In this document: positions 1-64,000 of the stretch, one piece after another
Layout of the letters: each line of letters begins with the position of its first letter
Numbering within the stretch: the stretch's first letter is position 1
Source: Gracilimonas sp.
GTDB lineage: Bacteria; Bacteroidota; Rhodothermia; Balneolales; Balneolaceae
Assembly: GCF_040218225.1 (NCBI RefSeq)
Contig: NZ_JAVJQO010000002.1
Span: 248,001 to 312,000, forward strand
DNA: 64,000 nucleotides
Reading direction: 5' to 3'
Made by a program: the position numbers and the translations under genes
The notes under the pieces: model-generated
What the model saw: only the letters and a program-made list of their open reading frames with translations
Told to the model about the DNA's origin: nothing
The model's database searches: none

Positions 1-648
1 TCGGATTACCAGGCAGCAGCTGTGAACCTTGCCCAAACCACAATGCGAAGTGAAATCGGTAAAATGACGCTGGATGATACCTTTTCAGAACGAGAAAAAA
101 TGAATGAAAACATCGTTCGTGAGATTGATAAGGCTGCAGATCCATGGGGGATCAAAGTGATGCGATATGAAATAAAGAACATCCGCCCTTCCAGTGAAAT
201 TGTGGATACTATGGAGCGGCAAATGGAAGCTGAGCGAGCCAAACGAGCTGAGATTACAAATTCCGAAGGTCATAGACAGGCACGCATCTATGAGTCTGAA
301 GGTGAACAACAAAGCCAGGTTTTGATTTCTGAAGCTCAGCGTCAGCGAAGAATCAACGAAGCAAAGGGACGGGCTAAAGAGATAGAATTGGTTGCCAATG
401 CAACAGCTAAAGGACTTAGGAGAGTAGCTGAAGCGATTCAAAAACCAGGCGGAGATATCGCAGTTAAAACCAAGCTTGTTGAACAATACATCAAACAGTT
501 TGGTAATATTATACAAAACTCAAATGTGTCGGTTCTCCCTACCGAAACGGCAAATCTTAAAACCTTTTTTGAAGGTGTAAGTACTATCAGCGACCACACA
601 AAAAATCCAACAAACAAAACCAAAACATCTAACCGAGGAGAGCAATAA
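1..648 (+). CDS. SPFH/band-7 (stomatin-like) protein, 5' end outside window
   Basis: The reading frame is open from the first base, so the N-terminus (membrane anchor and first part of the SPFH domain) lies upstream of the window. What remains is the C-terminal half of an SPFH domain, with the family pattern LAQTTMRS...WGIKVMRYEIKNI, followed by a long charged Ala/Glu/Arg-rich region (about residues 75-150) expected to form a coiled coil for oligomerisation, and a short variable tail. Family members form ring-like membrane scaffolds and often control membrane proteases. The next gene starts 2 bp after this stop and is a clear paralogue, so the two are probably co-transcribed and may form a hetero-oligomer, as HflK and HflC do. 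I cannot tell HflK/HflC, QmcA and stomatin types apart from this fragment. Confidence 0.85.
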   Translation, partial: SDYQAAAVNLAQTTMRSEIGKMTLDDTFSEREKMNENIVREIDKAADPWGIKVMRYEIKNIRPSSEIVDTMERQMEAERAKRAEITNSEGHRQARIYESEGEQQSQVLISEAQRQRRINEAKGRAKEIELVANATAKGLRRVAEAIQKPGGDIAVKTKLVEQYIKQFGNIIQNSNVSVLPTETANLKTFFEGVSTISDHTKNPTNKTKTSNRGEQ

Positions 649-650
649 TC

Positions 651-1592
651 ATGGAAATCATGGAGACAATTAGTCAGGTTTTATTAGGTGTATTTTCGGT
701 TTTTGTAATGTATAAATTCATTCGCTCACTACGGTTGGTTCCCAACCAGTACGCATACATTGTTGAGCGTTTGGGGAATTATCAAAAGACATTAGGCCCC
801 GGTTTTCATGCTCTTATCCCCTTTGTAGACAAGGTCGTTTATAAACAGGATTTGCGTGAGGAAACCATCGAGGTAGAACCACAGGAATGTTTCACCAAAG
901 ACAATGTGAAAGTGGAGGTAGATGGCGTAATCTATCTGAGTGTGATGGATCCTGTTAACGCAAGTTATGGCGTCACCAACTACCGGTATGCTGCCGTACA
1001 ACTTGCCCAGACCACAACCCGTTCTGTTTTGGGTAATATGGAGCTGGATCAAACTTTTGAAGAGCGGGCTGCTATGAGCCGCGAAGTTGTAAGTGTGCTT
1101 AGTGAAGTTGAACAGCTATGGGGTATTAAGGTACATCGCTATGAGATTAAGAACATTCTGACCCCTCGTACCGTCCAAAAAGCCATGGAAAGACAAATGA
1201 CGGCGGAGCGCGACCGCAGGGCTATTATTGCTAAGTCTGAAGGTGTAAAAGGTTCTAAAGTAAATGATGCTGAAGGGATGAGAGCCGAAATCATTAATAT
1301 CTCCGAAGCCGAAATGCAGCGCCGTATTAATGAAGCTGAAGGTCAGGCCGAGGAAATTTTATCCATCGCAGAAGCAACGGCAAAATCTATTGAAGAAATA
1401 GCAGGAGCGCTCTCCCAGCCAAAGGGTAAAGAGGCAATGCAACTTCAACTTTCTGAGAAATATCTGACCGTTCTCTCGGGGCTTGGCAGAGATGAAAACA
1501 GCGTAATTCTGCCAAAGGATATTTCCAACTACGATGCTGTTATGAATGGCCTCTCGCTTGATGAACTGACAGTAAAGAAAAAGGAAAGTTGA
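651..1592 (+). CDS. SPFH/band-7 (stomatin/QmcA-like) membrane protein
   Basis: A complete 313-aa SPFH protein. Residues about 7-24 form one N-terminal membrane helix, then comes the SPFH domain (about 28-190, including RLGNYQKTLGPGFHALIPFVD and WGIKVHRYEIKNI), then a coiled-coil region (about 190-260) and a polar tail. The start is well supported: GAGGAG lies about 10 nt before the ATG and only 2 bp separate it from the upstream paralogue. The architecture fits a membrane-anchored oligomeric scaffold of the stomatin/prohibitin class. The usual NfeD partner is not visible downstream; a terminator follows, so the operon ends here. The family call is certain, the physiological role is not. Confidence 0.9.
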   Translation: MEIMETISQVLLGVFSVFVMYKFIRSLRLVPNQYAYIVERLGNYQKTLGPGFHALIPFVDKVVYKQDLREETIEVEPQECFTKDNVKVEVDGVIYLSVMDPVNASYGVTNYRYAAVQLAQTTTRSVLGNMELDQTFEERAAMSREVVSVLSEVEQLWGIKVHRYEIKNILTPRTVQKAMERQMTAERDRRAIIAKSEGVKGSKVNDAEGMRAEIINISEAEMQRRINEAEGQAEEILSIAEATAKSIEEIAGALSQPKGKEAMQLQLSEKYLTVLSGLGRDENSVILPKDISNYDAVMNGLSLDELTVKKKES

Positions 1593-1617
1593 GTCATAGA
1601 TCATATCTAACTATAGA

Positions 1618-1650
1618 GGGCAGTTCATAAATCATGAATTGCCCTTTTTT
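1618..1650 (+). terminator. Rho-independent terminator after the SPFH pair
   Basis: An 11-bp inverted repeat (arms 1618-1628 and 1634-1644, one G-T mismatch) with a short loop is followed directly by six T residues. It lies 25 bp after the SPFH stop and separates this operon from the mutase gene. Confidence 0.85.
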
Positions 1651-1723
1651 ATTATTTATATTCCTTCCTGCGGAAAAAAGCCGCCTGAAACCAACAGATT
1701 CACTTTTATAAAATTCCTTAGAA

Positions 1724-3460
1724 ATGAACGCATTAGATCCGGCTGTACAAGAAAAAATTGACAAATGGTTAAACGGAAGCTATGACAAGGAAACCAAATC
1801 AGCCATTCAACAAAAACTCGACGATAAGAAATTCGATGAGTTGACTGATGCATTTTATAAGGACCTGGAATTCGGCACTGGCGGACTTCGCGGGATCATG
1901 GGAATTGGTTCAAACCGTGTTAATAAATATACGTTTGGTATTGCCACCCAAGGCTTAAGTAATTTCCTGAAAAAAGAATATCCTGATCAGGATCTCAAAG
2001 TTGCCATTGCTCATGATTGTCGGAATAATTCTGAACAGTTGGCGAAAGTTGTTGCTGACGTCTTCACCGCTAATGGAATTAAAGTGTATTACTTTGATGC
2101 CCTGCGCCCTACCCCAGAGTTATCTTTTGCCATCAGAGAGCTTGGCTGCCAAAGTGGGGTGATGCTAACGGCATCCCACAATCCCAAAGAATACAATGGA
2201 TACAAGGCCTATGGCGCTAATGGCGGACAGTTTGTATCTCCCTATGATAAAATGGTAATGGAGGAAGTTCAGAAAATTGACAGCGTTGATGATGTCAACT
2301 TTAATGGAAATGATAAGCTGATTGAAGTTATTGGCTGGGAAATGGACGAAAAATACCTGAAGGCTCTTACAGATTTATCTGTATCTGAAGAGGCTATAAA
2401 AAGGCAAAAGGATTTGAAGATCGTATTCTCTCCTATTCACGGAACTTCGCGAAACCTGGTACCGGAGGTTTTAAAACGATACGGATTTGAAAACGTAACT
2501 GTGGTCGAAGAACAAATGACGGTTGATGGCAACTTCCCTACGGTTGTATATCCCAACCCTGAGGAAAAAGAAGCACTCAATATGGCATTAGAAAAAGCTA
2601 AAGAAATTGATGCTGATCTGGTTATGGCTACCGATCCGGATGCAGACCGGGTTGGAATTGCCGTGAAAGATATGACTGGAGAATTTGTGCTCCTGAACGG
2701 AAATCAGACAGGTTCACTCATAATCAATTATATGCTAACGGCATGGGAACAAGCTGGCAAAATAACCGGCAATGAGTACATCGTTAAAACGATCGTTACT
2801 TCTTACCTTATTGATCGCATAGCCAAAGCTAAAGGAGTGGAATGCTTTAATACCTTAACAGGATTTAAATATATTGGTGAATTAATGACCGGGCTTGAAG
2901 GTAAAAAGCAGTTTATAGCCGGTGGAGAAGAAAGCTATGGCTACCTGATAGGCGATCATGTGAGAGACAAAGATGCGGTTGTGTCCTGCGCTATTATCGC
3001 AGAAATGACTGCTTTCTATAAAGATCAGGGAACCAGCTTGTATGAAGCGATGCTCGATATGTATGTAGAGCATGGATTTTTCCGTGAAAACCTGGTTTCG
3101 GTGACAAAGAAAGGAAAGTCAGGTGCGGAAGAAATTCAGCAGATGATGATGAATTTCAGAGCCAATCCACCAAAAAAACTGGGAGGTTCTCAGGTTGTGA
3201 CAGTTAAAGATTATCAGACTGCCAAGTCTAAAAATATCGCCACTGGAGAAGTAACCGATATCGACTTGCCAACATCAAATGTTTTGCAGTTTATTACGGA
3301 AGATGGTGCCATCGTATCCGCAAGACCTTCCGGAACTGAACCAAAAATTAAATTCTACTGCAGTGTTAATACAAACCTGATGAGTACAGAAGATTACAAT
3401 CAGGTTTCGGCTACTCTCGACAAAAAAATTGAAATGATGATTGAGAGCTTAAAGAGCTAA
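1724..3460 (+). CDS. Phospho-sugar mutase (phosphoglucomutase/phosphomannomutase)
   Basis: A 578-aa alpha-D-phosphohexomutase, the length expected for the PgcA/PGM2-like branch. It interconverts hexose 1- and 6-phosphates through a phosphoserine enzyme. All four signature sites are visible: the phosphoserine loop TASHNP with Ser151, the metal loop DPDADR (304-309), the sugar-recognition loop GGEESYG (400-406) and the phosphate-binding loop RPSGTEP (534-540). The enzyme is cytosolic and links glycolysis to glycogen and envelope polysaccharide synthesis. The gene stands alone after a terminator and has no strong ribosome binding site. Glucose versus mannose preference cannot be decided from motifs; the GTGGLRGIMG opening favours phosphoglucomutase. 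Confidence 0.93.
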   Translation: MNALDPAVQEKIDKWLNGSYDKETKSAIQQKLDDKKFDELTDAFYKDLEFGTGGLRGIMGIGSNRVNKYTFGIATQGLSNFLKKEYPDQDLKVAIAHDCRNNSEQLAKVVADVFTANGIKVYYFDALRPTPELSFAIRELGCQSGVMLTASHNPKEYNGYKAYGANGGQFVSPYDKMVMEEVQKIDSVDDVNFNGNDKLIEVIGWEMDEKYLKALTDLSVSEEAIKRQKDLKIVFSPIHGTSRNLVPEVLKRYGFENVTVVEEQMTVDGNFPTVVYPNPEEKEALNMALEKAKEIDADLVMATDPDADRVGIAVKDMTGEFVLLNGNQTGSLIINYMLTAWEQAGKITGNEYIVKTIVTSYLIDRIAKAKGVECFNTLTGFKYIGELMTGLEGKKQFIAGGEESYGYLIGDHVRDKDAVVSCAIIAEMTAFYKDQGTSLYEAMLDMYVEHGFFRENLVSVTKKGKSGAEEIQQMMMNFRANPPKKLGGSQVVTVKDYQTAKSKNIATGEVTDIDLPTSNVLQFITEDGAIVSARPSGTEPKIKFYCSVNTNLMSTEDYNQVSATLDKKIEMMIESLKS

Positions 3461-3641
3461 TTTTACGATTCTTGGTTCTTTTTTTGCTTTTCCTGAGCCT
3501 TAAAGAAAGATAGGAAGGGTCTTTACTTTCATTATAAAACCTTATTAATTATTCGGTGTGTTTGATGGTTATTTATGGAACACCACGGGGCTGATTTTGT
3601 TGTATTAGTACAGTTCAACTAAAATTAATGAGGTAATAACT

Positions 3642-4787
3642 ATGAGTGTAGTGAAAAGAGATACCATTGAGAAGCTAATCAATGAAACAAAGGATATTAA
3701 TGTCACTATATTTTTACCTACTCATAAAACCGGTGAAGAAGGCAAGCAAGATACGATTCGGCTTAAGAACCTTATTCAAAAAGCAAAGAGTGAACTCATA
3801 GAAAAAGGCTGGCAAGAGAGTAAAGCAGAAGATCTCTTTAAAAAAGTTCAGTCTTTGACCGAAGAAAATCAGTTCTGGCTACATCAGGATAAAGGATTAG
3901 CTTTATACATAAATGAAGATTACTTCGACTACTTTAAAATACCGGTAAGTCCTGAAGAGAATTACTACATCGCTGAAAATTTTCTTATTACCCCTCTTTT
4001 GGAGCTTCAAAATCATCACGGCATTTATCATGTGCTCATGCTTAGTCAGAATGAGACAAAAATGTTCAAGATTGCTCCCGACTTAACTACCAAAGTCGAG
4101 TTTGAGAGTGTCCCAACAAGCATGAAAGAACATCTTAAATATCATGTCCACGAACGATCCATTCAGCAACATACCGGTACCAGTGGCAAAAATGCTATGT
4201 TTCATGGGCAAGGAGGCGATACAAATGAAGATGATAAAGAGCTTGAGCTTTTTCTAAAGCATATTGAAAATAAAGTGACCAAATATCTTAAGAAAGAAAA
4301 CGGGCCACTCATAATAGCCGGACCAGAAAAAATGGTTGCCTATTATAAAAAGGCTAACAAATATTTTAATGTATTACCTACAACTATTACCGGTAATGTT
4401 GATAACAAGAGCGCAGATGAAATTGCTAAAGAATCGTGGAAGATTGCCAAAGATTATTTCCAGCAGGATATTGAAAGTGATATTGAACGGTTCAACAATC
4501 TGCAGGGAAGCGAGTTAATCTCTACTGAAATCGAGGAAATTGTCAAAAGCGCTTATTACGGTAAAGTCGACACGCTTTTTGTTCCTATGGGTTACAGGCA
4601 GTTTGGTGTTTTTCATCCCGATGAGAATCGCGTGGATATGTCAGAATCACTTAATGGTGAATCGGTTGACCTGATTAACTACGCAGCTATATCTGCCATC
4701 AGGACCGGAAGTACCTTATATGGCTTGCCACAAGCTGAGGTACCAAAAAATTCAGGATTGGCTGCTATTTATCGTTACAAAAGCTAG
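3642..4787 (+). CDS. baeRF-type (bacterial archaeo-eukaryotic release factor-like) protein
   Basis: A 381-aa soluble protein. The N-terminal pattern IFLPTHKTGEEGKQDTIRLKNLI and the C-terminal ending GLAAIYRY match the bacterial aeRF1-related (baeRF, type 3-like) proteins as I remember them. These have folds related to eukaryotic eRF1/Dom34, with a central peptidyl-hydrolase-like or RNA-binding domain. A ribosome-linked role such as rescue or hibernation has been proposed for the family, but the function is not established. No GGQ tripeptide is present; GQGGD in the middle (about residue 190) is in a comparable low-complexity loop but should not be equated with it. GAGGT before the ATG supports the start. 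The gene is monocistronic, with a terminator downstream. Confidence 0.7.
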   Translation: MSVVKRDTIEKLINETKDINVTIFLPTHKTGEEGKQDTIRLKNLIQKAKSELIEKGWQESKAEDLFKKVQSLTEENQFWLHQDKGLALYINEDYFDYFKIPVSPEENYYIAENFLITPLLELQNHHGIYHVLMLSQNETKMFKIAPDLTTKVEFESVPTSMKEHLKYHVHERSIQQHTGTSGKNAMFHGQGGDTNEDDKELELFLKHIENKVTKYLKKENGPLIIAGPEKMVAYYKKANKYFNVLPTTITGNVDNKSADEIAKESWKIAKDYFQQDIESDIERFNNLQGSELISTEIEEIVKSAYYGKVDTLFVPMGYRQFGVFHPDENRVDMSESLNGESVDLINYAAISAIRTGSTLYGLPQAEVPKNSGLAAIYRYKS

Positions 4788-4810
4788 CATCCTGATAAAT
4801 TAAATAAAGG

Positions 4811-4848
4811 GGCCGGGTTTGTAATAAATTCCGGCCTTTTCATTTTTT
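4811..4848 (+). terminator. Terminator between convergent genes
   Basis: A perfect GGCCGG/CCGGCC stem (4811-4816 and 4831-4836) with a 14-nt loop is followed by TTTTCATTTTTTT. It ends the baeRF transcript and overlaps the last codons of the convergent histidine kinase gene, so it sits inside that gene's 3' end. Confidence 0.8.
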
Positions 4849-6048
4849 TGTAAGCATAACGGGAAGCTCAATATCGAACCTGTTGCCTCTATCCCCCTCA
4901 TCAGATATGGACAAAGTCCCCCCGGCTTTTTTCAGCAACAAACGAATCGCCTGAAGATTCAGAGCTATACCTTTTTGATTTAAATCCTGGTTGTTATTAA
5001 AAATCTGACCGATTTGATCATTGGTTAACTTTGATCCTGTATTTTTGATAGTCAGTAACAGGTAATTTGATTTTGAAGCGCATTTATACTCCTGCCTCAC
5101 CATGACCATTTCTCCCTCTAAGGTAAACTGTATAACATTTGAAATGAGGTTTCCTGCAATTTGAAGGACCTTACTTTTTGGAAAAGGCAAGTCTTCGCAC
5201 TGCTGGTGATTAGCAATAGTAAGGTCAATATCTTTGATTTGAGCCTGTGGCTCATATAACTCCTTAAGCTTTTCTTTCAGAGTCAATAAATTGAATTCCT
5301 GTTCACCCGGTTTTCTTTCCCCATTTTGCTTTTCTGATGAAAGCCTTTCATTGGTAATGTCCAGTAAATTATTACCTGCTTTTTCAATTAAGTCCAGGTA
5401 GCGGACAATCTCACCAACCTGTTTCTCTAGATCCTGATCTTTAATAAGCTGAATCAAACCAAGAATACCACCAATAGGTCCGCGGATATCATGATTCAGT
5501 TTTCTTTTAAAATTATATCCCGCTATTAATCCGGACTGTAATTTTTCAACCTTCTTGCGGGTTTCAAGTCGTTCTACAATTTCGCTGGATATAATTTTTA
5601 GAAGCTCAGCTTTTTCCTTGGTTATTCTTTTTGAGTTGGCATCTAGCATGCACAATGTACCAATTTTAAACCCCTTGCTGGTTATAAGTGGTATTCCGAA
5701 ATAATATTTGAGCCTTGGAGGATAAGCTACATATTTCCTTTCTCTGAACCTCTTGTCCGTACTCAGGTCTTGAACTTCAAAAGCCTGCTCACTCAATATC
5801 GTGTATTGACAAATACCTTCCTTTCTGGGCATTTGTTCTATATATAAGCCGTAGGATGCGACGGTCCACTGGGTGAAAGAATCTATCAGGTTGATAAGAC
5901 AGATTTCAGTTTCCGCAATCTTAGCTGCTAACTTTGCCAAATCCTTTAGTAAAGGATCTAAACCCGAATAGTCTAAATCAAATGCAGATAATTCTAATAT
6001 CCTTTCTAATTCCTTTTCAGGAACTGGATTCAATACACTGGTTTCCAT
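4840..6048 (-). CDS. GAF-domain sensor histidine kinase, cytoplasmic
   Basis: A 402-aa protein with no membrane segment. An N-terminal GAF domain (about 25-165) carries the pattern of light- or redox-type GAF kinases (CQYTILSEQAFEVQDL, FGIPLITSKGFKIGTLCMLD). A dimerisation/phosphoacceptor helix follows with His186 in LNHDIRGPIGG, then an HATPase domain with an N-box (NLISNVIQ), an abbreviated G1 region (KNTGSKLTNDQIGQIF) and GGTLSISDEGDRGNRFDIELP near the end. The D-x-G-x-G box reads NTGSKL, which is degenerate, so ATP binding may be weak. There is no adjacent response regulator, so the partner is unknown. It probably senses an intracellular small molecule or redox state. Confidence 0.82.
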   Translation of the reverse strand: METSVLNPVPEKELERILELSAFDLDYSGLDPLLKDLAKLAAKIAETEICLINLIDSFTQWTVASYGLYIEQMPRKEGICQYTILSEQAFEVQDLSTDKRFRERKYVAYPPRLKYYFGIPLITSKGFKIGTLCMLDANSKRITKEKAELLKIISSEIVERLETRKKVEKLQSGLIAGYNFKRKLNHDIRGPIGGILGLIQLIKDQDLEKQVGEIVRYLDLIEKAGNNLLDITNERLSSEKQNGERKPGEQEFNLLTLKEKLKELYEPQAQIKDIDLTIANHQQCEDLPFPKSKVLQIAGNLISNVIQFTLEGEMVMVRQEYKCASKSNYLLLTIKNTGSKLTNDQIGQIFNNNQDLNQKGIALNLQAIRLLLKKAGGTLSISDEGDRGNRFDIELPVMLTKK

Positions 6049-6136
6049 GCGATAAATTTATCTATTGATTACCAGTGTTATCGATGGAGCTATTAGAAAC
6101 TTAAGTATAAAAGTTCATAAATAAGCCAATTAGTAA

Positions 6137-7258
6137 TCAGAGCAACTCGAAATTCTTTCCGGCTTTCTGCAGCACAATCCCATCCATTTCTAACTGAAGT
6201 AAAGATACTAAAAGCCGGCTGGTGCTGATTCCAATTGCATCACTCAAATCATCTACCTGAAATGATTCTTTTTCTAAAGCTTCACAGATTTTTATAGCGG
6301 TCTCATCAAGTTCTTTATCCCGCCAGTTTACTTTTTTCTCTTCTTGTGATATTTCTGCTCCGGAAGAATGCTCAACAGGTAATTCTTCCATAATGTCGTC
6401 TACCGTTTGAACCAGTTTAGCTGCACCTCTCTTAATCAGATAATTACATCCTGTTCCTGAAGGACTTCCCAGTGGATGTGGTACAGCAAAAACTTCCCGG
6501 TTTTGATCCAATCCAAGATCCGCTGTAATCATGCTTCCCCCTTTAATACCAGACTCTACAACCAATACCCCAAGACTCATTCCACTTACAATACGATTCC
6601 TTACCGGAAAATTGCCTGCATCAGGATTGGTTCCAAGAGTAAATTCAGTGATAACAGCGCCCCCCGATTTAACAATTCGATTCGCTAAATCAGCATTCTT
6701 TTTAGGATACAGGTTATCAATCCCTGAACCCAGCACGGCCACAGTAGATGCATTATGTTCCAATGCAGTTTGATGAGCTATCGAATCAATGCCATACGCC
6801 AAGCCGCTAAAAATGCACAATCCTTGTTCAGCCAATTCGCCCGTTAACTTCTTCGCCATATTCCGGCCATAAGCCGAAGTATTTCTTGTTCCGACAACAG
6901 CAACTCCCGGTTTAGAAAGGGCTTCGGGATTGCCTTTAATCCAAAATAGAGCAGGAGGATCATATATTTGTTTTAAAAGAGGAGGATAATCAGGATCACC
7001 TATAGTAATAATTTCAGAACCGGTTTTCTCTGTCTCCGAAATGAGAGCATCCACTTTTTCCCAGCTGTCAAACGCCAGGATCGAAAGTGCAGAGGCCTCT
7101 CCAATACCTTCAATAGACCGGAGTTTTCTTTTTCCAAGGCTGAATATTTCTTCCGGCTCGTCAATGTTTTTAAGCAGTTTATAAATGCGCCGGCTCCCAA
7201 ACCCCGGAATTAAACTCAGCGCAACCAGTACCCTACGTTTCTTCTTGTTCTTTCCCAT
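6137..7258 (-). CDS. dprA: DNA-processing protein DprA/Smf
   Basis: A 373-aa protein of typical length. It has an N-terminal helical SAM/HhH-like region (about 1-75), a central Rossmann-like DprA domain with VVGTRNTSAYG, SGLAYGIDSIAHQTAL, GSGIDNLYPKKN, FPVRNRIVSGMS and ESGIKGGSMITA, and a C-terminal winged-helix (DML1) domain. DprA protects incoming single-stranded DNA during transformation and loads RecA on it. Its first 26 bp overlap the end of obg, so the two are translationally linked. Presence of dprA alone does not prove competence; no com genes are in the window. Confidence 0.96.
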   Translation of the reverse strand: MGKNKKKRRVLVALSLIPGFGSRRIYKLLKNIDEPEEIFSLGKRKLRSIEGIGEASALSILAFDSWEKVDALISETEKTGSEIITIGDPDYPPLLKQIYDPPALFWIKGNPEALSKPGVAVVGTRNTSAYGRNMAKKLTGELAEQGLCIFSGLAYGIDSIAHQTALEHNASTVAVLGSGIDNLYPKKNADLANRIVKSGGAVITEFTLGTNPDAGNFPVRNRIVSGMSLGVLVVESGIKGGSMITADLGLDQNREVFAVPHPLGSPSGTGCNYLIKRGAAKLVQTVDDIMEELPVEHSSGAEISQEEKKVNWRDKELDETAIKICEALEKESFQVDDLSDAIGISTSRLLVSLLQLEMDGIVLQKAGKNFELL

Positions 7259-8231
7259 GTTGAATGTATTCCCATAGTTTCTCTCTCAGCTCGTCTATAC
7301 CATGACCAGTAGCTGACGAAATAGGAATAACGGGAATTTCATCATCAAAGTGAAGTTCTTCTTCTAACTCAAACCCTTGTTTTAAATCCATTTTAGTAAC
7401 TGCAAGAATGCGGGGTTTGTCGAGAAGGTCCTTTCGGTAGGACTTCAGTTCATTTAAAAGGGCCTCATATTCGTACTTAATGTCCGTCATAACGCTGACC
7501 ATAAATAGCAACACATTATTGCGTTCAATATGCCGGAGAAACTGAATTCCAAGCCCTTTTCCTTCGTGAGCCTCTTCAATAATTCCAGGAATATCAGCCA
7601 TTACAAAACTACGGAAGTCCTCAAATTTAACCACACCAAGGTTGGGCTCCAGCGTAGTAAAAGGATAGTCGGCTATTTTTGGTTTAGCATGTGATAAAGC
7701 CGAAAGCAAGGTACTTTTTCCGGCATTTGGAAACCCTACCAATCCCACTTCAGCTATAAGTTTAAGTTCCAGCTCTACGGTTCGTTCTTCGCCGGGTTTA
7801 CCTTCCTGGGCATGCTGTGGGGTTTGGTTGGTAGAACTGCGAAAGTGCCAGTTTCCCAAGCCTCCCTTCCCACCTTTGGCTATCACCAGTTTTTCTTCGT
7901 GATCAGTAATTTCACCCAGCCTCTCTTTAGTGTCTGCATCAAAAACTACTGTGCCGAGCGGTACTTCCAGAATTTCATCTTCACCTGCAGCGCCAGAGCT
8001 TTTACTTTTTGCCCCGTTTTCCCCATTTCCGGCCCTCACATATTTTCGGTATCTGAGATCAAGTATAGTATTCAGCTGTTCGTTTCCAACCAGGATAACA
8101 TCACCACCCTTGCCCCCATCTCCACCGTCAGGACCTCCTTTTGGGACATATTTTTCCCTTCTGAAGTGAGCAGAGCCATCTCCACCCCTTCCGGCCGTTA
8201 CATAAATTTTAGCGTAGTCAGCAAAGCGCAT
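7233..8231 (-). CDS. obg: Obg-family GTPase (CgtA/ObgE)
   Basis: A 332-aa GTPase that acts in late assembly of the 50S ribosomal subunit and in stress control. The glycine-rich N-terminal Obg fold (1-155; GGDGGKGGDV, AKGGKGGLGN) precedes a G domain with G1 GFPNAGKST (166-174), G2 TT in DYPFTTLEPNLG, G3 DIPG, G4 TKMD and G5 SSATGHG. It lacks the C-terminal OCT domain found in longer homologues, which is common in this phylum. The start ATG is the one expected for the MRFADYAKI opening. A possible TAnnTTTG promoter lies 20-27 bp upstream. The gene overlaps dprA by 26 bp. Confidence 0.97.
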   Translation of the reverse strand: MRFADYAKIYVTAGRGGDGSAHFRREKYVPKGGPDGGDGGKGGDVILVGNEQLNTILDLRYRKYVRAGNGENGAKSKSSGAAGEDEILEVPLGTVVFDADTKERLGEITDHEEKLVIAKGGKGGLGNWHFRSSTNQTPQHAQEGKPGEERTVELELKLIAEVGLVGFPNAGKSTLLSALSHAKPKIADYPFTTLEPNLGVVKFEDFRSFVMADIPGIIEEAHEGKGLGIQFLRHIERNNVLLFMVSVMTDIKYEYEALLNELKSYRKDLLDKPRILAVTKMDLKQGFELEEELHFDDEIPVIPISSATGHGIDELREKLWEYIQHGKEQEET

Positions 8232-8250
8232 AAAGTGTTTTTCTTTCAGT

Positions 8251-8258
8251 CAAAAGTA
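8251..8258 (-). promoter_or_regulatory. Possible -7 element of the obg-dprA operon
   Basis: Read on the minus strand the site is TACTTTTG, a match to the Bacteroidota TAnnTTTG box, about 20 nt before the obg ATG. No convincing -33 TTG sits at the usual distance, so this is a weak call. Confidence 0.35.
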
Positions 8259-8290
8259 CTTAATCAAAAGCACAATTAGATTTTCAGCAT

Positions 8291-8325
8291 CCGGATCTCA
8301 GGCATTCGCCACGAGATGACACCTG
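8291..8325 (-). repeat. Interspersed palindromic repeat, copy 1
   Basis: A hairpin with arms ATCTC (8295-8299) and GAGAT (8313-8317) encloses the core GGCATTCGCC (8301-8310). On the minus strand it reads GTCATCTCG...GGCGAATGCC. The same ten-base core sits in a second, larger hairpin at 46551-46600 in the same orientation, so these look like two members of a dispersed intergenic family. It lies between the DPP IV-like gene and obg. Confidence 0.6.
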
Positions 8326-8331
8326 GTTTAA

Positions 8332-10503
8332 TTATAAATTTTCAAAAATGAAGTTACTCATCAGTTGATAGAGGTGTTTCCTGGCATTTCCACCATAAAT
8401 ACTGTGAGCTTTGTTGGGATAGATCATGGTTTCAAAGTCAACATCAGCCTCTATCAACGCATCTATCATTTCAACAGAATTCTGGAAGTGAACGTTGTCA
8501 TCCCCGGTACCATGAATCAGTAAATAATTGCCTGTAATCTGATCCACTTTTGTGAGTGGTGCTCCTTCGTTATATCCCTCAGGATTCATTTGAGGAGTCT
8601 GCATGTATCGTTCGGTGTAGATGGTATCATAAAAACGCCAGCTGGTTACCGGTGCTACCGCGATGGCCGTAGTAAATATATCTGAACCTTCAGCCAATGC
8701 TAAAGATGACATATATCCACCATAACTCCAGCCCCAGATTCCGACACGGTTTTCATCAACATAAGGCCATTCTGCAATTTGTTTGGCAGCTGCAATCTGA
8801 TCAGCCGTTTCTAACTGGCCCAGTTTCTTATACACCTGCTTTTTGAATTGCCGGCCCCGGGCTCCTGTTCCGCGATTATCTACTGAAACCACTACATATC
8901 CCTGGTTTGCAAGGTACTGATGCCACATGGGGCGCTGCCCACTTCCAAAAGCTTTTGTTACTGTCTGGCTGCCGGGGCCACCATATACATACATCAACAC
9001 CGGGTATTTTTGGGTAGAATCGAAATCAGCCGGTTTCAGTACATAAGCGTTCAGGCTGGTGCCATTTACGTCCAGTGTAAAAAATTCTTTTTCTACAAAA
9101 CTGTATTCTGCAAGGGTCTCGCTTAGGCCGTTATTGTCCTCGATAATTCTCACACTACGGCCATTACTTCGATGCAGACTCATCACCGGAGGCTTATTAT
9201 AATCTGACCAGGTATCAATATAGTATTTGAAGTCCCGGCTCATGTTAATATCATGCCAGCCAGTGCCTTCGGTAAGCTTGTCTTTTTTCTTACCATCAAT
9301 TCTAATGCTGTAAAGATGCCGCTCAAGAGACGATTCTTCTGTACTCACATAGTATAATTCATACGTTCTTTCGTTGTGACCTATCAGGTCTGTGACATCC
9401 CATTTTCCGGAAGTAATCTGCTCTAACTGCTTTCCCTGCGTGTTATACAGGTACACATGATTGTATCCGCTTTTGTCACTTGTAGTAATAAACTGCTCTC
9501 CATTTGTCAGGAAATACAGGTTATCATGAACATCCAGCCAGGTATCGCTTTGCTCTGTGAGGATCACTCTTGTTGAACCGGTTTCAGCATTTGCAAAAAG
9601 TAAATCCTGCTTATTCTGCAATCGGTTCATTCTGCGAATGGCCAATCGGCTGTTATCCCGGGTCCAGTTAATTCGCGGAATGTACTGATCGGTCTCTTCT
9701 CCTACATCCATCGTCACTGTTTCACTGGAATCAAGATGGTACACATGAATGGATACAATGGAATTTTGCTCTCCGGCCTTAGGGTATTTAAACTCTACTT
9801 CTTCCGGGTAGAGAGAGCCCCAATTGGTCATAAAAAATTCTTTCACCCGCTCTTCATCGAAACGATAAAAAGCGATCCGGTCTCCCTCGGGCGACCAGAA
9901 CCAGGCTTTGGCAAAACCAAACTCTTCTTCATACACCCAGTCGGCGGCACCGTTAATAATCTTGTTGAACTCGCCATCAAAGGTGATTTGAGTTTCCTCA
10001 CCGGTCGATAAATCAACCCAAAACAAATTATTGTTTCGAACAAAAGCGGCACGATTGGCTGAGGGTGAAAGTTCAGCATATTGCTGCTTTTCTTCAGAAT
10101 TCGTCAGCTTGCTGAAATCACCTGATTCAATTTCATATACGTAATAATTCTCGCGGGTACTTCGGCGCCAGATTTGTTCTACATCCGTTTTAACGAGCAG
10201 CTTGGATTCATCCGAAGAAAATTGATAACCCTGAACCCGGATGGTATCGCCATCAGCATCCGTAAACTCATTTCCGTTAAACAGAACCTCTTCTGATCCA
10301 TCAACAATATTAAACCTAATAATCTGATTATCTCTCGTAGCCGAATAATATTCACCATCATTCATCCAGCGCACGTTTTGCACGTTATTAGGTGAAAACG
10401 TCCCATCAAAAATATGTTCAAACTCAATAGGTTTTTTATCCTGAGCTACTGTAGCTACAGAACATATTGCCATCAATATTATTGAGAGTCTAAATACTTT
10501 CAT
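8332..10503 (-). CDS. S9 family peptidase, dipeptidyl peptidase IV-like
   Basis: A 723-aa exported prolyl oligopeptidase-family enzyme. A signal peptide (about 1-20, ending at ATVAQ) precedes an eight-bladed beta-propeller-type region (about 30-480) and a C-terminal alpha/beta hydrolase. The catalytic triad is visible as Ser593 in GWSYGGYMS, Asp668 in GTGDDNVHF and His700 in KAHSIYGG. The double-Glu motif of DPP IV enzymes that binds the substrate N-terminus is present as DWVYEEEFGF. These features support removal of Xaa-Pro (or similar) dipeptides from peptides in the periplasm. It fits a protein-degrading lifestyle together with the Tricorn-like protease at 42.9-46.2 kb. Exact specificity is not known. 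Confidence 0.93.
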   Translation of the reverse strand: MKVFRLSIILMAICSVATVAQDKKPIEFEHIFDGTFSPNNVQNVRWMNDGEYYSATRDNQIIRFNIVDGSEEVLFNGNEFTDADGDTIRVQGYQFSSDESKLLVKTDVEQIWRRSTRENYYVYEIESGDFSKLTNSEEKQQYAELSPSANRAAFVRNNNLFWVDLSTGEETQITFDGEFNKIINGAADWVYEEEFGFAKAWFWSPEGDRIAFYRFDEERVKEFFMTNWGSLYPEEVEFKYPKAGEQNSIVSIHVYHLDSSETVTMDVGEETDQYIPRINWTRDNSRLAIRRMNRLQNKQDLLFANAETGSTRVILTEQSDTWLDVHDNLYFLTNGEQFITTSDKSGYNHVYLYNTQGKQLEQITSGKWDVTDLIGHNERTYELYYVSTEESSLERHLYSIRIDGKKKDKLTEGTGWHDINMSRDFKYYIDTWSDYNKPPVMSLHRSNGRSVRIIEDNNGLSETLAEYSFVEKEFFTLDVNGTSLNAYVLKPADFDSTQKYPVLMYVYGGPGSQTVTKAFGSGQRPMWHQYLANQGYVVVSVDNRGTGARGRQFKKQVYKKLGQLETADQIAAAKQIAEWPYVDENRVGIWGWSYGGYMSSLALAEGSDIFTTAIAVAPVTSWRFYDTIYTERYMQTPQMNPEGYNEGAPLTKVDQITGNYLLIHGTGDDNVHFQNSVEMIDALIEADVDFETMIYPNKAHSIYGGNARKHLYQLMSNFIFENL

Positions 10504-10521
10504 AAATGATAAATTTGGATT

Positions 10522-10555
10522 AAAAAAGAAAAGAACGCCGGTTGAGCATTCTTTT
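10522..10555 (-). terminator. Rho-independent terminator of accD
   Basis: On the minus strand a 10-bp stem with one mismatch (arms 10529-10538 and 10546-10555, 7-nt loop) is followed by a run of T (complement of 10522-10527). It begins about 24 bp after the accD stop and separates accD from the peptidase gene. Confidence 0.65.
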
Positions 10556-10578
10556 CTGTGGTACTGTTTAAATGTCTT

Positions 10579-11424
10579 TTACTTCTTATGGAGAACCAGC
10601 TTCAGCAGCTTGGTAAGTTTTGACTTCATCTTGGTTCGGGGAAGGATGAAATCCAAGAATCCATGTTCGAGTAAATACTCCGCTGTTTGGAATCCTTCGG
10701 GCAGATCACGTCCAATTGTTTGCCTGATCACTCGCGGACCTGCAAATCCGATTAATGCACCCGGCTCAGCAATATTGAAATCACCGAGCATAGCATAACT
10801 TGCCGTTACTCCACCAGTAGTAGGGTCTGTCATATAAGATATATATGGAACCCCGGCTTCCTCGAGCTGAGCCAGCTTAGCTGAAGTTTTTGCCATTTGC
10901 ATCAGGCTGAGCACACTTTCCATCATACGGGCGCCACCTGTTTGAGAAATAATCATCAATGGAATTTTATTTTCTCTGGCGTGATCAATAGCTATACCTA
11001 ATCTTTCTCCTACAACCGACCCCATACTTCCGCCGATAAAAGAGAAATCCATGCAGGCAACAACCAGATCCAGCTTATTCATTTTCCCAACCCCAACGCG
11101 AGCCGCATCACTTAACCCCGTTTTTTCCTGATATTCTACCAGACGGTCTTTGTATTTCTTTCGGTCTTCAAACTCCAACGGATCGGTAGGCTGAATTTCC
11201 TGCCCGATTTCCTTGAATTTTCCATTATCAAAAATAATCTCGAAATACTTTTCACTTCCAATTCTGAAGTGGTATCCACTTAGCGGATCAACCCAAAGGT
11301 TATCTTCCAGCTCGCGTTTATGGATGGTTTCACCGGTTGTAGGAACTTTAATCCAAACCCCTTCCGGCATTTCTTTCTTGGTGTTGGTCTGGATGTTTTC
11401 GTCTTTTCTTTTAAACCAGGACAT
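10579..11424 (-). CDS. accD: Acetyl-CoA carboxylase carboxyltransferase subunit beta, zinc ribbon lost
   Basis: A 281-aa AccD, close to the usual length. It transfers the carboxyl group from biotin-BCCP to acetyl-CoA in the first step of fatty-acid synthesis, as part of an alpha2beta2 complex. The crotonase-like core is intact ([55 protein letters not shown]). In the N-terminal zinc-ribbon region, the four Cys of the usual CPxCG pairs are absent: the aligned segments read VPTTGE and [10 protein letters not shown]. Similar loss occurs in other Bacteroidota AccD proteins as I recall, so this is probably lineage-typical. accA is not in the window. Confidence 0.95.
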
Positions 11425-11490
11425 ATACTGAGTTTTGTGAATTTTTCAGAGTAGTAAAATAAAGATTCTGAGTGTTAATTCTGAATCTGT

Positions 11491-12147
11491 TTATACGGAA
11501 GTATTATTAACCTGACTGCTGCTCAAATAATTTGATTCCAGCTCTTCAGCCGTTGTTTTTTTGAAAAATTGTTTACCCGATGAACTATTAAAAAGAGCGA
11601 GCAGAGCATTAGCCGAAATGTTTGTGGTTTCCTGCACTTCAAGTCCTTCCAATTTGTCTTTATTTAAACGGTCAATTCCGGTCCCTATAATCTTCTCACC
11701 GGGATTCAGCATCGGCTCAATTTCGGTAAGCTCCAGAATTTCTGAACCGGATGCAGCTGTAAGCTCCCCGGTAACCTCAAACTTTTGATGATACAAGTGC
11801 TTCCGCCGTGCATTAATCACAGCATGAACCGTTCCCTCACCGGCCGATTGAGCAAAACCTGCGAGGGTATTCCCAGCATAAATATCTATGTCTGAACCAA
11901 ATAACATTCCTTTCACGGCACTTGCAGCAATCCGGAGCCCTGTATATGAGCCAGGGCCTGTACTAACCAGCACGGCATCAAGATCAGAAATTTTGAAGTT
12001 TTGCTCGTTCATCAAATCACGCACAAATAAAAACAAAAGCTCTGAATGCGAACCTTTTCGTTCGGTTCGTTTCTCAAACACATTTCCTTCTTCATCCTGA
12101 AAGGAAACCGAGCAAATATTGGTAGCTGTTTCGAAAGCAAGTATCAT
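11491..12147 (-). CDS. tsaB: tRNA threonylcarbamoyladenosine biosynthesis protein TsaB
   Basis: A 218-aa TsaB, a catalytically inactive ASKHA-fold partner of TsaD needed to make t6A37 on ANN-decoding tRNAs. Diagnostic segments are the opening ILAFETATNICSVSF, KGSHSELLFLFV and VSTGPGSYTGLRIAAS. The C-terminal half is the usual variable region, ending ELESNYLSSSQV. It sits 66 bp upstream of accD and 68 bp downstream of pyrC on the same strand, so a pyrC-tsaB-accD transcript is possible. tsaD and tsaE are not in the window. Confidence 0.94.
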   Translation of the reverse strand: MILAFETATNICSVSFQDEEGNVFEKRTERKGSHSELLFLFVRDLMNEQNFKISDLDAVLVSTGPGSYTGLRIAASAVKGMLFGSDIDIYAGNTLAGFAQSAGEGTVHAVINARRKHLYHQKFEVTGELTAASGSEILELTEIEPMLNPGEKIIGTGIDRLNKDKLEGLEVQETTNISANALLALFNSSSGKQFFKKTTAEELESNYLSSSQVNNTSV

Positions 12148-12215
12148 AGAATAGAAATTGACATCCTGAGGCTTTTATCAAAGAATCCTGATAAATGACA
12201 GGTCTGATATAAAGA

Positions 12216-13496
12216 TCATTTTAGCTCGTTCAGAACCAACTGACCTTTATTAAAAATACCAACCGCCCGTCCTTTTAACTTTTTATCCAGATACGGAGAA
12301 TTTTTGGACTTGGAGCGAACATTTTTTGGAGTGAACGTCCATTCCTCATCGGTATTAAAAAATGTCAGATTGGCTCTGGCTCCTTCCTTGATCTCCGGAG
12401 ATTCAAGGTTCAGAATTCTGCGTGGATTGTATACGAGCTTATCCATCAGCTGCTGAAGATTCAATTTTTTAGTTTGCAGCAGCCGCTGATTGGTAATTGA
12501 CCAAGCCGTTTCCAATCCAATGATTCCATTTGGAGCGTATATGAATTCAACCTCTTTTTCCTCTATGGCATGGGGAGCATGATCAGTACAAATAGCATCG
12601 ATGGTTCCGTCTACTAATCCCTCAATCATTGCATCCACATCTTCCTGAGTTCGGAGTGGCGGGTGCATCTTAAAATTCGTATCAAAATTCTGCTTCTCAA
12701 TCTCTTCATCGGTTAAATCAAAGTGATGAGTACAAACTTCAGTGGTAACATTGATACCCTTTTTCTTGGCTTGCCGAACTAAGTCTACCGCATTTTTTGT
12801 ACTGATATGTGCTACGTGGATGTGTCCGCCAGTGTATTCAGCCAGCATAATATCCCGAGCAATCATCACTTCTTCGGCAATTCCCGGGGTTCCATCCAAA
12901 CCAAGACGCGTTGCCACTTTACCCTCATTCATATGACCAGGCCGGGATAGTGCCAAATCTTCTTCATGATTAATGATTGGCAATCCCAGCATGGAAGAAT
13001 ATTCCAAAGCCACACGCATCACTTGTGAATTATACACCGGATCGCCATCATCACTAAAAGCAACAGCTCCGCCTTCTTTCAGGTCGGCCATTTCTGCTAT
13101 AGATTTTCCTTTTCGCTCTTTAGTTACACATGCAATCGGATGAACATCTACCGCCAGTTTTTCTGCTTTTTTTATAATGAATTCCACCACATCGCGGGTG
13201 TGTGTGGCTGGCTTGGTGTTAGGCATGCAAGCCACTGCTGTAAATCCCCCGAAAGCTGCAGCATCGCAGCCGGTTTTTATGGTTTCTTTGTGTTCGAAAC
13301 CTGGCTCACGCAAGTGCACATGCATATCCATCCAGCCCGGTGAAACATAGGCTCCTTCAAAGTCGTGAGATTCTTCCCCTTTTCCAGCTTTTAGCCCAGC
13401 ACCAATTTCTTTGATCATGCCTTCCATGATACGAATATCAACGGTGTCTTTGCCTTTCTGAGAGTTACTGACAGGTTTCAGGTTTTTGAGGAGCAT
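12216..13496 (-). CDS. pyrC: Dihydroorotase
   Basis: A 426-aa type I dihydroorotase (amidohydrolase superfamily), which cyclises carbamoyl-aspartate to dihydroorotate in pyrimidine synthesis. Metal-site residues are visible: HVHLREPG near residue 60, Asp/His in the middle (NHEED, HVAHIST) and CTDHAPH near residue 305. The substrate-binding MPNTKP motif is present. A well-formed Bacteroidota promoter lies upstream. The intact metal ligands argue for an active enzyme and not for a PyrC' pseudo-subunit. An allantoinase is the main alternative, but the CMPNTKP and CTDHAPH context favours dihydroorotase. Confidence 0.93.
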   Translation of the reverse strand: MLLKNLKPVSNSQKGKDTVDIRIMEGMIKEIGAGLKAGKGEESHDFEGAYVSPGWMDMHVHLREPGFEHKETIKTGCDAAAFGGFTAVACMPNTKPATHTRDVVEFIIKKAEKLAVDVHPIACVTKERKGKSIAEMADLKEGGAVAFSDDGDPVYNSQVMRVALEYSSMLGLPIINHEEDLALSRPGHMNEGKVATRLGLDGTPGIAEEVMIARDIMLAEYTGGHIHVAHISTKNAVDLVRQAKKKGINVTTEVCTHHFDLTDEEIEKQNFDTNFKMHPPLRTQEDVDAMIEGLVDGTIDAICTDHAPHAIEEKEVEFIYAPNGIIGLETAWSITNQRLLQTKKLNLQQLMDKLVYNPRRILNLESPEIKEGARANLTFFNTDEEWTFTPKNVRSKSKNSPYLDKKLKGRAVGIFNKGQLVLNELK

Positions 13497-13527
13497 GAAT
13501 TTATTTTTGAGCTTTCAGGTTCGACCA

Positions 13528-13560
13528 CAAATATACCGTGATTCGGGGCTAAAGCACAAA
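13528..13560 (-). promoter_or_regulatory. Bacteroidota-type promoter of pyrC
   Basis: On the minus strand TTTG (13560-13557), a 21-nt spacer and TATATTTG (13535-13528) match the Bacteroidota -33/-7 pattern. The pyrC ATG follows about 30 nt downstream. It is one of the best promoter matches in the window and helps identify the phylum. Confidence 0.6.
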
Positions 13561-13581
13561 GGGACTTTGGGATGTTTTCTG

Positions 13582-13637
13582 AATACCCAATACCCAATAC
13601 CCAATACCCAATACCCAATACTCAATACTCAATACTC
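13582..13637 (+). repeat. Heptanucleotide tandem repeat (eight units)
   Basis: Five exact copies of AATACCC are followed by three exact copies of the variant AATACTC, 56 bp with no interruption. The array lies in the divergent pyrC/xseA intergenic region, about 35 bp upstream of the xseA -7 element. A seven-base unit would shift reading frames, but no gene runs through it. It may vary in copy number by slippage and alter promoter spacing or curvature. Confidence 0.95.
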
Positions 13638-13672
13638 AAACACTATTTACTTCATCACTCTTTTAAAACCTC

Positions 13673-13680
13673 TATATTTG
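13673..13680 (+). promoter_or_regulatory. -7 element of xseA
   Basis: TATATTTG is a perfect TAnnTTTG match 30 nt before the preferred xseA ATG. The -33 side is poor (TTTAC instead of TTG). With a start site near 13687, the upstream TTG codon at 13690 would be almost leaderless, which favours the ATG at 13711. Confidence 0.5.
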
Positions 13681-13710
13681 TAGCCGATCTTGAACCTGCA
13701 ATCAACCCCC

Positions 13711-14910
13711 ATGCCCGATAAACAAATTCCGTTTCTTTTTGATATTCCATCTGTTGCTGAGCTTACCGAGAAAATCAAAAATCTGTTGGAGCAGAATTTT
13801 GTAGATATTTTGGTGGAAGGTGAAACCAGTAATGTAAACCAAAGCCGGAACGGGCACTATTATTTTACGCTGAAAGACGCTGATGCCTCCCTGCCCTGTG
13901 TGATCTGGCGAAGCACTGCACAACGGCTCGATATCAATCTTACCGACGGACAACAAATTGTTGTAGGAGGAGACATCCAGGTTTATGCTCCGCACGGCCG
14001 CTACCAAATGATTGTTAACCTGGTGCAACAAGCCGGGATCGGGAAGCTTCAGCAGGCTTTTGAAAAGCTGAAGGCAAAGCTAAAAGAAGAAGGCTTATTT
14101 GATGATACTCATAAAGTGGCTTTACCCAAATTTCCGGAACGAATTGGTGTGATCACTTCCTCTACCGGAGCAGCCTTTCAGGATATACGATCTACCCTGG
14201 AGAAAAGATGGCCGCTCGCTGAGGTCAAACTCTACCATGCTAGTGTGCAGGGCGTAAACGCCGCCCCGGAAATCGTGGAAGGCATTAATTACTTCTCCAA
14301 TCATAAAAATGTGGATGTATTGATCATAGGGCGTGGAGGCGGTTCACTGGAAGATTTATGGCCCTTCAACGAAGAATCGGTAGCGCGTGCAGTCTACCAT
14401 TGTGAAGTACCGGTTATAAGTGCCGTTGGTCATGAAGTTGATTTCTCTATTTCCGATTTTGTGGCCGATGCCCGTGCTGCAACGCCAACTCAGGCTGCCG
14501 TACTAGCTGTTCCAGACATCAATGAAATCCGGTTCATGGTAGAAGATTACACCAAGAAGCTGGAAATGAACACCACCGGAGCCATTGAATTATATAAAGA
14601 AAAAGTGGCTAATATGGCGAAATCACATGCATTGCTTGCGGTGAAACAGAAGATGGAATCAGCCCGGTCCCGCATTCTAACTTTGAATGAAAAGCTGGAG
14701 CACCGGACGGAATCATTGGTTCGAAACCGAAAAGAACGTCTGACCAAATTATTTCACTCCTTAGATAAGCAGAATCCTAATGCACCCCTTGAAAAAGGGT
14801 TTGCCCGGGTATGGCAGGATGGAAAATGGATTCGTGAATCTCAGGCCTTCAAAAAAGCCTCTGGCTTCGATTTAGAATGGAAAGATGACAAAATCCCGGT
14901 TGAAAGATAA
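13711..14910 (+). CDS. xseA: Exodeoxyribonuclease VII large subunit
   Basis: XseA carries the catalytic domain of exonuclease VII, which degrades single-stranded DNA to oligonucleotides. An N-terminal OB fold (about 10-105; VEGETSNVNQSRNGHYYFTLKD, CVIWRS) is followed by the catalytic region (IGVITSSTGAAFQDI, IGRGGGSLEDLWPFNEE, ISAVGHEVDFSISDFVADARAATPTQAA) and a coiled coil with a short C-terminal domain. I chose ATG 13711 over an in-frame TTG at 13690 because the ATG follows a -7 element at a sensible distance and gives the typical short N-terminus. The partner xseB, often adjacent, is not in the window; the last 26 bp overlap the next gene instead. Confidence 0.95.
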   Translation: MPDKQIPFLFDIPSVAELTEKIKNLLEQNFVDILVEGETSNVNQSRNGHYYFTLKDADASLPCVIWRSTAQRLDINLTDGQQIVVGGDIQVYAPHGRYQMIVNLVQQAGIGKLQQAFEKLKAKLKEEGLFDDTHKVALPKFPERIGVITSSTGAAFQDIRSTLEKRWPLAEVKLYHASVQGVNAAPEIVEGINYFSNHKNVDVLIIGRGGGSLEDLWPFNEESVARAVYHCEVPVISAVGHEVDFSISDFVADARAATPTQAAVLAVPDINEIRFMVEDYTKKLEMNTTGAIELYKEKVANMAKSHALLAVKQKMESARSRILTLNEKLEHRTESLVRNRKERLTKLFHSLDKQNPNAPLEKGFARVWQDGKWIRESQAFKKASGFDLEWKDDKIPVER

Positions 14911-15850
14911 AACCCATATAACGGTATTAGGCGCCGGTGTTTCCGGTTTAACAACAGCCATTGTTCTTTTGGAAAATGGCTACTCTGTTAAAATCATTTC
15001 CAAACAACTACCTAAGCAAACAACCTCTGCCGTAGCTGCCGCCATCTGGTTTCCATACGAAGCCTACCCTGCTCATAAAGTATCCGTGTGGAGTAAAAAT
15101 TCGCTGCTTCAATACCGACGTCTTTCTCAGGATGATTCTTCTGGTGTTTCATTTATTCCATTTACAGCTTATTTAAATACTGATGAGCAACCCTGGTGGC
15201 TGGATGCATTACCTTCAGAGAATATCTTAGACCGTAAAGTCTCTAGTCCGATCGATCCTAACCACCGAGGATTCAAGCTTTTTGTTCCACTTATTGAGAC
15301 ACCCATTTATTTAGATTACTTAGTGAACCGTTTTAAGGAATCGGGGGGCGAAATCCTTCAACAGGAAATTTCATCCATAGAAGAACTTGATGAATACCCA
15401 TTGGTTGTTAATTGCCTGGGTTTGGGGGCAAAGCATTTATTTGATGACCACCTGCTATTTCCTATACAGGGGCAGGTTGTAAAAGTAGAACCATCGGCTG
15501 AAATTGAAGGCTCGGCTACTGAGTATCCATTGGGTAAAAACGGGGATGAAATGGCGTATATCATTCCCCGTAGAGATGGCATTATTCTGGGAGGTTCAGC
15601 CAAAAAACATCAGTCTTCCACTAAAACAGATGATTCCCTGACCAACCGCATTATTCATTATTGTTCCGAATTTGAACCGAAAGTCGCCAAACTATCCGTT
15701 TTAGAAACAAAAGTTGGATTGCGGCCCGGTCGGTCTGAGATCAGATTGGAAAAAGACGCGACTTTGCCTGTTGTACACAATTACGGACATGGTGGTGCCG
15801 GATATACAGTTTCTTGGGGCTGTGCAGAAGAGGTTCTGAAGCTCCTCTAA
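14885..15850 (+). CDS. D-amino-acid oxidase-like FAD oxidoreductase
   Basis: A 321-aa FAD enzyme of the DAO family. It has an N-terminal dinucleotide fold VLGAGVSGLTTAIVL (about 13-27), the SAVAAAIWFPY segment typical of true D-amino-acid oxidases, an active-site Arg in GLRPGRSEIRLE and the C-terminal signature HNYGHGGAGYTVSWGCA. The expected reaction is oxidative deamination of D-amino acids to 2-oxo acids with release of H2O2 and ammonia. No signal peptide is seen. It overlaps xseA by 26 bp, so translation is probably coupled although the functions look unrelated. Peptidoglycan-derived D-amino acids are the likely substrate. Confidence 0.88.
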   Translation: MTKSRLKDKTHITVLGAGVSGLTTAIVLLENGYSVKIISKQLPKQTTSAVAAAIWFPYEAYPAHKVSVWSKNSLLQYRRLSQDDSSGVSFIPFTAYLNTDEQPWWLDALPSENILDRKVSSPIDPNHRGFKLFVPLIETPIYLDYLVNRFKESGGEILQQEISSIEELDEYPLVVNCLGLGAKHLFDDHLLFPIQGQVVKVEPSAEIEGSATEYPLGKNGDEMAYIIPRRDGIILGGSAKKHQSSTKTDDSLTNRIIHYCSEFEPKVAKLSVLETKVGLRPGRSEIRLEKDATLPVVHNYGHGGAGYTVSWGCAEEVLKLL

Positions 15851-15926
15851 ATAATCAGGTACTGATTTTCTTCATCAATTCTTTACCTGAACTTACTACC
15901 ATCCAAAAAAACCGGGAGGAATTGTC

Positions 15927-16739
15927 ATGTGCCTGATCAAAGTAAATACCCATAATTTTGAACTGGATGCTATTCCATGTGTAGACCTGAAAAATCCGAA
16001 CAGCGCTGATCTGTTCAGGTATAACCGAAGCTGGATTTTAGCCCGTTTTGAAGATGGTATGGTTATCACAAAGCTTGATACCCCTGAGGAAGCTTTTATC
16101 GAATACCTGCCGGCTGAAAAAGCCTGGAAGCCTGTTTCTGCACCCGGATATATCTTTATCAATCAATTGTATGTTGCTGAAGATCACCCTGATGACTGGT
16201 TTAAATCCGAACTTCTGCTGCACTGCGAAGTTGAAAACAGCAAGAAGAACGGTATTGTTTTAATGTTGCCCAACGAATCATTTAAAAACAGCCAGCACTT
16301 CTATTTAAGTCGGGGATATCTTGAACATGCTCATCTTCCCGGATTCACTTTGTTAATAAAAAAATTCAAACCAGAAGCACCATCACCTTCTTTTGCTCTT
16401 TCCATGGAAGACAAACCGAATCCTATTCAAGCTCACCTGGTAACCATCAAATATGCAGACCAAAGTTCATTCATAAATTACTACATCTATGAGATGAAAA
16501 AAGTTTTTGAAGAGATGGGCTTTGAGGTTCAGCTAAAAAAACTACTTAGCGCGTCAGAAGCCCGTGAATCTGGCTCCCCTTATGGCACGTTCGGAGTTTT
16601 CCTGGATGGACATTTTCTGACCTTTCAACTTTTAAACAGAAGCGAAATTGAAGAGCTGATTGGAACTTTAGATCTAAACGAGATGTATCCTGAAGTAAAG
16701 CATTTATATGGTCGGCCGGTTGACTTCGATTTGTACTAA
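15927..16739 (+). CDS. YoaP-like protein with degenerate GNAT domain
   Basis: A 270-aa soluble protein that resembles YoaP-type proteins: an N-terminal GNAT-like half (FEDGMVITKLDTPEEAFIEYLPAEKAWKPVSAPGYIFIN) and a C-terminal YoaP half (YADQSSFINYYIYEMKKVFEEMGFEVQLKKL, FGVFLDGHFLTFQL) with a thioredoxin-like look. In YoaP relatives the segment after the beta4 strand carries the acetyl-CoA loop K/R-x-x-G-x-G; here it reads EDHPDDWFKSELL, so the cofactor loop appears lost and acetyltransferase activity is doubtful. GGGAGGA six bases before the ATG gives an unusually strong ribosome binding site for this genome. The gene lies 76 bp after the oxidase. The role is unknown. Confidence 0.65.
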   Translation: MCLIKVNTHNFELDAIPCVDLKNPNSADLFRYNRSWILARFEDGMVITKLDTPEEAFIEYLPAEKAWKPVSAPGYIFINQLYVAEDHPDDWFKSELLLHCEVENSKKNGIVLMLPNESFKNSQHFYLSRGYLEHAHLPGFTLLIKKFKPEAPSPSFALSMEDKPNPIQAHLVTIKYADQSSFINYYIYEMKKVFEEMGFEVQLKKLLSASEARESGSPYGTFGVFLDGHFLTFQLLNRSEIEELIGTLDLNEMYPEVKHLYGRPVDFDLY

Positions 16740-16869
16740 CCGATATGATATCACATTTATAAACAGGTTAGTTGACACTTATAAGCCGATTTAAGGAAAA
16801 TGGACTTCTGTCGATAAAGGAATGACATACTTCACAAACTCTAATCAGTAACATTAATCTACCAAGAGA

Positions 16870-17937
16870 ATGATCTCCAGAATAGGTTTTACCATTGCAG
16901 TATTGGCTGCATTTTTTTTGAATGTACAAGCACAGGATAACAGTAATTTCAATTTTTCAGGGAATGCCCGTTTTTCTTATGGAAGCTCCTCCGGAGAAGC
17001 TTTTGAACATTTCGAAGGGACCTCTTTCTTAAGAGTTCGTGTTGGTGCTTTTTATGGTTTCAATGAAAATCACGGCTTTAAAGCTCGTTTGGCAACTACC
17101 CAATCCTCTGAATTTCCGGAAGCCAGCTTTACGATAAAAGCTGATGGCGGCGGTCTCAATACCGGCAGTATTTCATTCGATGAATTCTATTATCAGTTTA
17201 AAAACGAAAAAACTCAGGTAAAAGCAGGACGTTTCCAGCATACTCCAAAAGTACTTTCCAATGCCGGAAGAAGTCATATGCGCTTCATGAGTAACAACAT
17301 CAATATCCATTGGATTGACGGTATTTATGTGAAAAGAAGCCTGAATGAAGACTGGTACGGTGAGGTGATTGGCGAATATCAGCCCCGCAATCACACCTCC
17401 TATTCTTACCGGGGCCCGCTTAACTTCGGAAACAATGAGCATAATGTTGCTTCTTACCTCGGCCTTGAAAACCGGACCCGTGATGACAATAACTTCATCC
17501 AAAAAGGATTTGGATTATTCGTTGCGCCCAATGCCTATCTCAAACCAAGCGGATACAGTACATATTTTGCCGTCATGAGCCACCTGGTCTACGACCTTCC
17601 GAAACCTGATGCCCTCAATGGCGGTAGCTTCCGGGTCGCAGCTGAGCTTGGCCAAAACCTGAATGCTGCTTTTGAAGATGGAACCAGTGCCGTACTATCC
17701 TTAGGCATCAATAATTTCGCCGATAAACATCAATTTATGGTAGAATTTGCAAGAACAGATTCTGATTGGTTAACTCCGAATGTATATGCCCCAAATGCCG
17801 ATGAGCTCGAAATTCGGTATCGATATTTTATTTCTGATGATTTAAACATTGACTTCCGATATCGAATTCGTGAGTCCCGAAGTGATTTCGTTGACACAAA
17901 CTATAACTTCTTTGCACGAGCTACCTATTCTTTCTAA
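16870..17937 (+). CDS. Outer-membrane beta-barrel (porin-like) protein
   Basis: A 355-aa protein with a signal peptide (about 1-22, ending VQAQ), alternating aromatic/polar strands throughout and a terminal aromatic residue (ARATYSF), the usual barrel-assembly signal. The segment FYYQFKNEKTQVKAGRFQHTPKVLS resembles a porin turn where the protein notes its own pore region. No specific substrate family was recognised. It is separated from the upstream gene by 130 bp and ends at a terminator that lies inside the convergent pheA gene. Confidence 0.72.
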   Translation: MISRIGFTIAVLAAFFLNVQAQDNSNFNFSGNARFSYGSSSGEAFEHFEGTSFLRVRVGAFYGFNENHGFKARLATTQSSEFPEASFTIKADGGGLNTGSISFDEFYYQFKNEKTQVKAGRFQHTPKVLSNAGRSHMRFMSNNINIHWIDGIYVKRSLNEDWYGEVIGEYQPRNHTSYSYRGPLNFGNNEHNVASYLGLENRTRDDNNFIQKGFGLFVAPNAYLKPSGYSTYFAVMSHLVYDLPKPDALNGGSFRVAAELGQNLNAAFEDGTSAVLSLGINNFADKHQFMVEFARTDSDWLTPNVYAPNADELEIRYRYFISDDLNIDFRYRIRESRSDFVDTNYNFFARATYSF

Positions 17938-17954
17938 CTGAATAAGGGATTAAT

Positions 17955-19094
17955 CTAAGCTTCTTGCTTAGGGTAGCAGCCGAGGATTTTAAGCTCCTCG
18001 GCTTTTTTATTGAGTTCATCCAAACCCACCGAAACTTCCGGGTCATCAATATTGGCATGGATATCCAGATAAAAAGAATATTTCCATGGTTCATTAAGCC
18101 GTGGCCGGGATTCCAGCTTGGCCATATTAATTTTGTGCTTGTGTAAAATGTTCAGGCATTCGATCAAGGAACCTTCATCATTGGATGTAACCATCATCAA
18201 TGATGTTTTAGCTGGTATCTGTAGATCAACCTGAACCGGTTCTTTTGAAGCTATCACAAAACGGGTAAAATTTTCCTTTTGGTTGGCTATGTCATGTTCA
18301 ATAACATGCAATCCGTATAGATCAGCGGCATGAGCACCGGCAATAGCTCCCTGAGAAAGATCGCCATCCTCCAGTACTTTCTTGGCCGACATTGCTGTAT
18401 CAAGATATGATTCCACTTTACAGCGTGGTAGCTTGGATAAAAACTGCGAACACTGAGCTATAGCTTGAGGGTGCGACATAATCCGCCGAATCTTACTCAG
18501 CTCCACAGGTTCAACCGCCATCAAACAATGAACTACTTTCAGAATTTCTTCTCCCACGATATGAAGTTTTTCATTCCCTAAAATATCATAAGTATCGTTG
18601 ATAGAACCCGCAGTAGTATTTTCAATGGGTAACAGAGCGTAGTCCACCTTTTCCTCCAAAACAGCTTGGGCAGCCTGTTGAAAAGTGTCGTAACCGATGG
18701 CTTCAACTTTTGAATAGCGCTCGCTGAAATGCCGGATAGCAGCCTGGTGACTGTAAGCCCCATCGGTTCCCTGGTAAGAAACCCGAATAGCATCGCCGTT
18801 TGGTTTTTCATTTTGATGGTCAACCAGAGAATGCGTTTGAAAGCGAACTGAGTTAGTTATAATCTCCCTGAATAAATGCTCTGCATAATATCGATCCAGC
18901 CCTACTTCGTGTGCCAAATCCCGGATTCGGTTCAGGAGTTGCTCCTCTCTTTCGAGATCCCGGATTCCCTTTTCATTCTTGAGTTTCAAATCCGAGACTT
19001 CCTTTACCAAACCCTGCCGCTGGGCTAGCGCCTTCAGGATGGTACGGTCTATTTCATCCAGCTGTTTGCGGATGGATTCTAAATTATCTGACAT
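17955..19094 (-). CDS. pheA: Bifunctional chorismate mutase / prephenate dehydratase
   Basis: A 379-aa P-protein of phenylalanine synthesis. The N-terminal AroQ chorismate mutase (about 1-90; IRKQLDEIDRTILKALAQR) is followed by prephenate dehydratase (about 105-285; VSYQGTDGAYSHQAA, LLPIENTTAGSINDTYD) and a C-terminal ACT domain (about 298-375) with the phenylalanine-binding ESRP motif. The ACT domain implies feedback inhibition by phenylalanine. The dehydratase catalytic Thr region reads NFTRFVIAS as expected. The gene is read toward the barrel gene and shares its 3' end with that gene's terminator. Confidence 0.96.
   Translation of the reverse strand: MSDNLESIRKQLDEIDRTILKALAQRQGLVKEVSDLKLKNEKGIRDLEREEQLLNRIRDLAHEVGLDRYYAEHLFREIITNSVRFQTHSLVDHQNEKPNGDAIRVSYQGTDGAYSHQAAIRHFSERYSKVEAIGYDTFQQAAQAVLEEKVDYALLPIENTTAGSINDTYDILGNEKLHIVGEEILKVVHCLMAVEPVELSKIRRIMSHPQAIAQCSQFLSKLPRCKVESYLDTAMSAKKVLEDGDLSQGAIAGAHAADLYGLHVIEHDIANQKENFTRFVIASKEPVQVDLQIPAKTSLMMVTSNDEGSLIECLNILHKHKINMAKLESRPRLNEPWKYSFYLDIHANIDDPEVSVGLDELNKKAEELKILGCYPKQEA
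17978..18009 (+). terminator. Terminator of the barrel gene inside the pheA 3' end
   Basis: A perfect 8-bp stem AGCCGAGG/CCTCGGCT (17978-17985 and 17996-18003) with a 10-nt loop is followed by TTTTTTAT on the plus strand. The bases also encode residues near the pheA C-terminus on the other strand, so one sequence serves as coding DNA and terminator. Confidence 0.75.
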
Positions 19095-19281
19095 AAAATT
19101 ATTAACTATCTGTGAGTGAGTACTGGAAAGTAGTAAAAGTGACGGGGATATGAAGAAGGAATTTCATCAGGAATAAATGAATGATTACAATTTGGGTAAG
19201 TGACTGGGGCGTAATCAGTAACTAATTTTCCAGTCTTCCGTAGCAAGCCTGCAACTCTAAAGAAAATTATACACTAAGTTA

Positions 19282-19992
19282 ATGACAGAACGGAATATCA
19301 GCAGATCAAAAACCTTGGCAATCTTCATTTTCACAATCCTTTTTGGATTTATCCTGTTTATTATTCCTAATCTGTTCTTCGGTATTACAAAAGTTGGCGG
19401 CGGACTAACCGGAATCAATTTACTATATATTGCCCTTTTCCAGTTCTGCACGGTTACTTTACTCATCTACTACTCCCTTAAATGGATTGGAAAAGATTTT
19501 AAATTTATCGGGTGGTCGTGGGAAAACTGGAAGAAAGATGGCGGACTTGGCCTGATTGTTGGATTAGGCTGGGCTGTTTTACAATTTGCCTGGATTATTC
19601 CAGCTACCGGGGGCGCTTCGAGAGCTGATATTTCCCAAATTCTAGATATGATGGACGGAACCGTTATTGGGCTGATCTCATATATCTCACTTGGGGTTAT
19701 TGGCGGAGGCATTACAGAGGAAATCTACAATCGAGGCTATTTCATCAACATTTTAAAAAGCACGTTCAAGAATCCGAAAACCGGGCTTTGGATCTCTGCC
19801 ATTATTTCTATTCTGTTTTTTGCAGCCGGACACTTACCCACCAATATCATAGAATGGATTGATATTATGGTTCCCACAATTATGTATACACTTCTTTTTG
19901 TTTTCACTGGTCGTTTAGCTCCTTCCATTATAGCACATAGCATATACAATATGACGGGAATCCTTGCAGTCTACTTTTTGTACTACGGCTGA
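19282..19992 (+). CDS. CPBP family intramembrane glutamic endopeptidase
   Basis: A 236-aa polytopic protein of about seven helices. The three CPBP (Rce1/Abi) motifs are visible: EEIYNRGYF (EExxxR) near residue 148, FAAGHLPTN near 178 and HSIYN near 219. Family members cut peptides within the membrane or process prenylated or bacteriocin-type substrates. A second CPBP gene lies 0.6 kb downstream with a secreted NTF2-like protein between, so the three may be one unit. Substrate unknown. Confidence 0.88.
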   Translation: MTERNISRSKTLAIFIFTILFGFILFIIPNLFFGITKVGGGLTGINLLYIALFQFCTVTLLIYYSLKWIGKDFKFIGWSWENWKKDGGLGLIVGLGWAVLQFAWIIPATGGASRADISQILDMMDGTVIGLISYISLGVIGGGITEEIYNRGYFINILKSTFKNPKTGLWISAIISILFFAAGHLPTNIIEWIDIMVPTIMYTLLFVFTGRLAPSIIAHSIYNMTGILAVYFLYYG

Positions 19993-20064
19993 TGCTTTTC
20001 ACTTATTTGGCTTAAAAGTCTAAATTAACTATCGTGGTTAATCACTTTAATAAAGACCTATATC

Positions 20065-20538
20065 ATGTTGAAGTTAATCTTCCTTCCACTGTTCACTTTA
20101 CTATTTCTTAGCCAACCCAACGACCCTGCTACCGAAATAGATGCTTTCTGGGGTGAAATGAGCCGAACCGTAGCGGAGGGCGAATTCGAAGAATATGCGG
20201 CCTTATATCATGAGGATGCTGTTTTAGTGAATGGCATTTCCGGAGAAAGCTATCCTATTACTGATGCCCTGGGCGGCTGGAAGCAAGGATTTATGGATAC
20301 TAAAGCTGGCAAAATGTCGGCCAGTGTAGAGTTTCGGTTCAGTACCAGATTACATAATGAAACCACAGCCCACGACACCGGTATTTTTCACTATACCTCA
20401 CAAATAAATGGTGAAGACCCACAGCCTATTTTTGTGCACTTTCAGGGACTTTTGGTTAAAAAAGATGGTGAATGGAAGCTGGTGATGGAGTATCAGGAAT
20501 CCATGGCATCAGAAGAAGAATGGAATGAGTTGAAATAA
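20065..20538 (+). CDS. Exported NTF2/SnoaL-like (DUF4440-type) protein
   Basis: A 157-aa protein. A hydrophobic N-terminus (MLKLIFLPLFTLLFLSQ) suggests export, then one NTF2-like cone domain follows (EIDAFWGEMSRTVAEGEFEEYAALYHEDAVLVNG, and the closing LLVKKDGEWKLVMEYQ). Such domains bind small ligands or act as isomerases or hydrolases; no catalytic set could be assigned. It lies between two CPBP protease genes on the same strand, with 72 and 53 bp gaps. Confidence 0.75.
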   Translation: MLKLIFLPLFTLLFLSQPNDPATEIDAFWGEMSRTVAEGEFEEYAALYHEDAVLVNGISGESYPITDALGGWKQGFMDTKAGKMSASVEFRFSTRLHNETTAHDTGIFHYTSQINGEDPQPIFVHFQGLLVKKDGEWKLVMEYQESMASEEEWNELK

Positions 20539-20591
20539 TAATTACTCATTTTTATTAAAACTTTTTTCCAGATGCTCCGTAGTTTGCGGCT

Positions 20592-21302
20592 ATGATTTAT
20601 GCACTTATCGCCCTGTTCACATCCTGGCTTATCGTCTATGTATTGGAGAAAAGAAATCTATTAAGTATTTGGTTTACACCTTTAAATCAAAGAGCCAGGG
20701 AATTCATGACCGGGTTTATCATCCTCGCAATACTGAGTGCCATCACTCAACTATTTCTGGGATACTTGGGTGGTACTTACTGGCAGCTGAATAATAATAT
20801 TACCGCCGACCTGGTTTTCAATTCAGCCTTTTATGATTTGAAATCTGTTTTATTTGAAGAGCTGACGTTCAGGGGCATCATTCTATACTTACTACTTCGA
20901 TATACTAAAAGAACTCAATCCTCTCTTTTGATAACAGCAGCTGCTTTCGGTATTTATCACTGGTTTACCTTTGGTGTATTAGGAAACGTGATGGCAATGA
21001 TTGTCGTGTTCATTACAACCGGATATATGGGGTATGTTTTCGCGGTTTCCTATGAAAAGACTAGCTCCGTTGTGCTTCCCATAGCCATTCACTTCGGCTG
21101 GAACCTTATTAACAACACTGTGTTTTCAAATGGCCCGAATGGAATTCAAATTTTTGAGGCTGTTCAGGGTCATCCTCCCTTTGATCTTGGAAATTACTCT
21201 GGTCTACTCTCTCTGGGGTGGTACTTGCTCATTCCTACAGTTGTTCTGATTATTCTTCACAATTTTTATACCCGTCAAACCAGAGACTTCAAATTATTAT
21301 AG
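20592..21302 (+). CDS. CPBP family intramembrane protease, second copy
   Basis: A 236-aa polytopic protein. It carries EELTFRGIILYLLLR (EExxxR motif, about residue 95), FGIYHWF (about 120) and a final HFGWNLINN (about 168), the same three motifs as the protein at 19.3 kb, but in different spacing and with little other similarity, so this is not a recent duplicate. It is probably co-transcribed with the NTF2-like gene and may continue into the MFS gene 72 bp later. Confidence 0.86.
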   Translation: MIYALIALFTSWLIVYVLEKRNLLSIWFTPLNQRAREFMTGFIILAILSAITQLFLGYLGGTYWQLNNNITADLVFNSAFYDLKSVLFEELTFRGIILYLLLRYTKRTQSSLLITAAAFGIYHWFTFGVLGNVMAMIVVFITTGYMGYVFAVSYEKTSSVVLPIAIHFGWNLINNTVFSNGPNGIQIFEAVQGHPPFDLGNYSGLLSLGWYLLIPTVVLIILHNFYTRQTRDFKLL

Positions 21303-21374
21303 CTTAATCAAGGTTTGGAACGACCTAAAGTTCTAACTCGTTGCGCGGTAGAGAATACTGAGTCTAACTTAACT

Positions 21375-22625
21375 ATGAGCGCCACCAAATCAAGTACATT
21401 ATTCGGAACTGATCGCAGGGTTATCGCGCTTGGTGTAGCCCGAATGGCTGATGCAATGGGCAATTCCTTTCTCATCGTTGTATTACCACTTTATATCGCC
21501 AGCGGAAGTGTTTCAGGAGAACTCTTTGGGTTTTCAGAATCACTTATCACCGGACTTGTTTTAGGATTATATGGTCTGGTAAGCTCGGCTTTTCAACCCT
21601 TTGCCGGCCGGTTATCTGATAAAGCCGGAAAAAGAAGATCGTTTGTTATACTAGGATTGGTGCTCTTCATGTTTGCCAATTTTTCGTATGTATTGGCCGA
21701 CAGCTATGAAATCCTTTTTGTAATTCGTGCAGCCCAAGGTATAGCTGCAGCTCTGACTATAACCGCCAGTATAGCTTTGGTCAGTGAAGTGAGCAGAACC
21801 GAAACCCGTGGTGAAAATATGGGTGTGTATAATTCCTTCCGGCTTATTGGTTTTGGAGCCGGCCCGCTGTTAAGTGGTATTCTGGTAGAAGCCGGACCTT
21901 ATCCGGTTCCTTACATTGGAGAGATCAATGGATTTATTGCCTCTTTTTGTGTGGCAGGATTCATGGCCTTAATTAGCGGATTGCTTGTTTCTATCATGGT
22001 AAGTGATCCGGAAGAAACCGAGCCCAGCACTGAAAAAATGGTATTCAGAGTTACCTCAGATAGCCCCGATTATACACTTGACCCTATCTTTGCGTTGGGA
22101 TTAGCTACATTTATTATGAGTACCGGATTTGCCTTGCTCGCCTCCATCGAGCCACAGATAAATGAACGGCTTTCGCAGGGAGCCTTCATTTTTTCTATTC
22201 AGTTTAGCGCACTCGTTGGGATGCTCGCACTCGTTCAGCCTTTTGTGGGCCGGCTTAGCGACCGGTATGGACGTAAAGTATTTATTGTAGCCGGATTGAT
22301 TGGGTTAGTGCCCATCACACTTGCCCAGGGACTTTCAACAGAGTCGTGGCATCTTATTACAACCAGAGCCTTACAAGGTATAAGTGCAGCTATGGTTTTT
22401 GCACCGGCTTTAGCGCTTGCCGGTGATTTAACCAAGGCCGGACAGGAAGGGGCCCAGCTTTCTGTTCTTACTGTTTCCTTTGGAATCGGCATTTCTTTTG
22501 GTGCTTTTATCTCCGGATTTGCTATCCGTTTTGGTTTTATTGCACCTTTCGCTATCGGAGCTGCTTTAGCTGCCCTGGGAGCAATCCTGGTTCAGACTCA
22601 GGTTCCTAAAAAACCTGATGACTAG
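21375..22625 (+). CDS. MFS transporter
   Basis: About 416 aa with twelve predicted helices. The cytoplasmic loop motif A occurs twice, as GRLSDKAGKRRS after helix 2 and GRLSDRYGRKVF in the second half, which identifies a drug/metabolite:H+ antiporter-type MFS protein. I start at ATG 21375 because the upstream in-frame codons (from a TTG at 21315) encode a polar stretch without family resemblance. It overlaps the convergent permease gene by 4 bp. The substrate cannot be read from sequence. Confidence 0.88.
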   Translation: MSATKSSTLFGTDRRVIALGVARMADAMGNSFLIVVLPLYIASGSVSGELFGFSESLITGLVLGLYGLVSSAFQPFAGRLSDKAGKRRSFVILGLVLFMFANFSYVLADSYEILFVIRAAQGIAAALTITASIALVSEVSRTETRGENMGVYNSFRLIGFGAGPLLSGILVEAGPYPVPYIGEINGFIASFCVAGFMALISGLLVSIMVSDPEETEPSTEKMVFRVTSDSPDYTLDPIFALGLATFIMSTGFALLASIEPQINERLSQGAFIFSIQFSALVGMLALVQPFVGRLSDRYGRKVFIVAGLIGLVPITLAQGLSTESWHLITTRALQGISAAMVFAPALALAGDLTKAGQEGAQLSVLTVSFGIGISFGAFISGFAIRFGFIAPFAIGAALAALGAILVQTQVPKKPDD

Positions 22626-23716
22626 TTTTCATCTTCATTAAGCCAGCCAAACCTGCGTTGCAGCGATTTTATAGTTATAGCGTGTCGTTCGGTACCCCGG
22701 GTACCCAGCAGAAATCCGATGGGTTTGAGGTCATCTACATTCTCACATACAATCTTAAACAAACCGAGGTAAGGTATGATGATCAACATGCCTGGCAGTC
22801 CCCAAATCATACTGGCTGCAATCAAAGAAAAAATAATCACCAGCGGATTTATCTGAACATATGAGCCGGTGATATTCGGGGTAAGGATATTATTCTCTAA
22901 AAACTGAATAATCAGAAACTGGATAATAATCGGGATAGCCAAACCCGGAGTTCCTGTTCCCAGCGAAAAAAGCAATACCACGGCATAGCCAAGCACGGTT
23001 CCCAGGTAAGGAATCAGATTGAAAAGAGCGGCTATAATTCCAAATAGCAGGGCATAATCCAAGCCAATGATGTAAAACCCAAAGGAGTTTAATCCCATCA
23101 AAATAAAACATACAATTACCAGTCCTTTCAGGTATTTAGGTACCACTTCCGAAGCCTGATTAATAATATTTTGCGCCGTTTCTTCCTGACTGTTGTATAT
23201 AAGCATCGAAATAAAATCACGAAATTTATCCCTATAAAACAGAAGCAGAAAGGTATAAACGGGAATCAGACCAAGGCTCAGCAAAGTGTTAGTGGTAGCG
23301 GTAAAAAGCTGACTTAAATATTGCCCCGTTTCTCCAAGAGACTCAATCAGTGAATCTATCCCTGAAATATAAATACCCGTGTAAGCACCAATGGTATTGA
23401 AGATGCTTTGAATATTTGTTTCAAACTGATCTTTCAATTTCGGAAAGTCCTCAGTGAAGCTCGCAGAAAGTGTGCCAATTGCTGTTACAACACCCGTTAC
23501 AATAGCTATAAAACCCAGTATCACTATAAAGTTTGTGGCTATGCGCGGAATTTTATGCTCCTCAAGCCAATTGGCATAAGGAAAAAGCAGGTAAGCCAGC
23601 ATAATGCTCAGGAAAAGAGGCACCAAAAGCGGTCGGGCTAAAATCAGTGCTGCTACAACCAGAAAGGCAAAAGCCAACCTGATGGTATTTCGTAGTAAAA
23701 GCGGGTATTCATTCAT
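22622..23716 (-). CDS. AI-2E family permease (UPF0118)
   Basis: A 364-aa protein of about eight helices, with the family's paired N-terminal helices (LVVAALILARPLLVPLFLSIMLAYLLFPYANWLE), a soluble middle region and the C-terminal signature ALFNLIPYLGTVLGY followed by NPLVIIFSLIAASMIWGLPGMLIIIP. Some members export autoinducer-2 or act as Na+/H+ antiporters; the function is not predictable here. An in-frame TTG at 23746 would add ten residues, but the ATG at 23716 begins the conserved part. Confidence 0.88.
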   Translation of the reverse strand: MNEYPLLLRNTIRLAFAFLVVAALILARPLLVPLFLSIMLAYLLFPYANWLEEHKIPRIATNFIVILGFIAIVTGVVTAIGTLSASFTEDFPKLKDQFETNIQSIFNTIGAYTGIYISGIDSLIESLGETGQYLSQLFTATTNTLLSLGLIPVYTFLLLFYRDKFRDFISMLIYNSQEETAQNIINQASEVVPKYLKGLVIVCFILMGLNSFGFYIIGLDYALLFGIIAALFNLIPYLGTVLGYAVVLLFSLGTGTPGLAIPIIIQFLIIQFLENNILTPNITGSYVQINPLVIIFSLIAASMIWGLPGMLIIIPYLGLFKIVCENVDDLKPIGFLLGTRGTERHAITIKSLQRRFGWLNEDEN

Positions 23717-23868
23717 AGGGTTTAATTTTTCTACCTGAGGATACAACTCGTATCCGAATTTATCACTATAAGTATAAACTTAAGACTATATTATTTTTTC
23801 TATCAGGATACGACTTTGTTCCCTCTTTTTATTACACTGTTGATTCACTCTAACTAATTGTGCGCCTT

Positions 23869-24459
23869 ATGAAAAGAATAATCGCTCTCTGCTTTGCTTT
23901 TTTAATGTATGTAAATGCTTTTGCACAGCTTAGTCAGTCCGACATAGATTTCGCTGTAGAATACCTGAATGCAACTCAACAGAACATTGTGAATTTGGTT
24001 GAACCTTTATCTGATGAAGCCTGGAATCATAAGCCGGAAGACGGAGGATGGTCAGTAGCCAACTGCCTGGAGCATATCCTGATTACTGAATCATCTTTTT
24101 TCCAGATGGCACAGGGGTATATGAGTCAGTCAGAAGCTAACCCTAATTTTGATAGTTCCTTATCCGATGGAGTTTTAATTGGAATGATGGCTAATCGCGG
24201 AAATCGTGTTCAAACAGCTGAACAGTTCGAGCCATCCGGAAAATGGACTACCAAACAGGAAATGCTGGATGCGCTGGAAGCCTCCCGAACCAAACTGATA
24301 AACTACCTTTCTGATTCAGAAATGAATCTCAGACACCATAAAGCAAATACTCCTTTTGGAGAGCTTGATACGTACCAGGTTTTCCTGCTTGTTGCCGGCC
24401 ACAGCCAGCGACATACCTTCCAAATGCAGGAAGTGCTCGGTGAAATGGAAGGAATGTAA
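23869..24459 (+). CDS. Exported DinB-like four-helix protein
   Basis: About 196 aa. A signal peptide (MKRIIALCFAFLMYVNAFAQ) is followed by a DinB/YfiT fold: SDEAWNHKPEDGGWSVANCLEHILITE in helix 2 and VAGHSQRHTFQMQEV near the C-terminus. His in LEHI and the two His of HSQRH form the usual three-His metal site. Most DinB relatives are cytosolic metal-dependent enzymes; a secreted form is less common. GTG at 23860 is an alternative start, but the ATG yields a standard signal peptide. It ends directly against the convergent PorV-like gene. Confidence 0.82.
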   Translation: MKRIIALCFAFLMYVNAFAQLSQSDIDFAVEYLNATQQNIVNLVEPLSDEAWNHKPEDGGWSVANCLEHILITESSFFQMAQGYMSQSEANPNFDSSLSDGVLIGMMANRGNRVQTAEQFEPSGKWTTKQEMLDALEASRTKLINYLSDSEMNLRHHKANTPFGELDTYQVFLLVAGHSQRHTFQMQEVLGEMEGM

Positions 24460-25653
24460 TCAATTAAGCAGCCTGTGCAGAATATTATCCGGCCGGTACC
24501 CATCCAAAGGAATACGGCCGGAAATTTGCCATTGAGTACCTTCCAAAAAGTTACCGTATTCAGGATTATCAAACACTATGGCATAATCCAGAACTACATA
24601 AAACAAGTCTAATCCAAAGCCGAGAGACTGATAGGACATATCCGCTTCAAACCCACCTGCTTTTCTCAATCCCCATCTAATTGCAACTGTTTCCATAAAC
24701 TTAACTTCGGCACCAGAATGCATCCAAATTTGCTGTTCTGGTTCAATGACTTTGTTATTAATCCCATCGTAATAGTTATAACTACCCCAGGAACTTGCCA
24801 AAGCTTTAAATGGATTCATAGCTACATAATAGGTCCCCGACTCATTGACTCTGGATTCTCTGCGAACTAATAATTTTGATGCATTTTGCATCACCCTTAG
24901 CTCCACAAAATTATACCCGTTTTTCTTCTGTAAGGATATAAATGTAAAGCCAACACCGGCTTGTAACCTTGTCGGTAATGAAGAAGATCTTTCAGAATTA
25001 TAATAATCTACTCCTTTAAAGTAATTCACTCCTTTGCCAAAATTCGTCAAGGCCAGTCCGGAACTTGGCTTAATTGTTCCGAAATCATATTTCATGGAAA
25101 ACTCATGTTGCAATCCTAAATCCATACTCCATGCATATACAGGCTCCACTTTTTGGGCAGAAACCATGGTCCCGATAGCCTCACCGCTGTATAAATAATT
25201 TAATGCGGCTCCTATCTTTAAGTTATTTTCAAATTGACGGGCATAGGCAAACTTTGTGATTAATTCAGTATTTCTGAATTTATAATTCATATTTTCGTAA
25301 TAATAAGTTGTAACTAACTGACCACCTACTCTAAATCCCTGAATCGAAATTCCAATGGTGGATTTGTTCACATCATAGGTTCCCGACAATTGATAGCTTT
25401 TATAATCTAAAGCGTATGGGTGCTGAAAAGCATTAAAGTCGGGTGAAAGTTTTAGTACCTCATCCTCTCCAATTCCTGCCGGGTTTACAAATATACTACC
25501 ATACCCATCGCTCAATGAAACGGTAGCTGTACCTAGAGAAAGACTTTTAACGTCAAAATTTTGTGTAGGTAATGGAAAAGCTGTGATATTTAACTGAGCG
25601 ATAATAGAAGTTGAACCAGCCAGCATCAGAAACACCGATAAGATTACTTTCAT
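24460..25653 (-). CDS. PorV/PorQ-like outer-membrane protein
   Basis: A 397-aa barrel protein with a signal peptide (about 1-19, ending IIAQ). The N-terminal LSLGTATVSLSDGYGSIFVNPAG is the hallmark of the PorV/PorQ and FadL-like group, followed by repeated barrel strands. PorV proteins serve the type IX secretion system as shuttles; PorQ and other relatives have looser links. No other T9SS gene is in the window, so the link is only possible. It follows the DUF3857 lipoprotein gene at 110 bp on the same strand and may be its outer-membrane partner. Confidence 0.7.
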   Translation of the reverse strand: MKVILSVFLMLAGSTSIIAQLNITAFPLPTQNFDVKSLSLGTATVSLSDGYGSIFVNPAGIGEDEVLKLSPDFNAFQHPYALDYKSYQLSGTYDVNKSTIGISIQGFRVGGQLVTTYYYENMNYKFRNTELITKFAYARQFENNLKIGAALNYLYSGEAIGTMVSAQKVEPVYAWSMDLGLQHEFSMKYDFGTIKPSSGLALTNFGKGVNYFKGVDYYNSERSSSLPTRLQAGVGFTFISLQKKNGYNFVELRVMQNASKLLVRRESRVNESGTYYVAMNPFKALASSWGSYNYYDGINNKVIEPEQQIWMHSGAEVKFMETVAIRWGLRKAGGFEADMSYQSLGFGLDLFYVVLDYAIVFDNPEYGNFLEGTQWQISGRIPLDGYRPDNILHRLLN

Positions 25654-25763
25654 AAAAGAAGTGATTAGTTAAATGTAATCGTAACGGTTTGCTTACATAT
25701 AAATCGGGTTTAATTTCAATGTAATCTTGACGGTTAAAATTTTGATCCCAAAAATTGAGGACT

Positions 25764-27686
25764 TTATTCTTTTACAATTACAAATTGTGCCTGGTCAACT
25801 TTAGCTACGGTTGCAAAAAAAGATTTAAACTCTTCATATTCCTCTCTGGAAATATCTCGTTCTTGTATTATCAATTCTCTTTCCATCAAGATTTTACCCT
25901 CTTCTTTGGTTAGTGAAAAACGAAAGCTTCCGAAGTTATTTTCTACCAATTCATCGGCAGGTAAAGCCTCAACAGTGTAGCCTCCAGGAAGTTCAAATAT
26001 CGTGGTGTCTATTTCTGAAAATTTATATGGAAGTCGCAACGCAGTTGACCTGAACTCTTCATCCGGGATATAAATATTCCACCTGTTCAACTTATTAACA
26101 GGTACAAATAATCGTTTAGATGAAGCTGAAGCAAAATCGCTGGCATTGATATTTGCCTGATAACCTGTTTCAGGTTCCTCATCGCTAAGTCCCAAAAACT
26201 TGTATGACTCAAGGCTAAAATCGTTAAGGGTAATGGATTTTATTAACCATTCTTCCCTCTTTTTCTCCGATAATGGCCTCAGTTGATGTACCATATCGTC
26301 ATCCATTGCACCTTTATTGTGAAGCTTTGATAACAAAGAAGCAGAACCATCTTCACTTAACTTCACCTCAACAAATCTACTTACAACATTTTGTTCAGCA
26401 TCAGAAATTCCTGTATTCATGATTTTGCCTCCCTCTGAAGTAACCAATAAGGCATTCTTACCTTCATTTCCGGCTCCAATTCTTCCAGGTTTAATATACT
26501 TGCTCGTACATTCAAGCCAAATAACCTCCCCACTTTGAAGTGTTACCCTCAATATTACATGATTGAATTGGTTTGATGGAAATTCTGCAATGACTTCTGG
26601 ACTACCTATACCATTTCTGATTAAAGCTGGCTGAGCTTTTATACCCGCATATTCAAGAATGGCATGCATATAATTAACTAATGCTTTACAGTCACCGTAT
26701 TTATTTTTGTACACAAAATCAGCTGAAAATGGTTCCCACCCTCCCAGGCCTAGTTGAATACTTACATATCTTACCTGGTCCTGCATATATTTATAAAGCG
26801 TAATGACTTTATCTCTCTCACTTTCAATTCCCGCTAACAACCGATCTATTTCTTCCCTGGCAGACGCCGGAAGTTCTCTTTTGCCTGCTGCAAGGTGATA
26901 GTACCATTTCCCAAACGACTCCCAGCTGCTTGCATCACCTTTGCTATTTTCTACTTTGAAGTTCGATGCAGAAACCACAACATTTGGAAAAATTTCTGAA
27001 TATGGTGGACTGTAAACCTCTCGCTTTTTAGCTAATTCGGTATTTAGCTCCCATTTTGTACTTCTGTAATCAGCTAATTCTGTTACTGTTGGGTCACCCT
27101 CTATATTTTTACTGAAGTACCTTACGTTGCCTTTCGTATAATCTTTTATCTCAAATGATGCTTCATTAAGTGATTGACTATATGATTTTGGACGCCAACT
27201 TGGCAAGTTTAGCGTACCAGAATATTTGTATTTGTATTTATACTCAATGGTATATGGATATGAATAATAATAAGCCTCCAGCACTTTTACCCTTGCATCC
27301 GTAAAGAAATTACTGCCAGATGCACTAAAATCTTGAGCATCATCAATGGTGTAAACTCCTACTACCATCCCAGACTTATTTGTTACCTGAACATCCAAAT
27401 ACTCAAGTTCTCTAAAATGGTCATAGAAAAGCTGGAAGTTCCCCATATGCCTGTGCTCTTCATCGAGTATGGTAATGACTCCGTGTTCGGTATACTCTGC
27501 TTCGTCTTCACTGTAAAAACTGAGCACAACTTCCTGATCCCTAACACTTGATGATGCTCCAAGGGTATAAATATCGCTTACTGGTTTTATATACTCAGGA
27601 TTAGGTTCGAATAGAATTTTCTGACCACCACACCCTGAAAAGATGAGTACCAAAGAAATCAGCGCAAGTTTATTCATCATCTTCAT
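25764..27686 (-). CDS. DUF3857 / transglutaminase-like lipoprotein
   Basis: A 640-aa protein with a lipoprotein signal peptide (LVLIFSGCGG, lipobox Cys about residue 19). An N-terminal DUF3857 beta-sandwich (about 60-250) precedes a transglutaminase-like core. Cys333 in YGDCKALVNYM is the expected nucleophile, with His in QFNHVILRV; the third catalytic position reads LECTSK, Glu where Asp is usual. It is the only one of the three tandem paralogues that keeps the Cys. Proteins of this type are common in Bacteroidota, with no established substrate. It starts 4 bp after the next paralogue's stop, so co-translation is likely. Confidence 0.85.
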   Translation of the reverse strand: MKMMNKLALISLVLIFSGCGGQKILFEPNPEYIKPVSDIYTLGASSSVRDQEVVLSFYSEDEAEYTEHGVITILDEEHRHMGNFQLFYDHFRELEYLDVQVTNKSGMVVGVYTIDDAQDFSASGSNFFTDARVKVLEAYYYSYPYTIEYKYKYKYSGTLNLPSWRPKSYSQSLNEASFEIKDYTKGNVRYFSKNIEGDPTVTELADYRSTKWELNTELAKKREVYSPPYSEIFPNVVVSASNFKVENSKGDASSWESFGKWYYHLAAGKRELPASAREEIDRLLAGIESERDKVITLYKYMQDQVRYVSIQLGLGGWEPFSADFVYKNKYGDCKALVNYMHAILEYAGIKAQPALIRNGIGSPEVIAEFPSNQFNHVILRVTLQSGEVIWLECTSKYIKPGRIGAGNEGKNALLVTSEGGKIMNTGISDAEQNVVSRFVEVKLSEDGSASLLSKLHNKGAMDDDMVHQLRPLSEKKREEWLIKSITLNDFSLESYKFLGLSDEEPETGYQANINASDFASASSKRLFVPVNKLNRWNIYIPDEEFRSTALRLPYKFSEIDTTIFELPGGYTVEALPADELVENNFGSFRFSLTKEEGKILMERELIIQERDISREEYEEFKSFFATVAKVDQAQFVIVKE

Positions 27687-27690
27687 ATTC

Positions 27691-29655
27691 CTAAATCTCT
27701 TTCTTTAATACTATGTTTTCACTGTGTCTGGTAACCAGGTCTTCATACATATCTTTAATTTTTTGATATTCTTCCGGCATAAATTTTTTCTTTTTTACAT
27801 TAAAGATGTATTGAAATGAAATCGTATTTCCCATGGTCTGTACAATCCGCTGAAAATGCGCATCCTGAGACGGTAATGCATGTAAGACCGATTGGGGTAT
27901 TTCATCAACCTTCCACCCTTCTGGAATAATTATATTTACAATAAGCCTTTTATTGAATGGGTAATCATATTCAACCGGATAGGTCCTCTCCTGTAGCTTA
28001 AAAGGATTTTTTGAAACACGGTCTGTGATCATCGGGTTGAGGTAAATGATACCAACAGAATCTTGTCCATTTTTATGAAATTCTATTTCGTATGAGTAAG
28101 GCTCTGTCAGGCTTGCTTGCTTCACAACCATGGTGTCAATATTGATACCATCGGCATTAAAAAAGTCGCTACTTTCTATAGACTCTGTTTTTGTTGAATC
28201 CATTTTCTCACGGTCAGCCATTGCAAAAAACCCTTCGTTTCTTGCACTAAGATCCCCTTCATATCCACCTGTTTCATCAATCGTCAGGTTAATTAATTTT
28301 ATCATGCTGTGCTGTACCGCGTTATCGATATTAATCCAGATCGGACTTCCTTCATGAATCAGCAGCCCTTCCCCATTTGTAGTTGTGGCCGGAAGAAGGT
28401 TAAACGGTCTCTTTTCGTTATTTGCGTCTAACAAATAGTACCTATCGTCTACTTCTACATAGGCTATGGTGTGATTGAATTGAGAAACAAGTGGGAAAAG
28501 CTTAATAATCTCTCCATTCATACGGGTACTTAAAATTACCGGATACGATTTAAGCCCGGCCTCTCTCAGCATTTGTATCAGAATCAGGTTAATGGTACCG
28601 CTATTGCCACTACTGCTTTCATAGGCATCTTCAAGATCTTCGAATGCATAAATGCTGGTTCGCTCATTCCAAACCATCACTTCTGATATATGATCAAAAA
28701 TCTTCTGTACTTTCTCTAAATCAGAATCACCATCAGTAATCAAATTATTTACGGCCGCTTTTAATTTTCTACTGCTTTCAAGCCGTTTACCAAAATCCCC
28801 GTCATCTAAAAGTTCTTGTGATAGCTCTGGCCACGTAGACAAAAAGTTTGTGACATAACCATCCGGAGACGTGAATGATGAGAGCTGAAACCTTACGTGC
28901 GATAAATAATCAACTGTTGCTTTCATATAAGGCTCGGGCCTGATAGCCGGTAAATTTTTCATGGCGTAAAAGTGCTTGTTCATCATTACACTTTCAGACC
29001 GATTCCCTATTCTTACAAAACCGACATGCGTGGATTTATCGGTACTATGGTATTCCTGAAAGCCTCTTTTAACCGAAAGGTAGCTGAACCATTCGGGGAT
29101 GTTGGTCGTGTATTCACTCCAAAGAACCGGGATCTCCCGTTGAAAAAACCAGTCAGGAAAATCAACCGGATGATTCGACCATAATTCATATTCATACTCA
29201 AATACACTTCCCTTTTTTAAATTAGGGAGACTAAATTTTTCCTCCGACCAATTGTCTGATATTTTTTCTTTATAAACATCTCTTCGGCCAATATCCTCTT
29301 TGCTGACCTTCCCATTCTCTTCTAAATTATAAGTTTGGGCATTTATTTTTTTTACATCTTGCTCTGGATCAGTAGTTCTGTATCTGATACCTATTTCCCC
29401 TAAATCAAGCCCTTCATCTGTCAGGATTTTTATTCGTATATGCCGTTTAAACTTCACATGAAATTTCTCATTGTAGTACTCAACAAACGTCTCTCCTTTA
29501 TCAAAAAGCACAACAGCCTTTGCCGTTGAGTCATTTTCATACACTGTCATCTCAAGTTGATGCTTCGGCACATCACCAAAATCATAAACCTGCTGAAATG
29601 CATAGCTCACATCAAAAGAAAAAAGTAAAAGTGTTAAAAGGATGATATTCTTCAT
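27691..29655 (-). CDS. DUF3857 / transglutaminase-like protein, Cys replaced by Ser
   Basis: A 654-aa exported protein with signal peptide MKNIILLTLLLFSFDVSYAFQ. It has DUF3857 (about 55-230), then a transglutaminase-fold core in which the nucleophile position is Ser349 (GNSGTINLILIQML), while His (QFNHTIAYV) and Asp (LLDANNEK) are kept. The rest of the fold is well conserved, so it is likely to bind peptide-like ligands or use a Ser. It stands 4 bp upstream of the Cys-containing paralogue and 35 bp downstream of the third copy. Confidence 0.85.
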   Translation of the reverse strand: MKNIILLTLLLFSFDVSYAFQQVYDFGDVPKHQLEMTVYENDSTAKAVVLFDKGETFVEYYNEKFHVKFKRHIRIKILTDEGLDLGEIGIRYRTTDPEQDVKKINAQTYNLEENGKVSKEDIGRRDVYKEKISDNWSEEKFSLPNLKKGSVFEYEYELWSNHPVDFPDWFFQREIPVLWSEYTTNIPEWFSYLSVKRGFQEYHSTDKSTHVGFVRIGNRSESVMMNKHFYAMKNLPAIRPEPYMKATVDYLSHVRFQLSSFTSPDGYVTNFLSTWPELSQELLDDGDFGKRLESSRKLKAAVNNLITDGDSDLEKVQKIFDHISEVMVWNERTSIYAFEDLEDAYESSSGNSGTINLILIQMLREAGLKSYPVILSTRMNGEIIKLFPLVSQFNHTIAYVEVDDRYYLLDANNEKRPFNLLPATTTNGEGLLIHEGSPIWINIDNAVQHSMIKLINLTIDETGGYEGDLSARNEGFFAMADREKMDSTKTESIESSDFFNADGINIDTMVVKQASLTEPYSYEIEFHKNGQDSVGIIYLNPMITDRVSKNPFKLQERTYPVEYDYPFNKRLIVNIIIPEGWKVDEIPQSVLHALPSQDAHFQRIVQTMGNTISFQYIFNVKKKKFMPEEYQKIKDMYEDLVTRHSENIVLKKEI

Positions 29656-29690
29656 TGTTACCAGTTTTGTAATTCTGCAGTGTACAGAAT

Positions 29691-31640
29691 TTAATTTTGA
29701 TTAATTTTTTTGATGACCACCGTTTTTGAATGACTTGCTGCTAACTCCAGAAACATCTCTCTAAGTTTTTCATAATCCCCGACTTCGTAAAACATCTTGT
29801 TGATAAAAAACTCCGAAGTTATACGAATGTTTGAATCAGTTGAGCTTACTTGTAAGCTGAACATCCCTTTATTATCAGGCATTGAAACCGTTGTAGATGC
29901 TGGCAATTCATCAATCATATATTCCTGAGGAATCTTTATGATTATGCTCTTGGATTCTTTAATGGGATATGGAAAGTAAAGCGGAAACTCACGGGTTGGT
30001 GCTTCCAATAAGTTTTCCTGATCGGCAAGAAACACAAATGGATTAAAATAATTTACTTCTCTGAGGCTGTCACCGTTGAACATATCAAAACTGAATTGTG
30101 TGAAATGAACGGCCGTATTATCGTAATTCCCCATCCCCCGAATAATTACTGTATCAATGTGTACATTTTCGATCTCTTTTAACATCCCTTTAGTAGCGTC
30201 CTCCATATTTCCTGCAGTCAAAAGATTTCTCCGGCTTTGTGCAGGGTAGCCTATACTGGTATTCGTCCATTCTGCCTTAGCTTTACCTGACAAATCAATT
30301 TCATAAGACAGAACCGAATTAGTTTCAGACTCTTGAGATGGCACAACTTCATACCATCCATAGCTATCGTCTTGTACTACATAGGCAAATTGATACAAGT
30401 TCTTAACCGGAGGTAAAAAGACAGATCGTTTTCCTTCAGTAGCATCTAATGTAAATACTCTGCCACCTAACTCTACAATTGCAACAATATGGTTAAACTG
30501 GTTTATGATGGGATAATCGGTTAGCACCAACCCATTACTACGTGTACTCATAAGACCATAAGACGCATCTATGCCTGCCTCCTCGAGCATCTTGTAAAGC
30601 AGAATATTAATGTCGCCGGAAGACCCTGTTTTATCCCTAAATGTATCTCTGATTCCTTTTTCCGAAATAACCTGATGACGGCCATTAAAAGACAAATAGG
30701 TAGAAGTAAACTCAAAGATTTTCTTCATCTTCTCTATTTTTGACGTCATGCCCTGCGTTAGCTCTTCAACCTTAGCCCGAATTTCTCTGTTGGTCTTTTG
30801 TTTACCAATATTTCGATGGCTTCTTATTTCATCAGAGATTTTTTCCCAATCTTTCAGATATTCAATTTTACTTCCATTATCCCTATAGGCGAAATTCAAC
30901 TGCGTGAATACCTTGGAAATAAAATTATCTCTGCTATCTATAAATGGAAGATCTTCAACCGGGGGCAAACTATCCTTCGAAATTTCAATAAAGTACTCAT
31001 TTTCATATGCCTGTTTTAAGCTGCCAGACCTGGTTATATAATGAGTATCTGTTCCTTTAAAAACCATATGATATTTAAACCGCCAGGGTATTCTCAAATA
31101 TATGGAGCTATGTTGAACAGGTATTTCTTTGTGAAACTCCCAATCAGGTAAATAAAATGGGTTGCCCAACTTTTTTTGATAAGAATATTCCAGAATGGCT
31201 CCCTTCTCAACATTCGGCATTGTGAACTTTTTTGCATAAATATCTTCCACAAGCTTTTCTTCAAAAACATCTTTTCGTGATATTTCTGATCTCTTGAGAT
31301 TCCCCTTATCCATAGTATATGTAACTGCCCTTACATCATTAATGTGCTGGTCTATATCCCGATCAAAAACCAGTTCTATGTTACCGTAATCAAGACCAGA
31401 CTCGTTTAAGATTTTCAGCCTGGTGTGTCTTTGCATATACACATTATAGCGATCATCGAAGTGGACTTTAGCTACATCAAAAAGTGCAATAGCTGGAGAA
31501 GTACTATCATAAGATTGGTCGTAGTTAAAAAAATCAGCGATTCTCACATCCCCGAATTCACGATCCTGAGCAGAAAGTGAATAGCTAATTGATATAAAGA
31601 AAGCTACCACAAATAGAATGAATGAAGAGCTTAATCGCAT
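29691..31640 (-). CDS. DUF3857 / transglutaminase-like protein, Cys replaced by Ser (first of three)
   Basis: A 649-aa exported protein (signal peptide ending SLSAQ). Same layout as its neighbour: DUF3857 about 60-240, then a transglutaminase-like core with Ser341 (TGSSGDINILLYKML) at the Cys position, His in QFNHIVAIV and Asp in LDATEGK. It closely parallels the 27.7-29.7 kb protein (shared GDVxxxxF opening and INxLLxxMLxEAG pattern), indicating tandem duplication followed by divergence. As the promoter-proximal gene it probably leads the transcript that runs to the PorV-like gene. Confidence 0.85.
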   Translation of the reverse strand: MRLSSSFILFVVAFFISISYSLSAQDREFGDVRIADFFNYDQSYDSTSPAIALFDVAKVHFDDRYNVYMQRHTRLKILNESGLDYGNIELVFDRDIDQHINDVRAVTYTMDKGNLKRSEISRKDVFEEKLVEDIYAKKFTMPNVEKGAILEYSYQKKLGNPFYLPDWEFHKEIPVQHSSIYLRIPWRFKYHMVFKGTDTHYITRSGSLKQAYENEYFIEISKDSLPPVEDLPFIDSRDNFISKVFTQLNFAYRDNGSKIEYLKDWEKISDEIRSHRNIGKQKTNREIRAKVEELTQGMTSKIEKMKKIFEFTSTYLSFNGRHQVISEKGIRDTFRDKTGSSGDINILLYKMLEEAGIDASYGLMSTRSNGLVLTDYPIINQFNHIVAIVELGGRVFTLDATEGKRSVFLPPVKNLYQFAYVVQDDSYGWYEVVPSQESETNSVLSYEIDLSGKAKAEWTNTSIGYPAQSRRNLLTAGNMEDATKGMLKEIENVHIDTVIIRGMGNYDNTAVHFTQFSFDMFNGDSLREVNYFNPFVFLADQENLLEAPTREFPLYFPYPIKESKSIIIKIPQEYMIDELPASTTVSMPDNKGMFSLQVSSTDSNIRITSEFFINKMFYEVGDYEKLREMFLELAASHSKTVVIKKINQN

Positions 31641-31755
31641 TCGGACTACTTTTTTAAACTAAATTCCCTTTAAATAATTTCTGAGAGATTAGTTTAAACT
31701 TTTCTTTAATTCAACTCTAAATCATTGTTTTTTGTTATAATTCTACTCATGTAAC

Positions 31756-31785
31756 AAAAAAACCCTCATCAGTAAATGAAGAGGG
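31756..31785 (-). terminator. Terminator of pgk
   Basis: On the minus strand a short CCCTC/GAGGG stem (31763-31767 and 31781-31785), with some extra inner pairing, is followed by seven T (complement of 31756-31762). It lies 22 bp after the pgk stop and isolates pgk from the DUF3857 cluster. Confidence 0.75.
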
Positions 31786-31806
31786 CTTTTAAAAAGGAAA
31801 CTAATT

Positions 31807-33000
31807 TCACTTATCCGTCAGCCATGCAACACCTGGTAATTCTTTACCTTCCAGGTACTCAAGACTCGCCCCACCGCCTGTAGAAACGTGGGATACATCA
31901 TCACTAAGTCCGGCTTTTTTGATAGCTGCAGCCGAGTCTCCCCCTCCGATAATAGTGGTTGCTCCAAATTTAGTGGCTTCTGCAAGAGCTTCAGCAACAG
32001 AAAAGGTTCCATCCGCAAAGTTCTCCATTTCAAATACGCCCATAGGCCCATTCCAGAGTACGGTCTTGGCAGACTTAATCTGATTTCCAAAAGCAATAGA
32101 AGATTGTGGTCCAATATCTAGTCCCATCCAGCCTTCTTCGATACCATCTTCATCTACCACTTTATGTTCAGCATCATTTTTAAATTCTTTTGCTACCACA
32201 GAATCTATCGGTAACATAAACCGGATGCCCTGATTCTCTGCCTTTTTGAGCAGTTCTTTAGCTAACTCTACTTTGTCGTCTTCAACCAGAGAATTCCCAA
32301 TTGGCCAGCCTTTTGCTTTATAGAACGTGTAAGTCATTCCACCGCCAATAATGATGGTATCCACTTTAGGAATCAGGTTTTCGATTACCCCAATTTTATC
32401 AGAAACCTTGGCTCCACCCAAAATAGCCACGAAGGGCCGGTCGGGATCGTTTATACTTTCTTCCAGATATTTAATTTCTTTTTCCAGTAAAAAACCGGAA
32501 ACTGCCGGCTGAAGATATCGGGTTACCCCGGCTACCGAAGCGTGAGCCCGGTGACTGCTTCCAAAGGCATCATTTACAAACAGATCGGCATGAGCAGCGA
32601 GGGCTTTGCTGAATTCTTCATCGTTTTTCGTCTCTCCTTTGTGGAAACGTACATTTTCCAAAACAACCACTTCTCCATGTTTGGCATTATATATAGCTTC
32701 CTCGGCTTTTTCCCCAATACAATCTTCAGCAAAATGGACTTTAGTATTGATCAATTCGGCTAAATGGTCCGCTGCTGGTTTCAGTGAAAACTCAGGTTCC
32801 GGAATCCCCGATGGCCGGCCAAGGTGACTTGTCAAAATCAACAGCCCCCCATGATCAATGACATGTTTAATAGAAGGCAGCGCTTGTACAATTCGATTGT
32901 CATCAGTGATTTCACCATGTTCGATGGGCACGTTAAAATCTACGCGCATTAGTACTTTTTTGCCTTTTACATCGACATCGTTGAGTGTGAGTTTAGCCAT
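31807..33000 (-). CDS. pgk: Phosphoglycerate kinase
   Basis: A 397-aa glycolytic enzyme of standard length that makes ATP from 1,3-bisphosphoglycerate. Visible sites are RVDFNVP near residue 19, the substrate loop TSHLGRPSG (about 57-65), [13 protein letters not shown] (about 142), GGAKVSDKI and the ATP-binding [13 protein letters not shown] near residue 350. The gene stands alone between a terminator and a divergent cysteine desulfurase. Nothing about it looks unusual. Confidence 0.98.
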
Positions 33001-33140
33001 GAGTTGAGTAATGAATTTGTTATTTATTTCAGGTGTAAATGTACCAAGATCTCTTCACGAAATGAAGTTTTAATGAATTGAAATAGAATCCACTTCGGCC
33101 AGATAAGCATATAAAAACGTTACTCTTTTGAATCCTAATA

Positions 33141-33169
33141 TTGAAAGCGCTTTTATGTCTGCTTTTCAA
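33141..33169. repeat. Inverted repeat in the pgk / cysteine desulfurase divergent region
   Basis: TTGAAAGC (33141-33148) and GCTTTTCAA (33161-33169) pair with one bulged base around a 12-nt loop. No T run follows on either strand, so it is not a standard terminator. It may be an operator between the divergent genes. Confidence 0.35.
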
Positions 33170-33225
33170 TCAAATAATGGATATTTTCTCAGGGCAAAAA
33201 ATGTAACTCAAATCTAACCTGTTGA

Positions 33226-34386
33226 ATGCGAACGGTATATTTAGATCACGCCGCCACCACTCCATTGGATGATCGCGTGCTGGAAGCCATGCTTCCTTAC
33301 CTGAAAGAAAATTATGGCAACGCCAACTCTCCCCATCACCTTGGGCAGAAATCCAAGGTTATTGTTGAGGATGCCCGCGAAAAAGTGGCTACTCTGATAG
33401 GTGCTGAACCTTCTGAGATTATTTTTACCAGCGGCGGAACCGAAAGTGACAATGCGGTTATTAAAGGTGTACTTGCTGTTTCTGGCGACAAGAAGGAAGT
33501 TATTACTTCCGAGCTCGAACACCATGCTGTACTTCACACCGTTGAGTTAGCGAAGATGCAGGGTGTAAAACCCGTATTTGCCAAATCAAAGGATTGCGGA
33601 ACTATAACCGCTGATGCTGTAAAAGAGGCTATCACGGAGAATACCGCCTTAGTAACCATTATGCATGTCAATAATGAAATTGGCACCATCAACCCGCTAA
33701 AAGAAATTGCCGAAGTGTGTAAAGAGCATGGTGTACCACTTCATTCTGATACCGTTCAAAGCCTTGGGAAAATCCCGCTGAATGTAAAAGACCTTAATAT
33801 TGACTTCCTGAGCGGGAGTGCCCATAAGATCTATGGCCCAAAGGGAACCGGCATCATGTATATAAAAAACGGCTCAAAATGGATTCCATGGATGCAGGGT
33901 GGCTCACAGGAACGTCGCCGGCGCGGAGGCACGCTGAACGTTCCTGGTATCGTTGGCTTTGCCAAAGCACTTGAACTTGCGGTTAGTGAAATGGATAATC
34001 ATACCCGTCGTTTCAAGAAACTTCGTTCTCTCCTGCTTAGCACTATGGATGAGAAACTGGACTTCAAGTACAATGTAAATGGCCCTAAAGATAATGGAGT
34101 GCCGCATATTGTGAATTTATCTTTTAGTGATGATCAGGGTAAATACATAGATGGCGAGATGCTGCTTCTGAATCTGGATATCGAAGGAATTTGTGTTTCT
34201 AACGGTTCCGCTTGTACATCCGGAGCTGTAGAGCCTTCTCACGTACTCAATGGAATCGGCATGGAAGAAGGGCTTGCAAAATCCAGTATTCGGGTTAGCT
34301 TCGGAAAGCAAAACACAGAAGAGGATGTACTTTACTTCGTTGAAAAGCTGGACTCTGTATTAAAAAGAATGTTTTCTGTAGCCTGA
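33226..34386 (+). CDS. Cysteine desulfurase (IscS/NifS family)
   Basis: A 386-aa PLP enzyme that takes sulfur from cysteine for Fe-S clusters and thiolated tRNA. The opening VYLDHAATTPLD, SGGTESDN, the PLP lysine in SGSAHKIYGPKG (about residue 203) and the mobile Cys loop SNGSACTSG (about 324-332) are all present. The long Cys-containing loop puts it in group I (IscS/NifS) and not SufS. No iscU or mnmA follows; instead the stop overlaps a LOG gene by one base (TGATG), so the two are translationally coupled. Confidence 0.94.
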   Translation: MRTVYLDHAATTPLDDRVLEAMLPYLKENYGNANSPHHLGQKSKVIVEDAREKVATLIGAEPSEIIFTSGGTESDNAVIKGVLAVSGDKKEVITSELEHHAVLHTVELAKMQGVKPVFAKSKDCGTITADAVKEAITENTALVTIMHVNNEIGTINPLKEIAEVCKEHGVPLHSDTVQSLGKIPLNVKDLNIDFLSGSAHKIYGPKGTGIMYIKNGSKWIPWMQGGSQERRRRGGTLNVPGIVGFAKALELAVSEMDNHTRRFKKLRSLLLSTMDEKLDFKYNVNGPKDNGVPHIVNLSFSDDQGKYIDGEMLLLNLDIEGICVSNGSACTSGAVEPSHVLNGIGMEEGLAKSSIRVSFGKQNTEEDVLYFVEKLDSVLKRMFSVA

Positions 34387-34940
34387 TGAAGAAAAATATT
34401 TGCGTGTATTGCGGTTCCCGTGAAAGTAATAATCCTCGTTTCCCCGAATTGGCCCAACAAGCCGGCAGGGAAATAGCCCGCCGAAACTGGGGTGTGGTTT
34501 ACGGAGGCGGAAAAGTAGGGATGATGGGTAAGCTTGCTGACGCTGCCCTCGATAACGGTGGTGATGTTTTTGGGGTGATACCAACCCGACTTAAAAAAGC
34601 GGAAGTTGCCCATACTGAACTTACAGATCTTCACGAAACACAAGACATGCACACCCGAAAAGCACTCATGGAATCTCTTTCAGATGCTTTCCTTATCCTG
34701 CCGGGTGGGTTTGGAACCCTTGATGAGTTTTTCGAAATCCTGACCTGGAGGCAACTGGGCATTCATGATAAACCCATATTTCTGCTTAACAGCGAAGGTT
34801 ATTTTGATGGATTGGTGAAGTTTACGGAAAGTGCTATTCAATACGATTACATTAGCAAAAAAAGCCTGAACCTATTTAAGGTGTGTACTGAGATTGACTC
34901 TTGTATTGAGATGCTGGAACGTTTTTTCGAAGAGGATTGA
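34386..34940 (+). CDS. LOG family protein (nucleotide 5'-monophosphate phosphoribohydrolase)
   Basis: A 184-aa Rossmann-type protein with the family motif PGGFGTLDEFFE (about residue 100) and the N-terminal VYGGGKVGMMG. LOG enzymes release the base from nucleoside 5'-monophosphates, classically cytokinin ribotides; in bacteria without cytokinins the natural substrate is often purine nucleotides. Its ATG overlaps the stop of the cysteine desulfurase gene by one base. The pairing is unexplained, though both could feed tRNA- or nucleotide-modification pathways. Confidence 0.92.
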   Translation: MKKNICVYCGSRESNNPRFPELAQQAGREIARRNWGVVYGGGKVGMMGKLADAALDNGGDVFGVIPTRLKKAEVAHTELTDLHETQDMHTRKALMESLSDAFLILPGGFGTLDEFFEILTWRQLGIHDKPIFLLNSEGYFDGLVKFTESAIQYDYISKKSLNLFKVCTEIDSCIEMLERFFEED

Positions 34941-34972
34941 TTCTTTCTCCATAAACAAGTTTCAATCTGCTC

Positions 34973-35332
34973 ATGCCAAAAATTTCCCAGAATAATCCGC
35001 TTCCGCCCTGCCCGGTAACTCCAAATTGCATCCGAACTTCAGAAGAATATCTGGCAGGAGTTGAAAAAGTGTATGAAGCCTTCGTCCGTGTTTTTGATGA
35101 AGAAGCATACCGATGGGAAGTGATTGACCCAAAACGAATAGAATTACACGCCGTTTACCGAATTCCTGTTTTTGGTTTTAAAGATGATGTAGATGTAATT
35201 ATGGAAGAAGCCGCAGGCATCACAACTGTTTATATCCGAAGTGCGAGCCGGCTTGGTGCCTACGACCTTGGCGTCAACAATCGCAGAGTTAAACGCATTC
35301 TCAAAAAAGCAGAGAATAAGATTAAGAGCTAA
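34973..35332 (+). CDS. DUF1499 family protein
   Basis: A 119-aa protein of unknown function. CPVTPNCIRTSEE near residue 13, FGFKDDVDVIMEEAAGITTVYIRSASRLGAYDLGVNNRRVKRI in the second half and the overall length are typical of DUF1499. Many relatives carry a signal or lipoprotein sequence; this one has none, so it is probably cytosolic or peripheral. It follows the LOG gene by 32 bp on the same strand and probably shares its transcript. Confidence 0.88.
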   Translation: MPKISQNNPLPPCPVTPNCIRTSEEYLAGVEKVYEAFVRVFDEEAYRWEVIDPKRIELHAVYRIPVFGFKDDVDVIMEEAAGITTVYIRSASRLGAYDLGVNNRRVKRILKKAENKIKS

Positions 35333-35381
35333 TTCTTGGCTATATTCACCCGACGTAATCAAAGAAAAATAATATTAGCAT

Positions 35382-35822
35382 ATGTACGAAGGTTTATTAC
35401 ACGCGCATTCTGGTCTCCGATGGATTGTTTTGGTTTTAATTGTTTGGGCTTTATTCAAGTCTGCCACCGGCTGGGCTGGCAAAAAAGATTATCAAAAATC
35501 AGATAGACTGGCTGCATTGCTGGCACTGATTTTCACCCATATCCAGTTGTTGATTGGCCTGGCTCTTTATTTTATAAGCCCAAAAGTATCCTTCCAGTCC
35601 GGAGTAATGGAAAGTCAGTTGTTACGTTTTTATACCGTCGAACATATGTCAATGATGATCATTGCTATTGCACTCATCACTATTGGATTTAGTACAGCCA
35701 AACGTTTATCAGACTCTGTGGCAAAGCATAAGCGAATTGCCATCATGTATGGAATTGGGCTGGCTATCATCCTTGCTTCAATCCCATGGCCTTTCCGCGG
35801 ATTGGGTGCCGGATGGTTTTAG
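35382..35822 (+). CDS. Four-helix membrane protein, cytochrome b-like
   Basis: A 146-aa integral membrane protein with four predicted helices. Conserved His occur in HAHSGLRW, FTHIQLL and VEHMSMM, positions suitable for haem or metal ligation; this fits a small Bacteroidota family often labelled cytochrome B-like. No haem-binding proof is available from sequence alone. It overlaps the convergent propeller gene by 4 bp and follows the DUF1499 gene by 49 bp. Confidence 0.72.
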   Translation: MYEGLLHAHSGLRWIVLVLIVWALFKSATGWAGKKDYQKSDRLAALLALIFTHIQLLIGLALYFISPKVSFQSGVMESQLLRFYTVEHMSMMIIAIALITIGFSTAKRLSDSVAKHKRIAIMYGIGLAIILASIPWPFRGLGAGWF

Positions 35823-36805
35823 ACCAACTCTTCAAATAACTTTCTTACAGGCTCATCCAGGATATATACATTATCCAGTTGCTCAATATTTGGGATAGGT
35901 ATTTCCTGTCTTTTATCCTTTTTATCTATACCCACAACCAATATGCGGTTAGAATGATACTCTGATGTAGGGATGAGTTTCAGGTATCGTTTTCTGGTAG
36001 CTGAAAGCCCAATGTAAGCTGTATCATCATCCGAAAAATCTACACCTCTGCCAAACCCTCCTGTTTTAATGGTATCCTTAAACTGCCATTCCTTATCGAA
36101 AATTTTGGTTGACAAATCACTGCTATCTTGTACCCAGTAATCACCATCTATCTTACGTACAGAATGTGGGCTCTGTAGACGTAATTGTATCACTTCCTGT
36201 TTATCAAGATTGATAATACCTCCATCTCCCTGCTTTTTTACCAACATCTCGAATAACACCCTATAAAAAAGCCAGCCGTTGATGGAGTGAATAAGTACAC
36301 ACAAGTCTCCATTATAGTCTCTAAAAACCTGGTTGCAGTGAAAGCGATCTTTTACTTTTTCTATGTCTTCATCCCTATCGATATCATCCAGACTTAATCG
36401 GAATGTATCAAGTGACCTTTTTTCTACAACCTTTCTTTTTTCAGCATCATATCCAATAGCCTGATCATACTCTGTATTAGAAATCCAGAGCAAGTCATCT
36501 ATGAAATGGATGTCGTGTAAATCCCCGATTTCACCTAAATCTAATACTTCAAACTCCCTGGTCTTCGCATTTAATCTTCGGATTTCATCATTAACCGAAA
36601 CAAATAATTCATCAGGAAAGCGGGCCAGGTCCCAGGCTATCGAACTTACTCCTACTTTTCCCCAGTCATTAAAAAAATTAACCTGTTTTACCCTTTCATC
36701 GGGCGTAACCAACTGTACGGGACGAACTTTGCTTCTATCGATTTTTTGATCCTCTTTTTTAGCATTCTGTGATCCTAAAACCAGCAAATGATGATTAATT
36801 GCCAT
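35819..36805 (-). CDS. Uncharacterised beta-propeller-like protein, possibly DUF4915-related
   Basis: A 328-aa soluble protein, without a signal peptide, made of repeated short beta segments (FPDELFVSVNDEIRRLNAKT, DLHDIHFIDDLLWISNTEYDQAIGYD). The segment SPHSVRKIDGDYWVQDSSD and the later GRGVDFSDDDTAYIGLSATRKR resemble the PHSPR...W...S and RGL...VGLS patterns of DUF4915/TIGR03032 proteins as I remember them, which would make it a propeller of unknown function, possibly surface-sugar related. This resemblance is by eye. It overlaps its convergent neighbour by 4 bp. Confidence 0.55.
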   Translation of the reverse strand: MAINHHLLVLGSQNAKKEDQKIDRSKVRPVQLVTPDERVKQVNFFNDWGKVGVSSIAWDLARFPDELFVSVNDEIRRLNAKTREFEVLDLGEIGDLHDIHFIDDLLWISNTEYDQAIGYDAEKRKVVEKRSLDTFRLSLDDIDRDEDIEKVKDRFHCNQVFRDYNGDLCVLIHSINGWLFYRVLFEMLVKKQGDGGIINLDKQEVIQLRLQSPHSVRKIDGDYWVQDSSDLSTKIFDKEWQFKDTIKTGGFGRGVDFSDDDTAYIGLSATRKRYLKLIPTSEYHSNRILVVGIDKKDKRQEIPIPNIEQLDNVYILDEPVRKLFEELV

Positions 36806-36839
36806 TTTTTGAAATATTATTAAACAGTTACTTATTTAG

Positions 36840-38606
36840 CTATTTAGGATAGCGAATGCTCTCCACCATCTCCTGCACATCTTCCGGTGGTTCTGGGAAA
36901 ATCATACCAACTGCAAACGAAACCAGAAGGTTCAGAATCATTCCGAGTGTACCAATTCCTTCCGGTGAAATACCAAACCACCAGTATTCCGGTGAGTTGA
37001 ATTCAGGGAAGGCAATCTTGAAGAACACCACATAGGAAAGCGTGAACAGTAGTCCGGCGATCATTCCGGCGATAGCTCCCTGGCGGTTCATTTTCTTATA
37101 AAAGATGCCAAGTATGATAGCCGGAAAAAATGAAGCCGCAGCCAGCCCAAAGGCAATAGCTACCACTTCTGCCACAAAACCCGGGGGATTAATGCCAAAA
37201 TACCCGGCTACAACTACTGCTGCTGCTGCCGAAATACGTGCCCACATCAACTCGGCTTTATCAGAAATATCGGTTTTAATCTGCTTTTTGATTAAATCAT
37301 GTGATACAGCTGTGGATATTACCAACAATAATCCTGCAGCTGTCGAAAGGGCCGCTGCCAAACCACCTGCGGCTACCAATCCGGCAACCCAGGCTGGCAA
37401 GTTTGCGATTTCAGGATTAGCCAGAACCATGATATCACGGTCTACATAAAGTTCATTATTAGTATCTGTGAGTTCATTGTTGACCTTTACCTCACCAAAT
37501 GCTCCCCGAATTATTTCTCCATCGGCATTTCGCTGAATATCCGGTAATCCTACCATAGCTTCACCGGGAGCATAGGTAATAATGCCGTCATCATTTTTAT
37601 CCACCCAGGTTAGTAGTCCCGTTCGTTCCCAGGTATTGAACCAGGCAGGCATTTCCGTGTATTCTTCTTCACTAACCGTTTCCATCATATTGTATTTGGC
37701 AAAGGCAGCGATGGCCGGAGCTGTCGTATACAGAATAGCTATAAAAATCAGTGCATAACCTACCGAAACGCGGGCATCTTTCACTTTGGGAACGGTAAAG
37801 AATCGTACAATCACATGTGGCAGTCCGGCTGTACCAATCATTAATGCGGCAGTGATAAAGAACACATCCTGCATGCTTTTAGTACCACTGGTGTAGGCTG
37901 CAAACCCAAGTTCAGTGTGCAGTTGATCAAGCTTCTCAAGCAGATATTGTCCTGATCCATCCGCTAAGGTCGAACCAAATCCAAACTGCGGAATGGGATT
38001 ACCTGTGAGTTGAAAAGAGATAAAGAAAGCGGGTACCATAAAAGCAAAAATCAGCACACAATACTGAGCAACCTGCGTGTAAGTGATTCCTTTCATCCCT
38101 CCTAATACTGCATAGAAAAACACAATTGCCATTCCAATCAAGACTCCAAAGTCGATGTTTACTTCCAGGAATTTTGAGAATACAAGCCCTACACCGCGCA
38201 TTTGTCCGGCTACGTAGGTGAAGGAAACCACGAGTGCACAAATTACCGCGATCGTTCGGGCAAAGTTGGAATAATATCGGTCTCCAATAAAATCCGGTAT
38301 GGTAAACTTTCCGAATTTCCGGAGATAAGGCGCCAGCAATAAAGCCAGAAGCACATAACCACCTGTCCACCCCATCAGGTAAACAGAGCCGTCATAACCC
38401 ATGAAGGAGATTAAACCAGCCATAGATAAAAAGGAAGCCGCTGACATCCAGTCTGCGGCTGTAGCCATGCCGTTTGTAATCGGATTTACATGAGCTCCTG
38501 CAACGTAGAAGTCACTGGTAGTAGCAGCTTTTGCCCAAATCGCAATTCCAATATAAAGTGCAAAGGTTATCCCAACTAAAATATAGGTCCAAACTTGTAC
38601 ATCCAT
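36840..38606 (-). CDS. Sodium:solute symporter (SSS family, VC_2705-like)
   Basis: A 588-aa, about 13-helix Na+-coupled transporter resembling acetate permease ActP. The core shows ATAADWMSAASFLSMAG near the N-terminus, VAGQMRGVGLVFSKFLEV and GLPHVIVRFFTVP, and residues for Na+ binding in the fifth/eighth helix region (ALSTAAGLLLVISTAVSHDL). A hydrophilic insert of about 80 residues (about 310-395) contains DKNDDGIITYAPGE, an EF-hand-like loop. Paired with the DUF4212 gene 2 bp upstream, it forms the two-gene unit expected for this subfamily, with organic acids such as acetate or lactate as likely substrate. Confidence 0.9.
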   Translation of the reverse strand: MDVQVWTYILVGITFALYIGIAIWAKAATTSDFYVAGAHVNPITNGMATAADWMSAASFLSMAGLISFMGYDGSVYLMGWTGGYVLLALLLAPYLRKFGKFTIPDFIGDRYYSNFARTIAVICALVVSFTYVAGQMRGVGLVFSKFLEVNIDFGVLIGMAIVFFYAVLGGMKGITYTQVAQYCVLIFAFMVPAFFISFQLTGNPIPQFGFGSTLADGSGQYLLEKLDQLHTELGFAAYTSGTKSMQDVFFITAALMIGTAGLPHVIVRFFTVPKVKDARVSVGYALIFIAILYTTAPAIAAFAKYNMMETVSEEEYTEMPAWFNTWERTGLLTWVDKNDDGIITYAPGEAMVGLPDIQRNADGEIIRGAFGEVKVNNELTDTNNELYVDRDIMVLANPEIANLPAWVAGLVAAGGLAAALSTAAGLLLVISTAVSHDLIKKQIKTDISDKAELMWARISAAAAVVVAGYFGINPPGFVAEVVAIAFGLAAASFFPAIILGIFYKKMNRQGAIAGMIAGLLFTLSYVVFFKIAFPEFNSPEYWWFGISPEGIGTLGMILNLLVSFAVGMIFPEPPEDVQEMVESIRYPK

Positions 38607-38608
38607 GA

Positions 38609-38866
38609 TCAGTCCTCATCCACTTTAAATTCGCGGTCCAATTTGTTCATCAAATACACATAGACAAAAATGAGGATTACAAATGTGTAAATAGCGCCTT
38701 GTTGTGCAAACCAAAAGCCAAGCTTAAAGCCTGCAATCTGAATTTCATTTAAGGCAGGTACGAGTAAAACTCCAAACCCATATGATACCACAAACCAGAT
38801 GCTGAGCAAGATACCCAGGTATTTCAGGTTTCTTTTCCAGTATCCTTTCAAGTCGCGTTCTTCCAT
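38609..38866 (-). CDS. DUF4212 small membrane subunit of the SSS symporter
   Basis: An 85-aa protein with two helices (LKYLGILLSIWFVVSYGFGVLLV and FKLGFWFAQQGAIYTFVILIFVYVYLMNKLD), typical of DUF4212, which occurs immediately before VC_2705-type symporters. The start is decided by a TGGAGG site eight bases before ATG 38866 (opening MEERDLKGYWK); upstream in-frame ATG 38881 and TTG 38926 would place that site inside the coding region. The stop is 2 bp from the symporter ATG, so expression is coupled. Confidence 0.9.
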   Translation of the reverse strand: MEERDLKGYWKRNLKYLGILLSIWFVVSYGFGVLLVPALNEIQIAGFKLGFWFAQQGAIYTFVILIFVYVYLMNKLDREFKVDED

Positions 38867-39012
38867 CTGTATGACCTCCATAGTTTTATTCCGGCTTAGT
38901 ATGCGGTATTTGAAGGAATGAATCAAATTTTGGCTGGACAGAATCCGTAAAAACGGAAGGAATCATTCCTGCACACTTCTAATTATATTACTCCACATAA
39001 AAAAAGGAAATT

Positions 39013-39900
39013 ATGAAGTATCATAAGTTGGGTAATTCGGATATAGAAGTAAGTGAAATCAGTTTTGGGTGCATGTCTCTTGAAGTAGAGAAAAACCCGG
39101 ATTCCACTTCTTCCCTTCTCCGTGAGGCTCACGATAAAGGCATTAATTTCTTTGACACAGCTGATCTATACAATCGGGGTTTGAATGAAGAAGTAGTTGG
39201 AAAGGCGCTGAAACCGTACAGGGATGAAGTCATTATTTCGACCAAGGTAGGAAATGTGTGGAATGAAGATGGTTCCGGCTGGGAATGGAATCCCACAAAA
39301 GAATATATTTTAACCGGGGTGAATGAAAGTTTGCGCCGCCTTCAAACAGAATATATTGATTTGTATATGCTGCACGGTGGCACTATCGATGATCCCATTG
39401 ACGAAATTATTGAAGCCTTTGACCGGCTTAAGGATCAGGGGAAAATCCGTGCTTATGGAATCTCCTCCATCCGGCCAAATACTATACGTCAATATGTGGA
39501 ACGATCAAGAATGGATTGTGTAATGATGCAATATGGTTTACTGGATCGCCGTCCGGAAGAAGAAAGTCTGGACCTGCTTGCTGAACATGACATCAGCGTT
39601 ATAACCCGGGGAACGCTTGGAAAAGGATTACTCATCGATAAGGCCCCACATGACTACCAGGGATATTCCAGACAAGAAGTTGAGGCTCTTCAGAAGGTTG
39701 TCAATAATACAGGAAATCCAATTTCAGTAGCCGTTCAATATGTTCTGCAACATCCGGCTGTTGCTTCTGCTGTTTTGGGCATAAGAACAAAAGAGCAGCT
39801 TGATGAAATTATCCAGGCTTCAGACCAACCTATCCAAGCCAGCCAATTAGAAGCTGTTAAAGAAATACTAGAGCCTAAGTTTTACGAGCAGCATAGATAG
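39013..39900 (+). CDS. Aldo/keto reductase
   Basis: A 295-aa (beta/alpha)8 NADPH-dependent oxidoreductase. The catalytic tetrad is visible as Asp in FFDTADLYN, Tyr in the same DLYN segment, Lys in IISTKVGN and His in LYMLHGGT. The substrate cannot be inferred; the best-known relatives reduce aldehydes or act on sugars. It has its own weak ribosome binding site (AAGGAAA) and stands alone. Confidence 0.93.
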   Translation: MKYHKLGNSDIEVSEISFGCMSLEVEKNPDSTSSLLREAHDKGINFFDTADLYNRGLNEEVVGKALKPYRDEVIISTKVGNVWNEDGSGWEWNPTKEYILTGVNESLRRLQTEYIDLYMLHGGTIDDPIDEIIEAFDRLKDQGKIRAYGISSIRPNTIRQYVERSRMDCVMMQYGLLDRRPEEESLDLLAEHDISVITRGTLGKGLLIDKAPHDYQGYSRQEVEALQKVVNNTGNPISVAVQYVLQHPAVASAVLGIRTKEQLDEIIQASDQPIQASQLEAVKEILEPKFYEQHR

Positions 39901-40026
39901 CTTATCAGTCGTTATATTTTTCTTTCTCAGGCTAACTTTAAATCGAGAATCAAAATATCTCAAATCTCTGTAATTTCGCTGCAATATTGATACATTGGCT
40001 ATCTAGAATTTCATCCTATACCATAC

Positions 40027-41178
40027 ATGGCTATTCACTACATCACGGAGAATAAAGATCTCGAAAAACTAAATTCTGAGCTTCAGCAGTCCAAAGAGTT
40101 TGCTATAGACCTGGAGTTTGACCGCAATCGGTATCGATATGGGTTTAACATGTGTCTGATGCAAATCTATGACGGAGATGATTGCTATCTGGTAGATCCC
40201 CTGAGTCATAATCTGGACATTAAAACCATTTTTCCTGCTATTGAACATCCGGATGTTCAGAAAGTAGTGTTCGCTTTCGGAGAAGACCTCAGGCTACTTC
40301 ATTCCCTTGACTGCTTCCCCAAGAACCTGTACGATCTGGATGCCGCTACCAGCCTGTTGAATTATGAACCGGCTTCCCTAACCAATCTCATCAAAGAGGT
40401 TTTAAATGTAGATGTAAATAGCTCATCTCAGCAAAGCAATTGGTGGAAACGCCCTCTTTCTGAAAATCAAAAACAATATGCCGCTGATGATGTCATTTAT
40501 CTGCTCGAGTTCAAAGCCAAACTTGACGAACAGGCTGAAAAGCATGGTATTCTGGACTGGATCAAACAAGAGAATGCGATATTCGATCATCTTGATTACA
40601 GTGATGAAGATCACAACAACCTCATCAAGGAAAAGGACAAAAATAACCTCACCGTTTTTGAATGGTTTATCTATTGCAGGCTGATGGATTTCTTTGATGA
40701 AAAGGCCCGTGAACTGAACAAGCCTATGTACCATCTGGTAAGCAAAAAAATTGTGAGTGATTTGGCTCAAAATCCCACTCGTGTACATGACTGGAAACAA
40801 ACCAAAGGTGTTTACGGAGGGATTAAGAATGAAAGTTTTAAATCTCAGTTACAGTCGGTACTTGATTCTTCTATCCATGAAGCCAAGGAGCAGCAATTAT
40901 CTGATTCCCGTAAGGCAAGCGACACAATGTCCAGTCAGGAATACCGGGCTATGAGAAATGAGCAAAACCAGATCAATGACATCAAAAATAGGTTGCTATC
41001 TCCCATACAAGATCGGTTGGTTACGGATTTTGGCAAACATGCCAAGTCTTTTATCCTTCCCAACCGGCTCACCAAAGAGATTATTGCCGGTGAAACTGAA
41101 CTGATGCCTGATTATAAAGTGAAACTGCTCCGAAGATATGCCGAAGAGCTGGACCTGGATTTGAGTGAATATGTATAG
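40027..41178 (+). CDS. rnd: Ribonuclease D
   Basis: A 383-aa DEDDy 3'-5' exoribonuclease for tRNA and other stable RNA ends. Exo I is FAIDLEFDRNRYRYG, exo II lies in VVFAFGEDLRLL and exo III in YAADDVIYLLEF, giving the D-E-D-D plus Tyr set. An HRDC domain follows (about 215-290; LTVFEWFIYCRLMDFFDEKA). The second HRDC-like region at the C-terminus is weaker. The gene stands alone and runs into the convergent cation transporter gene. Confidence 0.92.
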   Translation: MAIHYITENKDLEKLNSELQQSKEFAIDLEFDRNRYRYGFNMCLMQIYDGDDCYLVDPLSHNLDIKTIFPAIEHPDVQKVVFAFGEDLRLLHSLDCFPKNLYDLDAATSLLNYEPASLTNLIKEVLNVDVNSSSQQSNWWKRPLSENQKQYAADDVIYLLEFKAKLDEQAEKHGILDWIKQENAIFDHLDYSDEDHNNLIKEKDKNNLTVFEWFIYCRLMDFFDEKARELNKPMYHLVSKKIVSDLAQNPTRVHDWKQTKGVYGGIKNESFKSQLQSVLDSSIHEAKEQQLSDSRKASDTMSSQEYRAMRNEQNQINDIKNRLLSPIQDRLVTDFGKHAKSFILPNRLTKEIIAGETELMPDYKVKLLRRYAEELDLDLSEYV

Positions 41179-41183
41179 CTAGC

Positions 41184-42167
41184 CTACAACCGGTGCTTGC
41201 CATCAGAGGCTACATTTTCTACGGTCCACTCCAGTCGCTCCTGAAATGGATGCTGACGCACTTCACAGTTCTCCACTTTGCATAGTGAGCAAGAAAATTC
41301 CTGACAGAAATCGGTATGGATGAAAATCTCAATTCGGTTTCCAAACTTCTTGGTGATGAGTGCTTCAATTTTATCTAACTGAGCATGTGCTTCCTTAACA
41401 GTCAGATACCAGGGTAGAGTTAGATGAGCATCTACATGCAGGATACGACCATATTTGGTGATCCTAAGATTGTGAAGATCAATCCATTTTGGATCCCGGT
41501 TTTGCTGTAAATAGGTAATCAAATCTGCTAGCAATTCCTCATCTGCTTCATCCATAATTCCAGCTATTGCTGCTCTCAGAATCCTGAAGCCCATCCTGAT
41601 AATCAGCAACGCAAACAGAATAGCTACAGCTCCATCCAGCCATAGGATATTAGTGAAGCGAATAAGCACCAATCCTGCAATAATACCCATCGTGGTATAG
41701 GTATCAGTTTGCAGATGACGCCCGCTTGCCTGAAGGGCTAACGAGTCGTTCTTTTTTCCGGTTTGATAAGCCCAGTACCCAAACCCATAGTTGATTACCG
41801 CTGAAATGGCGATCAGAATAATCCCAAGATCCAGGCTTTTAAGAGGTTCGGGATTTATAAAGCTTTGAATAGCTTCAGCTACAATAAAAAGTCCGGCAAG
41901 GGTAACAAGCGTCCCTTCTATTCCAGCTGATATAAACTCAACTTTTCCGTGTCCATAGGGATGATTTTCATCCTTTGGTTTTGCCGACAAATAGAGACTA
42001 TATAAGCCAATAAACCCACTGAGTACGTTCACAATACTTTCAAGTCCATCGGTTAAAACGGCTACGGAATTGGTCAAATACCAGGCAGCCATTTTGATAA
42101 TAAACAGTATCACCGCAACCGCCACGATAAACCACTGAACCCGGATATTTTCCTGAGCTTTAGCCAT
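41184..42167 (-). CDS. Cation diffusion facilitator (CDF) transporter
   Basis: A 327-aa six-helix metal:H+ antiporter. Site A residues lie in SVAVLTDGLESIVNVLSG (helix 2) and LQTDTYTTMG (helix 5), where the usual H-D reads T-D-T, and the histidine motif HPYGHGKVEFIS sits between helices. A cytosolic C-terminal domain (about 205-295) follows, then an extra Cys-rich tail (CQEFSCSLCKVENCEV) with four Cys near the end that could bind metal. The next gene (ppa) is 6 bp away. Confidence 0.9.
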   Translation of the reverse strand: MAKAQENIRVQWFIVAVAVILFIIKMAAWYLTNSVAVLTDGLESIVNVLSGFIGLYSLYLSAKPKDENHPYGHGKVEFISAGIEGTLVTLAGLFIVAEAIQSFINPEPLKSLDLGIILIAISAVINYGFGYWAYQTGKKNDSLALQASGRHLQTDTYTTMGIIAGLVLIRFTNILWLDGAVAILFALLIIRMGFRILRAAIAGIMDEADEELLADLITYLQQNRDPKWIDLHNLRITKYGRILHVDAHLTLPWYLTVKEAHAQLDKIEALITKKFGNRIEIFIHTDFCQEFSCSLCKVENCEVRQHPFQERLEWTVENVASDGKHRL

Positions 42168-42173
42168 CAGGAT

Positions 42174-42788
42174 CTATTCACCAAACATTTCTTCGTAATC
42201 TTTGATAGAAGCTTCGATTACTTTGTAAGCATGATCGGCATCAAAGATTCCTTGCACATATACATCGTTTTGATTTTTTCCCGGAATCAGTTTGTAAGTT
42301 CCAAAATAGTGACGGAGCCGCTCAATCAGCACAGGAGGCAAATCATTCACGCTGTGAATATTGCTGTAATAGGTATCATTATCCAGGACGGAAATGATTT
42401 TATCATCGGCTTCATCATGATCTACCATATGCAATCCGCCAATTACCCGGGCGCTTAAAATCACCTCGTTTCGATCAATGGGACGTTCACTCAGCACGCA
42501 AATATCCAGTGGATCGCCATCTCCTTTTACATCTTCATTCGACAGTTCTCCAACATGATTCCCGCAATAAGTCCGGGGAATGAATCCGTATAGAGATGGT
42601 GGCAAAGACGAACTTCGTTGTGGGCGATCAACCCTCATATAACCGGTTTTCTTGTCCACTTCGTATTTAATGGTATCGAATGGGGTAAGTTCGATGAAAG
42701 CGTTGACGATCTTTGGCTGTTCGGCGCCAACTTCCAGTCCATGCCACGGATGCGGCCTCCATCGGAAAAAAGGATTGGGAAAATTCAT
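42174..42788 (-). CDS. ppa: Inorganic pyrophosphatase (family I)
   Basis: A 204-aa soluble pyrophosphatase. The family I signature [14 protein letters not shown] carries the metal-binding Asp residues, and the opening motif with [32 protein letters not shown] binds substrate. It hydrolyses PPi to drive biosynthesis. It stands 6 bp upstream of the CDF gene on the minus strand, so ppa-CDF is a probable operon; pyrophosphatases need Mg2+ or Mn2+, which may explain the pairing. The N-terminal HPWHGLEVG is typical of the larger bacterial forms. Confidence 0.93.
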
Positions 42789-42872
42789 AGCTCAATGGTG
42801 AGTGTTAGAATTTTGATGTAACTAAAGTTAAAACTAATGACTGAGAGTTGCTGATCCGAAATTTTATTAAAT

Positions 42873-42900
42873 AAAAAAACCCCGGTGGTTAACCGGGGTT
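42873..42900 (-). terminator. Terminator of the Tricorn-like protease gene
   Basis: A perfect 9-bp stem (42878-42886 and 42892-42900, 5-nt loop) is followed on the minus strand by seven T (complement of 42873-42879). It is one of the clearest terminators in the window and begins 6 bp after the protease stop. Confidence 0.9.
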
Positions 42901-42906
42901 TGAATT

Positions 42907-45900
42907 TTAGTTGTCTTTCAGCCCTTGAGCTGAACGGTCATCGGGTTTGGGTGCTGGTGTCATCTTGTTGGATGACTCATCCACCATCTTCATCACTTCT
43001 TCGACTACCCGTTCCATCTGTGGGTCACGGCCCTGCATCAGCATATTCGGATTATCCCAAACCGGGATGTCAGGGCGAACTCCCTCGCCTTCCCAGAACC
43101 AATGCCCGTCATTATCATACAAACGTGCACCCGGAACGGTAATACCACCGCCATCGATCAGCTGATGTCCGGTTGCCGGACCCACTAAAATACCCAGCGT
43201 ACGTTCCCCAACAATAGGCCCGGCTTCCAGTTCCTGGAATGCCCATGGGAGTCCATCTCCACCAGAGCCTGCCCAACCATTAATAAGCATTCCCATTGGT
43301 CCGGTATTAGTGTGAATAGGCTGTGTATGGTCTTTTCCGTGGCGCCAATGCAGATTATAAACTACCGGTCGCTGCATTAACTCGAGGAATCGGTCAGCCA
43401 GCTGACCTCCGCCATTAAACCGTTCATCAATGATAAAACCTTTTTTATCCAGCTGACCGTAGTACATTCGAACGAGCTCCAGCTGTCCCTGAGAAGAGGT
43501 GTTCGACATATAGATATATCCGAGTTTACCGTCAGATAACTCTTCCACGGTCTTACGGTTATTCTCAATCCAGGCAAGATAGCGCAACTGACCTTCTTCG
43601 CCCTGACTTAGGGTATTCACAATTACTTTCTGAGCACTAGCCGGTTTTCCATCAGAGCTAATCATAAGTGCAACGGTTTCTCCGCTTAAGCCTTCAAAAG
43701 CTGCATATGGATCTTTATCCGAATCTAATTCCTCACCATTCACAGAATGAATGTAATCCCCTGCATTTACAGTAACTCCCGGCCGGTCAAAAGGAGACCG
43801 AATTTCCGTATCCCATTCCGCCGGAGTGATGATTTTTTTGATCCGATACTTACCATTAGCTTTCTCCCAGTCAATTCCGAGGTAACCGGTTCCCCTGAAA
43901 TCCACACTTTCGTTATCACCGCCGAACGTATAGGTATGACCTGCACTCAACTCTGCGGCCAGATTCGACTGCAGATTGGAAATATCCCAGCGGGTTCGTG
44001 CATCATCAATAAGAGAACCATATTGTTCTTTCAATCCATCCCAGTCTACACCGTGCATATCCGGATCGTAGAAGAAATCACGATGTCGCCTCCAGGTATC
44101 GGTAAAGATTTGTCTCCACTCGTCTTTTGGAATCAAATCCATCACAAGGCCATCTGTAGGAACCGGCTTCTCAATGCTCTGCCCGGGCTGAGGCTGAATA
44201 ATTCCATACTGTCCACGGCTTTGAACCAGCAGCGCTTTACGATCGGCTGTAGGCACAGCTGCGCCAACGCCTTCCATGATCACGACTTCCTCGCGTTTAT
44301 CCACATCATACGCCACAAGCTTTGGCGGACCTCCATCCGATCCGGTATTTGAAAAACGCATATATACGATCATACCTTCGCCAAATTCGCCCAACACATT
44401 CCCCATGTTTCCAGGAGCTACGGGGAGAACTGTAATCCGTTTTTCAAATCCATCAAAGTCGATTTCAACATTAAGCTCTTCTTCTGCTTCTTCTTCAGAA
44501 CCTTCTTCTTTTTCTTCCGGCTCCTCCGGAATTTCATCATTTTTAGGCTGCAGTAAATAAGGCACTTCCTTGGTGAGGCTCACGGCAACCAAATGTGTGG
44601 AATTCGGATAGACCCAGGTGTTGTCGTAATCTGAGTACACCGCATCGAAATTTCGGTTGGTGGTGTAGTATAGATATTGTCCATCATTGCTGAAAACCGG
44701 ATTTGATGAAGTATAGAATCCACTTGTTGCCCGATGTAATTCTTTGCTTTCGGTATCATAAAGCATGATTGCATAGTTGGCATTGTCCATTCCTGAAGTG
44801 AATGCTATCCAGCGGGAATCCGGCGACCAGGAAATCGGGTAGCCATCTCTTCCACCGTGACCTACATTCCAGTTTGTATTCCCGACTTCTGTTACATTCC
44901 CATTATTTACATTGACACTATATATGGTATTAGTCTCATCAATAAACGCAATATGCTTGCTATCCGGTGACCAATACAGCGAATAGCCATAACCTTTGTC
45001 GCGGGAAGTCAGTTTTTGCGGCTCACCTGGTCCATCCGCTTTCGCTAAATAAATCTGATACTCACCATCTGCATCACTCCAGTAGGCAATGTGTTTTCCA
45101 TCAGGCGACCATGACGGATGCCGGTCAAAAGCTCCGCTCGATTTCGTCATATTCATGGAATACCCTTCCGTAGCCGGCACATTAAATAATTCACCCCGGG
45201 CTTCAAAAACCACCCTTTTTCCTTCTTTGGAAGCAGTCATATGCTGGATGTTATTACTCACATCCACTTCCCGAGGCATTTCATTAGACAGATCACTGAC
45301 CACATCAATTTCTACTACTTCATATTCATTGGTTTCGGGATTCATGAGATATAAATCACCGCCCATCTCAAAGACCAAATCTTCCGGTCCAGCCGACAAA
45401 AACGAAATATCGAACTCCTCAAAATTGGTAACCTGATTCATACTTCCGTCAGCGGTATTGTATTCCCAGATGTTAAGTCTGAAATTTTCTCCCTGATCAG
45501 ACAGGAAATAGACTTTATCACCAAACCAGGCCGGCTTACCGTCGTTATATTCATTATCCGTAATTCGTTCTACCTTGTTGCTTTTCATATTATAGATCAG
45601 GATATCAGATGCCAGTCCGCCTTTATATCTTTTGAACGGATAATTCTCTGTGATCTTGGTGATGTAAGCTAACTTGTTACCATCGGGTGAAAAACTTGCC
45701 AGCTCTCCATAAGGCAGTTCCAATTTCTCCGGCATTCCACCTTCTTTGGAAACCATATAAAACTCATTAGCCGAACGCTGCCCCATTTCTCGCCGCGAAG
45801 CAAAAAGCAGACGCTCTCCATCCGGATGCCACTCCACCATCCGATCACTAAACGATGGATAAGTTACCCGATGTGGAATCCCACCTTTCACCGGAATCAC

Positions 45901-46167
45901 ATATACGTCATCATTTCCATTGTAGCTGGCTGTGTAGGCAATTTCGGTTCCATCTGGTGAAAAACGTGGCCAGGATTCTTCTCCCTGAGACGAAGTCAGC
46001 TGTACAGCGGTTCCTCCATCTTTGGGAGCCAACCAGATATCGCCCCCGTAAACAAAGGTAATTTGTGATTCAGATACATCCATGTAGCGCATCAGCTTGG
46101 CACTGATTTGGGCATATGCAGAGCCCGTCATCGCCACAATGGTTAGCGTGAGTATAAGTCGTTTCAT
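42907..46167 (-). CDS. Tricorn-like S41 protease, exported
   Basis: A 1086-aa protein with a signal peptide (about 1-19, ending SAYAQ). Two TolB/WD-type propeller regions follow (about 35-330 and 335-560; repeats of SPDGTEIAY, WSPDSKHIAF), then an acidic Glu-rich linker (about 540-560), a PDZ domain (about 770-850) and an S41 protease domain. Ser968 in GWAGSGGDGLPW is the nucleophile. Tricorn processes peptides further after primary proteolysis; exported bacterial relatives have the same architecture. Homologues usually carry catalytic Asp and Glu nearby; here DNDGHWFWEGEGVRPD is the conserved C-terminal part. Confidence 0.93.
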   Translation of the reverse strand: MKRLILTLTIVAMTGSAYAQISAKLMRYMDVSESQITFVYGGDIWLAPKDGGTAVQLTSSQGEESWPRFSPDGTEIAYTASYNGNDDVYVIPVKGGIPHRVTYPSFSDRMVEWHPDGERLLFASRREMGQRSANEFYMVSKEGGMPEKLELPYGELASFSPDGNKLAYITKITENYPFKRYKGGLASDILIYNMKSNKVERITDNEYNDGKPAWFGDKVYFLSDQGENFRLNIWEYNTADGSMNQVTNFEEFDISFLSAGPEDLVFEMGGDLYLMNPETNEYEVVEIDVVSDLSNEMPREVDVSNNIQHMTASKEGKRVVFEARGELFNVPATEGYSMNMTKSSGAFDRHPSWSPDGKHIAYWSDADGEYQIYLAKADGPGEPQKLTSRDKGYGYSLYWSPDSKHIAFIDETNTIYSVNVNNGNVTEVGNTNWNVGHGGRDGYPISWSPDSRWIAFTSGMDNANYAIMLYDTESKELHRATSGFYTSSNPVFSNDGQYLYYTTNRNFDAVYSDYDNTWVYPNSTHLVAVSLTKEVPYLLQPKNDEIPEEPEEKEEGSEEEAEEELNVEIDFDGFEKRITVLPVAPGNMGNVLGEFGEGMIVYMRFSNTGSDGGPPKLVAYDVDKREEVVIMEGVGAAVPTADRKALLVQSRGQYGIIQPQPGQSIEKPVPTDGLVMDLIPKDEWRQIFTDTWRRHRDFFYDPDMHGVDWDGLKEQYGSLIDDARTRWDISNLQSNLAAELSAGHTYTFGGDNESVDFRGTGYLGIDWEKANGKYRIKKIITPAEWDTEIRSPFDRPGVTVNAGDYIHSVNGEELDSDKDPYAAFEGLSGETVALMISSDGKPASAQKVIVNTLSQGEEGQLRYLAWIENNRKTVEELSDGKLGYIYMSNTSSQGQLELVRMYYGQLDKKGFIIDERFNGGGQLADRFLELMQRPVVYNLHWRHGKDHTQPIHTNTGPMGMLINGWAGSGGDGLPWAFQELEAGPIVGERTLGILVGPATGHQLIDGGGITVPGARLYDNDGHWFWEGEGVRPDIPVWDNPNMLMQGRDPQMERVVEEVMKMVDESSNKMTPAPKPDDRSAQGLKDN

Positions 46168-46355
46168 GTTGGTGAAGTTTTGATTTGAATTAGTTGGTAA
46201 TACCTTACCCCGTTGAATACCAAGCGGTATTTACAGTAAATCTTTGATAATTCCCAATCGCAGAAATTCAGCTCAAAGATTCAGATGAGGCTACGGGATA
46301 GATTGGGTGAGTGTTGCAGGTTGACTTGGCATGATTAACGCATAGAAACTTTAGC

Positions 46356-46395
46356 AACCTCGCCCCCCTGAATTCCCTCCAAGGAGGGGAAACTC
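46356..46395. repeat. GC-rich hairpin element of a type common in Bacteroidota intergenic DNA
   Basis: CCCTCC (46375-46380) and GGAGGG (46383-46388) form a tight hairpin flanked by a run of C and by AAACT. Similar CCCCCTGAATTCCCTCCAAGG-type pieces recur in intergenic DNA of several Bacteroidota by my memory; only this copy is in the window. Confidence 0.45.
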
Positions 46396-46467
46396 ATGAT
46401 TTAACGTGGAGCGGAAGAGTGAAACTCATCTGTGAAATCTCTGAATCCAAAAAATCTGTGTTCCAAT

Positions 46468-46504
46468 AAAAAACCCCGACTGGCGATCGGCCAATCAGGG
46501 TTTA
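46468..46504 (-). terminator. Terminator of nrdJ
   Basis: On the minus strand an 11-bp-class stem (arms about 46491-46501 and 46475-46485, G-T wobbles) with a short loop is followed by a run of T (complement of A at 46468-46473). It lies about 110 bp after the nrdJ stop and has the polarity expected for that gene. Confidence 0.65.
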
Positions 46505-46550
46505 TCCTGTTCTCCATGAAAGTTTATGAATCTCCCATCAAAGCTTCGTC

Positions 46551-46600
46551 CGGGAGATTGCTTCAGGTTGGGCATTCGCCGCAACCTTCGCAATGACAAT
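46551..46600 (-). repeat. Interspersed palindromic repeat, copy 2
   Basis: Two nested stems, ATTGC/GCAAT (46557-46561, 46590-46594) and AGGTTG/CAACCT (46565-46570, 46582-46587), enclose the core GGCATTCGCC (46571-46580) seen also at 8301-8310. On the minus strand it opens GTCATTGCGA, as does a repeat type widespread in bacterial intergenic DNA. It sits just after the nrdJ stop. Confidence 0.65.
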
Positions 46601-46610
46601 CATTTATTAA

Positions 46611-49600
46611 TTACGAGCAGCCGGTGGTAGAACCACAGGTGATACACTTCATGCAGGTTCCGTTACGGACCATGGTCATGCTGCCGCATTCCGGGCAGGC
46701 TTCGCCGGTGTATCCCATTTGCTTGGCTTTGTCGTATTCACTTTCATAACTATCGGCCTGTACCGCTTTTTGCTGAACCTGAGCACTTTCGCTGGTATCA
46801 ACAGCGGCCGGTTCGGGTTCAGCTACGGTCTTTTTTGCGACAGCATCTGATGATGTTGCATTTGGGGCTTTCGCCTCGGTCTGTGTGTCCGCTTTTGCTT
46901 CTGGCTGGGCATCAGCAGTTGGACGTAAATTTCGGGTTTCAATCTGATCAGCCGGTACATGTGCCAGATCTTCTCTGCCCAGGTAGGTAACCGCCAACTC
47001 GCGGAAGATGTAATCAATAACCGATGTACTCATCTTCACGTGTGGGTTTCCATTTACCATACCGCTTGGCTCGAACTTGGTGAATACGAATGCATCCACG
47101 AATTCTTCCAGAGGTACGCCATGTTGCAGTCCAAGTGAAATGGAGATCGCAAAGCAGTTCAGCAAGCTTCGGAAAGCGGCACCTTCACGGTGCATGTCAA
47201 TAAAGATCTCACCCAGCTGGCCGTTTTCGTACTCGCCGGTTCGGAGATAAACGCTTTGTCCGCCAATCTTCACTTTTTGTGTGTAACCTTCGCGCCGGAA
47301 TGGAAGTCGCTGGCGACGGGCCACATATTTGTGGATGATTCGCTCCGCCACCTCAAGCACTTTATCCTGTGCCATAGTGGTTTCAGCATCAGCCGGAGCG
47401 TCTTCTTCCTCGTCAATTTCTTCCAGCACATCCGCCATAGAGTTCAGCGGCTGGCTGAGTTTGGAACCGTCACGATACAGTGCATTTGCTTTCAGCATCA
47501 TCTCCCATGAATCCATATAAGCGTCCTTCATATCTTCGATAGTCGCTTCATTTGGCAAGTTGATGGTTTTTGAAATAGCACCTGACAGGAACGGCTGAGC
47601 AGCAGCCATCATGCGAATATGTCCTTTTGCAGAAATGAATCGGGTTCCGATTCGGCCACAGCGGTTCGCGCAATCGAATACCGCGTAATCTTCTTCTTTC
47701 AGATGTGGTGCACCTTCAACCGTCATGGTTCCGCATACATAATCGTTGGCTTCCTGGATTTGTTCTTTGCTGAATCCAAGGTAGCGCAGCATATCAAAGT
47801 TCATATCGTTGAGCTGCTCTTCGGTAATATCTAACACCTCCTTGCAGAAGTCTTCGCCCAACGTCCACTGATTGAAGGCAAACTTGATATCAAAACTTCC
47901 AGGCAGTGCTTCGTTGATCGCATCAATCTGCGTTTCAGTAAAACCTTTCTCACCCAATGTTTCAGGGTTGATGTGCGGACAGCCTTCCACAGAACCAGCT
48001 CCTTTTGCGTAGTTGATGATATCCTCAGATTCCTTCACAGAATAACCGAGATTCTTCAGCGCCTTAGGAACGGCCTGGTTGATAATCTTGAAGTAACCAC
48101 CACCAGCCAGCTTCTTAAACTTCACAAGAGCAAAGTCAGGCTCAATACCAGTGGTATCACAATCCATCACCAAACCAATGGTTCCGGTTGGAGCAAGCAC
48201 GGTAACCTGTGCATTTCGATAGCCGTGTTTTTCGCCCAGCTTCAGCGCTTTGTCAGAAGCTTTTTTAGCGGCTTTTACGAGGTAATCAGGACAGATGGAA
48301 GCATCGATACCCATTGGCTTCACTGTTAATCCTTCATAGTCTTTCGGATCAGCGTTATAAGCTGCACGGCGGTGATTGCGAATCACCTTCAGCATATGTT
48401 CTTTGTTACGCTCGTAGCCTTCAAACGTACCAAGCTCTTTCGCCATCTCGGCTGAAGTAGCGTAGGATGTCATGTGCATGGTTGCTGTAACCGCTCCTGC
48501 AACAGCAGCTCCTTCTTCACTATCGTACGGAAGTCCCTGTACCATCAGCGCAGCACCAATATTGGCATAACCCAATCCAAGCGTGCGGAATACATAGGAA
48601 AGCTCCGCTATTTCTTTGGATGGGAACTGAGCCATCAGCACCGAAATCTCCAGGACAACCGTCCAGATTCGGGAGGCGTATTCCAGCGACTCAATATCAA
48701 ATTCCTTGTACTCACCATCGCCTTTGAAATATTTCATCAGGTTCAGGGAAGCGAGGTTACATGCGGTATTATCAAGGAACATATACTCCGAGCAAGGATT
48801 ACTTGCATTAATCGGGCCATCTTCGGGGCAGGTATGCCATTCATTGATGGTGTCGTGGTATTGTGTTCCCGGATCGGCGCATGACCAGGCTGCATAGGCG
48901 ATGTCATCCCAAAGCTCTCGGGCCTTCATTGTTTTCATCGGCTTGGGATCGCGGCCTTCTTCTTCCGCATCATCCAGTTCAACCCGACCATACAGATGCC
49001 AATCTTTATCTTCCTTCACAGCTTTCATGAACGAATTTGGCACCCGAACGGAATTATTTGAATTCTGACCACTTACGGTAGAATATGCTTCGGAATTCCA
49101 ATCAGTGTCGTAAGTATCAAATTCCAGATCAGTAAATCCTTGTGCCGCCAGCTGGATTACACGCTCTATATAATTAAGCGGAACCTGATTTCTCTTGGCT
49201 TTACGGATTTCACTAGCCAGTTCTTTGTTCTTCAGCGGATCACGACTCATAGCTCCGTTAAACGTCCGGCCTTCAATTTCTACCGGTGTGTGGCAAAGCT
49301 TGATGATATTCTTCAGGTGCTTTTGAACGGTTTTAGAACCAGCCACCAATGCGGCTACTTTCTGCTCTTCGCGAACTTTCCAGTTAATGTATTCTTCAAT
49401 ATCCGGATGATCCAGATCAAGAGTTACCATTTTAGCAGCGCGGCGGGTTGTGCCACCAGATTTAATGGCGCCGGCTGCCCGATCTCCGATTTTCAGGAAG
49501 CTCATTAAACCAGAACTTCTTCCGCCACCACTCAGCGGCTCAGCAGCTCCGCGGATTTTTGAGAAGTTACTTCCGGTTCCGGATCCATATTTGAACAACC

Positions 49601-50270
49601 GGGCTTCCCGAGTCCAAAGATCCATGATACCGCCTTCGTTCACCAGGTCGTCATCCACACTTTGAATGAAGCAGGCATGCGGCTGCGGGTGTGTATAGGC
49701 ATCTTCGGATTTTTTGAGCTCTCCGGTTTTACCATCAACGTAGTAATGCCCTTGTGCAGGTCCGTTAATTCCATATGCCCAGTGAAGTCCGGTATTGAAC
49801 CACTGCGGACTGTTCGGTGCGGCCATCTGATTGGCCAGCATGCACGCTAATTCATCGTAAAAAACTTTCGCATCTTCCTCGCTGTCAAAATAGTCGTGTT
49901 TCCACCCCCAATAAGTCCAACAACCCGCCAAACGATGAAAGACCTGCTTGCTATCAATTTCATGTGTATAACGTTCTTCTTCGGGAAGATCCTTGAGCGC
50001 TTTTTCATCAGCTTCAGATCGCTGTAACCATTTCGGCACTCCCTTTTCTTTGATCTTTTTCAGTTTCGCAGGAACCCCGGCCTTACGAAAATATTTCTGA
50101 GCTATAACATCTGTTGAAACCTGAGACCAGCTGTCAGGAACCACAACGCCTTCCATATGGAATACCTGTGAGCCGTCCGGGTTTTTAATTTCTGAGGTGC
50201 GTGTTGCAAATTCGATTTCGTCAAATGGAGTCTTCCAGTCAGACTTAGTATAGAAGCGAGTAAATTTCAT
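46611..50270 (-). CDS. nrdJ: Adenosylcobalamin-dependent (class II) ribonucleoside-diphosphate reductase
   Basis: A 1219-aa class II reductase that converts ribonucleotides to deoxyribonucleotides using adenosylcobalamin. Active-site N-x-C-x-E appears as NPCSEYMF, with CNLASLNL following; [13 protein letters not shown] and [22 protein letters not shown] are typical of the long bacterial NrdJ. After the catalytic body, a low-complexity Ala/Glu/Thr-rich linker (about 1130-1190) leads to a C-terminal zinc/redox tail [10 protein letters not shown]...[14 protein letters not shown], whose Cys can serve in re-reduction. It does not need oxygen. It neighbours a B12 receptor with a cobalamin riboswitch, so cofactor and enzyme genes are physically linked. 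The upstream region holds DnaA-box-like sites. Confidence 0.97.
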
Positions 50271-50418
50271 TGGCGTACTTCGTTTTTATTCGTGTTGTGT
50301 TGAAACCTTCGTAGATGAGAGACAATTTTAAATACCCAATCCCGATGAGTTATCTCCTAAAGAAGTACGAATTAATATAGACGAGCAGAGGTGATTGGGC
50401 AAGAAAAAAATCAAATAC

Positions 50419-50645
50419 TTTTCCACAAAATCGGGGACTTATCCACATCTGTGAATTTATGATTTACTAACTTGACAAATCAGAATGTAAAAATGATTTT
50501 TTTATTATATATGTATCCGAAAAAACAAACATGCGCAAAGGAATATTCTTCCAAAAAAGCGTGATAAAATTATCTTAAACGATATTTTTGAGCCAGAATT
50601 AAACATACATTAAAGAAAAAAGTTATCCACAATCATTTTTCCACA
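50419..50645 (+). promoter_or_regulatory. Cluster of four DnaA-box-like sites
   Basis: Two exact TTATCCACA sites (50439-50447, 50623-50631) and two one-mismatch sites (50419-50427, 50637-50645) are arranged as two pairs with 20- and 14-bp start-to-start spacing. The second pair abuts the AT-rich tract. Either a replication-origin module or DnaA control of nrdJ would fit. Confidence 0.55.
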
Positions 50646-50843
50646 GGAAATATATAATTCTATTTTTATATAATTATTATTCATTATTTAATAGTCAATA
50701 TTTAGAATAATTTAGTTTAAACATAATTGATCAATATATGTGCAATTTTAATTCTACATATAAGGCAATAAAAGAAAGGGATATTGTAAAAAGCCTTGCC
50801 TGCAAATGCGTAGAGGATATTAACAAATAGTATGCTGAAACAG

Positions 50844-50882
50844 ACCGGGTATCATTATATTTGAACAGACACCCGGTTTTTT
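50844..50882 (+). terminator. Plus-strand terminator with no annotated gene upstream
   Basis: ACCGGGT (50844-50850) and ACCCGGT (50871-50877) pair perfectly around a 20-nt loop, followed by six T on the plus strand. On the minus strand no T run follows, so its polarity is opposite to btuB. It implies an unannotated plus-strand transcript or a weak bidirectional role at the end of btuB. Confidence 0.65.
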
Positions 50883-50912
50883 CATCTCCTTATTATATGC
50901 GAATTACAAAAA

Positions 50913-52769
50913 TCAGAATGAGAATTTCGCCCCGCCTTTGAAATTAAAGCCGGGAGTGTTGAAACCATAAACTTCGGTATACTCTTCATCCAATATGTTA
51001 TTTATGGATGCAAACAATGTGAGTTGCTTGCTCAGTAATTCATACTGTAAATTGGCATTCACCAACACATAGCTATCCAGTTCAACTTCTTCATTGGCAA
51101 ACGTCTGAGTGTTATAATAAATGTCTTTTCGATCTCCCATAAATTGTCCACTCAGGTTGATACTGAAATCAGGGGTAAGTTGCTGGTTTAGGTTTGCTCC
51201 AAAACTATGATCAGGACGACGGATCAGGTTATCAGTTTCCTGCCCATTCTGAGTTATAGCTCCGTCTAAATAATTGTAGAATACTTCCACTTGTGTTTTG
51301 GGTAAGCTATAACCTACTGACAACTCAATTCCAGAATCATTTTGTTCGTTTACATTGATATAACCTAACGTACCGTCATAGGAAATTAAATCATCAATGC
51401 TTCTTTGGAAATAAATTGCAGAAGTCGTGATTCTGCCATCTAAAGTATGAAACTCTATCCCTGTATCTAAAGTGAGGCTTTCCTGCGGTTTCAAATCCGT
51501 GTTTGCCCCAAACGGACCAAACAGCTCATTAAGTGTTGGCGCTTTGAATCCGGAACTGAGGGAAGCCAGCAGCTTAATCTGTTCGGTAACATTATAAACC
51601 GGTGCAATATTAAAGGTCCAGTTGCTTCCATATTCTGAGTGGCTATTAAGCCGTAACCCCAGCTCACCATTCAGTCCAAATCCGGATCGTAAAAAGGCTG
51701 TCGCATATGGACTCAAAATCCGGGAACCTTCATCAATCCCATCCAATTGAAAGTTCAGATCCTGAAAATTAAAACCAGCCAGGAACCGGACTTTTTCAAA
51801 TTTGTTGTGGATGCCGTATAGATCAGAATTAAACAGCGATGCTTCGGGATTGAATACCCCAAAGCCATCCGTAAACTTTCTTTCTGTTTGTGTGAACGTT
51901 GCGGCTTCTTTGATTTCGAAATGCTCACCTTTGTAGTTAACTCTTACTCCGGTGTTCAGCAGATCAGCTTCGTAACGATTATCGGCATCAGAAAAAGCAC
52001 CTGCATCATAATCCCCATCATATTGGGAGTAATTCAGAAATGGTGTGACAGTTAGTCCCTCCAACGGCTTGACGGATACCTGGGCATTGATTGCATTACG
52101 CAGAAACCCATCTTTTGTGAAATTGGAGCCACTCTGCGGTTCCGCTTCAGAAATGCCGTCTGTTTGTGTTCGTGTCAGGTTAACCGAATAATCGATTAGA
52201 TTTGATCTTCCGCTGGCACCCAGCTCCCATTCGTTGGTATTAAAAGAACCGTAGGACGCTTTTCCGTTTATATTGAAAGTTCCTTCTTCACTATCTCGTG
52301 TAATAATATTAATAACACCGGCGATGGCATCTGATCCATATAATGTACTCATGCTGCCTTTTACGATTTCAATGCGCTCTACATTTTCAAGAGGCAAGAG
52401 CCGAAGGTCAAAAGCTCCTCCTTCTCCGGAAGGATCGGTAGCAGGGAAGCCATCAATAAGAATAAGCGTAAATCGGGTTGTTGCTCCCCGAAGATAAACT
52501 GACTTGTCTTTACCAGGACTTGATACTGCGCCATTAATGGTAATTCCATTTTGTTGATTTAATAATTCTGAAATTGATAAGCCTGCATGCCTTTCAATTT
52601 CCTTCCGTTCAATTACAGTAACCGGCTTTGTTGTTTCCCGGTCGGTTGTAGGTGTTTTTGATGCTGTCACCACTACTTCTCCCAAATCGAGGGTATCAGC
52701 AACCTGAGCATAGCCGGGTTGATAAACCGCCAGTAAAAAAATGATAGGTATAGTGTATAGAAACTTCAT
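50913..52769 (-). CDS. btuB: TonB-dependent outer-membrane receptor for cobalamin (BtuB-like)
   Basis: A 618-aa receptor. A signal peptide (about 1-21) precedes a TonB box region (LGEVVVTASKTPT), a plug domain (about 40-155; ISELLNQQNGITINGA, GSMSTLYGSDAIAGVINIITR) and a 22-strand barrel ending in FKGGAKFSF. Length and the plug match BtuB-type cobalamin receptors, and the cobalamin riboswitch in its leader makes the substrate assignment strong. Uptake depends on TonB-ExbB-ExbD, encoded elsewhere, as are any btuCDF genes. The gene is likely shut off when cobalamin is abundant. Confidence 0.93.
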   Translation of the reverse strand: MKFLYTIPIIFLLAVYQPGYAQVADTLDLGEVVVTASKTPTTDRETTKPVTVIERKEIERHAGLSISELLNQQNGITINGAVSSPGKDKSVYLRGATTRFTLILIDGFPATDPSGEGGAFDLRLLPLENVERIEIVKGSMSTLYGSDAIAGVINIITRDSEEGTFNINGKASYGSFNTNEWELGASGRSNLIDYSVNLTRTQTDGISEAEPQSGSNFTKDGFLRNAINAQVSVKPLEGLTVTPFLNYSQYDGDYDAGAFSDADNRYEADLLNTGVRVNYKGEHFEIKEAATFTQTERKFTDGFGVFNPEASLFNSDLYGIHNKFEKVRFLAGFNFQDLNFQLDGIDEGSRILSPYATAFLRSGFGLNGELGLRLNSHSEYGSNWTFNIAPVYNVTEQIKLLASLSSGFKAPTLNELFGPFGANTDLKPQESLTLDTGIEFHTLDGRITTSAIYFQRSIDDLISYDGTLGYINVNEQNDSGIELSVGYSLPKTQVEVFYNYLDGAITQNGQETDNLIRRPDHSFGANLNQQLTPDFSINLSGQFMGDRKDIYYNTQTFANEEVELDSYVLVNANLQYELLSKQLTLFASINNILDEEYTEVYGFNTPGFNFKGGAKFSF

Positions 52770-52944
52770 TTATCTTGTTTATTGGATTATAAATATAATT
52801 AGGCGGGTAAAAACTTTTATCTGAAGTAAATACAGTAATGCCACGGCTGGTTTTCAGCGTGATAAAAATGAGATAAAGTTCAGAGCTAAAAGCATTGTTT
52901 TTTGAGCTGCACATCCTTTTACCCGAAAGAGGTGCATCGGTTAA

Positions 52945-53105
52945 ATGATGGCAGGTCTCCTGGCTTCTCCGATTGCAGCGCCTTCCCGTTTCTTTTAGGA
53001 AACAGTGGCAAAGGTGAGGCTGCACTTCATCCGCCGGCTGGCGAATTCGGATTACAGTTGCGGGAACAGCTCTCGTTTCTCACGAGATTCCCTTTTAACT
53101 CTGGG
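52945..53105 (-). ncRNA. Cobalamin (AdoCbl-type) riboswitch upstream of btuB
   Basis: Read on the minus strand, the element shows GGGAA then GTGAGAAAC, GAGCTGTTCCCGCAACTGTAA (the core with GCTGxxCCCGCAACTGT), GCCAGCCGGCGG, TTTGCCACTG and finally the B12 box AAGCCAGGAGACCTGCC (52966-52950). These come in the expected order and spacing. It lies about 175 nt before the btuB start. Binding of cobalamin would be expected to lower btuB expression, by hiding the ribosome site or terminating transcription; a weak TGCAC/GTGCA hairpin follows the B12 box, without a T run, so translational control is more likely. Confidence 0.95.
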
Positions 53106-53265
53106 TGATGAAATAAAAACATCTACCCGAGACCATCATTAATTCGCCGCTAAACTAAATACATTTTTTTATAAATCAAATGCCGAATTCCCTAAGTCGA
53201 TCTGTTTCATGAGAATATCGGCCTGACACTGATGTTGTAAAAAACTGACAATTCCCTACCAAACA

Positions 53266-53294
53266 TTGACTTAGTCTCTGTTTCTGTTCATAAT
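53266..53294 (+). promoter_or_regulatory. Possible promoter of the amidase gene
   Basis: TTGACT (53266-53271), a 17-bp spacer and CATAAT (53289-53294) resemble a sigma-70 type promoter about 50 bp before the amidase ATG. This pattern differs from the Bacteroidota TAnnTTTG elements seen elsewhere, so the call is tentative. Confidence 0.35.
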
Positions 53295-53344
53295 CCCAAC
53301 AGAGAATACTCGGCTTTAAAATCAATCAATTCAGAAAGGATATC

Positions 53345-55015
53345 ATGAAAAACATGAATAAAGTAATGCTTTTTTCAGGAGGCATTTTTCTTGGGTTTTT
53401 ACTCGCATTCACATTCATACAAGACAAAAATGCTCCGATAACTTCAGCGATGATTCAGGATGCTGCTTCTGTAATCGGACTTGAGTTCACACAGACTGAA
53501 AGAGATACTATGATTGAATCGCTTGAAGATACCCGGGAAGATCTTCAAACGATTCGGGATTTTAAATTGAATAATTCGGTTCCGCCCTCCCTGAATTTTA
53601 ATCCGATTCCTGTAGGCAAACGCTTTGACTTTCAACAAAGATCACAAACCTGGGACCTGCCTGAAAATGTAGCTCTTCCTGAAAACAAATCGGATCTGGC
53701 TTTTTATACCATTGAAGAATTGGCTTCACTCATCAAAGACCGAAAAATCTCCTCTGTTGAACTCACTGAATTTTTTCTGGACCGAATTGAACAACATGAC
53801 GAAGAGCTGGAAGCTATTGTTACTGTAACCCGTGAAAGAGCTCTCCAGCAAGCCCAACAGATGGATGTGGAACTTGAGCAAGGCACTTACCGCGGACCAC
53901 TTCACGGCATTCCATACGGAGCAAAAGACCTGCTGGCCGTTGAAGGTTACAAAACAACCTGGGGGGCTATGCCTTTTAAGGATCAGGTAATTGATGAAAC
54001 TGCAACTGTTATCCAGAAGCTGGATGAGGCTGGTGCTGTTTTGATAGCTAAAACAACCCTTGGCGCACTTGCTTATGGAGATATTTGGTTTGGAGGCCGG
54101 ACAAATAATCCATGGGATTTGGAGCAGGGATCAAGTGGGTCTTCTGCGGGGTCGGCTTCAGGTACTGCAGCCGGACTCTTCCCTTTTGCAATCGGTACTG
54201 AGACTTTAGGTTCTATTGTTTCTCCTTCAACCCGTAATGGAACAACCGGACTGCGGCCTACATATGGAAGGGTAAGCCGAACCGGAGCTATGGCCTTAAG
54301 CTGGAGTATGGATAAAATAGGTCCGATTACCAGAAGTGTGGAAGACGCAGCACTGGTTTTTAATGCTATTTATGGTCCGGATGGAAAAGACCAAACCATC
54401 ATCGACCTCCCGTTTAACTACAATGCGGATCTGGATATCACCAATCTAAAAATTGGATATATAAAATCTGCCTTTGAACAAGACTATTGGAATAAAGAAC
54501 GGGACAGCCTGGTATTGGAAACTTTCAAAGATCTTGACGTTGAGCTCATTCCTATTGAGCTTCCCGAGTTTGAAACCGGCGCGCTTAGCATCATTCTTAC
54601 TGCTGAAGGCGCCGCTGCTTTCGATCAGTTGACATTAACCAATCAGGACGACACAATGCAGTGGCAGGAACCCAATGCGTGGCCGAACACCTTCCGGGCT
54701 GCTCACTTTATCCCGGCAATAGAATATATTAATGCCAACCGGGCCAGGTATCAGCTTATTCAGAAAATGGATTCCGTGATGGAACAGGTGGATGTCTATA
54801 TCTCCCCTTCTTTTGGTGGAGGAAATTTACTGATAACCAATTTAACCGGACATCCAAGCGTGGTATTACCCAATGGGTTTACCGATGATATGCGTCCGAC
54901 GAGCATCACTTTTGTGGGTGATTTATTCGATGAAGCAGCCGTCCTTTCTGTAGCTAAAGCTTATCAGGATGCTACCGATCATCACAAAAAACATCCGCCA
55001 ATTTTTAAAGAGTAA
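53345..55015 (+). CDS. Amidase signature-family hydrolase, exported or membrane-anchored
   Basis: A 556-aa amidase. A single hydrophobic N-terminal helix (about 7-25) anchors or exports it. The Ser-cisSer-Lys triad is visible: Lys in IPYGAKDLLAV (about residue 194), and the Gly/Ser-rich run QGSSGSSAGSASG leading to GTETLGSIVSPSTRNGTTGLRPTYGR. Substrate specificity in this family ranges from fatty amides to peptide amides; the extracytoplasmic location speaks against a GatA role. RBS AAAGGAT supports the start. It converges on the barrel gene with a 14-bp gap. Confidence 0.9.
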   Translation: MKNMNKVMLFSGGIFLGFLLAFTFIQDKNAPITSAMIQDAASVIGLEFTQTERDTMIESLEDTREDLQTIRDFKLNNSVPPSLNFNPIPVGKRFDFQQRSQTWDLPENVALPENKSDLAFYTIEELASLIKDRKISSVELTEFFLDRIEQHDEELEAIVTVTRERALQQAQQMDVELEQGTYRGPLHGIPYGAKDLLAVEGYKTTWGAMPFKDQVIDETATVIQKLDEAGAVLIAKTTLGALAYGDIWFGGRTNNPWDLEQGSSGSSAGSASGTAAGLFPFAIGTETLGSIVSPSTRNGTTGLRPTYGRVSRTGAMALSWSMDKIGPITRSVEDAALVFNAIYGPDGKDQTIIDLPFNYNADLDITNLKIGYIKSAFEQDYWNKERDSLVLETFKDLDVELIPIELPEFETGALSIILTAEGAAAFDQLTLTNQDDTMQWQEPNAWPNTFRAAHFIPAIEYINANRARYQLIQKMDSVMEQVDVYISPSFGGGNLLITNLTGHPSVVLPNGFTDDMRPTSITFVGDLFDEAAVLSVAKAYQDATDHHKKHPPIFKE

Positions 55016-55029
55016 GCTGGTGACTTAAG

Positions 55030-56226
55030 TTAAAAGCCAGCACTCAATTGTAGTGCAAATACATTGTCATCCAATTCAGTGCCGCCATTAGTGGAATAAA
55101 GGTACGAAGCTTTCAGAATCACATTTCGATCCAGCTTAAATCCCGTTGTGAATTCTATGCGTTCCCGGTCATACGTCCATTTCTCATAGTTATATGCAGA
55201 CTGATTGTTTTTGAGGTCGCCTGAAATCAGACGCTCCAGCCTTATTGCTGCATATGCTCCGGGCAGAAATGGAAAATCAGCTATTAACTCTGAGCTTATG
55301 TGCTGAACCTGGACTTCATCCTCCCAAACAAACAATAGTGGGGTGCCAAGTGAATCAAAATAAGGGGCTTCCCATTTACTCCAGTTATAGGATGCCAAAA
55401 ATGTGAAGTAGTGATAAGACAGTTCTACATCTGTTCCAAACAACGTTTGGGTATAATTCTTAAGTTCATCATCGGACAGCACTTCGTTCATCTCGTCTCT
55501 TTTCATATATGAACCATGGCTCAGAGAAAGACCTAATCTACCCCATACAAAAGGTTGAAAAACTAGCCTTCCGGTAAAAGCTGGAGTGGCATGTTCCCCG
55601 TATTCAAAATGGCTTGATGCAGCCGCCAGAGTTGCTGCAAGATTATATCTGAGCCAACCCGAATCTCCTACCCTATTCCCTATCATAATTCCTTGAGTAT
55701 ACATACGCTGATAAACCATAGTCAGGCCTGTTATGTCGTCCCCATAATCCACCCCATCAATTAAGGTACCCAGAGTTTTACTGATTGGAAGACCTGAGGC
55801 ATGTGATAGTGGTAAGTGAACAAATGGATTATCAGAAGAAAGTACACGGCTGGAATAGGCTCCATAGGGTGTTACAAAGCGACCAGCCGTAATCGTAAAG
55901 TTGGACTCATCAACTGGCATGTAGTTGATATTCATCACCGAAAAGAAAGGAGAACTAAGCTGCTTTCCATCGTAGTAATCAGCCTGTAAAGCAGCAGAAA
56001 CAAACCATTTCCTTGAAATGTTACCGCTGATAAATAATCGTAAATAAGGGGTGTAAACGGATATATTTTCATTCGGAGTTTGGTTCACGTAAGGAGATGA
56101 ATCGCTCCCTCCCTTCCGAATTTCGAAATCAGCAAGACCACCAATCTGAACCTGCCCTTTTACGGATAGGGAATGAAAATTAATTCCTAAAAAAATTACA
56201 AAAACAAAAATCGTTTTGATTTTCAT
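55030..56226 (-). CDS. Outer-membrane barrel protein of the cupredoxin-cyclase operon
   Basis: A 398-aa protein with a signal peptide (about 1-25, ending VKGQ), strand-rich aromatic/polar alternation and a C-terminal LQLSAGF, typical of a beta-barrel. The segment PVDESNFTITAGRFVTPYGAYSSRVLSSDNPF resembles motifs of other porin-like proteins that I could not name. Its ATG overlaps the cyclase stop by 4 bp (ATGA), so it is translated with it. It may be the surface pore for the signal or cargo of this operon. Confidence 0.7.
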   Translation of the reverse strand: MKIKTIFVFVIFLGINFHSLSVKGQVQIGGLADFEIRKGGSDSSPYVNQTPNENISVYTPYLRLFISGNISRKWFVSAALQADYYDGKQLSSPFFSVMNINYMPVDESNFTITAGRFVTPYGAYSSRVLSSDNPFVHLPLSHASGLPISKTLGTLIDGVDYGDDITGLTMVYQRMYTQGIMIGNRVGDSGWLRYNLAATLAAASSHFEYGEHATPAFTGRLVFQPFVWGRLGLSLSHGSYMKRDEMNEVLSDDELKNYTQTLFGTDVELSYHYFTFLASYNWSKWEAPYFDSLGTPLLFVWEDEVQVQHISSELIADFPFLPGAYAAIRLERLISGDLKNNQSAYNYEKWTYDRERIEFTTGFKLDRNVILKASYLYSTNGGTELDDNVFALQLSAGF

Positions 56227-58025
56227 GACAAACCTCCCCGGCTTTCAGCAATGGAAGTCATCCGTTCGGTATCCCAGTCAATCTCATAAATTTGAACTGG
56301 CTTCTCAATTCCTTTTACTTTTATTGTTTCAAGTTCATTGATGGGCACTTTGCGTTCCAGGTTCAGAAAAACAGATTCTGAGATTAAGATCTGGTGTTGT
56401 TTAGCTGCCGAACACAAGCGGGCTCCCAAATTAACGGTACTACCTAATACTGTAAAATCCATTCTATTCTCACTCCCCATGGCTCCCATAACCACTTCAC
56501 CGCTGTTAATGCCTATACCAACTGCTAAATCTTCTTCCTCTTTCTGCAAAAGAGACTTCAATTTCTTCTGGATTTGAACGGCTGCATTTACGGCCTGTTG
56601 CTCTTTGTCTTCCCCCTGAAATACAGCAACCAGCTCATCACCCACAAACTTGTCTACGTCTCCCCCAAAATCATGTACGAGGTCTGCCTGATAACTCAAT
56701 AAATTATTCAGCATATCAATGACCTGCTCGGGAGTATGGTTTTCGCTCCATGCAGTGAAACCACGTATATCAGAAAAAAGAACCGTGATATCTCTTCGTT
56801 CGCCTCCAGGCTCAATGCGTGATATATTTTTCTTTATCGCATCAAGTGTGGCCTCCGAAACAAACTTCAGCATAAGAAGCCGTTCGCGCAGTCCTTCAAC
56901 CAATTCATTAAATGCACGGGTTAACTCACCGATTTCATCCCGGCTGGTAATGGGTACTTCTTCACTGAAATCTTCTTTCTCTACCCTTCGGACGCCATCT
57001 AACAGTAAATAAATTGGTTTTGTGATTCGGCTGGTAATCCAGATACTAATTGCAATAGCCCCTGCAATTGCAAATATCCCAATACCAAATATCAACAATT
57101 GTAAGTTTTGAAGAGGAATCAGCTCTCTTGTCAGAGACTTTGCCACTGCATAATACCCGTCAATTCCCTTAATGCTGCCCGTGGTTTCAAACATTGGCGC
57201 AATATAAATAAGCCAATTTTCAGACCCCAGAGACACTTCGGTTGAGGTTGCCTGTCCATTTTTAAGTACTTCAAACGTCGCAGCGTGTATATTCCTTGAA
57301 AGTGTGTTTTTATTGGAAGATGAAATGCTTTCGAAAGAACCCGCCAAAAGCTGATTATCAACATAGTATAGTACTTCGAGCCCCATATCTCTGGAAAGTT
57401 GTTCGGTCTCAAGCTGCCTGATAGGAAATCCATAAGATAGAGTTCCACCCAACTGATTTCCTGACCAAACCGGAATAGTGATTACATTGAAATACCTCTG
57501 ACCTTCTTTCCAAATATAGCTTTGAACTGGCATTTCTCCCTGTAATGCCGTGCCTATTCCAGCCCTGTCTGCAATTGAATATCTTGGAAGAGGAGCTGAT
57601 GACATTTGCCCAAGCGGCCTTCCTTCCGGGTCACAAATAATCAGTAATCCCGCTGAGTCAGGATTCATATAGAATTCGCTTGGAACAAGTGAATCCGGAA
57701 TAATAGGATCGAAATCCAAAAGATACAGCAAATCTTCCCGGAGTACATGATTTACAGTAGCCGTATCACCGGTAGAAATGGCGGCCTTTAAACTTGGGAT
57801 ATCGGCTAACAAAATGGCTGTTTGCCTTAACTGGCGGAAACGGATATCCTGGATACGTTCGAATACTCTGCCTGCTTCACTAAAGTTGGAGTCAATATCC
57901 TGTCTGATTCGCGATTCCAGAATCTGGCTGGAACTGAAAAGAAGGATCAAAACGGTCGTCAGAACCAGTGCTACAAATCCTGTCAGAAGTTTCCATCTCA
58001 AACTAAAGAATTGACTGCTGTTCAT
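56223..58025 (-). CDS. Membrane adenylate cyclase (class III) with periplasmic sensor and HAMP
   Basis: A 600-aa protein: helix 1 (about 14-34), a periplasmic sensor region of about 265 residues, helix 2 (about 305-330), HAMP (about 332-385) and a class III cyclase domain (about 405-590). The six catalytic residues are visible: metal-binding Asp419 (VLFSDIRGF) and Asp463 (KFVGDELVAVF), adenine-specifying Lys459 and Thr525 (MDFTVLG), and transition-state Asn532 and Arg536 (VNLGARL). This set predicts ATP and not GTP as substrate. It starts 3 bp after the cupredoxin gene and overlaps the barrel gene, so the three form one unit. It should turn a periplasmic cue into cAMP. Confidence 0.9.
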   Translation of the reverse strand: MNSSQFFSLRWKLLTGFVALVLTTVLILLFSSSQILESRIRQDIDSNFSEAGRVFERIQDIRFRQLRQTAILLADIPSLKAAISTGDTATVNHVLREDLLYLLDFDPIIPDSLVPSEFYMNPDSAGLLIICDPEGRPLGQMSSAPLPRYSIADRAGIGTALQGEMPVQSYIWKEGQRYFNVITIPVWSGNQLGGTLSYGFPIRQLETEQLSRDMGLEVLYYVDNQLLAGSFESISSSNKNTLSRNIHAATFEVLKNGQATSTEVSLGSENWLIYIAPMFETTGSIKGIDGYYAVAKSLTRELIPLQNLQLLIFGIGIFAIAGAIAISIWITSRITKPIYLLLDGVRRVEKEDFSEEVPITSRDEIGELTRAFNELVEGLRERLLMLKFVSEATLDAIKKNISRIEPGGERRDITVLFSDIRGFTAWSENHTPEQVIDMLNNLLSYQADLVHDFGGDVDKFVGDELVAVFQGEDKEQQAVNAAVQIQKKLKSLLQKEEEDLAVGIGINSGEVVMGAMGSENRMDFTVLGSTVNLGARLCSAAKQHQILISESVFLNLERKVPINELETIKVKGIEKPVQIYEIDWDTERMTSIAESRGGLS

Positions 58026-58028
58026 AGC

Positions 58029-58742
58029 TTAAAAATTAAGCGTTACAGTTCCAACTTCAATAGCTTCTTCTGAAATAATTTCGACTGGAATAGCTTTCTC
58101 CTGATAACCGAGTGCATAAACTCGAAGCTGGTAATCTCCAGAAGCAATATGATCAAAAGAAAATGAATCCCCGTTCTTTACTTTGGTCCATGTTATCACA
58201 CTTGGCGGCATTACATAAATTGTAGCACGCATGTTTGAATGAATATCACAAAAAACATCTACCGCACCAGGTTGATCAAACGTTACATCCAGATACTGAC
58301 CTTTAGGTCTGCGTCCCACATCAAACCTTTTCTTTGGGGAAAGACTAAATACATTGTGATATACAGGATCGGAATTGCGAATTCTGACAGAGCCATGTTG
58401 ACGAACAGGCAATAAGGAAGGACTAAATGATAAATCTTTCTGGTCGAGCAAAACCGGTGTTTCCGAGGCTTTCCCCGATGACGAAGATGAGCTTTCAAGC
58501 CAAATCAATACAGAATCGGTCACTGATGCCGTAGAGCCCGCTGATCGTGAAGGTCGCCCATATCTTCCTCCCACACTCACAGAAGTCTCCTTGGCAGTCA
58601 ACAGCACAACCCCTTCAACCTTTCCATGAGGTTGGCTTTGTCGGGCAGATACAAATTCTTGGGGTATAATCAGAAAAAAACTGAAAACAGCCACATACGA
58701 TAGAACTAGCGTCCCCTTCATCATACTGAGTTTAATTAGCAT
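58029..58742 (-). CDS. Exported cupredoxin-like protein
   Basis: About 237 aa. A hydrophobic signal/anchor region at the N-terminus (LSYVAVFSFFLIIP) is followed by a Ser-rich low-complexity segment, a cupredoxin-like domain and a short C-terminal beta-sandwich (FDHIASGDYQLRVYALGYQEK). The copper-type ligands are visible as His in VYHNVF and Cys-x2-His-x2-Met in FCDIHSNM, the pattern of small blue-copper-like proteins annotated as methylamine-utilisation proteins. The start could be ATG 58742 or 58724; a TTG at 58775 is less likely. It stands 3 bp before the cyclase, probably acting as a redox or ligand sensor or electron carrier for it. Confidence 0.78.
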   Translation of the reverse strand: MLIKLSMMKGTLVLSYVAVFSFFLIIPQEFVSARQSQPHGKVEGVVLLTAKETSVSVGGRYGRPSRSAGSTASVTDSVLIWLESSSSSSGKASETPVLLDQKDLSFSPSLLPVRQHGSVRIRNSDPVYHNVFSLSPKKRFDVGRRPKGQYLDVTFDQPGAVDVFCDIHSNMRATIYVMPPSVITWTKVKNGDSFSFDHIASGDYQLRVYALGYQEKAIPVEIISEEAIEVGTVTLNF

Positions 58743-58967
58743 TGACGTTACTTTAAAAACCCTTTGCTCAATCAAGTCAATCTACTAAAAATAACCTATT
58801 GTTGTAACCACGTAATGCGAGATACAAAAAGACTGTATTAAATCATAAATTCGCCTTTTCCGGGTCTCATAATTCCTTTATTAAGATTTTACCATAGCCA
58901 ATTAAAAAATTATTTATTATATATTTACTAGTTAAATGTTATGGGTTATAAATAATCGGGCAAAGCA

Positions 58968-59447
58968 ATGATGAAGAAAGAGGTTATTGTACGACCAAAA
59001 AAATGGCTACTCCTCTCATTATACACGATAGGACCACTCTCTATATTTATCTGTACCTATGTGTTAATTCAGCTTTTTGTTGTAGGAACTAATGAGCCTT
59101 TTGCTTTTAAAGTAATTTTGTCTGCCGTTTGCACTCTGGCTATTGTAGTAATCGCACTACAGCTTCCCACCTACCACAGGTTTAATATTGTTTTTAGCAG
59201 GGATGGGATTTTTCAAAATGGGATTATCAGCAAAAAATTAGCCTACGATGAAATTGAGAAAGTAGTGGTTAGAAGTGCTGGTGTAGAAATATATGGTGAC
59301 AACTATTTCAACAATATTACCATTGCCGACTTGTATATCAACTACGAGGAGGCGGCCGAATTTTTAGCTGAAATGGTTAAGGACAGAAAAGATATTTACA
59401 TCACAGGTAACCGGACGTTTGTGCAAAGTTTTAAAAACTCCATATAG
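58968..59447 (+). CDS. Two-helix membrane protein with PH-like domain
   Basis: A 159-aa protein with two N-terminal helices (about 13-35 and 44-65) and a cytosolic C-terminal part (NIVFSRDGIFQNGIISKKLAYDEIEKVVVRSAGVEIY) resembling bacterial PH/YdbS-type domains. No specific function is known. It lies alone between the divergent cupredoxin operon and the convergent histidine kinase gene. The first of two in-frame ATG codons (58968) is chosen. Confidence 0.65.
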   Translation: MMKKEVIVRPKKWLLLSLYTIGPLSIFICTYVLIQLFVVGTNEPFAFKVILSAVCTLAIVVIALQLPTYHRFNIVFSRDGIFQNGIISKKLAYDEIEKVVVRSAGVEIYGDNYFNNITIADLYINYEEAAEFLAEMVKDRKDIYITGNRTFVQSFKNSI

Positions 59448-59883
59448 GCTAAATAAAAAAATCGCCCGGAACACTTTTCTATAATTTTTCGGTTTGAAAT
59501 CTTAAAGAAACAAGGCCGCGGACTTTAATTTCGACCTTCCCACCAATTATACCGTAGTACTTTCAGTGACTTTGTTCACTAGTTAATTAGCACAAACCCC
59601 GAACAATTGTCAATAAAAAAATCACCTATTTTCCCACAACTTTCCCACAGAGTTATTCACATTTTTTGTGGATAACTTTCTCTTTATTTTCCTAAGTATC
59701 AGTTAATTATAATTGTAGAGCATTCCATTTTTTCACAGGATTTCCTGATAATCTGTGCATTGAAAAATATGCCTGAGTATCATTAAAGGTTTTGGCAGGT
59801 GGCTTAAATAGGCTTGTTCTATTACGGGAACTTGCTCAGAACATGTTGATGAAAACCTGTCCTGGTTGAAAACATTTGTAATA
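59448..59883. other. Gene-free stretch with second DnaA-box-like cluster
   Basis: No supported gene is present. DnaA-box-like 9-mers occur at 59630 and 59641 (TTTCCCACA), 59653 (TTATTCACA), 59667-59675 (TGTGGATAA, exact on the minus strand) and a weak one near 59729. Several near-palindromic pieces (for example around 59850) have no T tract and are not called terminators. Confidence 0.7.
59630..59737. promoter_or_regulatory. Second cluster of DnaA-box-like sites
   Basis: One exact box on the minus strand (59667-59675), one TTATTCACA on the plus strand (59653-59661) and up to three weaker ones within 108 bp. Unlike the cluster at 50.4-50.6 kb, it holds boxes in both orientations. AT-rich DNA follows on the right. 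Confidence 0.4.
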
Positions 59884-62232
59884 CTACAATTCACTCAAAG
59901 TACTGCTTGAGCCTTTCTCTTTGTCTTTCCTGAACTCAATTTGATAGGTAACACCACCCTTTCCCGTTATCGTCCATTCTGCACCAATTTGGCTTAACAG
60001 TGCCTTTATTAGGGTAATGCCCAAGGAGTTCTTTCTTGCCAGGTTTTCTTCACCCGAAAAACCAATCCCATTATCTTTTATTCTGCTATAGATAATTTCA
60101 TTCTTCTCCTCAAGCTCTACTCTTAATTCTCCACTTTTTCTTCCGGTAAAAGCATGTTCAAGAGCATTGGAAATAATTTCATTAAGAGCCAAAGCAAAGG
60201 GAATAGCCTGATTTATATTTAGTTCAATATCTTCAATTTCGGTATGTATTTTCACCTCGGTATTACCAATCTTGATGCTACTCTTAATCTGATCGATCAG
60301 GTCGTCTATGTATTCAAGTATAGAAATTTTACTCAGGTTTTGAGATTGATATAGTTTCTCATGGATCATGGCCATGGTTTGAATGCGCATCTGGCTTTCC
60401 TGAATCAACCGCTGAAATTTCGGGTCAGAATATTCATAAACCTGTAGTTCCAGCAAACCTGAAATCACAGCAAGGTTGTTTTTTACTCTGTGATGAATTT
60501 CCTGCAGCAATACTTCTTTTTCATTTAACGTAGCCCGTAATTCATTTTCTCTCTTTTTTAGGTCACTAATATCCTGGCCAGTACCGATGATAAATGTTTC
60601 ACCATCTCTTTCAAACAAAACTGCATTTACATTACGGGCTAAAGTCTTCCCATCTTTTGTTATAGGATTGGATTCTAAGCTTACTTTACCATGTTTAAGA
60701 AGTTCATCTACCTTACCATGTAAAAGCTGTTTATTCTTTTCGGAGTATTGATCAAGCATTTTCCTGTTTAGCAGTTCTTCAACAGAATACCCTAAATCGT
60801 GAGCAAGATTTTTATTCGCTCTCAACAAATTCAGGTCTTTATCCAGCATAAAAAATGTACCTGGCAGCCCGTCAATAATAGCATCAACAAATCTTTTTTC
60901 TTCAATCAGTTCCCTCTCCATTTCTTTTTGTTTACCAATATTTAACCCAATAATCAGAAACACTTCCTCCCCATCCATCATAATAGTGCTACCCCGCCAA
61001 AAATAGGGGCTTATCTTTCCCCTCTTATGTTGCAAGTTCACTTCTTGCCCCGCAGACTTATTGGCCAGAATTTTTTTCATGGCTTCAATAAGGTCTTTAT
61101 GATTCTCTTTGGGAGTAAAGTCAAAAGCTGACATGTGCTTAAGTTCTTCGGCTGAGTATCCAGTCAGTTTTTCACCTGTTTTATTCCAGAGCAGAAGGTT
61201 CATTTTTTTATCAACCACTGTAACAATACTAGGTAGGTTATCTAGTATCTGCTGGGTAAAGTTTCTCTGTTCAATAAGCGATTCTTTCATTGAAAGCCGC
61301 TTCAGGAAATTCCCAATGATTTCTACGGAAGTCTTGAGTGTCAGTAACTCATAATGCTCCCATGAACGAACTTCGCCCGTAGAATCAAAACCCAGGAAAC
61401 CAAACCAATCATCCCCCTGAAAAACAGGAAGCAGTAAAACAGATGAAATCCCTTGCATCTCCATCAATTCACGTTCTGGAGAGGGCAACGCAGAACTTGG
61501 CTGATTAACAATAAGATTAGATGAAAGCCTTTGTTGAAAAAAAGGAAATTCTTTGTAGGGAATATCTTGTAATTCCGGATTATTGATCTGTGGCTCAACA
61601 CCTTCGGCACAGGCTTCAAACTTTTGGCTTACCAATAGGTTGCCATCTTCAGTAGTTTTATTGGTAAAGAAGTAAACCCGATCAGTTTCTGTTATTCTTT
61701 GCAGGATTTGAAGCACTTCCTCAAAGACGCTAATATCCGAGGCGTCTACTAATAAATTCGAACATTCAGCCAGTGCGTGTTGGTAGGAAAGCCTGCTTCT
61801 TAATTCTTTCTCGGTCTCTCTTTGGGCTTCCAGCTCGGATTTTTTTCGTTCAGTAATTTCAAAGGATGTTCCCAAAATTGATTCGGGTTTGCCCGAATCA
61901 TTATACTGCAGTTTAATTTCATCTCTTAGCCATATGAGCCGGCCATCCTTTCTCTTAAAGCGGTATTCATTGATTGCAGTTCCCCCATTTTCAAGCACTT
62001 GAAAGAACCTGCCGGCCACTTTCTCCTTATCGTCAGGATGAATACGACCAGACCAAGCACCACTTTTCGTAAAAAAATAATCAGCCGAAAAACCTAGTAT
62101 CTTTTCAACATTAGCGCTTACAAAAGTAACAGGGTATTCGCTTGTAGATGCACATTTGAAAGCAATAATACTGCCATCCTCGAACAGCTGTTCTACATCC
62201 GTACTGGTTAGTGTTTTCCGATTATCCTTCAT
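59884..62232 (-). CDS. PAS-GAF-PAS-PAS hybrid sensor histidine kinase (HisKA_2/HWE type)
   Basis: A 782-aa cytosolic kinase: PAS/PAC (about 10-130), a GAF-like domain (about 150-315), two further PAS domains (about 330-445 and 455-565), then HisKA_2 with phosphoacceptor His581 in LLQEIHHRVKNNLAVISG and an HATPase domain ending with DNGIGFSGEENLARKNSLGITLI. The PAS domains show typical LGFSADYFFTKSG and KRKDGRLIWLRDE segments. The HHRVKNN motif marks the group that often phosphorylates stand-alone response regulators and does not use a linked HTH regulator; none lies next to it. Sensed cues are unknown. Confidence 0.9.
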   Translation of the reverse strand: MKDNRKTLTSTDVEQLFEDGSIIAFKCASTSEYPVTFVSANVEKILGFSADYFFTKSGAWSGRIHPDDKEKVAGRFFQVLENGGTAINEYRFKRKDGRLIWLRDEIKLQYNDSGKPESILGTSFEITERKKSELEAQRETEKELRSRLSYQHALAECSNLLVDASDISVFEEVLQILQRITETDRVYFFTNKTTEDGNLLVSQKFEACAEGVEPQINNPELQDIPYKEFPFFQQRLSSNLIVNQPSSALPSPERELMEMQGISSVLLLPVFQGDDWFGFLGFDSTGEVRSWEHYELLTLKTSVEIIGNFLKRLSMKESLIEQRNFTQQILDNLPSIVTVVDKKMNLLLWNKTGEKLTGYSAEELKHMSAFDFTPKENHKDLIEAMKKILANKSAGQEVNLQHKRGKISPYFWRGSTIMMDGEEVFLIIGLNIGKQKEMERELIEEKRFVDAIIDGLPGTFFMLDKDLNLLRANKNLAHDLGYSVEELLNRKMLDQYSEKNKQLLHGKVDELLKHGKVSLESNPITKDGKTLARNVNAVLFERDGETFIIGTGQDISDLKKRENELRATLNEKEVLLQEIHHRVKNNLAVISGLLELQVYEYSDPKFQRLIQESQMRIQTMAMIHEKLYQSQNLSKISILEYIDDLIDQIKSSIKIGNTEVKIHTEIEDIELNINQAIPFALALNEIISNALEHAFTGRKSGELRVELEEKNEIIYSRIKDNGIGFSGEENLARKNSLGITLIKALLSQIGAEWTITGKGGVTYQIEFRKDKEKGSSSTLSEL

Positions 62233-62377
62233 TATTTTTATAAATATTCCCTGAAACCTGTCCTAAAATAGTAAATTTACCTTCTCAAAACCTTTGCTGA
62301 TAAGATTTTAACGATCTTACTATCTTGTTGAGCCTTTAGTTTATTATCGGAATAAAAAGTTAAAAATTAAGTGTGCT

Positions 62378-62869
62378 ATGCCTGATCAATATAAAGTACC
62401 TGCTCAAACCCGAATTGGACACGTTCACCTGAAAGTATCTGATTTGGATCAATCACTGGATTTCTATTGCAGGTTGTTGGGCTTCGAGCTCATAACTACC
62501 TATGGTGATCAGGCTGCTTTTATTTCTGCGGGAGGCTATCATCATCACATTGGGTTAAATACCTGGCAGAGCTTAAATGCTCCTCCTGCCCCTCGAAAAA
62601 GTACGGGCCTTTTTCATACGGCTATCCTCTATCCCACCCGAAAAGATCTCGCTGAGATTTTACAACGGCTCATAGATGCTGATTACCCATTATCGGGAGC
62701 ATCGGATCATGGGGTATCGGAAGCACTATATTTGGATGACCCCGACCAGAATGGGGTAGAACTATATTGGGACCGACCTGAAAATGAATGGCCAAAAAAC
62801 GAAGATGGCTCGTTAAATATGTTTACAAAAGCTTTAGACATTCAGGATCTTCTAGCTGAAATTGACTAA
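62378..62869 (+). CDS. VOC family protein (glyoxalase/ring-cleavage dioxygenase fold)
   Basis: A 163-aa protein covering two vicinal-oxygen-chelate modules. Metal-type residues include His in IGHVHLKVSDL, His in HHHIGLNTW and Glu in NGVELYWDRP. It resembles the small catechol-2,3-dioxygenase-like proteins of unknown substrate. It stands alone on the plus strand, divergent from the kinase. Confidence 0.85.
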   Translation: MPDQYKVPAQTRIGHVHLKVSDLDQSLDFYCRLLGFELITTYGDQAAFISAGGYHHHIGLNTWQSLNAPPAPRKSTGLFHTAILYPTRKDLAEILQRLIDADYPLSGASDHGVSEALYLDDPDQNGVELYWDRPENEWPKNEDGSLNMFTKALDIQDLLAEID

Positions 62870-62907
62870 CTACTAAAAATTTTACTGAATCATAATATTC
62901 TCAACGT

Positions 62908-62915
62908 TATCTTTG
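62908..62915 (+). promoter_or_regulatory. -7 element before the S1/P1 nuclease gene
   Basis: TATCTTTG matches the TAnnTTTG consensus 30 bp before the ATG. No clear TTG is seen 19-21 nt upstream. The position is the same as for the xseA element relative to its start codon. Confidence 0.4.
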
Positions 62916-62944
62916 ATAAAAATTTTAAACCAATCTCATCTTCA

Positions 62945-63724
62945 ATGAAAAAGCTCCTTACCCTTTTATCCATATTTGCTTTAGGATTTACCTCAACCGC
63001 TAATGAAGCTCTTCGCTGGGGACAAATTGGTCACCGTGCCACCGGGCATGTTGCAGAGCAATACCTCACGGATAAAGCTGCATCAGAAGTAAAAAGAGTG
63101 TTAGGGAATCAATCACTCGCCGAAGTAAGTGTCTGGATGGATGAAGTTCGCTCTGACGATGCTTATGATTTTATGGCACCATGGCATTATGTAACCATAC
63201 CTGAAGGCGAAACCTATGAAACGGTAGAGAAAGCCGAAGGTGGTGATATCATTTGGGCGTTGGAAAAGGTGGTTAAAGAGCTGAAGGAAGGCAATCTCAC
63301 CCAAAAACAAGAAGAGGAAAATCTGAAGATACTCGTTCACCTTGTTGGTGATTTGCATCAACCACTTCATGTGGGTAATGGAACCGATCGTGGTGGAAAT
63401 GATGTCCGGTTACAGTGGTTCTGGAGCAACTCGAACCTGCATCGTGTGTGGGATAGTGAAATGATAGATGACAAACAACTTAGCTTCACAGAGCTTTCTG
63501 ATTTTATAAACCACCCTTCAGACCAGCAAATCAAAAAATGGCAAAGTACCTCTATCAGAGACTGGGCTTATGAATCGCAAGCTTTGCTTCCACAGGTATA
63601 TGATTTCCCGGAAGACAAGGAACTAAGCTACGAATACTCCTACAAGAACTGGGATACTGTAGAGGAACGATTGGTAAAAGCAGGTGTTCGAATGGCCGGT
63701 TTGATAAATGAGATTTATGAGTGA
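62945..63724 (+). CDS. S1/P1-type single-strand nuclease, exported
   Basis: A 259-aa secreted nuclease with a signal peptide (about 1-19) and the zinc-site residues of the P1 family: WGQIGHRATGHVA near the mature N-terminus, DLHQPLHVGNGTDRGGND in the middle (about 137-155) and NLHRVWDSE. It would hydrolyse single-stranded DNA or RNA and 3'-nucleotides in the periplasm or outside. The W at the start of the mature enzyme normally uses its free amino group for zinc; here NEALR precedes it, so cleavage or trimming next to the W would be needed. A TAnnTTTG-type element lies upstream. Confidence 0.92.
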   Translation: MKKLLTLLSIFALGFTSTANEALRWGQIGHRATGHVAEQYLTDKAASEVKRVLGNQSLAEVSVWMDEVRSDDAYDFMAPWHYVTIPEGETYETVEKAEGGDIIWALEKVVKELKEGNLTQKQEEENLKILVHLVGDLHQPLHVGNGTDRGGNDVRLQWFWSNSNLHRVWDSEMIDDKQLSFTELSDFINHPSDQQIKKWQSTSIRDWAYESQALLPQVYDFPEDKELSYEYSYKNWDTVEERLVKAGVRMAGLINEIYE

Positions 63725-64000
63725 TGAAGTAGATAAGTGGGCTATTTTTAAAGATAATCCCGGATTCATAAACCTGCGATTCAGAAGCTGAACTACAATC
63801 CATCAAAATTAGTTAATTTCCATAATCTATAAGTCGCTCACTACATCACTTCATTACCATATCACTCCCTTCAATCTTCATAAAGTGTAAAAACTTAAAT
63901 CGGGTTTGGTATTGGCAAATATTCAGGGGATCTTTGGTACACAAATTAAAGGCAACATCGGTATTTATTTATTAGTACAGTATTTATTTCCCTTCTATAG

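Follow-up and report, generated by a model that had tools for sequence, protein, structure and literature searches.

A cupredoxin gene conserved beside a dCache_3-type receptor gene in a Balneolaceae operon: a candidate copper- or redox-sensing pair with exchangeable output enzymes

The window, a 64,000-nucleotide stretch of DNA from a Balneolaceae bacterium, carries a three-gene operon on its minus strand. The operon consists, in order, of a gene for an exported cupredoxin-like protein (58029..58775), a gene for a membrane receptor with a class III cyclase domain (56223..58025), and a gene for an outer-membrane barrel of the 16-strand porin type (55030..56226). The first two genes are separated by 3 bp and the last two overlap by 4 bp, which is the packed arrangement that an earlier note on this DNA had described. 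A conserved block (..AGGTTATTTTTAGTAGATT..) lies just upstream of the operon at 58776..58805 (minus strand). It was recognized by eye in the window and in the loci L053, L054, and L055, and it is probably a promoter or leader. The listed start of the cupredoxin gene, TTG at 58775, adjoins this block, and relatives of the protein align from about residue 16. The true start is probably one of the downstream ATG codons at 58742, 58724, or 58721.

The first protein contains a signal peptide, a Ser-rich stretch modelled at low confidence, a cupredoxin domain, and a small C-terminal beta domain. Its match to Pfam Cupredoxin_1 is weak (E 3e-5, below the cut-off of that family). Its AlphaFold model (pLDDT 87) resembles amicyanin and plastocyanin (Foldseek E 9e-8; amicyanin TM 0.74 by target), with VIA Z scores of 12-13 and an rmsd of 1.4-2.1 A over 82-93 residues. 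The fold is that of a type 1 (blue) copper protein, and the His, Cys, His, and Met ligands of such a protein are in place. H140 (codon 58356..58358, minus strand) would be the N-terminal His ligand, and C176, H179, and M182 (58230..58250, minus strand) form a C-x2-H-x2-M loop with the spacing of amicyanin. Each of the four is invariant in an alignment of cupredoxin relatives (45/45), and all four are also kept among sequences drawn in part from Proteobacteria and from cytochrome-associated relatives. A loop bearing R155/R156 is conserved in the cupredoxins of cyclase-type loci. The protein is therefore predicted, from its sequence and model, to carry type 1 copper. The earlier note had read the same motif and upstream His, and the loss of copper ligands in close relatives, which it had named as a ground for refutation, was not seen.

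The receptor has two hydrophobic, putatively membrane-spanning segments (residues 11-36 and 307-332) that enclose a periplasmic sensor of the dCache_3 type (residues ~37-306; codons 57108..57917, minus strand). A HAMP domain (residues 329-381; Pfam E 7e-12) and a class III nucleotide cyclase domain (residues 411-580; 56286..56795, minus strand) follow. The dCache_3 label comes from homologues and not from the receptor's own Pfam score: the window receptor scores 13.5 bits against dCache_3 (PF14827; cut-off 25.7), and its sensor is homologous to those of L038 (33.1 bits) and L045 (40.6 bits), which pass. The cyclase domain matches Guanylate_cyc (PF00211) at 95.6 bits (E 3.6e-27) against a curated cut-off of 21.9, and its best PDB matches are adenylate cyclases. 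All six catalytic residues are present, namely the metal-binding D419 and D463, the substrate pair K459/T525, and the transition-state residues N532 and R536. They are kept in 30 of 31 homologues; the exception, L033, has a kinase in place of the cyclase. The Lys/Thr pair suggests ATP as the substrate, and hence cAMP as the product. The host genome encodes six class III cyclases and four matches to cNMP-binding proteins.

The third protein has a signal peptide and a C-terminal Phe. Its AlphaFold model (pLDDT 87) forms a 16-strand barrel similar to the porins OprP and OprO (VIA Z 27.7 to OprP). It had no match in Pfam and none near any cut-off in NCBIfam, and so falls in no named porin family of these collections. 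The catalytic residues and the outer-membrane barrel that the earlier note had recognized from the letters are thus both upheld. The barrel is present in loci of Bacteroidota, KSB1, and Eisenbacteria. No barrel was detectable by profile in the FCPU426 loci, and the DUF3034 protein found in Proteobacteria is not detectably a relative of the window barrel (hhalign probability 0.3%). Given that not every locus has the barrel, the porin may be optional.

Do the three genes work together? The earlier note held that they must, because they are packed. Packing alone does not imply this, and the case is instead a strong inference from the conservation of the pairing across phyla. In a reciprocal test, every Balneolaceae locus with a match to the cyclase at E<=1e-60 was collected without using the cupredoxin, and 25 of 25 adjoined a cupredoxin gene, which answers the neighbourhood check that the note had proposed. 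The trio is retained in loci whose flanking genes differ. Beyond the family, the cupredoxin and receptor pair recurs in at least seven phyla of bacteria, joined to no fewer than five different output enzymes; in Proteobacteria, the evidence comes from three genera and comprises five plasmid loci whose receptor is intact. The reciprocal test and this cross-phylum conservation rule out chance adjacency. Among distinct cupredoxin-sensor pairs, 55 of 56 lie -84 to +151 bp apart, mostly -3 to +12, and the remaining pair overlaps in a shifted frame. Furthermore, where single genomes contain paralogous operons (G025, G031, G093, G107, and G226), each cupredoxin type is matched to its own receptor type. 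None of the loci examined showed a natural cupredoxin-receptor fusion. L145 and L147 have long reading frames, yet these lack receptor domains, and the cupredoxin frame of L159 merely overlaps the receptor frame in another register.

The homologous dCache_3-type sensors found beside cupredoxins carry five kinds of output: the class III cyclase, a HisKA_2 kinase, a HisKA kinase, GGDEF-EAL, and a SpoIIE phosphatase. The sensors were compared by hhalign with the HAMP and output domains removed and with a chemoreceptor as control. The cyclase sensor matched GGDEF-EAL sensors with 99.3% probability (E 2e-19), HisKA kinase sensors of KSB1 and Eisenbacteria with 98.2-99.0%, the SpoIIE receptor sensor with 98.9%, and HisKA_2 sensors with 100%, as against 0.1% for the chemoreceptor. 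False homology driven by HAMP is thereby ruled out. Over residues 7-383, L033 matches the window receptor at 48%; what follows at its C-terminal end is a HisKA_2 kinase. Both HisKA_2 loci nest within the Balneolaceae cyclase clade in the tree (support 100/100). These comparisons support a history in which output enzymes were swapped round one sensing pair. Both the GGDEF/EAL neighbours that the earlier note had named for Proteobacteria, here found at loci with homologous sensors, and its suggestion of a swappable output have held up. Nothing else in the module is as constant as the cupredoxin-receptor pairing, which outlasts output swaps, changes of phylum, and a barrel that is lost or replaced.

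Some kinases were not counted. The Ser/Thr-kinase neighbours in Myxococcota-type genomes were undetectable as members of the same sensor family, save for a weak hint at L050, and the sensors of the L100 and L107 kinases are unrelated. At L087, as at L107, the cupredoxin is paired with a kinase whose sensor has no detectable relation to that of the window. The sensor domain that partners the cupredoxin is therefore not fixed.

The relatives of the cupredoxin also bear on its ancestry. A protein with at least two CxxCH motifs is encoded within 4 kb of 14 of 28 receptor-less homologues, versus 0 of 17 homologues with a cyclase; in other words, no cytochrome genes of this kind lie near cyclase-type loci. 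COX1 and multihaem genes neighbour some of the relatives, and CCP_MauG and multihaem genes adjoin the SpoIIE-type locus. Because receptor-less relatives often adjoin multihaem cytochromes, the signalling cupredoxin looks to have been recruited from electron transfer.

How might the operon function? The most likely mechanism is that the cupredoxin serves in trans as the periplasmic copper or redox partner of a dCache-HAMP receptor. The exported cupredoxin would load type 1 copper and act as an input subunit of the receptor. Its copper or redox state would depend on periplasmic electron donors, on oxidants, or on the supply of copper. That state would alter how it engages the dCache_3-type domain, and HAMP would relay the change to the cyclase domain, altering the output of cAMP, which host cNMP-binding proteins could read. 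The 16-strand porin would pass a relevant small molecule or metal ion through the outer membrane. This mechanism and the reading of the three genes as a tripartite cell-envelope signalling operon are judged jointly, and together they appear marginally favoured.

An unlikely but weightier alternative is that the genes are co-regulated and have separate roles: the Cache domain would bind an ordinary small ligand that enters through the porin, and the cupredoxin, required in the same circumstances, would carry electrons or partner an enzyme and make no contact with the receptor. Cache domains commonly bind small molecules unaided, and related cupredoxins do occur in respiratory loci. However, such a division of labour sits poorly with a pairing of the constancy seen here and with paralogous types that stay matched within a genome. 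It is similarly improbable that the cupredoxin reports copper concentration (apo versus loaded) instead of redox state, with the porin admitting copper and the cyclase output adjusting copper or cuproenzyme physiology. The invariant ligands, the periplasmic location, and a porin within the operon would all suit such a copper sensor, whereas type 1 sites usually hold copper tightly and serve electron transfer, and the relatives sit with cytochromes. Moreover, beside the cyclase-type loci examined, where a minority of the neighbours were profile-searched, no gene for a copper pump, a copper chaperone, or copper resistance was recognized.

Very improbably, the cupredoxin is a binding partner whose C-terminal domain recognizes an organic or polymeric ligand, and copper has a structural role only. 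This would fit the second beta domain, which AlphaFold predicts at high confidence and which has weak Pfam matches to fn3_3 and CarboxypepD_reg. However, conserved residues cluster mainly round the copper site, and only G213 and Y215 stand out in the C-terminal domain.

The findings point to the cupredoxin-receptor pair as an unnamed, widespread means of cell-surface sensing, with copper or redox state as the signal. To our knowledge, most Cache receptors lack a known signal, and a family with a copper-protein partner gene nearly always beside it provides a definite input to test. Should the cupredoxin gate the receptor, the redox or copper state of the envelope would be read via a separate protein of the electron-transfer type, and the same pair would feed cAMP, c-di-GMP, phosphorelay, or phosphatase pathways. 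Many 'methylamine utilization protein' entries and neighbouring orphan porins would also gain a function. A broader proposal, made tentatively and short of being probable, is an unnamed class of trans-acting redox receptors. In this scheme, a blue copper protein of the respiratory type would have been recruited to serve a dCache-HAMP receptor as a separate ligand switched by redox state, and the sensing pair would have acquired five or more kinds of output (cAMP, c-di-GMP, two histidine kinase types, and protein phosphatase) across seven or more phyla. No description of the module was found in openly licensed literature (CC0, CC BY, CC BY-SA), a body outside which most subscription papers fall.

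Among known systems, YfiBNR and HmsCDE (PMC4655355, PMC5550408) are likewise tripartite, with a HAMP and nucleotide cyclase receptor, a periplasmic regulator, and an outer-membrane component. In HmsCDE, both the level of HmsC and its contact with HmsD respond to periplasmic redox state (PMC5550408). Those systems use a disulphide periplasmic partner, the YfiB lipoprotein, and a diguanylate cyclase output, whereas the present operon has a cupredoxin, a porin, and a class III cyclase. It contains no YfiR-like protein, YfiB-like OmpA-type lipoprotein, or GGDEF output, and the receptor matches YfiN of NCBIfam at the HAMP level only. The cupredoxin operon may work like YfiBNR by analogy only, the two being unrelated. 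Closer are the unnamed proteobacterial pairs of a 'methylamine utilization protein' and an EAL-domain gene (Caballeronia, Comamonas, and Novosphingobium), in which a cupredoxin homologue that has the same set of four ligands adjoins a dCache_3-HAMP receptor with a homologous sensor. They differ in their GGDEF-EAL output and in having the DUF3034 protein in place of the porin, and the Caballeronia and Novosphingobium pairs add an exported truncated haemoglobin. In sCache_heme NO sensors (PMC12889525), a redox cofactor also serves a Cache-type extracytoplasmic sensor, but the haem is held covalently within the Cache domain, whereas in the present operon a separate protein would carry the cofactor. 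The adenylate cyclases Slr1991, CyaB, and soluble AC are the best PDB matches of the window cyclase domain and share its purine-specifying Lys/Thr pair. The window cyclase, whose Lys/Thr kind is labelled class IIIb, differs from them in being joined to dCache_3 and HAMP domains and coupled to a cupredoxin gene. Finally, amicyanin and plastocyanin share the fold and ligand order of the window cupredoxin, and its C-x2-H-x2-M loop has the length found in amicyanin. The window protein differs in its extra N-terminal region and C-terminal beta domain, and its genomic partner is a receptor instead of methylamine dehydrogenase or a photosystem.

The operon at 55030-58775 on the minus strand consists of three ORFs spaced by a 3-bp gap and a 4-bp overlap, and the ORF map of the window agrees with the compact arrangement described in the earlier note. 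The host genome was placed in the Balneolaceae by same-family sequence matches. The first ORF (58775-58029) encodes an exported protein whose AlphaFold model begins with a signal helix and a Ser-rich stretch modelled at low confidence, followed by a cupredoxin domain and, at the C-terminus, a small beta domain. In structural comparisons (Foldseek, VIA-align) the cupredoxin domain falls with amicyanin, plastocyanin, and the equivalent domain of a NirK. The second ORF (58025-56223) encodes a receptor in which a 270-residue periplasmic part between two hydrophobic segments is followed by HAMP and a class III cyclase domain. The catalytic set of this cyclase, previously read as complete, is indeed full (D419, D463, K459, T525, N532, and R536). 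The third ORF (56226-55030) found no match in Pfam; its model is a confident 16-strand barrel closest to OprP/OprO and general porins.

The cupredoxin more likely starts at an ATG (58742, 58724, or 58721) than at the listed TTG. The TTG is doubtful because the sequence just upstream is conserved in close relatives and alignment with the relatives' proteins begins only at about residue 16. A conserved block at 58776-58805, AGGTTATTTTTAGTAGATT, common to the related loci L053 and L054 and partly to L055, is a probable promoter or leader. A PAS/GAF/HisKA_2 histidine kinase is encoded further upstream on the operon's strand (59884-62232) and also lies near the operon in L053 and L054.

The cupredoxin query matched 18 of 58 relatives and 66 of 198 genomes in the phylum, and it also retrieved 32 named loci spread over several phyla. 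ORF maps of the strong Bacteroidota homologues with available flank placed a receptor of the same build directly after the cupredoxin in nearly all, a cyclase except for a kinase in two Balneolaceae loci, and usually a homologous barrel after or before the pair. When the window cyclase alone was the query (57 family genomes, E<=1e-60), 25 places were found; 24 coincide with cupredoxin matches already found, and the remaining one, in G291, has a cupredoxin and barrel as well. In other words, the proposed neighbourhood is conserved, with a cupredoxin beside 25/25 cyclase matches; the random chance of any one gene lying next to one of the host's six class III cyclases is well under 1%. The outer neighbours vary by genus: the window and its nearest relatives have an amidase, other genomes a mechanosensitive channel and phosphorylase, and a paralogous operon group DeoC with two aldehyde dehydrogenases. 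This paralogous Balneolaceae cupredoxin-cyclase-barrel operon occurs in L059, L067, L068, L069, L071, L096, L098, and L099. In L059 the genes upstream encode a DeoC-type aldolase, two members of the aldehyde dehydrogenase family, and a SPOR protein; those upstream in the other loci match them in size and order. Five genomes carry both operon types.

Output enzymes beside the cupredoxin differ. Class III cyclases occur in the window and FCPU426 L045, HisKA_2 kinases in L033 and, by profile and motif, L193 (both Balneolaceae), HisKA kinases in L037, L038, and L195, GGDEF-EAL proteins in L132 and L133 (L187, L188, and L191 are annotated as EAL-domain proteins), and a SpoIIE phosphatase in L199 of Myxococcota. 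Periplasmic domains, with HAMP and output cut off, were each compared with that of the window. The probability of homology was 100% for HisKA_2, 99.3% for GGDEF-EAL, 98.9% for SpoIIE, and 98.2-99.0% for HisKA receptors, against 0.1% for a chemoreceptor control. Homologous sensors (98.2-100%) with differing outputs bear out the suggestion of a swappable enzyme around a shared sensor. The clearest swap is L033, where residues 7-383 of the window receptor are matched at 48% identity before the other enzyme begins; L033 and L193 nest within the Balneolaceae cyclase clade of the cupredoxin tree.

Barrels homologous to that of the window occur in KSB1 (99.9%) and Eisenbacteria (99.1%); proteobacterial DUF3034 has no detectable homology to it. 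The Pseudomonadota sample comprised plasmid loci only, and those of Caballeronia and Novosphingobium encode an exported truncated haemoglobin along with the pair. Such group 1 haemoglobins beside cupredoxin-EAL pairs (L133:5311-5706; L187:4007-4447; L188:2863-3426, minus strand; L192:3875-4318) are probably periplasmic. Most carry a signal peptide.

Some cupredoxins have other partners. In L200, L202, L203, and L050 the cupredoxin gene directly adjoins or overlaps that of a membrane Ser/Thr kinase whose N-terminal part is extracytoplasmic; the sensors of these kinases have no detectable kinship to the window sensor. A conserved 440-residue exported protein lies beside other cupredoxins (L100:6261-7583; L107:6475-7812; L109:6655-7983, all minus strand), with a single CxxCH close to its N-terminus (FARKYKT-x-C-x2-CH). 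In L100 and L107 this protein had no match in Pfam and is followed by a kinase whose dCache_1-like sensor is unrelated. A ~870-residue, eight-CxxCH protein lies beside cupredoxin relatives in L105, L106, L108, L111, L115, L116, and others; an oxidase-sized gene follows it in L122, where it is COX1, and in L130.

What does the cupredoxin sense? Loss of copper ligands in relatives was looked for and found in neither of two sets: H140, C176, H179, and M182 are unchanged in 45/45 homologues and equally invariant in a 45-row set with proteobacterial and cytochrome-associated members. With two exceptions of the unrelated-kinase type, most receptor-less cupredoxins cluster apart from the rest of the tree (a group of 49 rows, 92/81 support). 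A protein with at least two CxxCH motifs adjoins 14/28 receptor-less cupredoxins with long flanks and 0/17 cyclase-type loci; an eight-CxxCH cytochrome and COX1 are example neighbours. At the SpoIIE-type locus (L199:4068-11708), consecutive genes encode a MauG-type peroxidase, the cupredoxin, a multihaem cytochrome, the dCache-HAMP-SpoIIE receptor, and another SpoIIE protein. Because of these cytochrome, MauG-type, multihaem, and truncated haemoglobin neighbours, redox sensing is favoured, though not proven, over plain copper sensing.

Sequence analysis and single-chain modelling established the fold, the neighbourhood, the conservation of the copper ligands, and the homology of the sensors. 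In the mechanism that these best support, the cupredoxin would act on the dCache-HAMP receptor as its input partner in the periplasm. The copper or redox state of the cupredoxin would set receptor output, and the porin would serve solute entry; the contact between cupredoxin and receptor, the loading with copper, the signal, and the product are all putative. A cAMP signal could be read in the host, since its genome contains six class III cyclases along with four cNMP-binding matches. In the tripartite YfiBNR/HmsCDE system, an inner-membrane diguanylate cyclase is controlled by a redox-sensitive periplasmic protein, which an outer-membrane protein controls in turn (PMC4655355; PMC5550408). The window module is not a member of this system, as its partner, barrel, and output are all different, but YfiBNR/HmsCDE is its closest working analogue.
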